64,000 bases of DNA from Thamnidium elegans. Lineage: Eukaryota; Mucoromycota; Mucoromycetes; Mucorales; Mucoraceae. Location: positions 310,001-374,000 of the forward strand of contig JAIXMG010000017.1 of assembly GCA_025201345.1 (NCBI GenBank), given 5' to 3'. Position numbers and translations under genes: made by a program. Of this stretch, positions 1 through 64,000 are shown piece by piece (position 1 is the stretch's first letter; each line of letters begins with the position of its first letter). The notes beneath the pieces were generated by a model that was not told where the DNA came from, did no database searches, and saw only the letters and a program-made list of their open reading frames with translations.

Positions 1-45
1 AGTTTTTTTAGATTTTAGATTTTATTATTATTGTATATGTATTAC

Positions 46-759
46 CTGGTTTTGGACAAGCAAATGGTCTTTCACCTGTATGAGTACGTAAATGATTGTA
101 CATTTTGTGTCTCTTCGTAAATGGTTTATTACTTCTAGCACATTTTTGCCATTCACATCTATATGTTGCCTACAAAAAAAGAGAAAAAGGAAAGGGGTTA
201 AAATTAAAGTTTGGTTTTGAAACAGGTTTTTTTTTTTTTTTTTTTTTTTACTTTTCCACCACCCACATGGACTTCAGTAATATGAGATATTAATTTTTGT
301 AATATATCAAATTTTTGGCCGCAATTAACCCATAAACAAGTACGTACTGGCTCTTGTTCGTCTTCTGTAGTATTTTCATCATCATCCGTAATACAATGTT
401 TTTCTTTTTCTAACGCAACAAGTCTAGCAATAAGTTGTTCTCTTGACATGGTATCAAATTGTTTAGGATCAATAGCTGTTGGTTTTTCTACTTCATACGA
501 TTTCATTATATGGTGAGTTGTATCATTCAACTGGAACATCTCCTGCGTCTTTTTTTTATGATATTTTAATATTAAAAAAGGGGGAGGTATAACATGTATC
601 AAAAAAAAAACTTACAGGCAATGCATTATTATCAAATAAACCTTGTGTACTAATCAAGTGATACGGTTGGTCCGGAATAGAACAGGGTGGAGAAGGAATG
701 GCTTGTTGCGTAAATGCATTGACTTTGTTAATGTCGTTTGTAAACTGTTGTAAATTCAT
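46..759 (-). CDS. GLI/ZIC/AEBP2-like C2H2 zinc-finger protein, 5' part
   Basis: Three exons read in phase on the minus strand: 759-616, 542-252 and 169-46; a donor at 45-44 shows the gene continues beyond the window edge. The start is the ATG at 759. Residues 1-48 are polar and the next stretch is acidic (DDDENTTEDEQE). Then comes a first finger of the C-x4-C GLI type (CLWVNCGQKF, H-x4-H ending HITEVH), directly followed by a second, CEWQKCARSNKPFTKRHKM to HLRTHTG, with the TGERPF linker opening a third finger. Tandem fingers with wide C-x4-C spacing are typical of GLI/ZIC/AEBP2 proteins, which bind DNA in the nucleus. The target and orthologue are not identifiable from this fragment; ARID2/RSC-type or AEBP2-type chromatin proteins are possible. 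Confidence 0.75.
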
Positions 760-999
760 TCTGTTCAACAACTTTTTTTTTTTAAAAAAAGAAAGAAAGA
801 AAGAAAAGAAAAGAAAAAAAAATGGAAGAGGGTTTATTTTATACAGTGACCTTTTTTTTAGCTGAGAATCAAACTGTTTATCAACAGAAAATGGGGCTGG
901 AACGATTTAATATGTGTGTCCTTTACACTTTTTACTTCTATCATGCTGTCATACACGCACGATAGGAAAAGACTCTTTTGGTTGTGTAAGACCTTTAAG

Positions 1000-1440
1000 T
1001 CCAGAGCACACCATATTCGAAATGGCGGTTTGCTATTCTTAAAAAAATTATTGTTGTTGGGATGTAGGGATTCTGCAAAATACTCCAGGTCTTCCGGAAC
1101 GAACACATATCCCACATATTTTTTGAAGCATTGGTGTCTCTATTCCATAACAGAACCCTAAAATTGGTACAACAAAGAACCTTATTATTAAATTGGAGAC
1201 GGACGTTGCTTTTGTTTTTACAAGTGTTACAGACCTAGATAATTCTTTTTAGATTGTATTGCTTGTATACTTACGACAGACGTTCTAAACTCGTTTATAT
1301 CCAGTAGACATAACTCTCCAGGTTTTTCTCGTCTTCTAAGATTTTTATAAAATAGAGAGACTACACCATGCCGGTGGCCTTTAAAGTGAATGCTGTCGAA
1401 CTTTTTGAATTTACTGCGTCTCAGTAGCTTTGACAAGTAT
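1000..1440 (-). pseudogene. Decayed TnpB/Fanzor-like nuclease, C-terminal part
   Basis: On the minus strand, about 1436-1277 reads GHRHG (near 1375), then a basic stretch and LLDINEFRTS. After a possible intron or deletion, about 1190-1110 reads VLCCTNFRVLLWNRDTNASK. NEFRTS followed by a Cys pair and WNRDTNAS is the C-terminal signature of TnpB/Fanzor proteins: a RuvC-II Glu, a zinc ribbon, and the RuvC-III Asp in RDxNA. The first CxxC of the ribbon is missing, upstream RuvC-I sequence is absent and downstream frames are broken, so it is a remnant. Seen: the motifs. Known: Fanzor RNA-guided nucleases are eukaryotic TnpB relatives and occur in Mucoromycota. Inferred: this piece comes from such a gene. 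Confidence 0.55.
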
Positions 1441-1840
1441 ATAACGAAACCCAGTTAAGAGAGCCGCACGTTTCAGTTCACACACAAAAAAATTTACTAT
1501 ATTTATACCAGACTATACCTATTAATAATCGTATAGTATGACTGTGATGCTCAGAGGTTTTGTTAAACGAGTATATATAAAAAAAAACTTGATACTGGTA
1601 TAATCCTAAGAGTATACCCAAATTATTTTCTTTTAATCACTTAAATCATATTCGATCTAAGATTTTTAAGGAGTAAATGGACGTGCATTTCTTTGGTTTA
1701 TGCAAAGAAAATATCCTTTATTTTTAATTTAATACTTTGTATGTATCATGCGATTATATCAGTTATTAAAAGTTAATTTTGTTTTAAGTCAAAGACAGTG
1801 GTTGATAAGGAATAAAAGTAATATATTTTATTTCTTCCTT
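1437..1840. other. AT-rich interval between the nuclease remnant and the Hsp70-like gene
   Basis: No coding frame with recognisable motifs is visible. It probably contains the 3' untranslated region and terminator of the Hsp70-like gene and the lost upstream part of the TnpB/Fanzor-like remnant. Confidence 0.4.
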
Positions 1841-4800
1841 TTAAAAACGAGCCAAAGTCGTTGGTTCTGCAGGTCTAATTATATTATATGGTTCCATCTC
1901 ATCGCCCACAACTTTAGTCGACAAAGAAAAGGAGGAAGGATATCCTTCATAAACTATAGAAATGACGACAGGTAATTCTGAACCTATGTTATCAAAGGGA
2001 CCCCCAATTTGTGGTCCTTCGATTTTTTCTGATGTATGATCGAAACTGTATATTTCGTCAAACCCTAAATTATCTAAATTTCTCATCTTAAAGTATTCTA
2101 GTATATGTAAAATATTAGCTACAAAGTAATACTCTAGTAATACTACTTACGTATGCCAAAACGACCCCGTAATGTCGCTGATTTCAAACTCAAATTAAAT
2201 ATTCGTTTTGTTTGAGTACTTATTTTGTCGCCCTTTTTAAAAAGTAAAAATACTGATTTGTTGTCGAATGAAATAGTTTTTGTATCCGAACTCTTGTATC
2301 TGTAGTTAAAATGTCGATTTGTGTTGTGAGACAATTGATTAAAGAAGATATGATCAAAAGAAAATCCGTAACTTTTACTGAAGACTTGATGCAAAACACC
2401 TACTCGAAACACTTTATATAAAAGTGGTCGTTGCTTAAGAACAGGCTGCAAAATCTGGTTCCATAATTTTGGTATAACATAACAAGGTGTGTCGATTCGT
2501 TTATCATACATAAATTGATTGTTTTCATCCTCTAATATTTTCATAAAGATAGGTTGAAACCACGGATTGTAGTTGAAGCATATCATGTGAAAAATATACT
2601 CGATATTTCTATACTCTCTAAATAATTGCTTATTTATCAAAGAGGTATATACAGCAGAGATAACTTCTTGTAGAACCGGCCGGAAAGAGATATCTATAAT
2701 ATCGCTGATGGTTATACGGACGCTACAGATACAAGAGGTGCTTATATATATGGTGGTTTGGTCCGTGTATTGCACGACCGAGTTCTTGCCGAGAACCTAA
2801 ATACGATATATATTAAAATTTATGGTACTAAATGGGTAATGTTAGATCTGTTACCTGTTTGGATATATAATTACGAAGATTTTTTTTAAATTTTTCTAAA
2901 TTCTTTGTAGAAAATAACTCTAACAGCTCGATGGCATCATTTTTAATATGCGTGTCGCATAATTGAATTAAGGTACTGTCTGCCATTATGTTGTTCCACA
3001 TTTTTAAGCAAAATGAGTCGTGTATACTGGGAATATGAATTATTTTGTCTTGAGTGATAATAGATTCCGAGCCATCTTCATTCGAGTCAGATGCAGTTAC
3101 TACTCGGTTTAGTGTTAGCTGTATATAACTTTCATGCAATTGAGCTAGCACAAAGAAAGAGTTAATAGAAAATTCCAACTCGTAGGATTGTTGAATTAAA
3201 GGTAATATTCCTTCCCCTTGTGTTATAATTCTTAATTTTTTAAAGCGATCACCCTTTCGTATCAGGCCACTCGCGTATATTATATCCCTTAAATTGTCTT
3301 CAGTACCAAAAAGTTTCTCCAATAATATCTTTTCTATTGTAACTGCATATCCAATTTTTATATCCACATTAGATTCTATGAAGCTTGACAACTTGCTCAA
3401 TACAACTTCAGAAATATAAAGTATGTAAATCCTTATAAATGTCTTTATATATTTTTGTTGTTGAATAGATACCAAAGTAGTCTCTTCCGGGGTCTCTCCG
3501 CGTAGTATATCTTTAATTTCTTTCACGATATGCTTATCACGAGGGTCTTTATCACCAGAGAAAAGAAATTTGTTACCAATTAATTGCTTTTTACTGAACG
3601 CAATACACTTGAGTAAAACCTTCTTTGCAGTAGCGTCCTTAGTTACAGCAGCATTCTTATTTTCAATAAGCTCCTTATTTAGAAGACCCAAAAAGTGGAT
3701 TATGTCGCTGGAAACGCGTTTTTCGACAAACGTAATAGATCTTAATAGATAAAAAAAGCTATTTTTTCTTGTTATTGCCAGACATATTGTACATATAAGT
3801 ATCCTTACTATTTTTTTACGGTCAATGTCGTTACTTCTGAAAAACTAAAAAACGAACTAAGAGAGCGCAGGCTAATACTGTTTTAGCATTGAGACCTAAA
3901 AAAATCGGTATTTATATCTTACCTTGTACCGGTCATAAAATCGTTGTGGTCCCAAATCTCTTTGGTCAACCCGTTTTCGTCTAAAATCGAAAACGATAAT
4001 TGCGTAGACTCAAGTGATATATCTATTTGGAGAACTATTAGTATTGAATGAAAAAAAAAAAGTACGTAAGATAATTTGAAATACCTATGTTCATAATAGC
4101 ATCTGGTTTCGATTTCAGAAAGATGGAAGAACTAGAGACCGATTTTTCTGTGTGTCGTATACGCGGTTTACTGTATATGTTTGAATTTTGAATAGCATCA
4201 AAAGCATATCGGTTAGCACCAAATACTATAGTTGTGTAATTAATAATTGTGGACTGATTATATTGGTGCACAATACTTTTCGGGTTTAAAGATATACGGA
4301 TATGTTCCAGCATGCATTTAAACCAGGATACTAAATTAATATTTAAAATATATGTATCGTCGCTGTTCTCTGCAGTTGTAAAAATATCGTAGTCCTTTAC
4401 GTGGTTGTTGAAAAGTAAATATTTCAAGTTATCTAACAGAGTTTTTCGAAATCCGGAGCATATATTATAAATACATATGGACTTTATAAATTCCTTTTGC
4501 TCTGTATCTAAGTACCAATCTCTTTTATTAGAAATCAAAGGTTCCCTTAATAGATAAAGTATATTATTACAGTCGTCGAACTGTCATAAAAATTTTTTTA
4601 GCTACAGCAATTTTAACAGTATCATTCTAAATTACCTTAGTATAAAAATATACATCTTTCATGCGTCCTAAAATATCTTCTATGATAGCTTCCTGAATAG
4701 CCGCCGGTAAACGTTCCCCAATGAATGTTTTTATACCGTTTTCAATATCATCAAGGGTAAAAGAGATGAAAGCAGAACGAACAACTTTTGTATATATCAT

Positions 4801-5620
4801 AGAACCAGAGAAATCGAATAAACAATTTAAAGGAGAAATCAAATCCAGCTTTATCAACAATTTATCCTCTTTAATAGGCGTTAGTCTGCACAGAGCTGTA
4901 TTTTTTCCTCTTTTCAAGCAAAGTCTTTTATTATCTGAATTCGTTAAACTGTAACACATGGCTTCTAAGTCAGAGCAGAAAAAAAGTTTATCTTCGTGAT
5001 GACTTTTCGATATTAAACCGGCTTCGACAAAAATAGGTCGAATGATGTCCTCTCTAATTTTTTCTTCCCACTCAGACGGTACAACGAACACATAGTGGAG
5101 CATATCGAGATTTTTAATATTTTCGTTTTCTTCTTTCAGCTCTTTTATTAACAAACGTATAAAATTTGATATTGCTTTTAACAAGAATATGTCATGTTGG
5201 CTCCGACTACTTTTGCTTTTACGGAAAATACGATTCAATCTTTTCGAAAATTGATCGATTTTTACGAAGTCACCATAATTATTATGGAAACTTTTATCTC
5301 CCCAGCTTAGGACCTTCTTTTTGTGTTCATCATAAGCTATAAAAGTGTCTTTTCTATTTCTTATATTAGTCAAACCAAGTTTTTATTATGTTGGAATATT
5401 ATATATACTTACTGTAGTGCGCGATTAAAGTTTTTGGTTTTTCTTGTTGAAGTAGAAAAACAGTTTAAGCCAATTTTAGTACGATCTAAATCTATGTAAA
5501 CGAAACAAATTTTTTAAGTATAAAATAAAGATATCTCTATTTGCTAATAATAAAAAGGGAAGAATACTTACAAATAGCCACACAATAGGTGTATTGACTA
5601 AGATTGTGGACTTTTTTCAT
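1841..5620 (-). CDS. Large diverged Hsp70-like (actin-fold ATPase-like) protein
   Basis: Exons 5491-5413, 5359-4636, 4580-4085, 4034-3923, 3836-2855, 2796-2151 and 2097-1841 join without a stop and with matching phase. A short first exon starting at the ATG at 5620 and ending near 5572 is less certain. The product is about 1,110 residues, far longer than ordinary Hsp70 (about 640). The early segment has the Hsp70/HSPA12 order: VLSWG, then YVFVVPSEW (compare the VTVPA segment of Hsp70), EAGLIS and a SDLEAMCYSL (compare NEPTAAAL) segment. The canonical DxGTT phosphate loop is absent, replaced by a VAIYLDRTKIG-like stretch if exon 1 is right, so ATP hydrolysis is doubtful. I associate this with uncharacterised Hsp70-like families of Mucorales; the partner and location are unknown. 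The open, phased structure argues that it is a working gene despite the mobile-DNA surroundings. Confidence 0.65.
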
Positions 5621-5760
5621 AATTTAATATTCTTTTTTTTTTTAGTAAGTAAAGAAAAAGAGAAGAGGAATCTAGAATATATATATCTTTATTGAACCTA
5701 AATTTGTTTGACGGAAAAGAGAACACAGACCAATAGATCTTCGCATAACGCACGAATAAC

Positions 5761-5792
<32 letters not shown>

Positions 5793-6350
5793 CGTGGCTG
5801 ATCGTTTTTTTATTTCTGTTTATAAACTTTAATCCGTCAGACCAACTCTCATATCGGTCTGACGGGATTGGCTGTCATCCCTTTTGAGATGTCTAGAAAC
5901 AAACGTTCACTGACTTTGTGAAGACCTTATGTGACGATTTAATATTGAATGAACCAAGACTACAGTTATGGTACCTGCACTTCATTATTTTCGTTTTTTT
6001 TTAAGTATCAACGACCTAAAAAATCCTTTATCAATAACTCATGTTTTTCTTACCGCAACGAGACATGTTTATGGAGATTAGATGTTTGATTTTAAATAGG
6101 GAGAGAAAACTTTACTTTTATCGGTCCCGTGAGTATACTGCTTCCATATGTTACACGGTACGAAATGTATTTCAGTTTGAAAAAAAGATGCGTAGTCTAT
6201 TTATATTTACTTGAAAACAATTCCAAGTTATTATCGCATAAAATTATGCGTTTCATTCATTCTTTTGTTATACCGGGTAAAATATTTTAGCATTCCGTCT
6301 TACTACTTTAAATCATACCATTCGGTCGCGTATATGTAAAATTTTACATA
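5621..6350. other. Intergenic, T30 tract and hairpin
   Basis: No gene seen. Positions 5763-5792 are a run of about 30 T. Around 5836-5866 there is a perfect 9-bp stem (CGTCAGACC ... GGTCTGACG) with a 12-base loop. A weakly similar sequence in the same orientation lies near 8420. The interval ends at the TA-flanked element starting at 6353. Confidence 0.5.
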
Positions 6351-6437
6351 TACAGTGCTCACGGTACCAATTCGCGACTTTGTATTTTTTTTTGCGGGTT
6401 TACAAACTCCCAATTTGCGGGCTTGTCATTGGCCAAT

Positions 6438-6778
6438 TTACGTTTTACTTTCATACAATAATTAAACATTATGTTTTCAATTTCGGGCAAGAAGTATATT
6501 TAGGTACTATTTTGCCTCTTTTTGCATTGCCTTAATTGAAGAGAGAGAGATAGGGTATAGGTATTTATTTATATTTTACTGATTATTATAAGGTGAATCT
6601 GGACAAAGAGGCGAACTATAAACATAAATACCATCTGCTTCGGAAACACGAGAAGACAACTTTACTTCAACATTATCTGCTAACAAACGATCTAATCTTC
6701 TGACTTTCTCATAACCATTAAGGCGTTCCTCCATAAGCTGTTTGTTTTTTTCATGGGATTTTTTGATCTACTGCAATA
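6438..6778. repeat. Left subterminal inverted arm of the 1.56-kb element
   Basis: This is the reverse complement of 7477-7827 with few differences, for example TAGATC here against the complement of GAGATC in the right copy next to the putative acceptor. It contains the inverted copy of the 66-codon exon and its 3' flank, including a GA-rich stretch at 6540-6551. Confidence 0.85.
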
Positions 6779-6959
6779 CTCTGTAATGCGACCGGACCAC
6801 AAAAATATTGTGCCAAAGTTTTTATAAAAAGTCATACGTCACACTTTTTTGGATGTCCCCTAAACGATAAGGCTGAAGGTTAAATATTGTGATTTAAGCC
6901 GCAAAGGCCACTAAATCGTTTTTTGACCATGTAAATAGAATCCCTCTTTCCATTTGTTG

Positions 6960-7330
6960 TTAAAATGGTTGACAAGATGCTACGTTTGGTAATTGCTGCT
7001 CTTTTCTATAACATATAATAAGTACTAAAAAAACACGCAAATAGCCTTCAGAGATTGTAGCAACTGTATTATTGCTGTAGCACTGTTTCAATTCCGTTTG
7101 GGGTTGTGTAAACTTGTTTGAGTTTATAGTAAAGAGGCACCGTTTGGTGACGTTGGAAGGTTGTCTTGAGTTGCTGTTTGGCTTCACTTGCTTTTAGCAC
7201 CTCTTTCGGACAGAGTCTTTTGTGTAGATGCAACAGCAGTGTCATGCAGAAGATAAAAGGCTACAGCTGAATTGTAGACTGTAAAGGAAGATGGCAGTAG
7301 TTTTACACCTGGTGGTATGATTTCGATATG
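6960..7330 (-). pseudogene. Broken coding blocks inside the 1.56-kb element, family unknown
   Basis: Minus-strand frames with coding-like composition (for example EIIPPGVKLLPSSF, then LYYKLKQVYTTPNG) alternate with stops and frame changes. They point toward the left arm, whose copy of the terminal exon is on the same strand, so they probably represent the body of the element's gene. Similarity to any known transposase cannot be judged by eye. Confidence 0.35.
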
Positions 7331-7476
7331 CATGTTAGCGTAATGTAATTAAGCCATGCTTGTAGTCTCTTGTGCTTGGAACTTAAGGTTTGAAGATCAT
7401 TTTAATTATCAAGATTTGTTTATTAACTTCATATCAAAAATAAAATAAAAATAGACTAGCATTGACTATTCTCATG

Positions 7477-7827
7477 AACTATTGCAGGAGATCAAAAAAT
7501 CCCATGAAAAAAACAAACAGCTTATGGAGGAACGCCTTAATGGTTATGAGAAAGTCAGAAGATTAGATCGTTTGTTAGCAGATAATGTTGAAGTAAAGTT
7601 GTCTTCTCGTGTTTCCGAAGCAGATGGTATTTATGTTTATAGTTCGCCTCTTTGTCCAGATTCACCTTATAATAATCAGTAAAATATAAATAAATACCTA
7701 TACCCTATCTCTCTCTCTTCAATTAAGGCAATGCAAAAAGAGGCAAAATAGTACCTAAATATACTTCTTGCCCGAAATTGAAAACATAATGTTTAATTAT
7801 TGTATGAAAGTAAAACGTAAATTGAAA
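7477..7827 (+). repeat. Right subterminal arm carrying a terminal coding exon
   Basis: The mirror of 6438-6778. It starts with a perfect acceptor (TATTGCAG) and is then open from 7485 to 7682: a Lys/Glu-rich segment (KKSHEKNKQLMEERLNGYEK) likely to form a coiled coil, ending SPYNNQ and stop. This looks like the last exon of a gene. The left arm carries the same exon on the minus strand, in the direction of the broken coding blocks at 7300-6960. The protein family is not recognised. Confidence 0.6.
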
Positions 7828-8172
7828 AAATAAAGACGCTAACTGGGATCTTGCCAACCCATAAATGAGAATAAAAAAAAATACAAAGTCGCAAATTGGT
7901 ACCATGAGCACTGTATATTTACAGTCATTACTTACATAGTGATCGTCTTTATACGGGTACTCTGCTACGTATATATTGATTCTTGCCACAATTAGAATTC
8001 TGTAATAAAAAAAACAAAAAACAAAAAACATTCGATGACCATCTGAGTATCCATTGACACTTATTATTACAACCATGACGACATATCCTAAATAGGAGTG
8101 TTGTTGGTTACAGTACTCTTGTCGTTTATGATTCCGTTTTTTATTGTGTGTATATTTTGTATTATAAAATAA

Positions 8173-8216
8173 AGGGTCGCAATTTCAAGCCCCAAATTGG
8201 TACCGTAAACACTTTA
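8173..8216. repeat. Remnant of a TA-element terminus
   Basis: The stretch around 8190-8212 reads CCAAATTGGTACCGTAAACAC, close to the right end of the 1.56-kb element (CAAATTGGTACCATGAGCAC). It appears to be a decayed solitary terminus of the same family about 300 bp outside the intact copy. Confidence 0.55.
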
Positions 8217-9330
8217 TCTTTGATAGTCGTACAAGAACAGATATTTTCTATATTTTTATATATAACCCTTCTAACTTTATTATATCTTATCTAATAATAA
8301 TAGAGAGCTTCTATATATAGTCGGATATCGTATTTATATGTTTTGTAAGTTACACACTTATTAAATAAAAGTATTATTGAGTCCGGCCCAAACTATGTAT
8401 ATTTCTTAAAACTTTTACACAGTAAGACCAATTCTCATGATGGGTTTATAGGATTGGTTTTCGTTCTAATGAAGATTCATTAAAAGAAAATTGAAAACCG
8501 CACAATTGCTGAATATGTGAAGGTCCATTATATATCCACCGTCCAAACAAAAAAAACTCTGTGGATAGAATAGTTGCAACTCGCTCAAATTCTTATATTT
8601 GGGCGTGTTTGATTGTTTGACAGAGCAGTATTTTTTTTTTTCAAAAAATAACAAAGTCTATAATGCGTTTGTAAAGTGAAATGTTATACGTGTAAGTCGA
8701 TTTTGGTTACATTCGACTGTAACGATTAAATTTGACATTTTCATAAGAAAGTTATTTCTTTTTTAAAAACTTTAACTAAAAGTAATGAAGCCATAAATTC
8801 AATGATATGTTTAGTAGTTTAGATTCTTTTTTCAAAAGTGCTATAACGCATTATATATTATTATTTATTCATATTTTATGGTATCACGAGCCACATATTG
8901 TTATTGAAAAAACGAAGAGTACTGCGCAAGTATTAAAGAAAAAAGTTGTAATTTTTTTTAGCAGGGTGAACAAATCATGCAAAAAAAAAGGAGAAAGTAG
9001 TAAAAATTAGACATACTTTTCCTTTTAATATATTTGTTAATAAAAATGATAATAATAAAAATATTTGGACGCTGGAGTTAAGTAATAAAAGTTGAGTAAT
9101 AAAAAGAAGTTATCTTCTGTTTTATAATTTTAAAAGCATTATTTAAAACATTTATTTGAAAAAAAAAGCGGTTTTATTTATTTAATTAAAGCGTGTTCTG
9201 TAAATTATTTTATTTTCCATCGAGCACATGGCAACCACGTTTTTATATATTACTCGAGTCAACTATAAAAACGTAGTAATAATAAGAAGAGAGAAAAAAA
9301 GCAAGAAGAAAAGAGCAACTGTGGTGTGAT
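8217..9330. other. AT-rich interval without recognisable genes
   Basis: Only short frames of low-complexity composition are present on either strand; I see no motif, intron structure or strong repeat that would support a gene. It borders the fold-back repeat beginning near 9335. Confidence 0.4.
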
Positions 9331-9857
9331 AATTACTGCTAAAAAAAAAGCTCACTGAGATATCGCAGTTTAAAAATCGCTCACGTAAGAAATCACTGCT
9401 AATTTCAGCAGTTATAATAAATAATGGTCTTTAATTTATTAAAAAACAGAAAACGCGTTTCAGACACAAGTTGTATAATACAAAATAGTTGTTTCAAATA
9501 CATCTTTGATAAAAAAAAAATAAAAACGTACTTTTTTGTTTTTTTTCGATTTTCATTTTTGGGGGTCAACCCCTTTTGTTTTTTGGCCAAAAATCAAGGT
9601 TTTTTTGCGATTACTCCGGACCCAATTTGACTTTCTTTGTGAAAAAACCAAGAATAGTAAAGTACTCGTTTAGACGCATTTAATCCATTTTAAATAAACT
9701 TTTTAATTCAAAAATTGAAAGAGCAATCACTGTTTAAAAATAACTTTTTCTGAAAAAAATGACACGCGTTTTTTGTGTAACAATTTTTCTCGATTTTTTC
9801 ATTTACGTGGTTACATAAAATGTATTTTTTATTACTATTTTTGGTTATAGCAACGAT

Positions 9858-10760
9858 TACAGTGCTCACGGTACCAATTTGCGTCTTTTTAAATATTTTT
9901 GCGCACTTGTAAATATCAATTTGCGTAAGTTTAATTGGCCAATTTGCGTCAACTCAGAAACCAAATTGCGTTTTCCCTGAATCCCAATTTGCGCTTAAAT
10001 AAAATCAATTTGCGTCGTCCATAACACATTTCGCGTTATTTATTTTGCTGTGTAATTTATACTTAGTTTTCGGACCTGTTCAATAAAATTTCAGACATTC
10101 TCTTTTTTTTCGGACGATTTCAATTTTTTATTGAACAAGTTCCTTTTTATTTTCAGACTTAATTTAGACAAACTCCCTTTACAGTCAACGCAACATTAAA
10201 GGGCGGTTTTTTTAGAACCAAAAGGGGGCGATTTTATAATACAAATATACGTTAAATGACCCGCCCTTTAGAGTTGTGTTGACTGTATTCAGATTTACAC
10301 CATTCCTGGAAGTAGATTGCGCACTGGTCGAAAAAGATTGCACAACAAAGAAAATATCCCAAACTGCGCAAGTAAAAAATAAAGATTGCATAACTGTGTA
10401 ACCTTAGAGAGGTTCTTTATTCAACCATACTTGTAATTTTGCGTTGGAATAACTGTAAAATCCTCAAAGATCCTCCTCCAAATAGACACTGGTATAAGTA
10501 TCAACTATTCTCATAAATCGCCCTCCTTCAACAGTTTTTCTCTTTGTACCTTACTCTTAACTACAGACAGTATGCAGCTTCAAATCAATGAAGTTGATGC
10601 CAAGATTCCAGACTTCTTTATAAGCACTGAGCTCATACATTCACTTGGATTCAAACAGCTACTAGATTACATTCTAACCTGTACAGTCAGGTTGAATAGC
10701 GGTAAAGCAGCTTTTTTATTGAACAAACTACATATCCTGCAATTTCCTTCAACATATGTT
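9858..10760 (+). repeat. Left 903-bp inverted arm
   Basis: Reverse complement of 13810-14712, ending at the shared AACATATGTT. It includes the 108-bp MITE at 10180-10287 and a plus-strand copy of the exon starting at the ATG at 10572 (MQLQINEVDAKIPDFF). The only difference I noticed in the shared reading frame is GKAAF here against GKTAF in the right arm, implying recent origin or homogenisation. Confidence 0.85.
10180..10287. mobile_element. 108-bp MITE nested in the left arm
   Basis: It starts TACAGTCAACGCAACATTAA and ends with an inverted match (TAGAGTTGTGTTGACTGTA); TA at both edges fits a TA target duplication. It has no coding capacity. The inner halves are related (AAAGGGCGG ... CCGCCCTTT). 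Its mirror copy is at 14283-14390. Confidence 0.75.
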
Positions 10761-10844
10761 TACTTCTCAAATATATTTCTTAATGTGGGGCCGTCATTCG
10801 AAGATAGCCCCAAGTTTTCTTCCATCAGTATCTTCAACAAGTGA
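10572..10844 (+). pseudogene. Inverted duplicate of the element gene's first exon
   Basis: The frame starts MQLQINEVDAKIPDFF and is shared with the right arm for about 63 codons; after 10760 homology ends and the rest (to 10844) is unrelated. The intact context of this exon is the minus-strand copy at 13998. It is likely a passenger of arm duplication rather than a gene. Confidence 0.5.
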
Positions 10845-10907
10845 TGGGTATCGCAAATATCATCCTACATGTAAAAAAAAAAAATTAAAATCAGAGAATG
10901 AAATGGT

Positions 10908-12653
10908 TTAGGGTGGGTTGGGATTTAAATGTACGAAGATAGTGGCTATCAGTTCAAGATATTGAATAAGTAAGATGCGGTCATCCCAGGAAGATGGCAG
11001 TGTTGCTGTTCGTTTTTCTATGAAGTTCCAGCTTGTATCATTATTCATATATAGCTCGGACAACGTTACTTGATTTTTGATGGTTTGCAAGCCAAAAACC
11101 TTAAGCTTTTTAAACGTAGCTATTGAAGAATTTTTATTTAAGATTGCCTCTTTCCTCAGAGAGGAAATGCCATACTCCAGCAACTTGAGACAATCTTCGA
11201 TCGTATGTACTGTGTTCTCTTGGAGTTTCCCACTATTCAAAAAAGGAATTAGCATGAGAAAGTCGCATCTGTGATTATTACCTCGATGCTTCAACAATTA
11301 TAATTTCCATGTTGTTAAACATCTTGAAATAACCAAGAGCGTCGTTGTACTTCATCGTACTATTGCTGTAGTCAGATTTATTTAAATCCAAGTGCTTGCT
11401 TGAAGTAAACTGTGTTTCACACCTAGAATATTTTTTAGTAGTAATTTTTCTTTTTTTTTCTTTTTTGTTTTACCACTTGAACTCGGCAAAGCCTACGATC
11501 TTTGATAAGGCAAGGAGAGATGGTATGATATTTTCTATGAAGGGTGTTCTCTCATGATTTTGTACTAAGAGAGAACTATTTTTGAGTGTGAGGTGGAACG
11601 AGGTCAAGGTATATCGTAGAACTTCCATTAAAGCAGCAGCTTTATTTGTCAGCCCGTCAATTTCAGAAGTCCATACTTGTTGAACGAAAAATTCTGTATT
11701 ATTATTTTTTAAAAGGCTGCAGATGTGTTCTAGTAAATTATGCTGGCGAAGTGATTTGTTTTTTAATTGATCCTGTTCGTAAGCTTTATACTTGTCCGAT
11801 GTGACGGTATTGCTTGACGCAAAAGACGTTCCAAAGTATACTAAATCCTCTAACACATTTAGTTGACTTTTTCGAAGTTTTGGCCGGTGTAGTTCATCTG
11901 ATTTATAATTAGGTGTCATTATGTGATACTTCTTTTGACCTTCGGTCACAATCACATCATTCTATATGTAAGAGTATGAGCACTATGATTGCAGTAAGAT
12001 AAGGGAACCACAAACCGTTTGACAAGGTAGGTGCGCAGAGTTTGTGGTTTCACTCAGACGCTTGTTATTCTAAAACAAATAAATTAATATAAACAACAGG
12101 CAAAAAATACAAGTTGAGGCTCGTTACGTTTTTGTTGCATGTTATGCTTGTTGATCCACCTCCATTCATAAAGTTTCCAGAAAAATTATTGATTTCGAAT
12201 GTATTCATAGTAATTGAAGTTTTGGGGCTAGAAGAATCACAAAAATTCACTTGGGCATCTTGACTTTGGGCTACGTGTTCATTTTTATTTTCATCAGTAT
12301 GCAAGTTTTGATTTATGGATGCTTCTCCACTGGATTTTTGTTCATTCGATTCGATATTATCAGAACTGGTTTGTTTAAGGCAGTTCAAATTGCCAAGTTT
12401 CTGAAAGTAAAAACAAAAGTCAATGAATAAACTCAAGACGTTCCAGATTATATTACCATGATCTGTTCTAGGATAGGATCGATGCGGTTTTGAACTGAAC
12501 CAAGTCTGATTTTAATATCTCAAGGATATCGAAAAAAGTGTGGCCAGGGTATTTTTTGTCGTAAACATTTAAAGCTTCAATCGTTATCCAATCCTTTGGC
12601 TTTGTGTTCGGAAAGTAGTACATAAGAAAAATAAAGAAAAAAAAGAGGGGCAC
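10908..12653 (-). CDS. Element-encoded multi-exon protein, unrecognised family (probably damaged)
   Basis: Exon-like blocks descend from 12653: a segment with WITIEALNVYDKKYPGHTFF, a Ser/Asn-rich spacer (12410-12130), a helical block at 11955-11470 and a C-terminal block at 11410-10908 containing MFNNMEIIIVEAS, ATFKKLKVFGLQTIKNQVTL and SWDDRILLIQYLELIATIF. Splice sites are present (for example CAG at about 12411 and TAG at about 11425). A frame change near 12500 (after FFDILEILKS, continuing RLGSVQNRIDPILEQIM) suggests damage. The pattern resembles a repetitive Mucoromycota family of unknown function; the D-x(n)-E-x-S spacing hints at a restriction-endonuclease-like fold, but this is weak. 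Its location inside the arms makes it the best candidate for the element's own gene. Confidence 0.45.
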
Positions 12654-12954
12654 TTGTTCCTTTTTTATTTCTACGGGAACAAATAAAGTTCAAATAAGGA
12701 GGAAGCCACAAAATGTTTTTGGGTTTTGTAATACTGTATCTAGGTTGTCGGTACTGAGTTTATACCTGGAAACTTGAAAGGTAGAAGTGAAGTTTTAAGA
12801 TAATAAAAAAGAGTAATCTTTAGATAAGTATAATTTGTAATACATTATTCCTAATCTTGTACTTAAGTAGTACATGAATAATCGACTGCATTACTGAGTC
12901 CGATTATTACAGGTTTTATGAGAAATAATCTTTTTTTTTTGTGTGTGATTTCTT

Positions 12955-13390
12955 TATACTGCACTGGAAGGTGAGGAAGGTAATGGCGATTGTTTCTCAG
13001 ATAGTAGGAACTCTTGGAGTGCGGAGTCTAGCAGGTCACGAATAGCGGCGAGAATAGTCTGAACCGTAAATGGAATGTCGTCGAAAATGAACTGACAATG
13101 AGAGCGCCAAATGGATAGAAGGGTGCAACTAATGATTATTGAGCCAGGTAAAAGAACAGTGTTGATCGTGGGAGGAATATCAAGGTGGAATATAACTTTT
13201 TGGATGGTAATTAGAGAGCAGGGCGTGGAGAAGTGGTCTGTCCATATAGTAGACCATATTGTGTAATTTACTGGGCATCGATAAATAAAGTGTTCAATTG
13301 TGTCAATAGTGTTATCTGAGCAGATGAGGCTTGTGGGACTGGGAGAGTTTGATGCGAGTAATTTACATTATTTCGTCGATTTTTTCGAAG
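12955..13390 (-). pseudogene. LINE (non-LTR retrotransposon) reverse-transcriptase C-terminal tail
   Basis: On the minus strand the frame reads SPTSLICSDNTIDTIEHFIY, then RCP and IWSTIW. The C...(T/D)IEHFIYRCP...IW pattern is the zinc-binding segment just after the reverse transcriptase of many LINEs (zf-RVT). Only the C-terminal tail is present, ending with a Ser/Pro-rich stretch and stop near 12955. 5' truncation is typical of LINE insertions. It lies within the 4.85-kb DNA transposon on the same strand as that element's gene. Confidence 0.65.
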
Positions 13391-13764
13391 CTACAATTTT
13401 TAGCTACGTCATTTAATTCTGGAATGTTTGTCTTTTTTATTATCTTCTTCATCCGTGAATATTTAGTCAGAATTCTCATTATCACAAAAATAAAAAAGAA
13501 TCATTTCTCTTAGCTTTGCTGTGCTTAAAAGATGGATATTCCTACATCGTATGTTATATGGCTGGTCAAATGCATGGCTACTCATTAGGCTTCTTATGGT
13601 GTTTGCGCAGTCTGTCTCTAGCTCAGTTTACATTAAGTTCAGTAATCATAGCCTGTTTCAACTTCTATTGTCAAATCGTTGTCAGATCATTTTAAGCTTA
13701 GAAATAATAAATCCACTACTCAAATACGCATTTTACGTAATAAAAAGTTATTATTTCTGAATAT

Positions 13765-13998
13765 TTAATTTGAGATTAATGTCTTTATAGTGTAATTGCA
13801 TTTGTAATTAACATATGTTGAAGGAAATTGCAGGATATGTAGTTTGTTCAATAAAAAAGCTGTTTTACCGCTATTCAACCTGACTGTACAGGTTAGAATG
13901 TAATCTAGTAGCTGTTTGAATCCAAGTGAATGTATGAGCTCAGTGCTTATAAAGAAGTCTGGAATCTTGGCATCAACTTCATTGATTTGAAGCTGCAT
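13765..13998 (-). CDS. Probable first exon of the element gene (right arm)
   Basis: It starts at the ATG at 13998 with MQLQINEVDAKIPDFF and encodes about 63 residues before the arm boundary at 13810, then runs to a stop at 13765. It is on the same strand as, and upstream of, the exon blocks at 12653-10908; the LINE tail lies between. Splicing between them cannot be proved by eye: no strong GT donor follows directly. Confidence 0.4.
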   Translation of the reverse strand: MQLQINEVDAKIPDFFISTELIHSLGFKQLLDYILTCTVRLNSGKTAFLLNKLHILQFPSTYVNYKCNYTIKTLISN

Positions 13999-14712
13999 AC
14001 TGTCTGTAGTTAAGAGTAAGGTACAAAGAGAAAAACTGTTGAAGGAGGGCGATTTATGAGAATAGTTGATACTTATACCAGTGTCTATTTGGAGGAGGAT
14101 CTTTGAGGATTTTACAGTTATTCCAACGCAAAATTACAAGTATGGTTGAATAAAGAACCTCTCTAAGGTTACACAGTTATGCAATCTTTATTTTTTACTT
14201 GCGCAGTTTGGGATATTTTCTTTGTTGTGCAATCTTTTTCGACCAGTGCGCAATCTACTTCCAGGAATGGTGTAAATCTGAATACAGTCAACACAACTCT
14301 AAAGGGCGGGTCATTTAACGTATATTTGTATTATAAAATCGCCCCCTTTTGGTTCTAAAAAAACCGCCCTTTAATGTTGCGTTGACTGTAAAGGGAGTTT
14401 GTCTAAATTAAGTCTGAAAATAAAAAGGAACTTGTTCAATAAAAAATTGAAATCGTCCGAAAAAAAAGAGAATGTCTGAAATTTTATTGAACAGGTCCGA
14501 AAACTAAGTATAAATTACACAGCAAAATAAATAACGCGAAATGTGTTATGGACGACGCAAATTGATTTTATTTAAGCGCAAATTGGGATTCAGGGAAAAC
14601 GCAATTTGGTTTCTGAGTTGACGCAAATTGGCCAATTAAACTTACGCAAATTGATATTTACAAGTGCGCAAAAATATTTAAAAAGACGCAAATTGGTACC
14701 GTGAGCACTGTA
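13810..14712 (-). repeat. Right 903-bp inverted arm
   Basis: Exact-length mirror of 9858-10760, including the terminus GGTACCGTGAGCACTG and the mirrored MITE (14283-14390). The equal length of both arms, and the same MITE in the same place in each, show that one arm is a copy of the other made after the MITE had inserted. Confidence 0.85.
14283..14390. mobile_element. 108-bp MITE nested in the right arm
   Basis: Mirror copy of the MITE at 10180-10287, bounded by TACAGTCAACACAACTCTAA and GCAACATTAAAGGGCGG in complement. See the left copy for its structure. Confidence 0.75.
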
Positions 14713-15711
14713 TAGATCTTTAAAAACTCTTTATTGTTTATTTATAAATGAAAGTGCTATATCCAAAACTGAGCGAGAAAACGCGCTTTAAAGAAAACAC
14801 TATTTTAAGTTCCGCTTAACTCAAATTTTAGTAAAAAAAAACGTCTTTAAATGCTGATCACTCGCTCAGTATTTTTAGTAAAAATATACTTTTATATGGA
14901 TTAGATGCGTTTAAAAGAGTACTTTATTAACATTGTTTTTTTCATGAAGAAAAGCAAAGTAGATTCGGAGTAATTGCAAAAAATCAGAGAAAAAAAAACG
15001 AAAAACAAAAGGGGTTGACCCCCCAAAATGATCAAAAATGGCCAAAAATGAACAGCTGAAAAAAAGTAGAAAAAAATCGAGAAAAATATAAAACAACAAG
15101 CGGTTTTCAATATTTGATGTTAAAGACAATGTCTTGGCGACTAAATTTCACTAAGTAACTTGAGCAAAAGAACCATTTTCTGACTTTTAATTATACACAG
15201 AAAACACCTTATTTTAAACACTAATAAAATTACTTTTTTTAGAAGTGATGCTTGAATGTTCGTATAAAAACGAATGTTTTAAAAAGGATAACGGACGAAC
15301 AATGATGGGCTATAATAATTTAAATAGTTCCTGAACCCATGCAAACTATTGCACAGAAAAATATGCTGTATATCATATTCTACCAAAGCTCAAACATTAA
15401 ATTCTATTAAAGACTCTATTGTTATCAATTAAAATAGTACAGCTATGTATTAAAATGACACTTAATTAATCACTTTGTAGGATTTATTTCATTTAGATTA
15501 TATATTATCTTCTTTTTTATGGGTAACATTGTCAGATAATACACTTTTGAAGACTAGAAGCTTTCATACAATTTTTTTATAAATTAAATAACTAAACACA
15601 TCTCCAAATTAGTTGAAAACTTCCATTTTATTATCACTTACCAATTTATTATATTTAGTAGTTTTGTGAAATCAGATTCCACTCTTAAATCGAATAGTGG
15701 TAATAGCGGTG

Positions 15712-16082
15712 TTAAAGCGGGGGACAGAAGCTATCCAGGAGAAATCCAACCTTAAATCGAGCCGCTACTGTATTTACATTCGTAGTGTTATTATGACTAC
15801 AAAAAAGTTTTATTATCTCACACTTACTAAAATAATATCGTAAATACTTACTTTCTTCTTTTAGAAAATTGAATACTTTCCTTGCAATTTCCACAATGTT
15901 GGGTGGTATCTCGGTATAAGCACGAAGAGATACATATTTTCTGAATGAATATGCGTGTCTTGTAATTTCGTTTACGGCATACACCATCTTATTTAATTAT
16001 GGTAGGTGCTGGATCTCAATTAAAATCGAAGGCATTGTTTCAATTACTTCGATTCGTGGTGTGTATAGCATGTCTGATCTAC
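15712..16082 (-). pseudogene. 3' part of a nuclease-like gene split by the Gypsy element
   Basis: Reading minus from 16082, the frame continues that of 23430-23381 once one copy of the 4-bp target duplication is removed. It gives RSDMLYTPRIEV followed by MPSILIEIQH and then a stop. RSD...P.ILIE.Q matches the D...E-x-Q/K arrangement of PD-(D/E)XK nuclease-like proteins that I associate with Mucorales genomes. A further frame (15987-15712, VYAVNEITRHAYSF) lies downstream. The stop after QHLP suggests the gene was already decaying, or that an intron here is not recognised. Confidence 0.4.
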
Positions 16083-16530
16083 TGTTAGAATTTGGGATGT
16101 GGTAGAGTAATAAAATAAAAGGTAATAGGTAATAGTAAGTTTAAGTGAGCACCAGTTCCTGTTTTATAAGTAGAACGACTTAAGTAAATAAAGAAAATAA
16201 AGGGTTTTGGTAAAAAGTACAATGGAAGGTAAGATCCAAGGGAATTCAGGAACAAAATAAAATATAAAGTAAAGGTAAAAATAAAAGAGCTGATTTAAAG
16301 GTCTTTTATAAGTTAAGAGAAGTATAAGATAAAGTTGTTTACAAAATGTGAATTGAATTTTTATTAGAGTATGATTTTTTGATGGTTATTTATATTATTT
16401 TAGATTATTACAAAAAAGGTATTATTTTAAGTTAAAGTTTAAAAGACAATCCTTGTTAAGGAGGATCCTCTTCAACGAGCGTCCTTCTTGGATTTGTGAC
16501 ACCACAAAAATTGTAAGTCACTATGTAACA
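16083..16530 (-). repeat. Gypsy 3' LTR
   Basis: 448 bp, ends TGTTAG...GTAACA on the plus strand. Read side by side with 22933-23380, I found no differing base. Confidence 0.93.
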
Positions 16531-16558
16531 TATGGGCTGGGCTTGGTAAGTTTAGCCT

Positions 16559-18498
16559 CTAAACTTCAGGTACTCCAACAAACCATTCGTAGCATTCATA
16601 TTCATCAAGTCTTCGTATCTTGTTCTTCAAAGCAAGAGTTCTTCCAGCCTTCTTATTATCTCCAGTTAAGTTTCCAATATAGAAGCCGCGCAAATGGAGG
16701 TATCTTCCATATTCACTTTTACTTTGGGGCATAGGTAGTTGCATGTGACATATTTTGATGATGTTTTCTGCCATTCTATGGATAAGCTCATCATTTCTTG
16801 CCTTATGTTCTGCAATAGAGTTCAGTCTTGATTCATGCTCCCAGACATCAGCCTTAACTTCTTCGGTCATGACCATGGCATTATAGTTATTCATTTTTTT
16901 CTTCGACACCTCGTCATATGGTTTCTCCGATTCGATCTCTAGCAGGTTTAAAAAATTGAAATCTTCAGCTTTTTCAAAAGAGTCTTGTTGATTTTCTTCA
17001 GTTTTTTCTTCTATGGTTTCATCATCCGAGTCTTCTTCACCAGAAGAGATAATCGTTTCATTATCACTATCAACTTCCACGAAAGAGGGTTGAAGAGGTC
17101 CGAGACGAGAGTTAATATCTTGAGTAGAGCGTCCTTGGGTTTGCATTGGTGAAATTTGTTTAATATGAGGTCCTAATTCTTCATTTATTACGGTCTTTTT
17201 ATAGTTTTCTTGGAGTTTCCATCCTACATTCGGAATTTTGTATATCCTCAAGCGATTCCCATGGACTATCTTGATTTCAGTACCACCTTCCTTTTTTTTT
17301 CTTTGTATTACGTAGCTTCCTTTCTTCAAGTCTTCAGATACCACGTATAAACCTTCCCAAAGATCTTCTAATTTTCCTGACCAAGAAGTACCCCGATAAT
17401 CTCTATACCTTTCGACAATATCGCCGACAGAAAAAGCAGGCTTGAGTAATTTTTTTGTTTGTAGTAACTTCTTGTCAATTGCTTCTTTTTGAGATTTTTG
17501 AGAGGTCTCGATTCTTTTAATTGCATTTTTTCTTACTAATTGTAAAATGTCGATTTGTTTATTGGTTCTTTGTTTCAATATGTCTTCAAAGTTCAAATTT
17601 GTTTGTTTAGCTAGTTTCTTAGAGTCAAACGATGTTCTTGGTTGATAGCCATATAATAAATAGAATGGGGTTTCTTGCGTAGTTGCTTGTTGCATACTTC
17701 TGTAAGCGAATAACATAGAAGGTAAATAATAATGCCAGTCTAGTTTTTCTTCAGGAGTCCTTTTCTGCATTATTTGATCAAAGGTACGATTGAATCTCTC
17801 TATAAGGCCGTTCGCCTGGCTGTTGTATGCACTTATTGTATTATTTCTTAAGCCGAATTGTAAACATACTTGATAGACTAGTTCACTTATCATAGGTTTA
17901 CCGTTATCCGTAATAATAATTCGAGGACAGCCATGTCTGCAGATAATTTCTTCATATAAAAATAACGCAATTTCCGACGCAGTCTGAAATCTCACGGCTC
18001 TTGCTTCTACATATTTTGTTAAGTAATCTATTGCAGCAATAACATAGCGGTAACCACCTCGACTTGTAGACACATGCTTAACGTCTATAGCAACTTGTTC
18101 AAAAGGCACATGTAATACAGCAACCGGGTGTAATCTTTCATTTAAGGTTTTGCGTCCATGTCGTTGGCAGCGTGGGCATTCTTTAACATATATTGTAACA
18201 TCAGTCACCATATTGGGCCAATAATATTTAGATGAAACCTTGTTGAGTGTATTGGTGTATGCTAAATGTCCTCCTAATGGGTGCTGGTGTGCAGTATATA
18301 AAGCTTCAATGGCTTTGGGTTTAGTTAAAACTAAACGATGTTGATAAGTGTCGAAGTTACATCGATATAATTTCTTGTTTACTAAAGTGTAGTGTTTAGC
18401 TTGTTTTTGTAAAAACTTTTGTTGTTCGGGATCCGCAAAATTGGGCATCTCTAGATGGGCAAGTAGGCTTTGAGTAATTTTATATTTGTGTCTTCCAT
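16559..18498 (-). CDS. Gypsy integrase with C-terminal extension (frameshifted near its start)
   Basis: The N-terminal zinc module is visible as HQHPLGGH then CPRCQRHG (HHCC). The DDE core is VAIDVKHV, IITDNGKP and GLIERFNRT. A GPY/F-like module follows (WSGKLEDLWEGLYVV), then about 200 residues rich in acidic and polar residues ending at 16559, 29 bp from the LTR. An ATG at 18498 opens MEDTNIKLLKAYL, but this frame stops at about 18453. The main frame resumes LAHLEMPNF, consistent with one missing base (TTGCCC for TTGGCCC). About 210 bp of apparently non-coding sequence separates it from the RNase H stop, so integrase may be a separate frame or be reached by splicing. It inserts element cDNA into the genome. 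Confidence 0.88.
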
Positions 18499-18710
18499 GT
18501 TGTTATTGATAATTGAGTTTAAGTTTGAGTTGTACAGATTTTTGAGGTCTTTGTTTTTTTTGTTTTCGAAAGGTTATATACTTTTTTGTTAATAGAGTTT
18601 TATAGTATTATAAAATGTTTGTTGATTTGTTTTATAGCGTTTTTGTAGATAATATATAGTCTTCAGCTTTTTTCGTCAATCAGAGGTTTTGGACAATTAT
18701 TGCAATCATT

Positions 18711-21590
18711 TCAATTTCCGAGGCGTGAGAGAAAATCTGCACTTTCATTTACCCTGCCTGGTCGGTATTTCACTTCATAATCATATTCGTTCAGAATAGA
18801 TATCCATCGAGCTAGAATTCCTGTTGGTTCTTGTGATTTTAACAATCCATTGATAGCAGAATGGTCAGTTACGATAGTAAATTTCTTGCCTAACAGATAA
18901 GGTCGGAATATCTTCACAGCCCAGATAATTGCGAGTCCTTCTAATTTGGAAAACACCATAATTCACTTCAGAACCCCGTAATCCGCGACTTATATATTGA
19001 ATAGGGTGTTCATGACCTTCTTCATCCAATTGACTTAATATTCCCCCTAATCCTACTCTACTAGCATCGGTGACTAATATAAAGGGCTTGTCAAAATCAG
19101 GTCTCATCAACACCGGCGTGGTAGTTAATGCTTCTTTTAGTATTTGGAAAGCTTCAATAGATTCTTGGTTCCACGTATTTTGTCCTTTCTTCGTCAGATT
19201 GTGTAGCGGTCTTGCAATTGCAGCAAAGTTCTTAATGAATCGCCTGTAATAGGATGCAATTCCAATAAAACCTTTTATTTGAGTAACAGAAGTTGGCATA
19301 GGATAATTCCGCACTTTTTCAATTTTCACAGGATCAGTTTCTAGACCTTCTTTAGTAATGACATATCCCAAGAAATTCAATTTTTCTTTAAAGAAAAAGC
19401 ATTTGGCAACATTTAATTTCAAGTTAGCTTGTCTAACACACACGAATAGATTTTTCCAAGTCAATTAAGTGTTCATCGTAAGATTTTGAAAAGCAATTTT
19501 AAATCATCAATATAAGCAACTAGAGATTTGTTGATTAAATTTTTAAATACTAAGTCTACCATCCTTTGGAACGTTCCTACAGAGTTACACATTCCCATGG
19601 GCATTCGGGTAAATTCCCACTGGCCTAGTTGAGCAGTAGCAAAAGCACTTTTTTCTATGGAATCTTCAGCAAGGGCAACCTGGTAAAAACCACTGCGCAT
19701 ATCTAGTGCTGAGAATATAGAGGCGTTTCCCAAGGTATCCAGTAAGGTTTCAATCCTTGGTAATGCATAGGCATCCTTTTTAGTAATGGCATTTATCTTT
19801 CTATAGTCTATCACCAATCGATATGAGTTGTCCTTCTTCTTTATTAGTATTATAGGAGAACTCCATGGACTATTTGAAGGTCGTATTACACCTAAGGCGC
19901 TTAATTTATCTAATTCTGATTTTAAGCTTTCAATTTCAGCCGGGCACATTCTATAAGGTCTACAACGTATAGGTGGTACATCTTCAGTTATAACTCGATG
20001 TTTAATTATAGGTGTACATCCAAGTGTATCATTATTCCAGTCGAATACGTCTTGATAATTTTTGATTAAGTCCAGAAATTGTTGTTTGGTTTGATCATTT
20101 ATTTCGCCTATTTGGATTTTATCTTTTTGATCTTCAGATAAATCAGTAGCAAATTTTTCTTCTTGAGTTTTTAAGTCTTCAAGAGATATACTATTAATGT
20201 CGATTGCATTTAAGTCATAACCTTCAGCTTCTAAATCTTCATCGGTTCTCTCATACGGTTCAGATATTACTTCAGGTTCAATTGAAAATAAATCACTCTT
20301 CAGATCTTCTTCCACCAAATTAAAAGATACAGATTTATTTGGGGATGTATCTTCAACAAAGTAATCTTCTTCATCAGTACTAGTAGAACTTTCTTCAGTG
20401 GACACCTCGTCTTCGGTAAATTCATCAGAAGAATCGGTTACAAAATCATCATGGGTTTCTTCTTGTTCATCTTGTGTTGATTTTACGATAGGCAGCACGA
20501 CTTTACTTGGTATTTTTGTTACAGACTGAATAGCTACTTTTCTGGCTGTTTTGAAGAAATTAATTGGAATTTCTGCCATTTTTCCTTTATAAGTTACGGA
20601 AAGCAGCTTGCGTTCATAATTAACCACAGCTTTAGCACGATTCAACCAATTGTTGCCGATAATTAAGGGAGTAGGTGTAGCAGGTAATACTTCTATACTT
20701 CCTGGAATAGTAATAACACCACCAGCTCGAATTGGCACATCATAAATTATACCAAGACCCCGTTGTTTAGTACTGTTTCCAAGCGTAAAGATACTTTGAC
20801 TAGGAGAATCTATTTGTATTCCAAGTTTATTAACAAGTTCTTGAGACATACAAGTTTTAGCAGCACCTCCATCAATGAGAGTTCTTATTTTATAACCATT
20901 TATTACGAAGTCTGTATATATAGCAGTAGTATCTTCATCATCATCTTCGACAAAAGAAAGATCTTGTACCATAACATTATTAACAGTTGTTACTTCAGGA
21001 GCCACCATTTTTGGTTGTCTAGGTGTTCTTAAAGCAGATACAAATTGTCGTTTCATAAGAGGAGAGACCTTGAGCAAATCACCAACTGGAATATTAGAGT
21101 TTTGCTCGAACACAGAAGATACAATATCATAGTTGATAGAAGGCTTTTCTCTTTTTCTTCTCGGTTTAGTTGACTTGACAGTTTTAATAGTAGGTGAAAC
21201 TTGTACTTTAGTTATTTGAGGATTGTCATGATCAGTTATAGGTTCGGTCACAGGTACATCGATATTCATGTCATCGTTAACATTAACCACTTTGGCATAA
21301 GGTAGTTCTTTTTCTTTTCCCTTACGAGTTGGTAAAAGTTTTGATGAGCTAGCACGAGAATAAGGTTTTGTAATTTTTGCAGTTTGAACCATAGGAGGAT
21401 GAATAGGACGGACAGCAGCATATAAATCTTGCTCTTCTTCGCTTTCTTCATCTTCAGCCAAAATAGTTGTAAGATATTGTTTTTCATTTTTATTATTGTT
21501 GTTATTGTTATAATTTGAGGGAATGGAATTTTTTGAGTTGTTGGGAGTATTCGACTGACCATTCTTAGTTGTTACAGTCGACCCAATTAG
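18711..21590 (-). pseudogene. Gypsy pol: protease, reverse transcriptase and RNase H, with three frameshifts
   Basis: Pol is entered by -1 slippage at 21590 and begins KLIGSTVTT. An acidic spacer leads to an aspartic-protease-like segment with IDGGAAKTCMS (DGG instead of D-S/T-G) and IIGNNWL. Reverse transcriptase motifs follow: LVIDYRKIN, FSALDMRSGFYQV, PMGMCNS, and the catalytic YIDD at about 19505. Just after YIDD the frame breaks (apparent loss of one A in an A run near 19495). It would need a second, opposite shift near 19445 before VRQANLKLNVAKC. RNase H (VTDASRVGLGG, VTDHSAING, ADFLSRLGN) has a third break near 18960, between SEVNY and VFSKLEGLA. It ends at 18711. Confidence 0.85.
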
Positions 21591-22771
21591 TTTTTTGACT
21601 GATTGTTGTTTTCAGAGTTGGATTGATTATCATTTCTCTGACTGTTGTTACCGTTACCGTTGTCATAATTATTTTGATTATTGTTTCTTTGGTTGGAATT
21701 GTTGTTGTTATAATTGCGACCATCATTTCCACGAGAATAATCATTTCGACGTTCATAGTTGTAATCATTATTGTAACGACGATTTTCATAATTAGAGTTG
21801 TTTCTTCGGTAAGAGGAATTATTGTTATTGTTCTGTCTTTTGAATTCTTCCTGCATAACTTCCCTGATCATTTCTTTAATATCTAAATTCTCGGTATGAT
21901 TTGACAAGTTGAGGGGGGATCCAGTCAATGTATTCTGATTTTCCATATGGTTTAACTCTAACGTTTGCAAAGAGGCAATCACTTGCTTCAATGCGTTACG
22001 ATCAGTTCCCAAATTGGCTAATGCAGAATTTAGTTGACTAGAAACATCCAGAACAGAAAAATCAGCACCAGAAGAAAGATTATTAAAAGATAGATTCGGT
22101 TTAGTAGCATATTCAGTAACGAAAGAGTTGTCGATATCACGAGGAGCAAAAGGACTGTTCTTTATAAAGATAGAGCGAGGTTTCTCAGCGTTCCACCAGC
22201 CTTCAGCCTTAGTTAAGTAATCGTTAAAAGAGACAGCAGAGTTTAAGACACAGAACTTTCGGATTTCAGGTAAGAGACCAACTTGAAAACGGATTTTGAT
22301 TTGTTGTTCCGCATCTTCAAGTTCAGCTAGCTGAGCAGCTTCTTGTAAGCGACCCAAAAATGTTTTAGGATGTTCTTCCTTTCCTTGAGAGAGCAAGTTA
22401 AAGCCAATAGTATATCGAGTGATTAATTCAGGAGTCACATATTCAACCTTGAGAATATCGATGGCCTCTTGGTAGGTAAGTCCTGGTTCCAAGACAGGTT
22501 CACGGGCAAGTCTTCTTTCAAAGAAATTCTTAGCAGTTCTACGGAGTTGCGCGCGTAAAATAAGAAGTTTGCGAGAGTCAGTCATAATATTATGCATAGC
22601 AAAGTAAGACTCCAACGCTTCTTCAAAGTTGCGGAAATCTTCACCTTCAGCACCAGAAAATTCAATTAAAGTCATTTTTCTTGATGGGTAGAGATAACCA
22701 GAGTGGGATTCAGCTTGATTAAAAGTTGAGCCAGATAAATGGTGGTTTGCCAACACAGCTTGATCGTTCAT
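21587..22771 (-). CDS. Gypsy Gag
   Basis: It starts at the ATG at 22771 (MNDQAVLANHH) and encodes about 394 residues. The core has the retrotransposon gag pattern: TLIEFSGAEGEDFRNFEEAL, FFERRL, and LGRLQEAAQLAELEDAEQQI. A capsid-like region is followed by a tail of about 80 residues made almost only of Asn, Arg, Tyr, Ser, Gly and Gln. No CCHC zinc knuckle is present; the basic, Asn-rich tail may take over RNA binding. The stop at 21589-21587 directly follows the slippery heptamer. Confidence 0.9.
   Translation of the reverse strand: MNDQAVLANHHLSGSTFNQAESHSGYLYPSRKMTLIEFSGAEGEDFRNFEEALESYFAMHNIMTDSRKLLILRAQLRRTAKNFFERRLAREPVLEPGLTYQEAIDILKVEYVTPELITRYTIGFNLLSQGKEEHPKTFLGRLQEAAQLAELEDAEQQIKIRFQVGLLPEIRKFCVLNSAVSFNDYLTKAEGWWNAEKPRSIFIKNSPFAPRDIDNSFVTEYATKPNLSFNNLSSGADFSVLDVSSQLNSALANLGTDRNALKQVIASLQTLELNHMENQNTLTGSPLNLSNHTENLDIKEMIREVMQEEFKRQNNNNNSSYRRNNSNYENRRYNNDYNYERRNDYSRGNDGRNYNNNNSNQRNNNQNNYDNGNGNNSQRNDNQSNSENNNQSKN
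21590..21596 (-). other. Programmed -1 frameshift site A AAA AAC (gag-pol)
   Basis: The minus strand reads TC A AAA AAC TAA in the gag frame: a canonical X XXY YYZ heptamer directly before the gag stop. Slipping back one base continues into the pol frame (KKLIGSTV...), which is open through protease and reverse transcriptase. I did not assess downstream pseudoknots. Confidence 0.85.
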
Positions 22772-22932
22772 TAGCGGTGATTTGAAATAAATTTGTAAAT
22801 AAGTTGTTAAAAGTAGTAGTTGTTCAAAGGTAGAAATTTTGAAGAAAATTTGACCCAAACAGTAAAATAAAGTTCTTGATATAGAGTTGTATCAAAGATA
22901 TATAATGAAATGCCCTGTTAGTGAGCACCACG

Positions 22933-23380
22933 TGTTAGAATTTGGGATGTGGTAGAGTAATAAAATAAAAGGTAATAGGTAATAGTAAGTTTAAGTGAGC
23001 ACCAGTTCCTGTTTTATAAGTAGAACGACTTAAGTAAATAAAGAAAATAAAGGGTTTTGGTAAAAAGTACAATGGAAGGTAAGATCCAAGGGAATTCAGG
23101 AACAAAATAAAATATAAAGTAAAGGTAAAAATAAAAGAGCTGATTTAAAGGTCTTTTATAAGTTAAGAGAAGTATAAGATAAAGTTGTTTACAAAATGTG
23201 AATTGAATTTTTATTAGAGTATGATTTTTTGATGGTTATTTATATTATTTTAGATTATTACAAAAAAGGTATTATTTTAAGTTAAAGTTTAAAAGACAAT
23301 CCTTGTTAAGGAGGATCCTCTTCAACGAGCGTCCTTCTTGGATTTGTGACACCACAAAAATTGTAAGTCACTATGTAACA
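22933..23380 (-). repeat. Gypsy 5' LTR
   Basis: 448 bp, no visible differences from the other LTR. In element orientation it runs TGTTACATAGTG...CTAACA. It is followed after two bases by the putative primer-binding site. Confidence 0.93.
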
Positions 23381-23606
23381 CTACTATTGTCGGCCCATTC
23401 AGTTTGTGCTATTTTCTGGAGCAATTTCACCTATGAAGAGATATAATGTGTAAGATAAGAGAAGTATCTTTATACAAGCAGCAAAATACATTACCAACTA
23501 AAGAGCGAACAATCGGATTTATAACGTTTGAGTCATTTAACAGGAGTTTGCTCATATGATCAGTTCCAGGCTTCCATTTCGAAGGTAAAATATCATTGTC
23601 AGCATT
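23381..23606 (-). pseudogene. 5' part of the nuclease-like gene interrupted by the Gypsy element
   Basis: An exon at about 23606-23490 reads NDILPSKWKPGTDHM, LLLNDSNVINPIVRSLVGN. After an intron (donor GTATTT at 23489, acceptor TAG at 23431) the next exon (23430-23381) reads VKLLQKIAQTEWADNS and runs into the LTR. The frame resumes at 16078 with RSD. The upstream start was not located; sequence beyond 23606 may hold another exon. Confidence 0.4.
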
Positions 23607-24785
23607 ACTATCTATAATTGAATAAGTTTGTTAGGTACTCTTGTTTTGTATATAACCAAAGCTAATTCGCTAGATTACCTTGTTATGAAAACATATTTCT
23701 TTTAGTTAATTCTTGGTACACCACCATTTACACCACCAGTGCCAATTTAGGTACGCCATCATATCATAGGGAAGGTCTTTTTGAAATATTTAGGCATTTG
23801 ATTATATAAAAGATACTTTCTTGTATATGAATTTACTGTTAAAAAAAAGGAAAGGAGAAAAAAGGATGGAATAAATAGGTGGTTTTAATCATGATAAAAT
23901 GGAGTTTATTCAACCATGATAAAAAGGATTTATTTAATCATCGTGATATTTAAATTATAATTTCCTTTCTCACAATATTAAGTCGTTTTTACATGTAAAG
24001 TACCTGTTATTGTAAATGATGATGTATCAAGAATTAACCTTTTTTTCTTGCGAAAGAAAGAGAAAGACGCGCCATCACCGCTACCGTGTCACAAGTCAAA
24101 AATGCAAAGTCTTGCAAATTGACCAATTAAAAACCGCGAATTGGGAATATGTAAACCCGCAAAAAAAACTATAGTAAAGACTGGATGAAAACTGCAAATC
24201 GAATAAAATCATAACGACACTCAATTCTAAAAAACATGCCCAAATATACGACACACTTTTATTTTAAAAGCGCGACGCAAAAATGGAAATACTAAGCTGT
24301 TTTTTGATTAAAAAGATCGATATAAAATTTATATCTGATAATACCACTAGCTGATACTAGTTAAACCTTTTTTAATAGAATTACTTTCTCTGAATCTTGA
24401 CTGGTATATTTGAGCTGATATAAAAAACAAGAGGTACCAGTCCATTAATTCTAGATTTTTAAAATCCGTCCGAACATATACACATCTATGTACAAAAAGT
24501 AAAGAGTTTGTATGTACAATTGCTTCTAATCCCTGCAAATATTTTTTTTTCCCGCTGTATATACGATATTATATTTGTAGCTTAATATTATTATGTTGTA
24601 TATACATCATATACAGAATGTAAAAGACTTTTTTTTTTCTTGCTTCAAAGCTAATACTTGTCGGCAAAACCAAAGCAGATTAGCGCTAGTCAAAAAATAA
24701 AATAAAAAATAAAAAATTGCAGCTTTTGGTATACATGTTTTTTTTTTCTTTTTCCTAAAATAAAAAATATAGTAAAAAAAAAACA
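23607..24785. other. Intergenic, upstream of Gtr1, with a TA-element remnant
   Basis: No gene is supported. About 24090-24190, in complement, resembles the subterminal part of the 1.56-kb element (TTTTGCGGGTTTACA, CCCAATT and AATTGG blocks), so it is a decayed relative. Around 23885-23945 there is a short degenerate direct repeat of AATCATGATAAAA. The last 200 bp are A/T tracts that probably hold the Gtr1 promoter. Confidence 0.45.
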
Positions 24786-25992
24786 ATGAAGAAGAAAGAG
24801 AAGGTACAGTAAAAGAATAAACCACTAAAAAAACACAAGTACATTTTTAGTTAAAGATGAGTTTAGGTTTTACTTATGGGAAAGAGTGGTTCTGGCAAGA
24901 CCTCGATGCGATCCATTATTTTCAGCAATTACATCGCCCGAGATACTAGAAGACTGGGTGCAACAAGTAAGATAAAAAATATCCTCTTCTTCATCACTTG
25001 TACCATATTTAACTCCCTTTTTTTTTTTTTTTTTTTTTTTTTTTGTATAGTTGATGTAGAGCATTCTAATGTCAAGTTTTTGGGAAATTTAGTATTGAAC
25101 TTGTGGGATTGTGGAGGGTAAATCTTTTAAATGTCTGATATAATATTTTAGACCGGTATCTTAAAAAAAAGTCGTCTCCCCCTTTATATATAGTCAAGAA
25201 GCTTTTATGGAAAATTACTTTGCGTCACAAAGAGATAGAATCTTTAAGAATGTGGAAGTGCTCATTTATGTATTTGATGTAGAAAGTAGAGACTGGGAAA
25301 AGGATCTCCATTACTATCAATCCTGTTTAGAAGCTATTCTTGCCAACTCAAAAGAAGCTCGAATCTTTTGTTTAATACATAAAATGGATTTGGTACCAGA
25401 AAATCAACGGGATCAAGTAAAGTGATATCTAACAATGTGCCTCGAATATTTCTTTTTTAACTCTTTCGTCTTTGTTATAGATATTTGAACAAAGAGTAAC
25501 TGAACTTCAGAAACGCTCAGAACCATTAAATATCCAAGCTTTTCGAACTTCTATTTGGGATGAAACGCTCTATGCGGTAAGTGTTGATATATAAACAAGC
25601 GTATAAAAAAGAAAAAAAGAGAGATTTTGGTGTTTTAATGCATTATATTTAGGCTTGGTCAAAAATTGTGCATTGTTTGATTCCCAATATCCGTGTCTTA
25701 GAATCTCACTTGAGTAACTTTTGTCGTATATGTGATGCCGACGAAGTTGTATTGTTTGAGAGAACCACATTTCTAGTGATTGCTACTGCTGCCACCATCC
25801 CTCACCAAGATCATCATCGCTTTGAAAAAATTAGTAATATTATAAAACAATTCAATTTGGGTTGTAGTCGATCACAAACAAGATTTAAAAGTATGGAAAT
25901 TAGAGGAAGTAGTTTTACTGCCTTTATTGATGTCTTGACAAATAATACCTATGCCATGATTGTCATGTCAGACCCTAATATACGTAAGTTTT

Positions 25993-26051
<59 letters not shown>

Positions 26052-26145
26052 ATAACTCAACCTTTTTTTTTTAGAATCCGCTGCAACTTTACTTAATATT
26101 GCAGCAGCTAAAAAGCACTTTGAAAAGCTGGAAGCATCAAGATAG
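24786..26145 (+). CDS. GTR1: Gtr1/RagA small GTPase
   Basis: Seven exons with consistent phase: 24786-24803, 24867-24966, 25051-25117, 25194-25416, 25481-25576, 25653-25983 and 26075-26145, giving 301 residues (RagA is about 313). The first exon is only six codons (MKKKEK); splicing to [13 protein letters not shown] restores the canonical P-loop. Other motifs: LGAT (switch I), [16 protein letters not shown] (WDCGGQ, switch II), HKMDLV (G4) and [10 protein letters not shown]. The C-terminal half matches the Rag roadblock-fold region ([18 protein letters not shown]). Rag A/B-type GTPases pair with Gtr2/RagC at the vacuole or lysosome and signal amino-acid sufficiency to TORC1. The last intron contains a run of about 55 T (25995-26049). 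Confidence 0.97.
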
Positions 26146-26918
26146 ATACAAAAAAAAATATTGCATTATAAATAAAACACTAGTGACGTAGAGACTGAAT
26201 TGCTCTTAATAATAATATTGCCTTAATGCAACTACTAGTACGTCATGTCGTTTTCCCTAGCTATTTCGTCATATAAGAATATCAAAAAAAAACTTTCGTA
26301 CTGTTGATATGTACTTTTAATAGTACTGTGAGTGGGTTACCGAAACTATTGTTTTTTTTTACCGCAGAGCGTCACTTTGACGAATATAAAACAAAATAGT
26401 ATAGTACGAGAAGTTGCAAGTCGAAAAGGGTAATCGGTTTGCAATTATGAAAGAGATGAAGTTACCGGAAAGGTAGTTGCTATATAACCGTTAAATTTAT
26501 GACACGTACTTTGTTACTAAGCAACAAAACTCGATATGATAAATACAAAAAATATAAGGAATATAATAAGCCTCCACAAAAAGATCGAGAAAGTATTTGG
26601 AAATTGATATACATTTATAAAAAAGAGAAGAAATAGAAGATTCTAATAGAAAAAAAAAAAGTAAAGTGGGGGTCGCAGATACAATTTTTTTTAGCTATCG
26701 CCACAATCTTGTCAAAGTTTGCAGCGAAAAAAAAAAAAATCAAGAACGAAAAGGGCGCTGAAAAAAAACAAAGCAGATGCAGGAGGATGCTCCAAGTGCT
26801 GGTTTTAGTTGACATCGTTTACTAATAGCCAATCAAGTTTATGCATTATTATCAATAAAATCGAATTCAAATATCTCTTTTTTTCTCTTCTTTTCTTTCT
26901 CTATCTCTCTTTTTTTTC
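26146..26918. other. Intergenic between Gtr1 and the orphan gene
   Basis: No gene is evident. The final 40 bases before 26919 are a pyrimidine-rich TTTCTTTCTCTATCTCTC tract, a leader composition seen before several genes here. Confidence 0.4.
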
Positions 26919-27508
26919 ATGCGTTACCCTTTTCTAATGTTACGAAGGCATTCCTTTCCTCCACTTGGTGTAATTATCTTTAATAAATTACCATTATCGA
27001 CACGTACAAATAGCCAACAAGATACAGACGAAGATGATGATAGAATAACAGTATTAGGTCCGTTAAAGCAAGATCCATTAACTGAAGAAAACCTGGCTCT
27101 TCATACTAAAAACGTAAGTGACATCACATGGGGTCTCATATTGTCATACAACCTTTTAATATTAAATATTTTTAGTTCCCACCTTGTAAAGATGCTCGAC
27201 GTCGTAACACTCGATTATTTGTTCAAGATCAAAAACCACTTATTTTACTGCAGATCAAGTTGGAAAAACAAAGATTACAAGAAATAGAATTGTTACCGCC
27301 GATAGATACTGCTGAATTAGTGACGACCAGAGTGATTCAAATCCATCGTACTGACAATTATACATGGTTACAGCGGCTTAAAAGAAAAAAATGGATACGA
27401 TTTTTAATACCCCGAAATAATAAACATAGTGAGAACGGTAAATATCTTCATTTTTCAAAAATTGGTTGGCCATTGCTAAAAAATAAATTTCATTTTGCCA
27501 AAAGTTAA
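26919..27508 (+). CDS. Unrecognised 175-residue protein, possibly mitochondrial
   Basis: Two exons (26919-27113 and 27176-27508) join in phase 0. The N-terminus MRYPFLMLRRHSFPPLGVII is basic and hydrophobic with no acidic residue for about 35 positions, consistent with a mitochondrial presequence. An acidic patch (DTDEDDD) follows, then a conserved-looking body: FPPCKDARRRNTRLFV, EIELLPPIDTAELVTTRVIQ and a basic WLQRLKRKKWIRFL. No family is recognised. The proper donor and acceptor and an open frame after splicing support a real gene. Confidence 0.6.
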
Positions 27509-27834
27509 TGGCACAAAGTCAAAATATTTATGTTATCTTTTTTTTTTTTTGTGGGTAAAAAAGGCAAGTGTCATAAAAAGATGATTTAGATTTTTAAAGC
27601 GAGCAACCCTGTTTTTTTCCACAAAGAAAAACTGTGGAGAAAAGGAACGGTAAAAATCCCAAAAGTTGTTCCAAAAAAAAAGTAGAACATTGCTTTTCAA
27701 AGATGAATCAAATTTTCCCCCTTTTTTTGTTTGTTTGTTATCAGCGCTTTAAAAACGCTGATTAAAATTAACTTTATTTTATAGTATGGTACATTAAAAA
27801 GAAAAAAAAGACCGCCAATTATTTATACATGTTT
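27509..27834. other. Convergent intergenic region
   Basis: It separates the 3' ends of the orphan gene (+) and the oxidoreductase (-). It includes A/T tracts and a small inverted repeat around 27745-27766 (CAGCGCTTTAAAAACGCTGA), which could act in transcript 3' ends. Confidence 0.4.
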
Positions 27835-29032
27835 TTAAAGAGTAATAACTTTTCCTTCATCACTACTTTGTTGAGCAAGTTCGATAATACGGATACAGTT
27901 GTAACCATCTTCAGGCTTAACAGCCAAGTTGGAAGCATCCTTCTGGATAACAGATTGAGCGACATTGTTATAGAAAGACAAGTAATCACCTCTTTCGGTA
28001 TCGACGTTGCCAACAATATGAAGACCTTGGAAATCAGTATTGATAGAACCGAAACGGTCAGCGGATTCTACACCGTAAGCAGCGTCGGAGGGAACAAGAC
28101 CAGCCTTGAGTTGATCTTCTTGAACATCCAAATATTCCTTACGGTAACCACCGTTCATACCACGAAGATTGAAACGTAATACGGGCGTTTGACGAGCCAA
28201 CATACTGGAACGAAGAATGGCCTTGAAGGCATTCTTGTAACCCAAAATAATGGTGAAGTCATCAGCAATATCAGTTTCTTTTAATTGTCTTTGGTTGCTG
28301 ACTGTGGCATATACGGTGTCGGGCATACCGAATAAATGGAGAGCTTGATCGATTAAATGAGCCCCGAGATCGTAAAGCATACCAGATCCAGGTGCATCGT
28401 TTTGTTCTCTCCAACCGGCCTTAACAAAGTTACGGAAACGATCAAAGTGAGATTCGAATTCAACTAAACGACCTAATTGTTCTCCCTTAATCAATTTCTT
28501 AACTGTCAAGAAATCACCATCCCAACGACGGTTTTGATAGACACTACAGATAAGTCCGGTTTCCTTGGCAACCTTGACAAGTTCAGCAGCTTCTTCGGAA
28601 GTAATGGTGAAAGGCTTTTCAACAACAACTATATATAAATTTTTTTGTAAGCCTTTTTTTCTTCTCGTAGTATACACATATTAAACTTTACCATTCTTTC
28701 CCTTCTTCATAGCTTCAAGAGCTAAAGTATAATGCGAACCATTAGGAGTAGTAATAACAACTAAATCGATGCTTTCATCGGCAAAGAGTTCGTCGGTGCT
28801 CTTAACAACGTTGATCCAAGGATAAAGATCTTTGGACTTGCTACTGTGACGTTCAACAACAGAAGCCAAGTGCATATAAGGTGAAGAAGAGATCAAAGGA
28901 CAATGGAAGACACGGGCGGACATACCTACAGTTTTTTTGTACGTAATTAGAACCTTTTATTTGTTATTTTTTTTTACACGTATTTTCTTTACCGAAACCG
29001 ATAACACCAACGTTTACTTTAGCAGCAGACAT
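27835..29032 (-). CDS. Gfo/Idh/MocA family NAD(P)-dependent oxidoreductase
   Basis: Exons 29032-28993, 28925-28692 and 28628-27835 give 355 residues. The Rossmann start is VNVGVIGFGMSARVFHCPLI, with the split codon of GFG at the first intron. The family's catalytic EKP motif is VVVEKPFTITSEEA. Further conserved segments are DLVVITTPNGSHY, GSGMLYDLGAHLIDQAL and NRRWDGDF. The closest bacterial types are YdgJ/IolW-like sugar or inositol dehydrogenases; fungi have cytosolic homologues of unclear substrate. It probably oxidises or reduces a sugar or inositol derivative; the substrate cannot be read from the sequence. Confidence 0.93.
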
Positions 29033-29332
29033 ATTTTAAAGAATAAAATTAAAATTAAAAAAAGAAAAAAAGGAAAATAAACAAAACGAAAAATCCCGGC
29101 CTTTTATAGACTGGGAAGAAAAAGGAAAGCGATAAATATATTTATCCCGCTACTTCCCATATCTTATTACTAATAGAAAACATGTCACATTTGTAGGCTA
29201 ACAAAAAAAAGGTGTATTACCGTATAATATATATACCATATATCTGATTTATTTTAGGTATTTCGCTTTCACTGAAGAAAAAAAAAAAAAAAAATAGAAT
29301 AACAAATCGATTTTTTTTTCTTTTTTCTTTTT
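29033..29332. other. Intergenic: promoter of the oxidoreductase and 3' end of RAE1
   Basis: 300 bp of A/T-rich DNA between the oxidoreductase start codon and the RAE1 stop, both on the minus strand. No gene seen. Confidence 0.4.
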
Positions 29333-30721
29333 TTAACGTTTCTTGGTTGTACGAGGTTTGATTTCTTCATCTCTAACAGCGTGTAAATAGATTTTGATAG
29401 GATTTGTTGGTAAAGCTTGTTTGTAACCCTGCAAAAAAAAATGGTTACATCAGTTTTTTAGTCCCGCTCCAGAAATTTGTTTTTACTATTATTTGTTACC
29501 TTTGACCAATCATAGCTAACAGCATAAGCAAAGATACTACCATTGCGATTAAATGCTGTACTAGAAATTTGACCACTTGTCTTGGGGAATGGTTTCAAAC
29601 GTTGCTTAGAATCTTTATCCCAGAATGAAACTGTGCCATCAGCACCGGCCGTAGAGAATGTACCATGTACAGGGTGGAAACTAATATCATTGACAGCATA
29701 TACGTTCTTTGCATCGTCACGATGACACTTGAACGAAAAGTTCTTACTGTAATAATAAAGATAGTCACGTTCAGTACATAAAGAATATTGCATAATAATA
29801 AAAAAAACTAACTTACGAAGACTCCTTATCCTCAACATATTGAATACCAACTCTACCTTCAATAGATCCAATGGCGAAACCTTTACTATCGGCGAAACAT
29901 GATACAGTACGTGTTTGCCATTTCAAAGGCGATGCTACTTGCTGTAATATAAAAAAAAAATATTAAAAATGTACAAAAATAATTATAATTATAATAAAAA
30001 TTTACCTTGAAAATGACAGTAGGGTTATTTAAATCGAATATACAGACATGCTTTTCTGCAGTACCAACAACCATTAAAGGTCCCTTAGCATCCATAGCAT
30101 AACAGCGTTCAGGAAGTTGAACGGTTCCAATAGGTTGAGGTGATCTCAAATCCCAATACTTGATTGTCTTATCCCAACTTCCAGTGGCAACAATATTACC
30201 TTGTTCCAAAAATTGAATACATTTAATAGGTTCGTCATGTTGAGCAATTTGAGTTGATTGACCTGTAGCAATATCAAACATTCTACCTGCTTTATCTGCA
30301 CCGCCTGAAACTACCTTTGTACCATCCTACAATAATAAAAAGGGAATTAATCTCCTTTTTTCCTCTCTATAAACAATATTTTTTTGTGTGGTCGATATTT
30401 ACTTTACTCCAACTAACGCATAATACTGGCCCTTCATGAGAATAGGCAGTTTTTGGTACTGTGTTGCCAGAAGGTTCAATTTCATAAATACGCACCTATA
30501 AAATACTATTAATAAATAAAAATAAAATAATGATAAAATGAATTCCATACTTGGTTATCCCATGAAGAAACAGCAAGATAATCAGCTTGTGAGGAGAAAT
30601 CTAAGGCGGAAATACCATCAGTAGGTGGCGAAGCAACCTATTTAAGAAACAACGTTAATAATGGTGTTTATAGCGGATCAACTCTCTTTCTTCTTACTTC
30701 AAAGTCTTTAGGATCCAACAT
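29333..30721 (-). CDS. RAE1: mRNA export factor Rae1/Gle2 (WD40)
   Basis: Seven exons in phase: 30721-30698, 30637-30551, 30495-30403, 30326-30006, 29941-29817, 29746-29500 and 29428-29333, giving 330 residues. WD-repeat segments match Rae1: [93 protein letters not shown] and [14 protein letters not shown]. The protein docks at nuclear pores through Nup98-type GLEBS motifs and promotes mRNA export; it also has spindle roles in other eukaryotes. It starts 303 bp from the oppositely oriented ABCC gene. Confidence 0.96.
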
Positions 30722-31024
30722 GATTTTATTACGCGGATTGAGTAAAGAATAAAAAAGAAAAAATAAATAAATATTTTTTCTCTTCAAAATTTTTATCTTA
30801 ATACGCGCGTTAAAGGTCCGATAGAGTTTAGAATAGTGTGGCTGGCTTTACACACAAACGCACACACTTATAAACCGCAGCAGCAAGTCAGTTACCTACA
30901 ACAAGCGAACACGAACCATAATTTGTCCCATTTAAGGTTTGATCAGATTTTCTCTACCTATTTTTTTCTCTTTTCTTTTTCTTTTACTATTTTTTTTTTT
31001 TTTAATATATTATTATTTTTAAAA
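30722..31024. promoter_or_regulatory. Shared RAE1/ABCC bidirectional promoter region
   Basis: This 303-bp segment lies between two divergent start codons. It includes CACACAAACGCACACAC (about 30850) and a strongly pyrimidine-rich stretch at 30957-30985 before the transporter ATG. No single factor site is identified. Confidence 0.45.
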
Positions 31025-34000
31025 ATGTCTGATAGTAGAGTTACATTTTGGCTAGTACTTGTACAAGTATTGGCTTTAACTGTAAGCTCAGTTGGTCTTT
31101 CTGTTCAAAGAGTGTATCAACACCGTCACCATGATAATGCGCCTCATTTGAAAACGGATACAGTACGAGATGTGATTACTGTTCCTTTCTCCAATGGAAA
31201 CAGAATGACTCGTATTCTATGTAACACATCTATTCTTACGCTTCTGTCTGCATATCTTTTTATTCAGCTCGCAACAGCTCTTAACAAAGAAGATATATAT
31301 AGTATTATTGGATCTGCCATTACATTTATTACCTGGTTTTATTGTTTTGTATTAGCTGTTACTGCCAATCGATTTCCGCTACCTGATAATACCGGTTGGG
31401 CACTTCACGTTCATCTCTGTTTACTTTATATTGTTCTGTTTGTTACTGCTACTACTCAATTGACACTAGTTCTTTGGTATAATCCTGCTATATCTTTTAT
31501 ACAGGGTGTACCTTTAGGTGTACCTGTAATTTTAAGTTTTGATTTAATTTATACTACCGCTACTGCTAAAAATGGATCTCCCTTTCTTGACGAGAATGGT
31601 AAACAAGTCAATGGAAAGCAAGTTGAATCGTTGCTTGGTATTTTTTACTTTTACTGGATGACACCTATTATCGATACTATCAATGAACGCGGCGATCAGC
31701 TCACAGACAAAGACTTGCCAACCTTGCCCCCAACTCACCGCGCACACAATATGTTTTATATATTTAGACAGACCCGATCAAAGAAAAATTTACTTTACCG
31801 TATCTATCTGAGTAATCAATATTCTATTAATATGCAAGCTTTATTGGGAGTTGTACTACCAGTCTTGTATTACACAACACCCTTTTTCTTGAATAGGTTG
31901 TTATTGATCATTCAAGAAATTACTTCCGGCGCCGGAGACGAAAGATCCTTGGCGTTAGGATTAGGATATATCTTTGCAATGTCATTGTTTATTGTTCTTT
32001 TGAACGCGCTTATAGGACAAATTTGGTTCTTTTGTAAGTTTTTATTTTTATAAATAAGGTACTGCGGATTAAAGGATTATTTTTAACCCATCTGTTTGTT
32101 TGTAGCACAATCTTCAACACAGATGCGCGTTAAGTCTATGCTAAACCTAGAAATCTATCGCAAAACCTTACGTCGTATGGATGCTTCTGTATTATCAAGT
32201 GTAAACCACGCTGATAAAGAAGCAGAAGATGATAGTTCCAAGACGGGTATGATTGTCAATTTAATGAGTACTGATTCTGCTAGAATATCCGATTTTGCTT
32301 CTTGGTGGTTTGTTATACTAGAAGCGCCTCTCGAGCTTATTATTGGCACATACTTTTTATTTACTTTACTGGGTTGGTCTTCAGTCTTGGGACTCTCATG
32401 TATGATCATTATGTTACCTTTAAACCAATTCAATTCAAAAATATTTGTAAGAACTCAAGATGCGTTAATGAAGGCTCGTGATAAACGGGTTTCGCTTATG
32501 AATGAGGTCTTACAAGGCATTAGACAGATTAAGTTTTTTGCGGCCGAGTCTAATTGGACTAAGCGCATTTTGGAAGCGAGAACCACCGAGTTGGGATATC
32601 TTAAGATTATCTATCTTAGTGAGGTAGTGTTTATGTTTTTATGGCAAGGGTAATACAAAAAAAGCCATTTATGGACATATATACTATATATATATATATA
32701 TATATATATACTAATTCTTTTTTTTAATTATAGAACACCTTTGCTAGTAACAACCGTTGCATTTTGGTCATTTACAAAATTGGAAGGTCGTGAACTCACT
32801 GCTCCTATTGCTTTTACTTCTATCGCTATATTCAATGAACTTCGTGGATCACTTACTATTATCCCTGAAACTTTTATTCGGTTATTTGAAACACTAATTA
32901 GTATTAAGCGTATTGAACAGTACTTGGCTGAAGAAGAAGTCGCTCGTCCTGATACGGTACCCTCACGAGACATTAAAGTAGGATTTGTGGATGCTACGGT
33001 TAGTTGGCCACAATCAGAAACTACTATACCAAGTGAAGACGATGCTACCGTGGTCAATTCTACATTTATGTTACAAGACCTTAATATTACGTTCCCTGCT
33101 AACCAAATATCACTTATCTGTGGTTCCACAGGATCTGGCAAAACTTTATTGATGCTTAGTCTACTAGGAGAAACAGAAACTAAATCAGGTACTGTATTCT
33201 GTCCTCGATCTCCCTTCTTTTCCACATTGGATAATTTTACTGCGACCACTTCCATTCAAAACGTATCGGATCAAACGATACCTGAAGATTGGATTTTACC
33301 GTATGCTGTAGCTTATGTCTCTCAAACAGCTTGGTTACAAAACGCTTCTATCAAGGATAATATTTTATTTGGTTTACCTTTTGTTGCAAAGAGATATCAA
33401 GCTACTTTACACGCTTGTGCTCTTGAAAAGGATTTACTTTATTTAGAAGATGGAGATTCGACCGAGATTGGTGAAAAGGGTATTACTTTATCTGGTGGTC
33501 AAAAGGCACGTGTTGCTTTAGCAAGAGCTGTGTATTCTCGCGCGCATAACGTTTTGTTGGATGATGTATTGAGTGCTGTTGATGCACATACTGCGAAGCA
33601 TCTATATACAAAATGTTTATTGGGCCCTTTAATGCAAGGTAGAACTCAGATTTTAATTACGCATCATGTTAGTTTATGTATTCAGGGAAGTGCCTATGTT
33701 GTCTTTTTGAAGGAAGGTAGAGTTCAAATATCTGGTTCTCCTAACGAACTCAAGCGATCGAATCAATTATCTTTGATCTTTGAAGAGAATAATACAGAAA
33801 ACCATGCTATTGTCGAAGAAGTAGAGGTTACTGAACCCGCAGTCGAACTGGAAGAAAACAAAAAGCCCAAGGCCCTGGTACAGGATGAAACCCGTGCTTC
33901 TGGTCGAATCGAACTTAGATTATATAAATTGTATTTTGACTGCGTGGGAAATTGGTTCTTTTGGCTCTTTATTTTCATTACCGTTATTGGTGTTCGTGGT

Positions 34001-35875
34001 TTCGATATTGGTGCTTCATGGTGGCTAAAGAAATGGGCTCAGTCTTATGAAACTTCTCATGCAATTATTAATGTAATGCCTGTTTCGCTAGAATCTGTAT
34101 ACCAATGGCCTGTTAAACTTACGTCTAAACTCAATAGTTTAGCTCCTACCGCTACTATACTATCAGATACAGAAAAACAGGATAATTTAAACATGTATTT
34201 GGGAATATATGTTTTATTCAATCTGGCCAATATTATAACAAGTGTGACAAGATATTTTACTATGTTCTATGGTGGTCTTCGTGCTAGTAGAAAATTATAC
34301 ATCTTGCTATTAGACCGAGTATTTCATGCTCCCCTTAGATTCTTTGATACTACGCCTGTAGGTCGTATCGTAAACCGATTTGCCAAGGATTTTGAAACCA
34401 TTGATTCTAATGTTTCTACCGATATTGTTCAGTTCTGTGGTCAATGGGTTATTATTATATCTATTGTACTTATTGCTACCTCAGTTTTACCAATTCTTAT
34501 TGTTCTCATGGTAGTAGTAGCTATGATCAATGTTTACTACGGGTTACGGTTTGTAGCTGCCTCTCGCGAATTGAAAAGAATGGATTCTGTTAGTAGATCT
34601 CCATTATTTACTTTATTCACGGAAACGATTATTGGTGTTACCACTATCCGTGCGTTCGGTATGACACAACAATTTATGTTGGAGATGTTGGATCGTATCG
34701 ATGTCAATGCGCGACCCATGTTTTATGCTTGGACAGTAAGTCGATGGGTTAGTACTCGTATCGGATTAATGGGTGCCTTTGTTTCACTTGTCACAGGCGT
34801 CTTTATTTTATTCAATTTGGATCGTTTAGATGCTGCTACTGCGGGTTTTTGTCTGAGCTATATCTTGGTATTTACTGAAATGACCTACTGGGGTGTTCGT
34901 AGGTATACTCAATTGGAGATGAACTTTAATTCTGTTGAACGTGTCGTCGAATTTTTAGAGATGGATCAAGAAGCTCCTACTATCACAGATATAAGACCTC
35001 CAACTGATTGGCCTAGCCATGGTGCGATTGAAGTAAAAGATTTACAGGTTAAATATGCTGTGGATTTGGAGCCGGTATTAAAAGGAATATCATTTTCTAT
35101 CAAACCAAAAGAAAAGGTGGGTATAGTGGGTAGAACCGGAAGTGGTAAATCTACTTTGGCTTTGGCTTTCTTTCGATTTATTGAATCGTCTCAGGGTAGT
35201 ATTTCAATTGATGGTGTCAATATTGCAGACATCGGTACTGCAGATTTACGTCGTAATTTAACTATTATTCCACAAGATCCAGTCTTGTTCTCGGGTACGC
35301 TTCGATTAAATATGGACCCATTTGATGAGTTTAGTGATGAAGATATCTTTACGGCTTTCCGCCGAGTTCATCTTTTACATGAAACAGGTGTAGTCAATAA
35401 AAACTTATTTAAGGACCTTACGACACCTGTTAGTGAAGGCGGACATAACTTCTCTCAAGGTCAAAGACAATTGTTATGTTTGGCGAGAGCTTTACTTAAA
35501 AGTACTAGAGTGGTCTTGATGGATGAGGCTACTGCCAGTGTGGATTTCGAAACGGATAAAGCTATTCAAAAGACAATTACTCAAGAGTTTGAGGAGTGTA
35601 CTATCTTATGTATAGCGCATCGTTTAAATACTGTCATCGAGTATGATCGTATTTTAGTTTTGGACCATGGTGAGGTCATTGAATTTGAAAGGTAGATAAA
35701 ATCATACGTATATAAATTCATTTTTGTTAATAATATATTGCTGTTTTTTTGTAGTCCATTGATTTTATTACGTGATAAAGACTCTGCCTTTTACAAAATG
35801 TGTCGTAATTCTGGTGAATTCGAAACTTTAGTTGAACTCGCGAAGGCCAAGCATGAATTAGTTGATACTTCCTAA
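31025..35875 (+). CDS. ABCC (MRP/Ycf1/Bpt1-type) multidrug/conjugate ABC transporter
   Basis: Four exons (31025-32033, 32106-32649, 32734-35691, 35755-35875) encode 1,543 residues, the usual size for full ABCC proteins with an extra N-terminal membrane domain. Hydrophobic helices near residues 7-200 fit TMD0. NBD1 has Walker A CGSTGSGKT (about residue 645), signature LSGGQKARVALARA and Walker B NVLLDDVLSAVD. The Asp after the Walker B Asp, in place of Glu, is the usual ABCC degenerate site. NBD2 has GRTGSGKST, FSQGQRQLLCLARALL and VVLMDEATASVD with the intact Glu. The start at 31025 (MSDSRVTFW) is preferred because upstream sequence is leader-like. Likely an ATP-driven exporter of conjugated organic anions at the vacuole or plasma membrane. 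Intron 2 holds an (AT)n tract. Confidence 0.95.
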
Positions 35876-35977
35876 AAAAAACAAAATTTTGTATTTAAAC
35901 ACCCCCCCCCTTTTTTTACACACGCTATTTTAAAGCAACTTTTTCTTTTTTCACATAAAAAAAAAAAAAAAAAAGTC

Positions 35978-36834
35978 ATGTCTATAAAACTAAGAAACCA
36001 AGATCAAGTTCCTACTTGGATTCAAGGTTGGTTACTTTTAAGTTCCATTGTTGTAACATGGGTACGAAAATTGATTAAGGGTTATATATAAACAAGAAAG
36101 TTAATATTATCATTATTTTCTTTTTTTTTTTTAAAAAAAAAAGGATTTTTTGTACTGTCTTCTCAGGTATTTATTGATGAATGTTTTTTTTTAGAATAAA
36201 TACTAAGCTATTGTTTAGACCGTATAGTATGGAAGGTGGATCATTGAACTTTATTTGGAAGCCTTACAACTTATATGGAACGGTAACTCGTATATTTATG
36301 GTTTTTTTTACTGAGTTTATAAACTAAATGCTACTATTATTTACCCACAGATTGATCATTTCTATGGTCCTCATGCATTGGCTACAAAGGATGGTTTCAC
36401 TGGTGCTCAAGGTACTACATTTATCCTTTTCAAACGGGGGAAAAAAAAAAGACTAATTATATTGTATGTAGCTACCATGAATATTATTGAAACATTTTTA
36501 AATATTTTATACTTGTACTTGCTTCGACAAGAAAATATAACGGTTGGACAATGCAACCTTGTTGGGTTCTCAGGCGCTCTTATGACACTTTCAAAAACTA
36601 TCTTGTACTGGCTTATTGAACCTTTCTCTGGATATCAGCATATTGGTCATAACTCAATTAAAAACATTGTATTCTTATGGATTGTAAGTTATTTGTTATC
36701 GAGTTCAAAACAAATGACCTAATTTTTTTTTATAGATCCCTAATGGCCTTTGGATTGTTGTACCTGGCATAATAGTTTACTTATTAGGTAAAGACACAAT
36801 TAGTCGTTTAGGGTTCCACCCTAAGCAACTTTAA
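35978..36834 (+). CDS. EXPERA-domain (emopamil-binding-like) membrane protein
   Basis: Six exons in phase: 35978-36061, 36144-36166 (a 23-nt micro-exon), 36195-36282, 36351-36411, 36472-36683 and 36736-36834, giving 188 residues. The spliced frame gives WDFLYCLLR, RPYSMEGGSLNFIWKPYNLY, DHFYGPHAL, GFTGAQ and TMNIIETFLNILYLYLL. The pattern of a WD pair, RP.SM.GG, PY.LY and N..E is that of the EXPERA family (EBP sterol isomerase, TMEM97, TM6SF2). Four to five membrane segments are evident and it is probably in the ER. True sterol isomerases have specific catalytic acidic residues I cannot assign with certainty, so the enzymatic role is open. Confidence 0.85.
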
Positions 36835-37014
36835 ATTTTCCCGGAATAATAAAAATTGTCCATTTTCTCCGTGCCTATGAAATTGACGAAATCATTTATG
36901 TGTTTTGAAAATAAGAAAAAAAAAAAAAAAAACTGCATAAAATATTGTATATAAATACTCTCACTTCTTTTCTCTTTCTATATCTTTATTATTTAATAAA
37001 ATAGATACCAAAAA

Positions 37015-38396
37015 ATGGTTAAACAATTACTCGAATCTACCATTACAAGCTATGAAATTAGAGATATTCGTTTCCCTACCTCTCAGCATTTGGACGGTTC
37101 TGATGCTATGAACAAGGATCCTGATTACTCTGCTGCCTATGTTATCTTTTACACTGACTCAAAAGGATTGGAAGGTCATGGTTTAACTTTTACTTGTGGT
37201 CGTGGTACTGAAGTCGTTTGCTCGGCTATTGAACAATTAGCATGTAAGTTTGTCAATAAATCTTTGAATGAGTTAGTTAAGGATATGCGGGCTACACATC
37301 AAATATGTACTGGTGATTCTCAATTAAGATGGATCGGACCTGAGAAGGGTGTGATACATTTGGCCACAGGTGCAGTCATTAATGCTATTTGGGATCTTTG
37401 GGCTAAGGCTGTAAACAAACCAGTTTGGAAATTGGTTGCTGATATGACTCCAGAAGAATTCGTTCAGTGTATTGATTTTAGATATATTACTGATGTTCTC
37501 ACTCCTGAACAAGCTATTGAGATGTTGCGTGAGAAGGAGGCAACTAAGGTTCAACGAGAAGAAGAGATGTTGAAAGATGGATACCCAAGTTACACTACTT
37601 CAGCCGGATGGTTAGGTATGTATTTTTTCTAAAAAAAAAAAGGAAGTTGGTGGTATTAACATAGAATATATATATAGGTTATAGTGACGACAAAGTTCGT
37701 AGATTAATCCGCGAAGCAAAAGAACAAGGATTTACGCACTTTAAACAGAAGGTCGGAAGTAATAAAGAATCTGATATTCGTCGCGCATCTATTATTCGTG
37801 AAGAGATTGGTGACGAAGGTGTACTTATGATGGATGCTAATCAAGTCTGGGATGTAACAGAAGCTATCGATTGGATGAAGGATTTATTAAAGTTTAAACC
37901 TCTTTTCATTGAGGAACCTACTTCTCCTGATGATATTCTTGGTCACGCTACTATTCGTAAGGCCTTATATCCTCAATGCGCTGTAGCTACTGGTGAACAT
38001 ATTCAAAACCGTATCGTGTTTAAACAACTCTTCCAAGCCAATGCTATTGATTACTGTCAAATTGATTCTTGTCGTGTTGCGGGCGTGAATGAGGTTTTGG
38101 CTATTATCTTGATGGCAAATAAATTTAAAGTGCCTATTATTCCTCATGCCGGTGGTACTTTCTTGGTAGAAATGGTTCAACATTTATCCTTGATTGATTA
38201 TATCTGTGTCAGTGGTTCGCTTGATCGTCGTATGTTGGAGTATGTCGACCATTTACATGAGCACTGTAAGACTCCTGTTCAACTCAAAAATAGTAAAGTT
38301 ACTCCTCCTCTTGTTGCTGGTTATTCAGTGGAAATGTATAGACAATCTATTGAAGATTATACTTTCCCCACTGGTAAAATTCACCAAAAGAAGTAA
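37015..38396 (+). CDS. Enolase-superfamily sugar-acid dehydratase (L-fuconate dehydratase/ENOSF1-like)
   Basis: Two exons (37015-37615 and 37678-38396) give 439 residues. The fuconate-dehydratase family start is visible (YEIRDIRFPTSQHLDGSDAM), as are GHGLTFTCGRG, the catalytic Lys region HFKQKVGS, metal-ligand segments LMMDANQVWDV, FIEEPTSPDD and ATGEHIQNR, and the His-containing VPIIPHAGG. The order and spacing match mandelate-racemase-type members that dehydrate L-fuconate to 2-keto-3-deoxy-L-fuconate using magnesium. Substrates in fungi may include other aldonates. No pathway partner lies next to it. Confidence 0.94.
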
Positions 38397-38639
38397 ACCC
38401 TATCCTTATAATTAAACTATGATTTGTGTACTATATTTTTTCCAACTTTGTGATTATTAGAAAAAAGTAATCAGCCCAATAGGGCCTATTTTATCTTACC
38501 TACATTTACTCAATCTTTTTTTTAGGAAGTCTTTTTCTTTTTTCTTCAGTTATTATTTTGCTTTTGTTTATTTTATTTTTTGTTCCTAGAGTAACGATCA
38601 TCCATAAAAGTAAGCGAGAAGTAATAGATCGTATTTTTT

Positions 38640-38996
38640 TTTAATCGACCGTGCAGGTATTGTTGGAAGATAATTTACGGCGTGCCTTAAGCAAAGTGGC
38701 ATCCTTAATTGATAAGCCAAATGTTGATACTCGTATAATTCAAGTCTATAGGCATATGTAAGCATACAATATAAAAGCTTCCAAATATACTAGAGCTACT
38801 ATATTAATTCTTGCCATATTTAGTCTTGAAAGCCAGATGTTTTCTTCTAAAATTTGTAATGAGTCTATGGAATCAGAATTTTCGGAAATGGATTATACAA
38901 TAGCGGCTCTATTTAAGGGTAGTTTCCTTCCACCTTTAAATCGAACAGTGAATATGATAGCTTTATATCCAGCAATAAAAATGCTGCACAGGTATT
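38640..38996 (+). pseudogene. Two-exon gene fragment, unknown family
   Basis: After an acceptor (GTGCAG, 38658) the frame reads LLEDNLRRALSKVASLIDKP to a donor near 38758. A second exon from about 38823 reads LESQMFSSKICNESMESEFS and FLPPLNRTVNMIALYPAIKM to a donor near 38995. There is no start or stop, and the next sequence is the fold-back repeat at 39085, so it looks like an internal fragment of a gene cut by repeat insertion. The family is not recognised. Confidence 0.45.
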
Positions 38997-39084
38997 AGAT
39001 ATTCTATATTGATTGAGACAGTCATAATAATAAAACCATTTCTAAGGGTTAAGAGGGGGGAAAGTGAAAGAGTAGTAAGATAAA

Positions 39085-39795
39085 TTGTGCTAAGAAAAAA
39101 AGCATACTGAGATACCAGAGCTTAAACAATCGCTCACTGCTGATTTTAGCAGTAATAGTAAATAATGGTTTTTAATTTATTAAGAAACAAGAAAAGCTTT
39201 GTGGACTCAAGTTGTTTAATTCAAAATAGTTCTTTCGAATATATCTTCGATATAAAAAATTAAAAACGTATTTTTTTTTTCGATTTTCATTTTTGGGGGT
39301 CAACCCGTTTTGTTTTTTGGCCAAAAATCACGGTTTCTTTGCAACCATTCCAGATCCACTTTGACTCTCTTTGTAGATAAAACAATGATAATAAAGTACA
39401 CGTTTAGGTGCTTCTAACCCCATTTTAAAAAAAATCTTAACGCAAAAACTGACGGAGTAATTGCTATTTATAAATAACTTTTTTTTGGACAAAAATGCCT
39501 CCCATTTACGCGACACGATTTTACCCATTTTTTTTATATTTTCGTGATTACGTAAAATATAGTTTTCATTATTATTTTTGATTAAAGCAAAGATTGAAGA
39601 TCTTTAGTACTCATCTATTGTTTATTTATAAATAAAAGCGCTGCAGCCAAAATTGAGCGAGAAAATACGCTTTTAGATTAAATAAAATAGCCAAAGTAGA
39701 AAAATAGAACAACGAGTAGTTTTCAATATTTGATGTTAAAGACAGTGTCCCGGCGACTAAGCTAAGTTCGTATGATCTTTTAATTATAATAAAAA
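39085..39795 (+). repeat. Fold-back repeat copy B (not interrupted)
   Basis: It matches copy A: the AATAATGGTTTTTAATTTATT block (39160), TTTTTGGGGGTCAACCCGTT (39291), GGCCAAAAATCACGG, then AGATCTTTAG/TTGTTTATTTATAAATAAAAGCGCT (39598) and TTTTCAATATTTGATGTTAAAGACAG (39719). At the point where copy A holds the 4.85-kb transposon, copy B is continuous (GCAAAGATTGAAGATCTTT). It lacks about 400 bp of the central/right arm of copy A. Confidence 0.75.
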
Positions 39796-40591
39796 AAAAT
39801 TGAACCGGTTCTCATTAGTAGCAATTTACATATATTATCTAAAAGTAAAATATATATTGATTATGAAACTAAACTATAAGTGATAATGTACGTAATTATC
39901 AGTATAGAAACTATTAGCGTATAATTCGTAGACATCTCGATAAATATTATGCTTAATAATTCTTGAAAAAATCTTGGTGCCGTTAGCACTACCTGATTAA
40001 ATTCAATATAGGAAGTTGGCCCAACTATGGTTATACGACCTGAGAAGTTTAATCAAAGCGCGTGACGTTAGTTGTCTAAAGCGGGATATGTGACAACATG
40101 AAATGAATCGGAATCGTTAAAAAAAAAAATTTACATCAAGTGATGATCATCAGGTAAATAATTATTTGTTTTAAAATAAAAATAAAATGGTAACTATGCA
40201 CTTTGAAACCGATAGATAAAAACAAATTTATTTTTGGTATATTTAACACAGAGAATATTTATATAGGAAGGAGCAGAGGATGTAAAGAGAGGGGGTAATA
40301 ATAATGGCAAAAAAATCTATATAAAGCAACAGAAGAGAAAAAGAATATTAGGTAAAGAAAATAGCAGAAAGTTGATGAAAATAATCATATATATGAAAAA
40401 AAAAAAGAGGGAAAGAAAATATCTACATACATAAAATGGAAGAGGGGAGGAGGAGAAGGGAAAAAAAGCATAATTCTTATACACGCATATAATTAGTGAC
40501 ATTACATAAAATGAAATAAAAAAAGAGAATGTTATAAATGAGCGTGTTTTTTTTTCTTGAGAAAGTGTGTGGGAGAAGATTTTTTTTTTCT
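39796..40591. other. Intergenic between the repeat and the Ecl1-like gene
   Basis: No gene is supported. Purine-rich stretches (40260-40470) on the plus strand probably lie in the 3' untranslated region of the minus-strand Ecl1-like gene. Confidence 0.4.
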
Positions 40592-41104
40592 TTAAGATGC
40601 GATATTATGTGTCGTACGTGTGATGTGATAGGGGGGACAAATATTTCCAGCTTTATCTTCGCATGAACACGATGTTGAGAAAACTGATACATCCGACATA
40701 GAAGATGAAAAAGACGAAGAAGTGGATAAAGATTGCATTAGAAAAAAGGGAGGTCGAGTGGCTGATAAAGAGGAAGATAAAGAAGCATGCGTCTTTTGTT
40801 TTCCATCATGACTCGTAGTGGTTGACGTACTCGTTGAATAAGATAAGGAAGGTCGTCGATGGTAAGACATTTGGTAAGTGGATGATGGTTTACCAGATAA
40901 TCTAACTGAGGGTGATAGCATTGTATTGTTTGACAACTTATAAGAAGCATAAGATTTAGATGCTTCATTTGACTGACATGAAATAGAGCAGAACGCCATA
41001 TTCTAATTTAAATATTTAGCATATATACCATATATAAGCATATAGTATATACTTACATCGTCTGAAAGTCGTTTTTCACAATACAAGCAAAGGTTCAGTT
41101 CCAT
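40592..41104 (-). CDS. Ecl1-like zinc-binding stress/life-span protein
   Basis: Two exons (41104-41057 and 41002-40592) give 152 residues. The N-terminus reads MELNLCLYCEKRLSDDNMAF followed by CSISCQSNEASKS. This CxxC...CSxxCQ...EA arrangement over the first 30 residues, followed by a long Ser/Thr-rich low-complexity tail, matches the fungal Ecl1 (extender of chronological life span) family of small zinc-binding regulators. A downstream CSCEDKAGNICPPYH segment may add a second metal site. Likely regulatory; location unknown. Poly-A of about 33 (41165-41197) lies just upstream. Confidence 0.7.
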
Positions 41105-41164
41105 GAGTGCAAGATTAATGCTTTTTGATATGTTTGATTAATTTCAAGCAGAAAAAAGAGAAAG

Positions 41165-41200
<36 letters not shown>

Positions 41201-43106
41201 TGAAAATAAGAACGAAAAAAAAAGGACCTTGAAATATATGGAATGATGATATGATGTGGGGAAAGGGTGAGAATATAATATCCTAACTTTATTTGATATT
41301 ATACAACGAATGACCCACTCATAACAACAACAATTATTACGACACAAGTACAGCGAAAATTTTATTTTAAAAAAAGTCACGTACCTGAAAACCATTTCAA
41401 AAAGAGGTACCTTTTTTAACTGCCAATAGATTAAGTGCTCTTACAGCGTGGGAAGATAACACACTGATGACTCGTTATGAATGTATATATATATAAATGA
41501 ACCTTAACTCTAGCTTGTTCCGGCTCACAGCTGAATATATAATATCTATCAAAAATCGAAGGCACAATCTATCCCTTGGTTACTCTCTCTATTATAATTT
41601 AATTATACAAATTAGAATAATATTATTCCCGTTTCATCATGCTTCTTAAATTGTACTACCGTTATTATTGGTTTACAATTTGTGTGCGTGCACGTGAACC
41701 TTAAATAATAATAATAATTAGAGATAACTTATCCATCTCTTTTTTTTTTTTTAAAAAAAAAAAATTTAACAGGATACTGTAGTTAGGCTATTTCCTTTCA
41801 AAAAAATAAAATAAAGGAAAACCCTGCATAGTACGTTTGTAGCACGTGTCTTTACTAATAATTAGCATAAAAAAAAACGAAAGTGAATCATAAAATTATG
41901 TACTACTTTCACTCAATTATATACTAGAGCAAATGACCCAACCCGGCCTTTTATTCATTTTCGTTACATGCCGCCCCTGTTTCTTTAGTGACAGATACGC
42001 CCAAGTTACCTTATTGGGCTTTGTAATGACTCTCATTGATACTTTTATATATTCGTTTTGGGTGGACGTAAAAACTCATTTCATACTTCAAACCTGGGAT
42101 CTTTTGTTATTATTTTGATTTACTGATAAACAAGATATTACTACTAGTTGACGTAAGAATATAAGCTACTTTTAACTTTTTTTTTATTTTTTTTTTATTT
42201 TTTATTTTTTTTTTATTTTTTTTTTTTATAATATTAAAAAAAAAATTGATATATATAGAAGGGGTACAAGTGAGCAAAGATCGCGTGCTAACTAAAAATA
42301 AAAAAGGTAATTCGAGCTTGTCTGGAATAATCTACGGGATCTTCGACCGTGATATCCCGGTAATTTAACATTCTAATTTTATATACAGTTAATATTAAAT
42401 GGCGGACAAATAATATTGTGTTGTGATAAGCAGTCTTTTTTAGCAAAAGTATGGTGTTCGTTAATAACGCTCAGCAGACACCAATGTCCAGCACATGTAA
42501 TCATTTGCTGAATAGAGTGATAGTATATGTATGTTCATATATTCTGCCCAAATAAAAATAGTCTATTCTATTATAAAAAAAAACTCTTGAAAGTACCACT
42601 TGATTGTTTCTTGTCTAGAAGATAATGCTTTATTAAAGGTTAAATATGGTTTTCAGTATATTTTTTACCTTTAAAATGTCAATCATCGACATAATAGTTT
42701 AGCTTTTTTTCTTTTGCATAGTTCCGACAATCGCGTCAAAGTTGCTTGATCTTTACATATCAAACTCGTCTTTTTCAAAGCTACAATAAAGAGACTAAAC
42801 TCACTAGTAAACTATAAAGTGGCTAGACGGCATATACGATTATCTTAAAAATTGTAACACATTTTCGTTCCTTTTTTTCGTATCTTTTCTATACTTTTTA
42901 TTCGCATCATCCATAAACATGTATATTAATAAGTGTAATAATAGACATGATAAAAAAAAAGACACCTTTTAGACTACATCAAAACCATTCTTTTAAACTT
43001 CCGTGAATAGAATAAAGCTTCGAGGCACATGATACGAAAATGCTACGGACATGCTACAATTATGTAAGCCGAAAAGAAAAAGAAATAGATTAGAAAGAAA
43101 AAAAAG
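41105..43106. other. 2-kb intergenic region without a supported gene
   Basis: It contains A33 (41165-41197), repeated T-tract/ATTTT blocks (42175-42235) and AT-rich unique sequence. Short open frames, for example 41933-42118, lack motifs or splice context. The first part probably includes the Ecl1-like gene promoter. Confidence 0.4.
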
Positions 43107-43391
43107 ATGTTTGTTATTCTAACTCATTGTTTAAAACGGATACGAATACAGCCAAAAAGCAATCTACACAGCATTGTCTTTTATAGGCCACATGGGAAGA
43201 TGACAAATGATTCTGAGATCAGCTGTAAGTGTGTGAATACGTGTTTTGTACTTCTTTTACGGAAGCTAACGAGTTAAAATATTCATTTTAGTGTAGATCT
43301 TTTTTTAGGATGGCAATGCTTGGACCAACACGCTATTTTAGAGTTGAAGCAAGGTCTGACATTACTTTTTATATTTTATATAATCTATAAA
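43107..43391 (+). CDS. Possible small two-exon gene, unrecognised
   Basis: ATG at 43107 opens LTHCLKRIRIQPKSNLHSIV; a GTAAGT donor follows at 43221 and acceptors TTTTAG (43291) and TTTTTTTAG (43310) lie downstream. Using the second acceptor the frame continues GPTRYFRVEARSDITFYILY to a stop at about 43391. Alternative frames are equally possible after the intron. Support is limited to splice signals and composition; it may be noise. Confidence 0.2.
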
Positions 43392-43499
43392 ATAAAGTGA
43401 ATTGGAATGCCTGTGTGACGAATACATAGAGCCTTTTATTCAACACTTGTTTTTCTGGATTCTCGTAAATTTATTTCCTGTTGTACAAATATTCTTTAT

Positions 43500-44562
43500 T
43501 TATAAACCAAGCTGAGCTGCAAACGAGAGTGCAACTTCTGCAGCCATTTTACGTCTCTCTTCGTCTGATAAATTCTGGCCATGATCTAAAGTAGAATTCC
43601 GTAAGTGAATACGAAAGAAAAAGACGCTAATTTTATTATTATTTTTTCTTTACCTCTCATAGATTTCATCGCTTCGAATGCCTTATCTAATCCACCATCG
43701 ATATCTATATCGCCAAATAATTCATCTCTCATTTTATTCACATCAGCAGCAGAAGGTAAATCTATTATACAAATTAAGCATAGTAACGTGCCATTAAATA
43801 CACAGTCTACTTACCGAAATCATCATCACTTTCATCATCTAATTTCAAAATATCCTTATGTTTTTCAAGTTCCAATGCTTGAATTTCTCGAAGCAAATCT
43901 TCATCACGAGCAATGCCATTGTTAAACTTTACCATACCATCCCAAAAGTGTGTTTGAAGGATTTCTAATGCCAATTCCATGCCCACCTTATCCATAGGAG
44001 TTTCTGTTGTTTCATCCATATCAACATAATCAATTCCGTTATTAAGACACCAATCACCGATCTCTGCATCCTCTTCTGCCGTCAAAGGTTCCTTTGTTCT
44101 AGTACCTATACATAACTTGATGTTTGGACACGATTGATCTAAAAATGGGACCCAGTCTTTAATTGTATCGAACGTATCCAACTTTGACTTATCAAAGATA
44201 AAGACAAACGCATCCACTACTTTACTGATTTCCGTCTCCTCTTTACAGTAAGCAGCAACAGTTTCCTTGACTGCTGTTGTTTCGATTTCGTCTAACCAAA
44301 AGTCCACTTTCGCAGTATAATATTTTGTTTTCATCTCATAAGGTATACAGACACCAGCAATGTCGCCATCGGTTTCTTTTAAACGAGCATCTACAAGTGT
44401 TTGATCAAATTCTGTATTTGAGACCTTGAATATATCTAGAAAGACGTTAGTGGTTTTCTTTTTTTTTTCTTTTTTTTTTTAATAACTCTTATTCCTACCT
44501 TTTACGAATTGTAAAGTATTTCCTTTTGGCCGACTTGTAACAAAGATCTTGTTTCGAAGCAT
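43500..44562 (-). CDS. Alpha/gamma-adaptin-binding protein p34-like (AAGAB/Irc6)
   Basis: Four exons in phase (44562-44499, 44435-43815, 43761-43654, 43585-43500) give 292 residues. The N-terminal half is Rab-like: NKIFVTSRPKGNTLQFVKDI, DAFVFIFDKSKLDTFDTIKDW, VPFLDQSCPNIKLCIGTR and WCLNNGIDYVDMDE. A linker with an acidic LDDESDDDFG patch leads to the C-terminal helix EERRKMAAEVALSFAAQLG. This matches the AAGAB/p34 family, a cytosolic chaperone for assembly of clathrin adaptor complexes AP-1 and AP-2 (Irc6 in yeast). An upstream ATG (MNDLYDR near 44660) has a donor but no acceptor before 44562, so the later start was used. Confidence 0.85.
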
Positions 44563-44889
44563 TTGTTTATAATAAAGGGTATACATGTTTTATTTTATTT
44601 TTGGGTTGAGATAAAATTATAAACGGAATTTGAACTTACCCTATCATACAAATCGTTCATTGTAAACTTAAGAAAAAGAAACCCATAGTAATATGAGCTT
44701 ACGACATATCACCACAAGATTATGGTGTTGTACTGTAACATCGTATTTTTAAGTGGGGATACTTGAAGTATGTGTGTGTGTGTGTGTGTGTATCACTTTG
44801 GTATAGAGCGTCACGTTTTTTTTTTAAAAAAATGTAAAGTCAAACAGCTCAGGATTGTTATTTTTGTTTTTATTGTTATTATCAATACT
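44563..44889. promoter_or_regulatory. Shared AAGAB/SCAI intergenic promoter region with (TG)n
   Basis: 327 bp separate two divergent start codons. It includes a TGTGTGTGTGTGTGTGTG microsatellite at about 44770-44791 and A/T tracts. Confidence 0.45.
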
Positions 44890-47724
44890 ATGAACCCTAA
44901 TCCAGTGCCTAATGGGCAAGCAATACCTACTGAGTCCTCTACAGCAAGCAAGGATAGTTCAGCAAGCCCTTCTACTGTAAACAATACGATAAACAAATCA
45001 GGTACGACTACTTCTCCAGGTAAGAAAGGAAATAGGAAGGAGCCAAACACCAGGTTTTAATAATAAAAAAATAGTTTCTACAGATAGTACTGCCGCGATA
45101 CCTTCTACTACTGCTTCTACAACTACCCATGCTGTTGCAGCTGAAGAGAATGAAACGAATGAAACTGATGAAGATGTCATTAAGAATCAAAAGTTGGTTG
45201 AAGAGTTTCAGTACTTGTTAGAAAAAAGTCAAAGTCTGTTTAGTGGGTTAAGGTAGTTTTATCATGTACGTCGAATAGAAACAATATACTGTTTATTTAC
45301 ATATATGAATTGATAGAGACTTGCCTAATACTGGAAGTCACCGTCAGTGGAGACCTGTAAGTTTTTACCAAACTGACAACAATATACTGTAAATACTTAC
45401 GTACTTTCTTCTCTCTAGTATTTTGAAAAGACATTTGAAGTATATACTAAGGTAATATTCAACTAGTTTGAATATCATGTATCCAGATTTAACATAAACA
45501 ATGTATCTCTAGTTATGGAAATTTCAACAAACGCATAGATCTATATTGGAGCATAAAAGTAATTATGGGTTAAAACGTTGGGAAGTAGGAGAAATCGCGA
45601 GTAAGATTGGTCAACTCTATTATCATTACTAGTACGTATTCACTCTGAACTAGCTACTTTGGTTAATAGCTTTATTTTTTTTCTGTAGTTTGAGAACAAG
45701 TGAAACCAATTATTTGCATGAAGCCTACGTGTTTTATGAAGCAATTCACGATAGACAATACTTTAAAGACATCCTAGAAGTAAAAAAGTAAGTTTTTTAA
45801 ATAACTCAAAAAAAATATATATATGACATTATGCTAAAGTTAAATCCCTCGTAGTTCTGCATTAATGATAAAAAAGATGAGATATTATGCTCGTTTCATC
45901 ATTGTTTGCCTATTACTAAACAAGGATGAAAATGTACGTCAGCTTATTAGCGAGTTGGAGGGATTAATAGAAGAGTATACCAAAAGTTTCAAACCACCTG
46001 ATGCCAAGGAATGGCAAATGGTATTAGAAGAAATAAGTACGTTTACTGAAGCTGAAAAGAAGCTGGTCCCAATCAATTTAGATCGTACACCTGATAAGAT
46101 TGAACATAGATTATCCGCAAATATTCCTGAACGTAATATAGGTACCATCAGTAAATTAAAATTACAAGAGGCTATTTTAGTAGGTAATTACCAAAAGCAA
46201 ATCAAGTTTTCTGAATTGACTTTGGATATGTACCGCATGTTACAATCATTGGAGCGAGAACCATACGTTTTACACCCTTCCACTACAACCAAAAACATAA
46301 AGTCTAATGATACGAATGCGAACGAAAGTGTTGCTGGATCTTTAAAAGAGGAACAGAGCACTACTACCGCGACTAAATCAACTGGCGCTAATATGAGTGC
46401 TAATACCAACACGAGTGTAGATAAATCGAACAAGAGATCCAATCCTCATAAATATTTGTTATATAAACCTTCTTTAAGTCAACTTATGGTATATATATCT
46501 ACCGCTTTTAAAGATACTAGTGATGGCTCTGCTTTACTCTTATATTTATCAGCTGATGGATGTGCTTATCCTGATCAGACAGTGCCTGGGTATGGCGGTG
46601 GTGTCGTGACCAATCAACGTAATAAGATACCGACCAATGCCGATCGTGCGACAGCAGCTAACCCGTCTAGTAACACGGCCACTGGATCTGCATCTACTTC
46701 TTCAGCTAATGTAGTACCAGCAACTGCTGCCTCCACTACTGTTGCTGCTACGAGTAACAATGCTTCTTCTACAGCAGGGTCGAATGTAGCTACGTCAAAT
46801 ACTAATGCTGCTACGGCTACGACATCAGCAGAACCTACAATAACAACACCTTCTGTCCATTGCCTTCATCCAGCTGACCTTATACCTTTTACGCGAAAAC
46901 CATTGTTCCTAATTGTCGACAGTAATAATAGTACTGAATTCAAAAATATGCCAAATGTATTCGACCAACCTGTCATGTGCTTAATGTCACCCATCGAGTA
47001 TCCTTCTTCAGTACAAGACAAAAGTGAAATCGGTAGCTTGTTTACATTATTTTTACATACTCCATTATTAGGTTTCTGTTCTGTATCTGATATCGGAAAC
47101 TTGGATCAACAAAAATGGGACGCGTGTGTTCAAAAGATCGCTATTATGGAAAAAGCAATTGGTGACCTTCTGATTACAGATGCAACTGTTGGTAAAGTTT
47201 TATTATTGTTTTATTTTTATTTTTTTTAAACTGCTGATATTTTTTTGTAGATAAAAATGTAAAACGATTCATGTCAGATGACTTCTTGTATTACTTTATT
47301 GTTCGTTTCGTACTGTGTGGTATATTTTTAAGATATCATTCCTCATTTAAAGACGAAAAGGTAAATAATTCCTAATCATTTGATTTAATTAAGATTATTG
47401 TTCTAATACTTCATATAGTCATTCCCTAGTTCTTTCCCATCCTTACCTGACAGTGTATACGTATCTTCAGAGATCGTTACCATGTTGGGCGATTTGACTG
47501 CAATTGCAGATGTTGGAACGTACTTTAGTTTACCCTCGTATGCTACCACCGCTGGAACGACAAACAACACAACTATAAGTACAGCAACTACTATCAATAC
47601 AGGTTCAAATGCAAGCTCGATTAATGTTGCTGCACCCACTGCAAATGTCGCTACTACCCCTGTTAATACTAATCCTATTTCTACCTCTCCCACATCTATT
47701 GTTACTCCTATGGAAATCGCATAA
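44890..47724 (+). CDS. SCAI: SCAI-family protein
   Basis: Nine exons, all phases consistent: 44890-45019, 45084-45252, 45317-45356, 45419-45451, 45513-45631, 45689-45787, 45855-47191, 47251-47360 and 47419-47724, giving 780 residues. After a Ser/Thr-rich N-terminus come VEEFQYLLEKSQSLFSGLRD, LWKFQQTHRSIL, WEVGEIASKIGQLYYHYYL, RTSETNYLHEAYVFYEAI and MRYYARFIIVCLLLNK, characteristic of SCAI (suppressor of cancer cell invasion). Animal SCAI is a nuclear cofactor of MRTF/SRF and acts in DNA double-strand-break repair. Fungal function is unknown. A long insert of Ala/Thr/Ser/Asn repeats (about residues 465-530) and a similar C-terminal tail are unlike compact animal SCAI. Confidence 0.9.
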
Positions 47725-49303
47725 ATTTGGGATAATAAACTTTATTATGCAAATAAACATAACTTTATATTAGTATATTTTTCGATCTATACACGAGGTA
47801 CATCCTAGCGTTCTCTTTGTTTTGTTTTTTATATTGTTGTATCCTTTTAAAAAATATATATATTATAAGTTGTTCCACTGTCAGCAGATAAATATGTCAA
47901 TGCATATCATCTCCCCCCTTTTTTTTTGCCACAGTTTTAATAATCGTGATATTAGAAGAAAAAAAAAAGACGATACCGTAATGTCGGATGTTTATGGAAT
48001 CAGAACATCTAAAAAGACCAACAACTTTTGGTTAAAAAGTAGACTTCTTAGAAAGGAAAATATTATAGAACCACCAGCAATTGCATTATACATTTGTGTC
48101 TATACATCGTGTGTATTACTCAATTCTTCTATTCCGTTATTTTTACTTTTTCTATAAATAAAATGGCTTGTTCTTTTTTAGTATTATTCTTGTGATGATA
48201 AATGAAGCTGACGATACAAAAAGTACGTAATTAAATAAGCTTGCGCGTTTTATTGGAGAGATAAGTCAGGTTGAAATCGCAATTGTTTCAATAAATTGCG
48301 AAAATTATACAATTGCAGCTTTCAAAACAGAGTATTCCATTTTTTTTTTAAAAAAAAAACAGCTTAACAAGAATATATTAATGAATCGAATGGTTTCTAT
48401 CAGTGTAAACATTGCACGCCATTTCGATAACCAATGAAAAATATGCAAAGACAAGTTTTTTTTCTCTTTCACGCAGATAATTTGTGTTACTAACTTTTAA
48501 GCAAATATTCCGCATAAATTACCTCATGTAGATGTTACATCGCTGTCATGCTACTTGTTATTCTTGTTGGCTTTGATAAAGTTTCTTTGTTAGGCACACA
48601 TGTCAAGCAAGATGGAGATCACTATTATTATTATTATGTAAAAAAAAAAAAAAAAAAAAAAAAGATAGATAAAACTAAATGAAATCAGGTGCAAAAAAAA
48701 AATGTATTTAATTATCTAAAATAATGCATGTAGATGAATAAGTTCTAATTTGATATGAAAAAAATTTACTACTACGCGCCAATTGAATTCTACAAGACCA
48801 ATCAACAAGCCATTGTGTGTGCGTTTGTACTTTTTAAATAGAAGGAAAGGAACAAATAGGGGATATATATATATATATATATAAAGGTATTAAATCTCAG
48901 GTACTATTTTGCTATCTGAAATACACTGTTTATAGCTATCGTACATATATTGGATCATTAGCTCCCATGATTATTTCAGTCAGTTGAGTAGTCATTAAAA
49001 CATGGTTGATAAGCGTGGTGGGAGTTGATACATAAACACCAGACGACCCAATCATATCTCGTACTTGACTTTGCTATTCCTAATTAGTCCAAATGTCCCT
49101 TTTTCTTCTGCCACTGAGGATAAAAAATAACCCATAGTCGTATCACGCGTATACATGGGAACGGTTTGGTAACTATGGTGATCGTCATGTGTCCTCTCTT
49201 TTTTTGGGTTGATAAGCAACAAAAAAAAAAAAGAAATAAAAACATTTCAAATTTCTTCTCTTATTTTTTCTTCTTTTTCATATATTTCTTTTTTATCTTT
49301 AAA
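47725..49303. other. Intergenic between SCAI and the fungalysin gene
   Basis: No gene is supported. It contains (TA)n around 48868-48886, A25 around 48639-48663, and a CT/T-rich leader just before 49304. Short frames such as 47822-48157 are low-complexity. Confidence 0.4.
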
Positions 49304-51724
49304 ATGAAGTATTCTATTTCAACAGCAGTATTATTATTATTAGGTGCTTCTTCAACGCTGGGAGCAGTAGTAAATAATGGGGATTTAGCTCGTAAACAAT
49401 ATCATAAAGGTCTTTCGCGTAGTTTCGGACCTGAAGTACCTTATCGCGAATACACTACACCTACTTTCCAACAACGCCAAAAGGACTATAGCTCTTTTAC
49501 GTTGAGTGCAAAACCCGAAGATATTGCTATTGCGTTTGCTGAAGCGGAACTTACTGCCAGTGAATTTATTGTTCAAAGTGCGTACAAGTCTGATTTGAAT
49601 GGTGTTACACATGTTTATTTACGTCAAAAGGTCAATGGCCTCGAAGTATTAAATGGTGATATCAATATCAATGTTGATCGTTTCGGCCAAATTATTTCTT
49701 ATGGTGATTCATTTGCTAAAGGTGCCGCAAAAATATATACACAAAAACAAGATGCCACTATTCTTTCTGTAAGTTCATATTAAGTTGGAACCCCTGCATA
49801 CGCTAATTTTATTTTATTTGTTTACCAAAAAAAAAAAAGAGAGTACAAAAGGGCTTAAAAATGGTTTCAAATTCATTTGCGCAGGTAGTATTTTCTCCTG
49901 AAAGCCAAATTTATATACAAGAAGAATCCGTTGTAGATGAATCTGATTATGACTTTTCTAATCATGGTCAAGATATTATTAATCCTGCTGAAGCTGTCTT
50001 GTCTTTAATGTCCTTTGTAAAGTCATCTCTTCCTGATCCTACTGTAGTTAACTACTTGATTCCAGATAACTTTATTGTAACAACTTCTTTCCAAAAACAT
50101 AATGATGAAGAAGTTGCTTTCAAGTTTGAAAATGTTCCATTTGCTTTATCTCCTGTTGAAGTACGTCAAGCTTATGTTCAAAAAGAAACAGGTGAACTTC
50201 AATTGGTTTGGGATTTACAATACGAGTTAAAGGATAACTGGTATAATGGTCACGTCAATGCTCATGATGGTACTATCGTCGGTTTGATTGATTGGGTATC
50301 TAGTGCCGCTTCCTATAACGTTATCCCTTTTGGTAGCAATGATCCTAATGACTCTGAAAGAAAGATCGTCACTGACCCTTATGATAAATGGGCTAGCCCT
50401 GATGGTTGGCACGCCCAAGGCACCATTGCTAATGGTGCCAAGACATACAATGTTACTATCGGTAATAATGCTTATACTCATACTAATCCCGATGGTGGTA
50501 ACAGTTGGCAAAAGAATTATCGTCCTAGTGGCGTCTCTGAAGAAAATGGTGATATTAGTTTTGATTTCAAAGCTGATTTTGAAAAGGATGACCCCAAGGA
50601 ATACGAAGACGCCGCAGTTACTAACCTATTCTACTGGTGTAACACTGCTCATGATTTCTTCCATAGGTATGGTTTTGATGAGAAGGCTGGTAAGTTTTAT
50701 TATTATTATTTGTATAAGTATGCATAATAATTAAACTCTTTTTTTATACATAAAAAGGTAACTTCCAACAAGATAACCTTGGTCGCGGACGTGGAAAAGG
50801 AGAAGGCGAAGGCGACGCTGTAATTGCTAATGCACAAGATGGATCAGGTGAGATACAAAACTAATTTTATCCTTTTATAACATTATGCAGAAAAAATAGA
50901 CTAATACTAAATCAGGTCGTAACAATGCTAATTTTGCTACTCCTCCCGATGGTAAACACGGCAAAATGCGTATGTATGTTTGGGATCAAACAAACCCTAT
51001 GCGAGATGGCGACTTTGAAAGTGGTATTGTCATTCATGAGTATACACACGGTGTTTCTATTCGTCTTACAGGTGGTCCCATGAACTCTAATTGTCTTGGT
51101 TGGGGCGAAGCCGGTGGTATGGGTGAAGGCTGGGGTGATTTTGTAGCTACCGCTATTCGTATGCGTGAAAACTATACTCATGATGTTGAGTTCGGTATGG
51201 GTGATTATTCTAATGGTGGTGATGGTATTCGTAAATACAAGTACTCTACTTCCAATGCCACCAACCCTAGTACATACCGTATTATGGATCGTTTTGATTA
51301 TTGGGGTGTCCATGCTAAGGGAGAAGTATGGGCCGAAATGTTATATGAAGTCTACTGGAACCTTGTTGATCGTTTAGGTTATACCAGTCAGTGGTTCCCT
51401 CCCGTTCCTGAAAACAATTATAAAACCGCTATGGATGAAGATGAACTTAGTAAAGTCCGTACTCATATCACATCGTACGGTAATACATTAGCTATGCAAC
51501 TTGTGATTGATGGCTTGAAGTTACAACCCTGTAACCCTAACTTTGTTTCTGCTCGAGATGCTATTTTGGAAGCTGAAAAGCAATTAACCGGTGGTGCATA
51601 CCATTGTGATATCTATCGTGCCTTTGCTAAACGTGGTCTTGGTCCCGGTGCTAAACTTGAAAAGAGAGGCTGGATTGAACAACGTGTTGAAAGTTATTCA
51701 CTTCCTTCTCATTGTGAAGCATAA
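49304..51724 (+). CDS. Secreted fungalysin metallopeptidase (M36)
   Basis: The start at 49304 gives a clear signal peptide ([20 protein letters not shown]). Exons: 49304-49768, 49885-50689, 50758-50847 and 50916-51724 (about 722 residues). An alternative acceptor at 49840 adds 15 residues but lacks a pyrimidine tract. The propeptide (FTP-like) includes [20 protein letters not shown]. The catalytic domain has the zinc motif [14 protein letters not shown] (HEYTH) and the third-ligand Glu region [23 protein letters not shown] and [16 protein letters not shown] segments also match. M36 enzymes are extracellular elastinolytic or collagenolytic proteases used for protein digestion. Confidence 0.95.
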
Positions 51725-52085
51725 ATCTCGTCTTGTTGCATATATATTTTTCTTCTTCTATCGCTTGTTTTTTTTTCTTGTTTCATTATTATAATTTTGC
51801 AAGTGTGTCGTACATTATTTATCTTTGTTTTAACTCGGTAAGTAACTTACTGAATGTTACATCTCTCTCGCTCTCTCTTTCTATCTATCTCTTTTTTTTT
51901 TAATAAATGTGAATATAAACAAATATATGATTGCCATGTACTAGAAAACCAAATTAAGTAATGTAACCTTAAACCAATTCCTAAATTCGGCTACATACAC
52001 TATGCGGACCTTCCTAGGCCACTTAATCAAATGTACTCTTTTATTTGCTAAAAACAACTTTCGTTTTAAACAAATACAAAACAAT
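51725..52085. other. Intergenic, fungalysin 3' end to TBCC promoter
   Basis: AT-rich with a CTCTCTCGCTCTCTCTTTCT stretch at about 51865-51884. No gene seen. Confidence 0.4.
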
Positions 52086-53279
52086 ATGGTTGAAAAGACA
52101 GCCACAGAAGCTTCCAATGACTTCTGGTTAGAGTTCAAAACAGAACGTGAAGGTAACAATAAGCTCAATATACCTGATCAACTTTAAACCCTTACATTCC
52201 CTTTTACTATTTTTTTAGCTATTGAGGATCAGTTGAGTCATTCGCGATCTTTACCAACTAGTCAATTACCTATTCATTTCAATAACATATTACAAAAGAT
52301 TAATCAGCTCGAAAAGAATGTAACTAAAGCAACTGAATTTATACCCTCTTATGACGAACGCCAATGTTCCTTGGTAAATCTAGATAACATTCATCTCTTT
52401 GAATAAATAACTGACGACAATTTTTTTTTTATAACAAAGCAATTAAAAGAACTTGGTGAAAAATTGGAAACTGCAAAAGCGGAATTGACCCCTAAAGCTA
52501 AATTCTCGTTCAAGTCTCGCAAGAAGAAGGCGGCAAGCACACCTGTTACAGCTGCTGTCATATCGACTGTACCTTTACCAAAAGAGGAATCTGAAATACT
52601 GAGCGACGCCACAGTTTTACTTCGTGACAAAGCTGAGAGCGTAATTACGTTAAGGGATAGTGAAAGGGCACAAACAACGCAGACAAGTGTAGATGTTCTC
52701 TTATCAAATTTAAAACGCTGTGTTATTATTTTAGAAGACGAGAATGTCCAAATATCTGCAATTCATATCAAAAATGTCGATAACTGTATCATTTATTGTG
52801 GATCAATTGAAGGGTCTGTTTTGATGTATGGATTAACTAATTCGGTGTTGATAGTCGGTTGCCATCAGGTAAGATATTATTTTCTTTTAATAAAGAGAAC
52901 GATAAAATAGCTTACTGACTTTTTCTTTTCTTCTCTTAGCTTCGAATGCATGATGCTCATCAGGTAGATATGATGTTACACGTAACAAGTCGCCCAATTA
53001 TAGAAGACTCGGATCAAATCCAAGTCGGCCGTTTAGACGGTAGCGTAAGTAACAAATACGGTTTAAACTGACTCCACACTAATTTTACTTTTATAGGGTT
53101 CTGTAAACTACTTCGATCAAATAGAAGATTTCAATTGGCTCAAGAAGCAAGCATCTCCCAATTGGAAAATAATGGGTCAAGATAGACATGCAGCAATAGA
53201 GAAACATATGTCAATATTTAAAAGTAATAACCAAAACCAAGACTTACTTGCTAATAGTTTAAATTTATTACCAAAATAA
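52086..53279 (+). CDS. Tubulin-folding cofactor C (TBCC)
   Basis: Five exons in phase (52086-52152, 52219-52373, 52440-52868, 52940-53044, 53097-53279) give 312 residues. The N-terminal helical part (FWLEFKTERE, ILQKINQLEKNVTKATEF) and Lys-rich linker (FSFKSRKKKAAS) lead to a beta-helical C-CAP/cofactor C domain: CVIILEDENVQISAIHIKNV, CIIYCGSIEGSVLMYGLTNS and HDAHQVDMMLHVTSRPIIED. It ends with VNYFDQIEDFNWLKKQASPN. TBCC stimulates GTP hydrolysis by tubulin in the cofactor complex releasing folded alpha/beta-tubulin. The catalytic Arg expected in the QxxRxH segment corresponds to QLRMHDAHQ. Confidence 0.93.
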
Positions 53280-54353
53280 TCATAATAAATTTATCTAGAT
53301 TTATTGAATTGTACACGAGCTTATTTTTATATACATAAATATATCGCGTCGCATGTGTTTCGTTACTCCTCATCTATTTACTAAGCCTTCTTGAACTTGA
53401 ACAAATTGTGCCTTTTTTTTTAATGCACACATACTTTTACCTTGGTTCTAGGTATTTATAAGAAAAATGTGACGATCTATCATTAAAGATATAGATAAGG
53501 GTATATCTCGTAATATACTATCTTTTAGTATATAAAAAAAGCTCGCTCGATTTAATTTACGTACAATCATTAAAATAATATCTTTAGAAGGTATAGATGA
53601 CTGACCATCAGGTGAACAATAGCTACTTTATATGTATATGAACATTGCGAGAGAAAAATATTACTTGTACAACAACATGATGTAAATTTTACACCTACAT
53701 GATCTGTCTATGAAACGACAGGTCCTTTGGAAAAGGTTATATTTTTTTTTGTTATCTCAATGAGGTATAAAAATAACACGGTATACTAAAAACAGGTATA
53801 ATCATGACAAATTTTAAGGCGGTTGTACCATATAATTGTTTTTTATCTATATAGGTACCTTTGTACTATTTATATGTAACTAAATAAACACTATAATATG
53901 TTAGATAATATAAATTCAAATTCTAAACTCGATAGTATACGTTCCCACGAACCTCGTAAAAAAAAATGGACGGGGAACGAGACTTGCGGTTTTAGTTTCA
54001 GATAAAAGAAAAACTGTGCAGTGTAGATATACCGTGGAAAAAATTACTTGGGTATATTTTTTTAAAAAAAAAGAAGCAAAAAATAAATGCACAATGCTAT
54101 AGGAGTAGTTATTAACAAGTTACTATACCTACTATACCTTATACCTTGGACGATGAGGTTCTCATGATATATACTTGACTAAATAATTCGTGAGAAAATA
54201 TGAAAGCTATTCATCTACTCGTTGGCGGTATTATTACGTGTCTCTGGCGGTATTCTGTAAAAACAAAAATATATAAACGAAACGAAAAAATAACCCCAAA
54301 GCAAGTAAAATCTCTACCTTTTTTATAACCGTTGTATTAACCACTACTCAAAA
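53280..54353. other. Intergenic between TBCC and the IDO gene
   Basis: 1.07 kb of AT-rich unique sequence with short A/T tracts; no splice-linked frames or RNA genes recognised. Confidence 0.4.
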
Positions 54354-56264
54354 ATGTTTGCTCTGCGACACCTCAAGACCAATGCCATGAAACCCTTGGC
54401 AAGGCCTATTGCTCAACATTTGAGATCCTCCTCTTTATCTTTAAGAAAGTTCTCTTTGCTTACTGAAACCCAAAACAAGGACACTACACAACAAATGTTC
54501 TCTGTTGGTGGTAGCAACGGTTTCCTCCCTCGTCAAGACCCCTTGGCGGAACTTCCAGAAGAGTTTAGTAAACTTGAGTCGCTGTTGCAACGTATGCCTA
54601 TGCAATTATTAGATGGTACTCCAGGTCTCTTGGCTAGTGGACAGTTCGGCGACGCCGTGAGGGACGAACTTCCATTGTATGAAATTGATGGTATTACGGA
54701 CCAACGTCTTTTATCTGGTAAGCTAGCTTCTGAACAAGACCATATTGTATATTTTTTTCGTCTTGTTGTAACTTACTCTTGAAAATAAAATATCTTTTTT
54801 TATTAACTTTAGCTCTCTTCCGTGATTATACTTTTGCTGCCTCCGCTTATTTATTGGAGCCATGCGATATCTTGTATCGCTCTCAAAGCGATTATGGGTT
54901 GGGTAGAAAGTTACTTCCAATGAATATTGCTGTTCCTTTGTCCAAGGTATCCAAGAAGATTCATAGCCAACCATTCATGGAATAGTAAGTTTTCTTTTTC
55001 ATTTTTTTATAAAATACTTTTTTTTTCTCACGGTCTACTTGTATATTAACTCTATTTTTTATTTGTTTTTATCATAGTGCTTTGAGTTACGCGTAAGTGC
55101 TAGGCTCTAACTTAGTCAAGACTATAACGTGTATACTAATTTTTTTTTTCATAGCTTGTATAATTACAAGAAAATCAATCCCTTAGGCGGCTTAACCTAC
55201 GATAATTTAGCATTAATTCGTTCTTTTGCTGGTAGCGAATCTGAGTAGGTTCATGCATTATTTACTTTTATATTTATCGCTAACGATCTTTATTAATTTT
55301 ATTACAGGAAAGGATTTGTCTTAAATCATGTTACCATGGTCTCTTACTCCCCCAGTCTCGTTCGCTATGCTACTGGGGCACTTGACGCTGTAGAAGCTAA
55401 CGATCGAAAGAGATTTGATATGCAAATGGCCGGCTTAAACGAAACCTATGAGTCTATTAACCGCGAAATGGAAATGATGTGGTCTCGCAGTATGCCCGAA
55501 GATTATATCAAGTTCAGAACTTTTATTATGGGCACTAAAAATCAAGTACGTAAACATTAATCTATTTGACCAAACTACTCTTATTTACCTTTTTTTTTTT
55601 TTTACTAGCCAATGTTCCCTGACGGTGTTATTTATGAAGGTGTTAGTGAACAACCTGTTAGTCACCGTGGAGAATCAGGTGCTAATGATTCTATGGTCCC
55701 TTTGGGAGATAACTTGCTTCAAATTACGGAACTCATGCCTGAGAATCCTTTAACTTCAGTCTTGCGTGATTTTAGATCTTATAGACCTACGAACCATCGT
55801 GAGTTCTTAGAATACGTTCAACACAAGGCCAAACATGTTGGGCTCAAGGAGTTCGCTATGAAGGACTCCAATTCAGCCGCTGTTTATTTATCTAATATTG
55901 ACCAAATTCGTGCCTTCCGTCACCGCCACTGGAATTTTACAAAAGAATACATTATCAAACATACTTCTCACCCGGTTGCTACAGGCGGTTCACCTATTAT
56001 CACGTGGTAATATATAAACCGTAACTCTCTTTTTATCCACCCCGATTATTAATTGTTTTATGTTATTGTAGGCTACCAAATCAATTAGGAGCCGTTCTTG
56101 ACTTGTTAGATACCGTCAGCGGTCAAATCAAAAAAGATCAATTGACCGAAAGCAACTTGATTCGTGTAGAAGAAATTACAAAACGTGCTCAAGCTCAAAA
56201 GCGATTCCTTGATAGAGAAGTTGCTAGTCTCAAGACCAAGTTCAAGGACCAAGATCGTACTTAA
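54354..56264 (+). CDS. Indoleamine 2,3-dioxygenase family (Bna2-like) with N-terminal presequence
   Basis: Seven exons with consistent phase: 54354-54717, 54813-54984, 55078-55092 (15-nt micro-exon), 55155-55244, 55308-55545, 55609-56006 and 56072-56264, giving 489 residues. IDO signatures include YDNLALIRSF, GALDAVEANDRKRFDMQMAG, MFPDGVIYEGV, HRGESGANDSMVP (substrate pocket) and the proximal heme His in RHRHWNFTKEYIIKHTSHPV followed by ATGGSP. IDO opens the indole ring of L-tryptophan to N-formylkynurenine, the first step of the kynurenine/NAD route. The first 40 residues (MFALRHLKTNAMKPL, SSSLSLRKFSLL) are rich in Arg/Ser and free of acidic residues, as in mitochondrial presequences, which is unusual for IDO. 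Confidence 0.94.
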
Positions 56265-56846
56265 CTATAAATAAACATTTCTACTTTTTAAGTCAATAGG
56301 TTAAATTATTGGGTAGCATTTTTTTGTAGTCGCAAGTGTCGTACAAAATGTTTCACCTGCACTATAATTTAAAAAGTGATACTTTTTTTTCTTTTTTTAC
56401 TATTGTCATGAAATTTTTTAGGTTTTTTTGTGTACTCTAAAAAGTGATACGCATTCTAGATTACGTAAAAAAAAAAAAAAAAAAAAATTACATCTACAAA
56501 GTGCTTCTGTGGGAGTTGTTAAGATATAGATTTCTTTTACTTTTCTTTTTTCGATCTATCGATATTTTCCATCCGGAAAACTGATAGTGAATGTGCAACA
56601 TTCGGCAACTATTTTTCGCTGAAAGTAAAAAAAAAAAAGTTTCCTATTTCAGCCGTATATTTTAAACTATCCGAGAGTTCTATTGTAGTTCTATGATTTA
56701 AATTGAGTTTTCTCTCGATATGTACCTTCTTTTCTTAAAAAAAAAGTACCATCATTTTGCTTAAAAATAAATCATTTGTCTTTTTCTAATGAGAAAAAAA
56801 AATAAGTAGAGAAATTCACATGTATCTCTGTCATTTTATAAGTTAA
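56265..56846. other. Convergent intergenic between IDO and QRI7
   Basis: Contains the two 3' untranslated regions, a repeated AAAAAGTGATAC (56371 and 56439) and A/T tracts. No gene seen. Confidence 0.45.
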
Positions 56847-58132
56847 TTATTCTCTAAATTTTAAAGACTCTAATGGCCACTTTGGTAATGTTGTAATGGT
56901 ATAATCATCAACGAGACCGGCTTGAAATCTTTCAAGACCTGCCCAAGCAATCATGACACCGTTATCAGTACATAATTGCGGAGGGGGACATATTAATGGT
57001 AAATTATAAGACCCTGCCAGTGTTTCCAGTCTATTTAAGGGACGTTACACGTATTTAGTTGCAACTCTTCCGTAACATCTTGTATTTCATTCTTACCTTG
57101 TTCTAAACAATGTGTTACTAGCCACTCCTCCGCTTACTACCAATGCAGTTAATGGCTTTTTATTTTTAACCACTTCTTGATTTAATGCAAGCTTAATTTT
57201 TTGTTCGATATGTTGAATACATGTCAATTGAAATGCTGCCGCCATGTCACTGACATCTTGTGGATTATTTAAATCAACCAAATTTTCTATCTCAACTAAT
57301 CTAGCAACCGCGCTCTTTAAGCCAGAAAAACTAAACGAAATAACGGATGTATTGCGTTCCAACATGGGTTTTGGTAAGCGAGGCATAAACCGCTCAGGAT
57401 CACCTGTCAATGCTGCCTTTTCTAACGCAGCACCGGGCCCTCCTCTTCTGCCTTTTAACCAATCTAATTGTAATAAACGAGCAGTTTTATCAATCGCTTC
57501 ACCTACTGCATTATCTAATGTGGTCCCTAACTGATCATAGTCTCCAATATCGTTCGCAGTGAGTAAAAGAGTATGCCCACCCGATATAAGTAATGTCATA
57601 AATGGGAAAGCCGGCGCAGGTTGATTTAATTCATTTTTTGTCGTTAATCGAGCTGTCAATGCGTGTGCTTCCTAAAAAGTATATTTAAAATAAATAAATG
57701 CTCTTTTCAAGCTTCTTTTATCTTGTGTTTTACCATGTGGTGTACACCAATTAAAGGTTTTTTCGCTACGGCAGCTAATACTTTCCCAGCGTTAAGACCG
57801 ACAGGAAGACAAGGAGGTAAACCTGGACCTCTTGTGACAGCAATAGCGTCTAGGTCTTGAATAGTTAGGCCAGCTAGTTCTAAGGTCTCGCTGATAACAC
57901 CGGGTAAATTACGTGAGTGACCTTTACTGGCTAAAGTGGGTACAATACCACCCATGGGTTCATGCATCTCTTGTTGCCCACGTACAACCTCTGACAAAAT
58001 TTGACGATCGGAAGTTACAATGGCGGCTGAAGTGTCATCACAAGAAGTCTCAATACCTAATACCCGTAAAGGTCGTTTATGAGTAGAGAATAGTCTTGTG
58101 GAAGTTTTACAGATATTTCTTAATAAGCTCAT
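56847..58132 (-). CDS. QRI7: Mitochondrial tRNA t6A37 threonylcarbamoyltransferase Qri7/OSGEPL1
   Basis: Exons 58132-57734, 57671-57097 and 57030-56847 give 385 residues. The N-terminus [20 protein letters not shown] is a typical mitochondrial presequence. The TsaD/Kae1/Qri7 motifs are [56 protein letters not shown], the metal-binding HxxxH as HHMEAHA across intron 1, [41 protein letters not shown] and [12 protein letters not shown]. The enzyme attaches threonylcarbamoyl to A37 of mitochondrial tRNAs reading ANN codons. Confidence 0.96.
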
Positions 58133-58393
58133 AGAATATTTTTAAGTTCGATAGAAAACACACCCCGGGTGCAGTTTACGAAAAGCAACTATAATCCCAA
58201 AGTTTGTTGTGCTGGTTTACGTGACTGGCCCTGTAAGAAAATTCAACAAACAATAGGGGATAATAATGATAAAAAAAGAAACATTTTTTATATATGCAAA
58301 AATGGAGAGTGAGAATGATGAATTAATATAATAAAAAGTATTAGCTGGTAGAATACAAATTAGGCTAAGCGATGATATTTTTTTTACAAGAAA

Positions 58394-59722
58394 CTATTGA
58401 ATTTCATTCATAGCATGTGCTAGGGCAAGATGACATTTGAGTGATCTTCGAATAAATACAAAATCAGGACATTCAGGATTCGAATGTTTTGCTATATCTA
58501 ATAAACAAATAGAATAAGATTAAGCTTTTTTTGTGCAAATTAATTATAGTGTATACCCTTTAGTAACAGACCATATCGTGTAATTCGTTGTATAGGTGCA
58601 ATCATATAGTTGGACAACCCCATTCTGTTTGTTTCCTTTTTGCGTAACGAGTCCTAATTTAGTCATGTTAGACAGAGGGAAAAAAGGGAGGGTAAAAAAT
58701 ATATAATTATTACCTGAGCAAGTTGCCTATATACGATACTTTTATCTGCTCTAGATATACATCTTTGCTGCTTTGAAAAATTAGCAGCATAACTAACATA
58801 TACTGCAAATTGATCTTCTAAATCGCAAAAGACTTTGCCCAAGGATCCGAGGGTTTCCCCATGTTCGGTTGTACAACACGCACCTTTTAACCGATTTACC
58901 AATGTCGAAGAGAGGGAAATTAATTCGGGGATAAATGCGAAAATGGTTTGCATATCTCTGAGATTAACTAAAGGTCGAGGATATGCTGTAGCTGCTTCTA
59001 GTAATGGATCCATAAATATCTAAATTTTAATGAGTTGATGTTTTTTTTAATAATATACTCCCGTCATTTATTTACCCGTTTTACAATTAATAAATGCTCC
59101 AAGTATGTCATTTCTGTAGTTAGGAGTTCGTTTAATATAAAATGTAATAAATGAGGTGATTGACCATGAGGCAGCTTTAAAAGATAGGAAAAAAAAATAT
59201 TGTGTGAGAAACGATTCTTTTCACCGCTTTTTTTCACCGCTTTTTTTTTTTTTGTGTACTAACCATTTTAGCATCTTCCAAAGATTGCTGAAATTCAAGT
59301 CTCCATATATCGATACCCTCTCTTTCTTTAAAACTAAGTAATTTCTTACTCACGTAAGGTTTATCAGGCGTTAATGTACGTTTGAGACGGGCGGATAATG
59401 ATACATGAGTATGGTGCGATATTAAGAGGGATGGTGCGGAATCCGAATAGGATGTAGGGGATTGAGATGTGGAAGATGATGTGTCCCAAGGACGTACTCT
59501 TTCGTCGTTTGATCGATCAAGGCCACTTGTCTCTAGTACAGAAACAGAGCGACGCGCAGGCGTCATTTTAGGTGTATTATTTTTCAATGCTTTCATTAGG
59601 GGCGGTTGTTTATAGGGTTCAAAAGATACTGGTCGATTATCAGAAAATAGCGTATCAATGGTAGCAGAAGCCCATTGTTTCGTTTCAAATGAATTATCCT
59701 CAACAGGAAATAATGGTGGCAT
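58394..59722 (-). CDS. Small RhoGEF (DH domain only)
   Basis: Five exons in phase (59722-59264, 59174-59085, 59019-58714, 58653-58557, 58497-58394) encode 351 residues. About 150 N-terminal residues are Ser/Pro-rich and probably disordered. The Dbl-homology domain starts LLHFILNELLTTEMTYLEHL (CR1), continues PLVNLRDMQTIFAFIPELIS, then FCDLEDQFAVYVSYAANF, and ends with CR3 RMGLSNYMIAPIQRITRYGL LLK. It stops after HLALAHAMNEIQ, with no PH domain before the stop at 58394. DH domains activate Rho/Cdc42-type GTPases for actin and polarity control. Confidence 0.88.
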
Positions 59723-59889
59723 TATTATTATAGTTATTAATTTATATATATATACAGTAAGAAAGTAAAAGATAAAAAAAAACCCCTTAAAAGAAAAAAA
59801 AAAGTATGGAAACGAAAGGAAAAAAAAAAGAAAAGTTTTTTTTAAATGGGAATAATAAAGGTGTAGCACTTTTTTTCATACACAATGGT

Positions 59890-61317
59890 TTAAAAGTCAG
59901 CGAATAAGTCACGAAAGGGATCACCTTCGGGTTGTTTATGTTGTTTTTCATCAGGATATTTTTCAAAATTGCTTGTATCAAAGTCATTAGAATGAGCAGG
60001 AATTAATGGTGCCTATAAAGTATGTTAAGGTTTTTTTTATAAAAAATAAATAAATTATAAATTGCTTACCCTCACAGTTTTATTTAATAAACCATGCCAG
60101 TCTGTATTACGGAACCATTTGTGTTTTTTTACATCTTCAGCACCGCCTTTTAGATTACCTAATCTTTTAGTACGATCAATAACTAGTAATTTTTTTAATA
60201 GATCCTTGCCAGCATTTTCGAAATAACTAGGGTATTGCACTTTGCCACCGAGAATATGCTCGTATATACCAAAATGATTATCATCGTAGAATGGCGGATA
60301 ACCAGCCATCATTTCAAATATTAAAATACCAAGTGACCACCAATCTACGGATTTACTATGACCTTTACTTTGAATAATTTCAGGTGCTAAATATTCGGGT
60401 GTACCGCATAATGTCCAAGTTCGATCAACCACCTTTTTTGCAAAACCGAAATCAGTTATTTTAATATATCCTCTATGATCTAATAATATATTTTCTGGTT
60501 TTAAATCACGGTAAATGATGTTTTTTGAATGTAAATATTCTAATGCCAGTACAATTTCAGCTGCATAAAATCTCGCAGTATCATTAGTAAAGCGACCTGA
60601 TTTCCTTAAATGTCTAAATAATTCACCACCAATAACGTATTCTTGCAGCATAAACAAGTTTTCGTCATCTTGGAACGTACAGTATCTATTTATTTTAATT
60701 TTAATTTTTTAAAAATATCATATGAAAAAAAATAAAAAATCACGGGACTTACAATTGCACAATAAATGGAAAATTAATTTGTGAAAGTACCTGTCTTTCT
60801 GAATTGATATGTTCTACTTGTTTCAGTTTAACAATGTCAGCTTTTTTCAATACTTTGATAGCAAAATATTGTTTCGTTTTCCTTTGTTTAGTGAGCCAAA
60901 CTCTACCAAAAGTACCAGTACCTGAATATGTAAATTATATAAGCAAATGATATCATTTAGTTTCCATATCCGTTTCCATGGCAACTAACCTAGCGTTTCG
61001 ATCAAATCATAATCCTGGATACCTAGAGACGGGTAAGGGTCAAATATAGTTGGTTGGTTTTGCCAGTGAGAAAGTTGTTCTTGGTGAGCATTCCAACGTT
61101 CGTTTTCAGCTGTAGACTTTAACGTTGCAATATCACTTTGATCGTCTTTTTTACTCCATAAGCCTTGAATGGTAATAGTGGGACTGAAAGAGATGGAAGC
61201 TAGTGAAGATGACTTTTGTGAACCAGATGCTGATATAATTTCTTTAGTTGCTATATCGTTATCATTATTACGTTTTAGAAAGGACGTTACAATATTCGAA
61301 ATAAGTTTTAAAGGCAT
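59890..61317 (-). CDS. cAMP-dependent protein kinase catalytic subunit (PKA-C)
   Basis: Exons 61317-60990, 60921-60753, 60685-60070 and 60012-59890 give 411 residues, with a 100-residue N-terminal extension before the kinase. Motifs: glycine loop [21 protein letters not shown] (catalytic Lys), [12 protein letters not shown] (HRD replaced by YRD, as usual in PKA), TDFGFAKKV, the [14 protein letters not shown] activation segment with its phosphorylatable Thr, and [20 protein letters not shown]. The C-terminal tail ends DLFADF, close to the FxxF motif. It phosphorylates targets when cAMP frees it from the regulatory subunit; in Mucorales PKA acts in dimorphism and growth. Confidence 0.96.
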
Positions 61318-61600
61318 ATTAACCAGTATAATTATTTCGTTTTTTTTTTTTAAAAAATAGTAGTGGGAAGGAAAAAAAGAGAGGAAAAAAAAAGAGAGAA
61401 AGGACTTTTAATCTTTTTACCAGTTGGAACAAACACATGATTTATGGAATTGTAATACTGTGAAGGTAAATGAACTACGGATCTCAAAAAATTAGTAAAT
61501 GAAATTTTACTAATGCGATGCACTTACCAAAAAAAAAGGCAAAAGACAAAAATTAGTACCTTGGGTGTATATAAATTGTTTAAGTAAAAACACCTTTAGA
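61318..61600. promoter_or_regulatory. Upstream region of the PKA gene
   Basis: About 280 bp before the PKA ATG on the minus strand, with A/T and GA tracts. It probably contains promoter and leader; no specific site recognised. Confidence 0.4.
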
Positions 61601-61604
61601 GAGT

Positions 61605-62308
61605 ATTGAGCTCTTCGAGCTCCGGCCCTTCAATGCTTCTGTTAAGGAAGGTAGTGGCAGTATTTATGAAATCGATGTCGGAGTGACCGATGTTATAGCT
61701 AAAGCAAGGAAATAGTTCCCCGAAAGCAGTTTATGATAACCCGGAGATACCAATCGCAAGGGAGGACACAGAGTCTCTTCCTTGATGAGACATGTTGGAT
61801 CTTACGAGCACGCAACGAGAACCAACAGCATATCCTCTATCGCCAACAAATGTAACTGTAGAAACTTTTTATCTTGTATTTATAAACTGTTGTTCGTAAG
61901 AACAAAGACGGTCGAAATACTTTCGCCTTCTCAGCTCTTTCGTTCTCCTTTTGTTGATAGAATTTTTACCGTAATAGAAACTTCGAAGCAGTCGTTTGTT
62001 CTCGAACAACGGTTGAGCTTCACTCTCCAATGACGTATTAGTGGCTTCGGAAAGACGAACACTCGACATATACTCTTCTGCTTGTACTACGTTTTGACCT
62101 TTTGTTGTAAAACGTTTCTTTTGAAGCAAGCCTTTAGAAAAAACTTATCGCCACATCTATGGTATATATCATTAAAATTAATAGCAAGAGTTGATGGTGG
62201 TGTAATAAAGAGTTCATCGAATTTTTCATCATTCACATCTGCTATCATTGTTAGCTTAGAAGGAGCAAGGTGAGTGCGTAGCAGGACTAGTACGAGACAA
62301 TTGAACAA
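61605..62308 (-). pseudogene. Second TnpB/Fanzor-like nuclease remnant
   Basis: Minus-strand pieces in changing frames read, in order: about 62308-62140 (ITPPSTLAINFNDIYHRCGD), 62129-61869 (LQKKRFTTKGQNVVQ, then LLRSFYYGKNSINKRRTKEL and RRRKYFDRLCSYEQQF), about 61855-61815 (VTFVGDRGYAVGSR), and 61815-61736 (CVLVRSNMSHQGRDSVSSLA then IGISGLS and a stop). FxGDRG.G.GSR plus CVLV...RDxxSSLAIG matches a mucoralean TnpB-like family carrying RuvC and zinc-ribbon motifs; the final RD is the expected RuvC-III Asp. GSR joins CVLV directly, so the first half of the ribbon and the NE-x-TS motif are deleted. At least two frame changes make it non-functional. Confidence 0.5.
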
Positions 62309-62539
62309 CTTTTTTAAAACTTGTATATTTGGATAAAGTGCTTTTCATGATAACTGGATTCAAATTTAGCCGGGAACCTTTTGTGGTGAAATAATATCGA
62401 GCAAAGTTTTGTGTATAGGGTTCTTTTATAAAGTTGTAGCCTGAACTCCCCGAAGTTTAAAATAAGATGATTGTATCAACTGTAAGTGGTTCTGACTGAA
62501 CAATAATTTATTATGCTTATTAAAATCATCTGAATTTGT

Positions 62540-63020
62540 GCTTGTACTTTTTTTTGTTTTTTCTCAATTTTCATTTTTGGGGATCAACCCCTTTTGTTTT
62601 TTGGCAGCCATTCCAGATTGACTTTGACTCTCGTTGTGGATAAATCAATGATAATAAAATAACACGTTTAGGCGCTTCTAACCCATTTAAAAAAAAAAAA
62701 AGATCTTAACGCAAAAACTGACGGAGTAATCGCCGTTTACAAATAACTTTTTTTTTTGGAAAACCAAAAGGGGCTGACCCTTAAACTTTCATGTAAAAAA
62801 GAGGCATTTTAAAATAATAATGGATGAGCAATAATGGATTATAATACTTTAAATAGTTCTCAAACTAGTACAAGTTACTATATGAAAAATATGACGTGTT
62901 TATTTTGCTGCGAGAGTGCAAACATTAGAGTCATTTCAAATATGATTAAAAAATTTATTGCTGTCAATTAAAATAGTAAAAAGTTATGTATTAAAATGAC
63001 ACATAATTTATTTCTTTGGA
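62540..63020 (+). repeat. Fold-back repeat copy C (internally deleted)
   Basis: 62560-62770 matches 39285-39485 of copy B (TTTTTGGGGATCAACCCCTT, ATTCCAGATTGACTTTGACT, AAAAACTGACGGAGTAATCG). 62820-63010 matches 15295-15500 of copy A (AATAGTTCTCAAACTAG, TATTAAAATGACACATAATT). A short reversed block at 62760-62785 (ACCAAAAGGGGCTGACCC) is the other arm, so this copy keeps both arms around a small loop. Confidence 0.65.
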
Positions 63021-63758
63021 TACAAAATCCAAGGTGATACCCTTCTTTAACAAAACCTCTAAACATTACAGATATTTTAGACCGTTATTAATATATATAG
63101 TCTGAAAGATAGTAAATGTTTCATTCTTTTAACCGATAGCCTAGCTATATACTTTTGTAAGTATATTCATACTATTTAACCACATTACGTATGCAATCAT
63201 TGATAAATGAAAAAGAAAGAAAAAAGAAAACGAAAAAAAAAGTTAAAACAAAAAAGCTAATTTAATAATGGTTAAAAAGAGCTAATGCTCTTAAACATTG
63301 ATACGGTTACGCGCCATAATCTTACATCAGAGCAACTCATACATATTTATAGTAAAAAAGAAGACATAAAGAAATAAAATAGTAAATAGTGTCAATAACT
63401 GTGGTAAATCCAGTATCAGATGTCTGTGTCTGACTACGACCCTTTTCTTAAATTGTGATAATAAAGAAAGTAATAAGTAATTGTGAAAGTACTACTTTTT
63501 TTCGTGGTACCTTTTTTTACGTGAAAAAGGAAACACTAAAATTACAGAACAGATTTGTTCCTATTTGGGAAAAAAGCATCAAATTACTCATGGTGGGAAT
63601 AAACAGTTGTATGTATGGGGTCAGTTAAAGTGTTCAAGCAGTTACTTTTTTTTTCGCTCCCCGATTTTAAGTTTTATAAAGCATAAAAAAAAAAATACCC
63701 TTTCTCTTTTTCTTTTATTCCTTTTCATTTTATTCTTGTATAAACACTTTTTTTTAAA
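63021..63758. other. Intergenic, upstream of the acyl-CoA oxidase-like gene
   Basis: No gene is supported. The last 70 bases before the ATG are a pyrimidine-rich leader (CCCTTTCTCTTTTTC). Confidence 0.4.
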
Positions 63759-63947
63759 ATGGCACCACCTGCAAAACAAAATGCTATCAACAGACTCGAA
63801 CAGATTAAGGGCCAATTAAATTTAACTCCATCTACCATGTCCTTGGATGCACCAAAAGATATGGCTGAAGAACGCGCCGCTGCATCTTTTAGTATTGAAG
63901 CCCTTTCACATGCATGGAGTGGTGGTCGAGATAAATACGAGCTCAGA
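63759..63947 (+). CDS. Peroxisomal acyl-CoA oxidase-like, first exon only
   Basis: The ATG at 63759 opens MAPPAKQNAINRLEQIKG. The exon ends with ERAAASFSIEALSHAWSGGR, DKYELR at 63947, followed by a GTAATA donor; the gene leaves the window. The ERA..(S/T)F.(I/V)E.L......GG.DK pattern is typical of acyl-CoA oxidase N-termini (POX1/ACOX, first step of peroxisomal fatty-acid beta-oxidation). Only 63 residues are visible, so the family call is moderate. Confidence 0.6.
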
Positions 63948-64000
63948 GTAATAATATGAATTACTGCCGAAAAAGGGAATACATTTCTTACACATTTTTT

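Follow-up and report, generated by a model that had tools for sequence, protein, structure and literature searches.

Prokaryotic TnpB proteins combine a RuvC-III motif with a C4 zinc ribbon and use a guide RNA from the same locus. Their eukaryotic relatives of the Fanzor1 type are known from Mucor, Rhizopus, and Phycomyces, and one of the Mucor families has 11 copies, according to the available text of PMC3627910. An alternative Fanzor Glu, lying six residues before the zinc finger, is defined in the accessible part of PMC10711439. The available portions of PMC10432273 and PMC11423790 describe a mechanism in which the protein is directed by an omegaRNA and its guide to RuvC cleavage next to a TAM. 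According to the latter, Fanzor omegaRNAs are conserved in SL1 and variable past it, and the guide of the omegaRNA of PpFz1 includes C50-C58.

The window analyzed here is a 64,000-nt stretch of the genome of Thamnidium elegans, order Mucorales (C9:310001-374000 of 34.1 Mb in 64 contigs). On its minus strand, positions 952-1442 carry a decayed Fanzor (eukaryotic TnpB) gene of which the 3' end is left, its limits set by alignment to relatives. We are highly confident that this locus is what remains of a broken Fanzor gene, no longer able to encode a nuclease, and that the hairpin past its coding end is most likely the SL1 of an omegaRNA. A sequence-only reading had placed a remnant of this kind at 1000..1440; the relic is there and runs further, to 1442 upstream and to about 952 downstream.

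The coding remnant is split by an intron. Its 5' part (1275..1442, minus; KLLRRSKFKKFDS-IHFKGHRHGV...LCLLDINEFRTSV) matches a paralogue on C31 at 84% over 44 aa; the open frame extends to 1454, and the minus strand from 1454 to 1275 translates as ...KNLRRREKPGELCLLDINEFRTSV. A spliceosomal intron of 40 nt (1235..1274, minus; GTAAGT...CTAG) follows, and in the eight other copies recognized by script the intron measures 54-75 nt. Its removal joins NEFRTSV|VCNTC, placing the first CxxC directly after NEFRTSV. The annotated Helicostylum protein P0029 has the identical join, EFRTSVVCNTC, in agreement with this intron. The second part (1063..1234, minus; VCNTC...VLCCTNF...WNRDTNASKNMW) reads VCNTCKNKSNVRLQFNNKVLCCTNFRVLLWNRDTNASKNMW in translation and holds the remnant of the zinc ribbon and RuvC-III.

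NEFRTS, a Cys pair, and WNRDTNAS thus occur in order on the minus strand, as the sequence-only reading had noticed. The Glu codon of NEFRTS lies at 1290-1292, the Cys codons of CNTC at 1229-1231 and 1220-1222, and WNRD at 1136-1147, with the RuvC-III Asp (RD) at 1136-1138. Three of the four zinc Cys residues are kept; Phe (1160-1162) stands in place of the fourth, which is Cys in P0029 and in the paralogues L023 and L024. After splicing (E-FRTSVV-CNTC), the Glu precedes the first CxxC by six residues and is the alternative Fanzor Glu, not the canonical RuvC-II Glu of TnpB. The position at which TnpB carries the canonical residue is presumably that of the GDG found in relatives. The earlier assignments of the zinc ribbon and the RuvC-III Asp stand, and that of NEFRTS to RuvC-II is replaced. 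The upstream half is missing as claimed, and the first CxxC, thought to be lost, is present across the intron, the damage affecting the fourth Cys instead.

Profile and genome searches identified the family. For the spliced 104-aa fragment, PF07282 (OrfB zinc-ribbon/TNB) was the top family in the Pfam search, with 25.2 bits (E 1.8e-5) against a cut-off of 26.3, so that the proposed profile check picked out the expected family and fell 1.1 bits short of its threshold. The second exon piece alone reached only E 0.11 against this profile, the first had no Pfam match, and the fragment alone gave chance-like matches and no Fanzor among PDB sequences. As queries against the same genome, the exon pieces returned 33 and 15 matches at E <= 0.001 (the window's own place included in each), in keeping with the suggestion that relatives, perhaps intact, may exist elsewhere in the genome. 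The nearest paralogues are L021 (C31:172274), with 80% DNA identity over 413 columns, and L023 (C64:316503), with 81% over 291. Among proteins, P0029 of Helicostylum pulchrum (EFRTSVVCNTC...CCTNCRKLLWNRD) shares 56 of 67 residues (84%) with the fragment; it scores 19.0 bits against PF07282, under the cut-off, though it is the closest protein. Together with these relatives, the Pfam result supports a decayed TnpB/Fanzor-like gene, as had been claimed.

Zinc-ribbon segments of other relatives scored above the PF07282 cut-off: those of L024 (27.7 bits), L022 (26.5), the apparently complete 657-aa Mucor flavus protein P0004 (34.4), and L030 (35.2). The last belongs to a high-copy family whose query gave 106 matches in the genome (pieces, not loci) and whose 3' tail, a 270-nt query, gave 18, of which 16 spanned it almost completely. 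Among PDB sequences, the L030 segment matched SpuFz1 best (8gkh, E 2.2e-4), which bears on Fanzor1 versus Fanzor2 indirectly, followed by the viral TnpB-like L79 (9b0l, E 9.6e-4) and, weakly, PpFz1 (9cf0, 0.17), LaTranC (0.33), and GtFz1 (9cer, 0.42). DPG is present at RuvC-I in L024, L030, and 18 of 30 protein hits, the remaining hits including several that are partial or read DPN or NPG. The published regular expression DPGx(120-160)E x6 CxxC x(12-18) CxxC x(4-8) D matched 0/30 homologues in strict form and 3/30 when loosened. P0029 and P0030 have INPGR at RuvC-I where L024 has VDPGR, and the catalytic Asp may be lost in them. The high-copy members L030, L031, L038, and L039 are about 96-99% identical over long aligned stretches; a T run in their coding region varies in length, which means either a lost frame in some of them or an unreliable assembly at that point.

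The window copy is decayed. RuvC-I, with its DPG, and the whole N-terminal half are absent: alignment to L021 ends upstream at 1442, beyond which there are low-scoring AT-rich matches only (scored without a shuffled control). Comparison with L021 and Helicostylum P0030 places the junction of an internal deletion of about 51 bp at 1390..1400 (minus). About 17 residues around the canonical RuvC-II position are absent there, where both relatives have MPLVIFGDGMFNKD, and the MPLVIFGDG that lies upstream of NEFRTS in relatives is deleted. The frame is lost near 1100, after NMWD, that is, after WNRDTNASKNMW, and the alignable relic ends downstream at about 952.

The relic lies between minus-strand ORFs. 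The upstream neighbor ends at 1841; downstream, the ORF at 204-611 matches the zinc-finger family PF21816 (E 1.6e-6), and an ATG at about 759 may be the start of this zinc-finger gene, the gene models being made by reading. The upstream neighbor (1841-5400, minus) had been called Hsp70-like, for which we found no confirmation: two of its ORFs searched in Pfam and one in PDB sequences gave no Hsp70 match, with nothing at E <= 1 in either for 4627-5382 and a weak DEK_C match (E 0.033, Pfam) only for 2828-3844. Elsewhere in the window, a 345-nt inverted repeat (6434-6778/7480-7824) has arms that are 100% complementary and 701 nt apart, with an outer pair of 49 nt at 94% (6345-6393/7873-7921); it resembles an inverted duplication of recent date or else an element bounded by long terminal inverted repeats.

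In the best-supported history, a Fanzor-carrying mobile element inserted between two same-strand genes. The inserted copy lost its 5' half and the roughly 51 bp before NEFRTS, acquired a mutation of one zinc ligand, and lost its frame. Given these losses, the altered zinc ligand, and the broken frame, no nuclease is encoded now, and we infer that the relic is inert. Its ancestors presumably worked by the known Fanzor mechanism, by analogy with described members: the protein would bind an omegaRNA from its own locus, the guide part of which would direct RuvC cleavage of a matching site beside a short TAM. The hairpin at 1010-1026, most likely the SL1 of that omegaRNA, is a surviving part of the relic.

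Comparison of copies also indicated where the old element ends. Its probable right end lies at 952..975 (minus; GTCTTTTCCTATCGTGCGTGTA), and from 951 on no shared sequence was recognized. In seven window-type copies, shared sequence ceases after TTTCTTTGRGAGTGTA, the matching end in the window being GTGCGTGTA at 952; five copies of another family (L091-L095) end in YAGGYGTGTA before diverging. No terminal inverted repeats were recognized at nine right ends and at that of the window (best local scores 16-19, short words, without a shuffled control). As for target-site duplications in the seven window-type copies, 9-base words recurred upstream in L019 only, and the stretches read may not extend to the true left ends. 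A left end at AAAACAATTTTAC was rejected, since of 12 places read, 8 have the preceding sequence in common; the true left end thus lies beyond what was read. A few right-end blocks without a recognized Fanzor gene are now located. L048 (C1:1035078), L058 (C1:58119), and L059 (C19:51006) have hairpin blocks with no match to the five Fanzor queries within 1.5 kb and are possible ghost elements; in L058, the left-side motif that copies have in common lies at C1:56820, about 1.3 kb upstream.

Past the coding remnant, diverged copies have in common a block, CCGCCATTTCGAATATGGTGTGC...ACTTAAAGGTCTTACACAA, that contains an SL1-like hairpin (1010..1026, minus; GCCAU-UUCGAAU-AUGGU) with a 5-bp stem and a 7-nt loop, conserved and covarying, a candidate omegaRNA scaffold. 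The remaining conserved, scaffold-like part (979..1009, minus; ...GGACTTAAAGGTCTTACACAACC) is common to relatives. A pattern search for the window-type block with <=3 mismatches found 13 places including the window, and none with the pattern reversed; Fanzor coding matches adjoin the block on the same strand at 10 of the 13, the other three being L048, L058, and L059. The flanking structured RNA that had been suggested as something to look for has a candidate in this hairpin, which flanks the remnant at 1010-1026, on the evidence of sequence comparison. The same hairpin, with five pairs and a 7-nt loop, was seen at the 3' ends of more distant families (GCCGU-AGAGGAC-ACGGU, GCCGC-CUCAAAU-GCGGU, UCUGC-AAUGAAC-GCAGU). 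In total, it was placed in 31 sequences of the genome, the window and 30 others that are either Fanzor 3' ends or right-end blocks, and MAFFT co-aligned its columns without structure in segments pre-cut around the hairpin.

Pairing was found in 91.6% of the 155 cells of the 31 sequences, compared with 83.3 ± 1.4 in shuffles, and 21 cells were changed on both sides, compared with 7.5 ± 3.0; the covariation score was 0.474 versus 0.310 ± 0.031, and none of the 500 shuffles was as high in any of the three measures. These statistics are not probabilities, because the copies are related and pairing was taken into account in placing several of the 31 hairpins. The number of pairs with a double change (3; 163/500 shuffles as high) and of further pair types (7; 500/500) did not exceed shuffles. 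Pairing fell to 20.6-61.3% when partners were slid. All five pairs formed in 21 of the 31 loci and four in 8, whereas random 17-mers of the same regions had five pairs in 1.1%. The count omits L019 and L058 (hairpin indel) and L031 and L039 (near-copies of L038), and it represents the high-copy family by two copies, many of its 106 pieces lying outside it. From 20 further loci, 14 were used and L069, L071, L072, L077, L079, and L080 left out (hairpin absent or partial). With two patterns or by eye, no hairpin was recognized in L016, L017, L023, L026, L027, L035, and L036, nor any SL1 in the L091-L095 family; in L021 it was lost by deletion.

Folding energy in 20 scaffold-like segments was only slightly better than in shuffles (mean z -0.57). 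In many copies, a second hairpin of variable sequence could be folded downstream of SL1 (single folds); a conserved SL1 followed by a variable hairpin agrees with the available text of PMC11423790. In L066, the stretch running from the AUC before SL1 to UUUA measures 49 nt. Rfam gave nothing at the hairpin and one sub-threshold miRNA match at 753-801. An exact 18-nt piece of the block was absent from the viral contigs searched, among which records near this genome may be missing.

Two readings would take away the protein or the RNA. The marginal Pfam score of the fragment alone might point to a zinc protein of unrelated origin or to motifs that arose by chance; we give this virtually no weight, since the genome has paralogues, Helicostylum has an annotated homologous protein, PF07282 ranks first among families, and the best PDB match of a high-copy relative is SpuFz1. 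The hairpin, for its part, might be conserved as code for a C-terminal Fanzor peptide (A-T-S-N-V-V) and not as RNA structure. Mucorales proteins P0008, P0013, P0021, and P0022 do end in ATSNVV, and the open frame of L070 passes through the hairpin, encoding the similar ATSNMV. However, the frames that leave the zinc ribbon stop inside the hairpin loop in L022, L025, and L033 and before the hairpin in L024 (by eye), the stem pairs in all four, and changes are coupled between paired positions that fall on the first and second bases of codons, which makes the peptide highly improbable as the cause. Because the hairpin is coding in some copies and at or past the stop in others, the constraint is probably on RNA. 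A covarying hairpin at the right place fits the SL1 of published omegaRNAs by analogy and is most likely the SL1 of a same-locus omegaRNA; as a conserved hairpin the scaffold has good support, and as a transcript it is a candidate.

Granting such an omegaRNA, the relic might still be useful as a guide-RNA donor, its right end yielding a transcript that a complete Fanzor, if the genome has one, would take up in trans. The SL1 of the window keeps 5/5 pairs and shows a double change (CCAU/AUGG), the blocks at L048, L058, and L059 have none of the five Fanzor queries matching within 1.5 kb, and ghost elements without an ORF are described for SpuFz1 in the accessible part of PMC10432273. Yet the linker from the block to the right end is shorter in the window than in most aligned relatives, and we consider such a role quite unlikely. 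We would give similarly long odds to splicing of the omegaRNA of Mucorales Fanzor elements. Many copies have a scaffold of about 50 nt (SL1, SL2, UUUACAG) followed by GUAAGN, which resembles a 5' splice site; a donor-like GT with at least 4 of 6 positions of GTAAGT occurred within 10 nt of the scaffold end at 27 of 40 3' ends, compared with 93 of 560 windows drawn from these flanks as background, for anchors set by eye in related copies. Some right ends read YAG|GYGUGUA, with an acceptor-like AG, and in L091-L095 (C6, C21, C31, C62, and C17) this AG lies 75-77 nt after GUAAGU with a branch-like CURAC/CUGAU between them. Against this, the right ends of the window, L020, L021, and L059 lack AG, and the best donor in the window is a poor one (3/6 positions). 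Splicing, if true, would place a guide taken from the host DNA alongside the element just after the scaffold, which would account for the way in which a scaffold of about 50 nt could use a guide beyond the element end, tens to about 330 nt away.

With the inert relic as the preferred reading, the locus as such is an ordinary relic of a known kind, and the scaffold model is its new and useful by-product. It gives the omegaRNA scaffold of Mucorales Fanzors a testable consensus with compensatory changes in SL1, overlapping the gene end in some families, and could help predict omegaRNAs of Fanzors now annotated as hypothetical proteins. The Fanzor literature searched, which held few subscription papers and no supplements, yielded no earlier account of an omegaRNA consensus with covariation for Mucorales.

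Compared with Mucorales Fanzor1 as described in the available text of PMC3627910 and, for PpFz1 of Parasitella parasitica, PMC11423790, the locus shares the zinc-ribbon/RuvC-III end, the alternative Glu, and the many copies in one genome; unlike them, the window copy is cut short and has lost its frame. Terminal inverted repeats are present in some of the published Mucorales families, as far as the accessible text goes, whereas the right ends of nine related copies showed none. The PpFz1 omegaRNA, with 75 nt, SL1, and a small SL2, is near the scaffold of about 49 nt plus guide proposed here; SL1 has seven pairs in the published structures and five supported pairs in our comparison (PMC11423790, available part). 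Helicostylum pulchrum P0029 is similar in its 84% identity over 67 aa and its exon join and differs in keeping the fourth Cys; P0029 and P0030 have NPG at RuvC-I where L024 has DPG. With prokaryotic TnpB (IS200/IS605, IS607), the family shares RuvC-III, the C4 zinc ribbon, and presumably a same-locus guide RNA, according to the accessible part of PMC10711439, and the Fanzor relatives found here differ from TnpB in their introns and their eukaryotic host.
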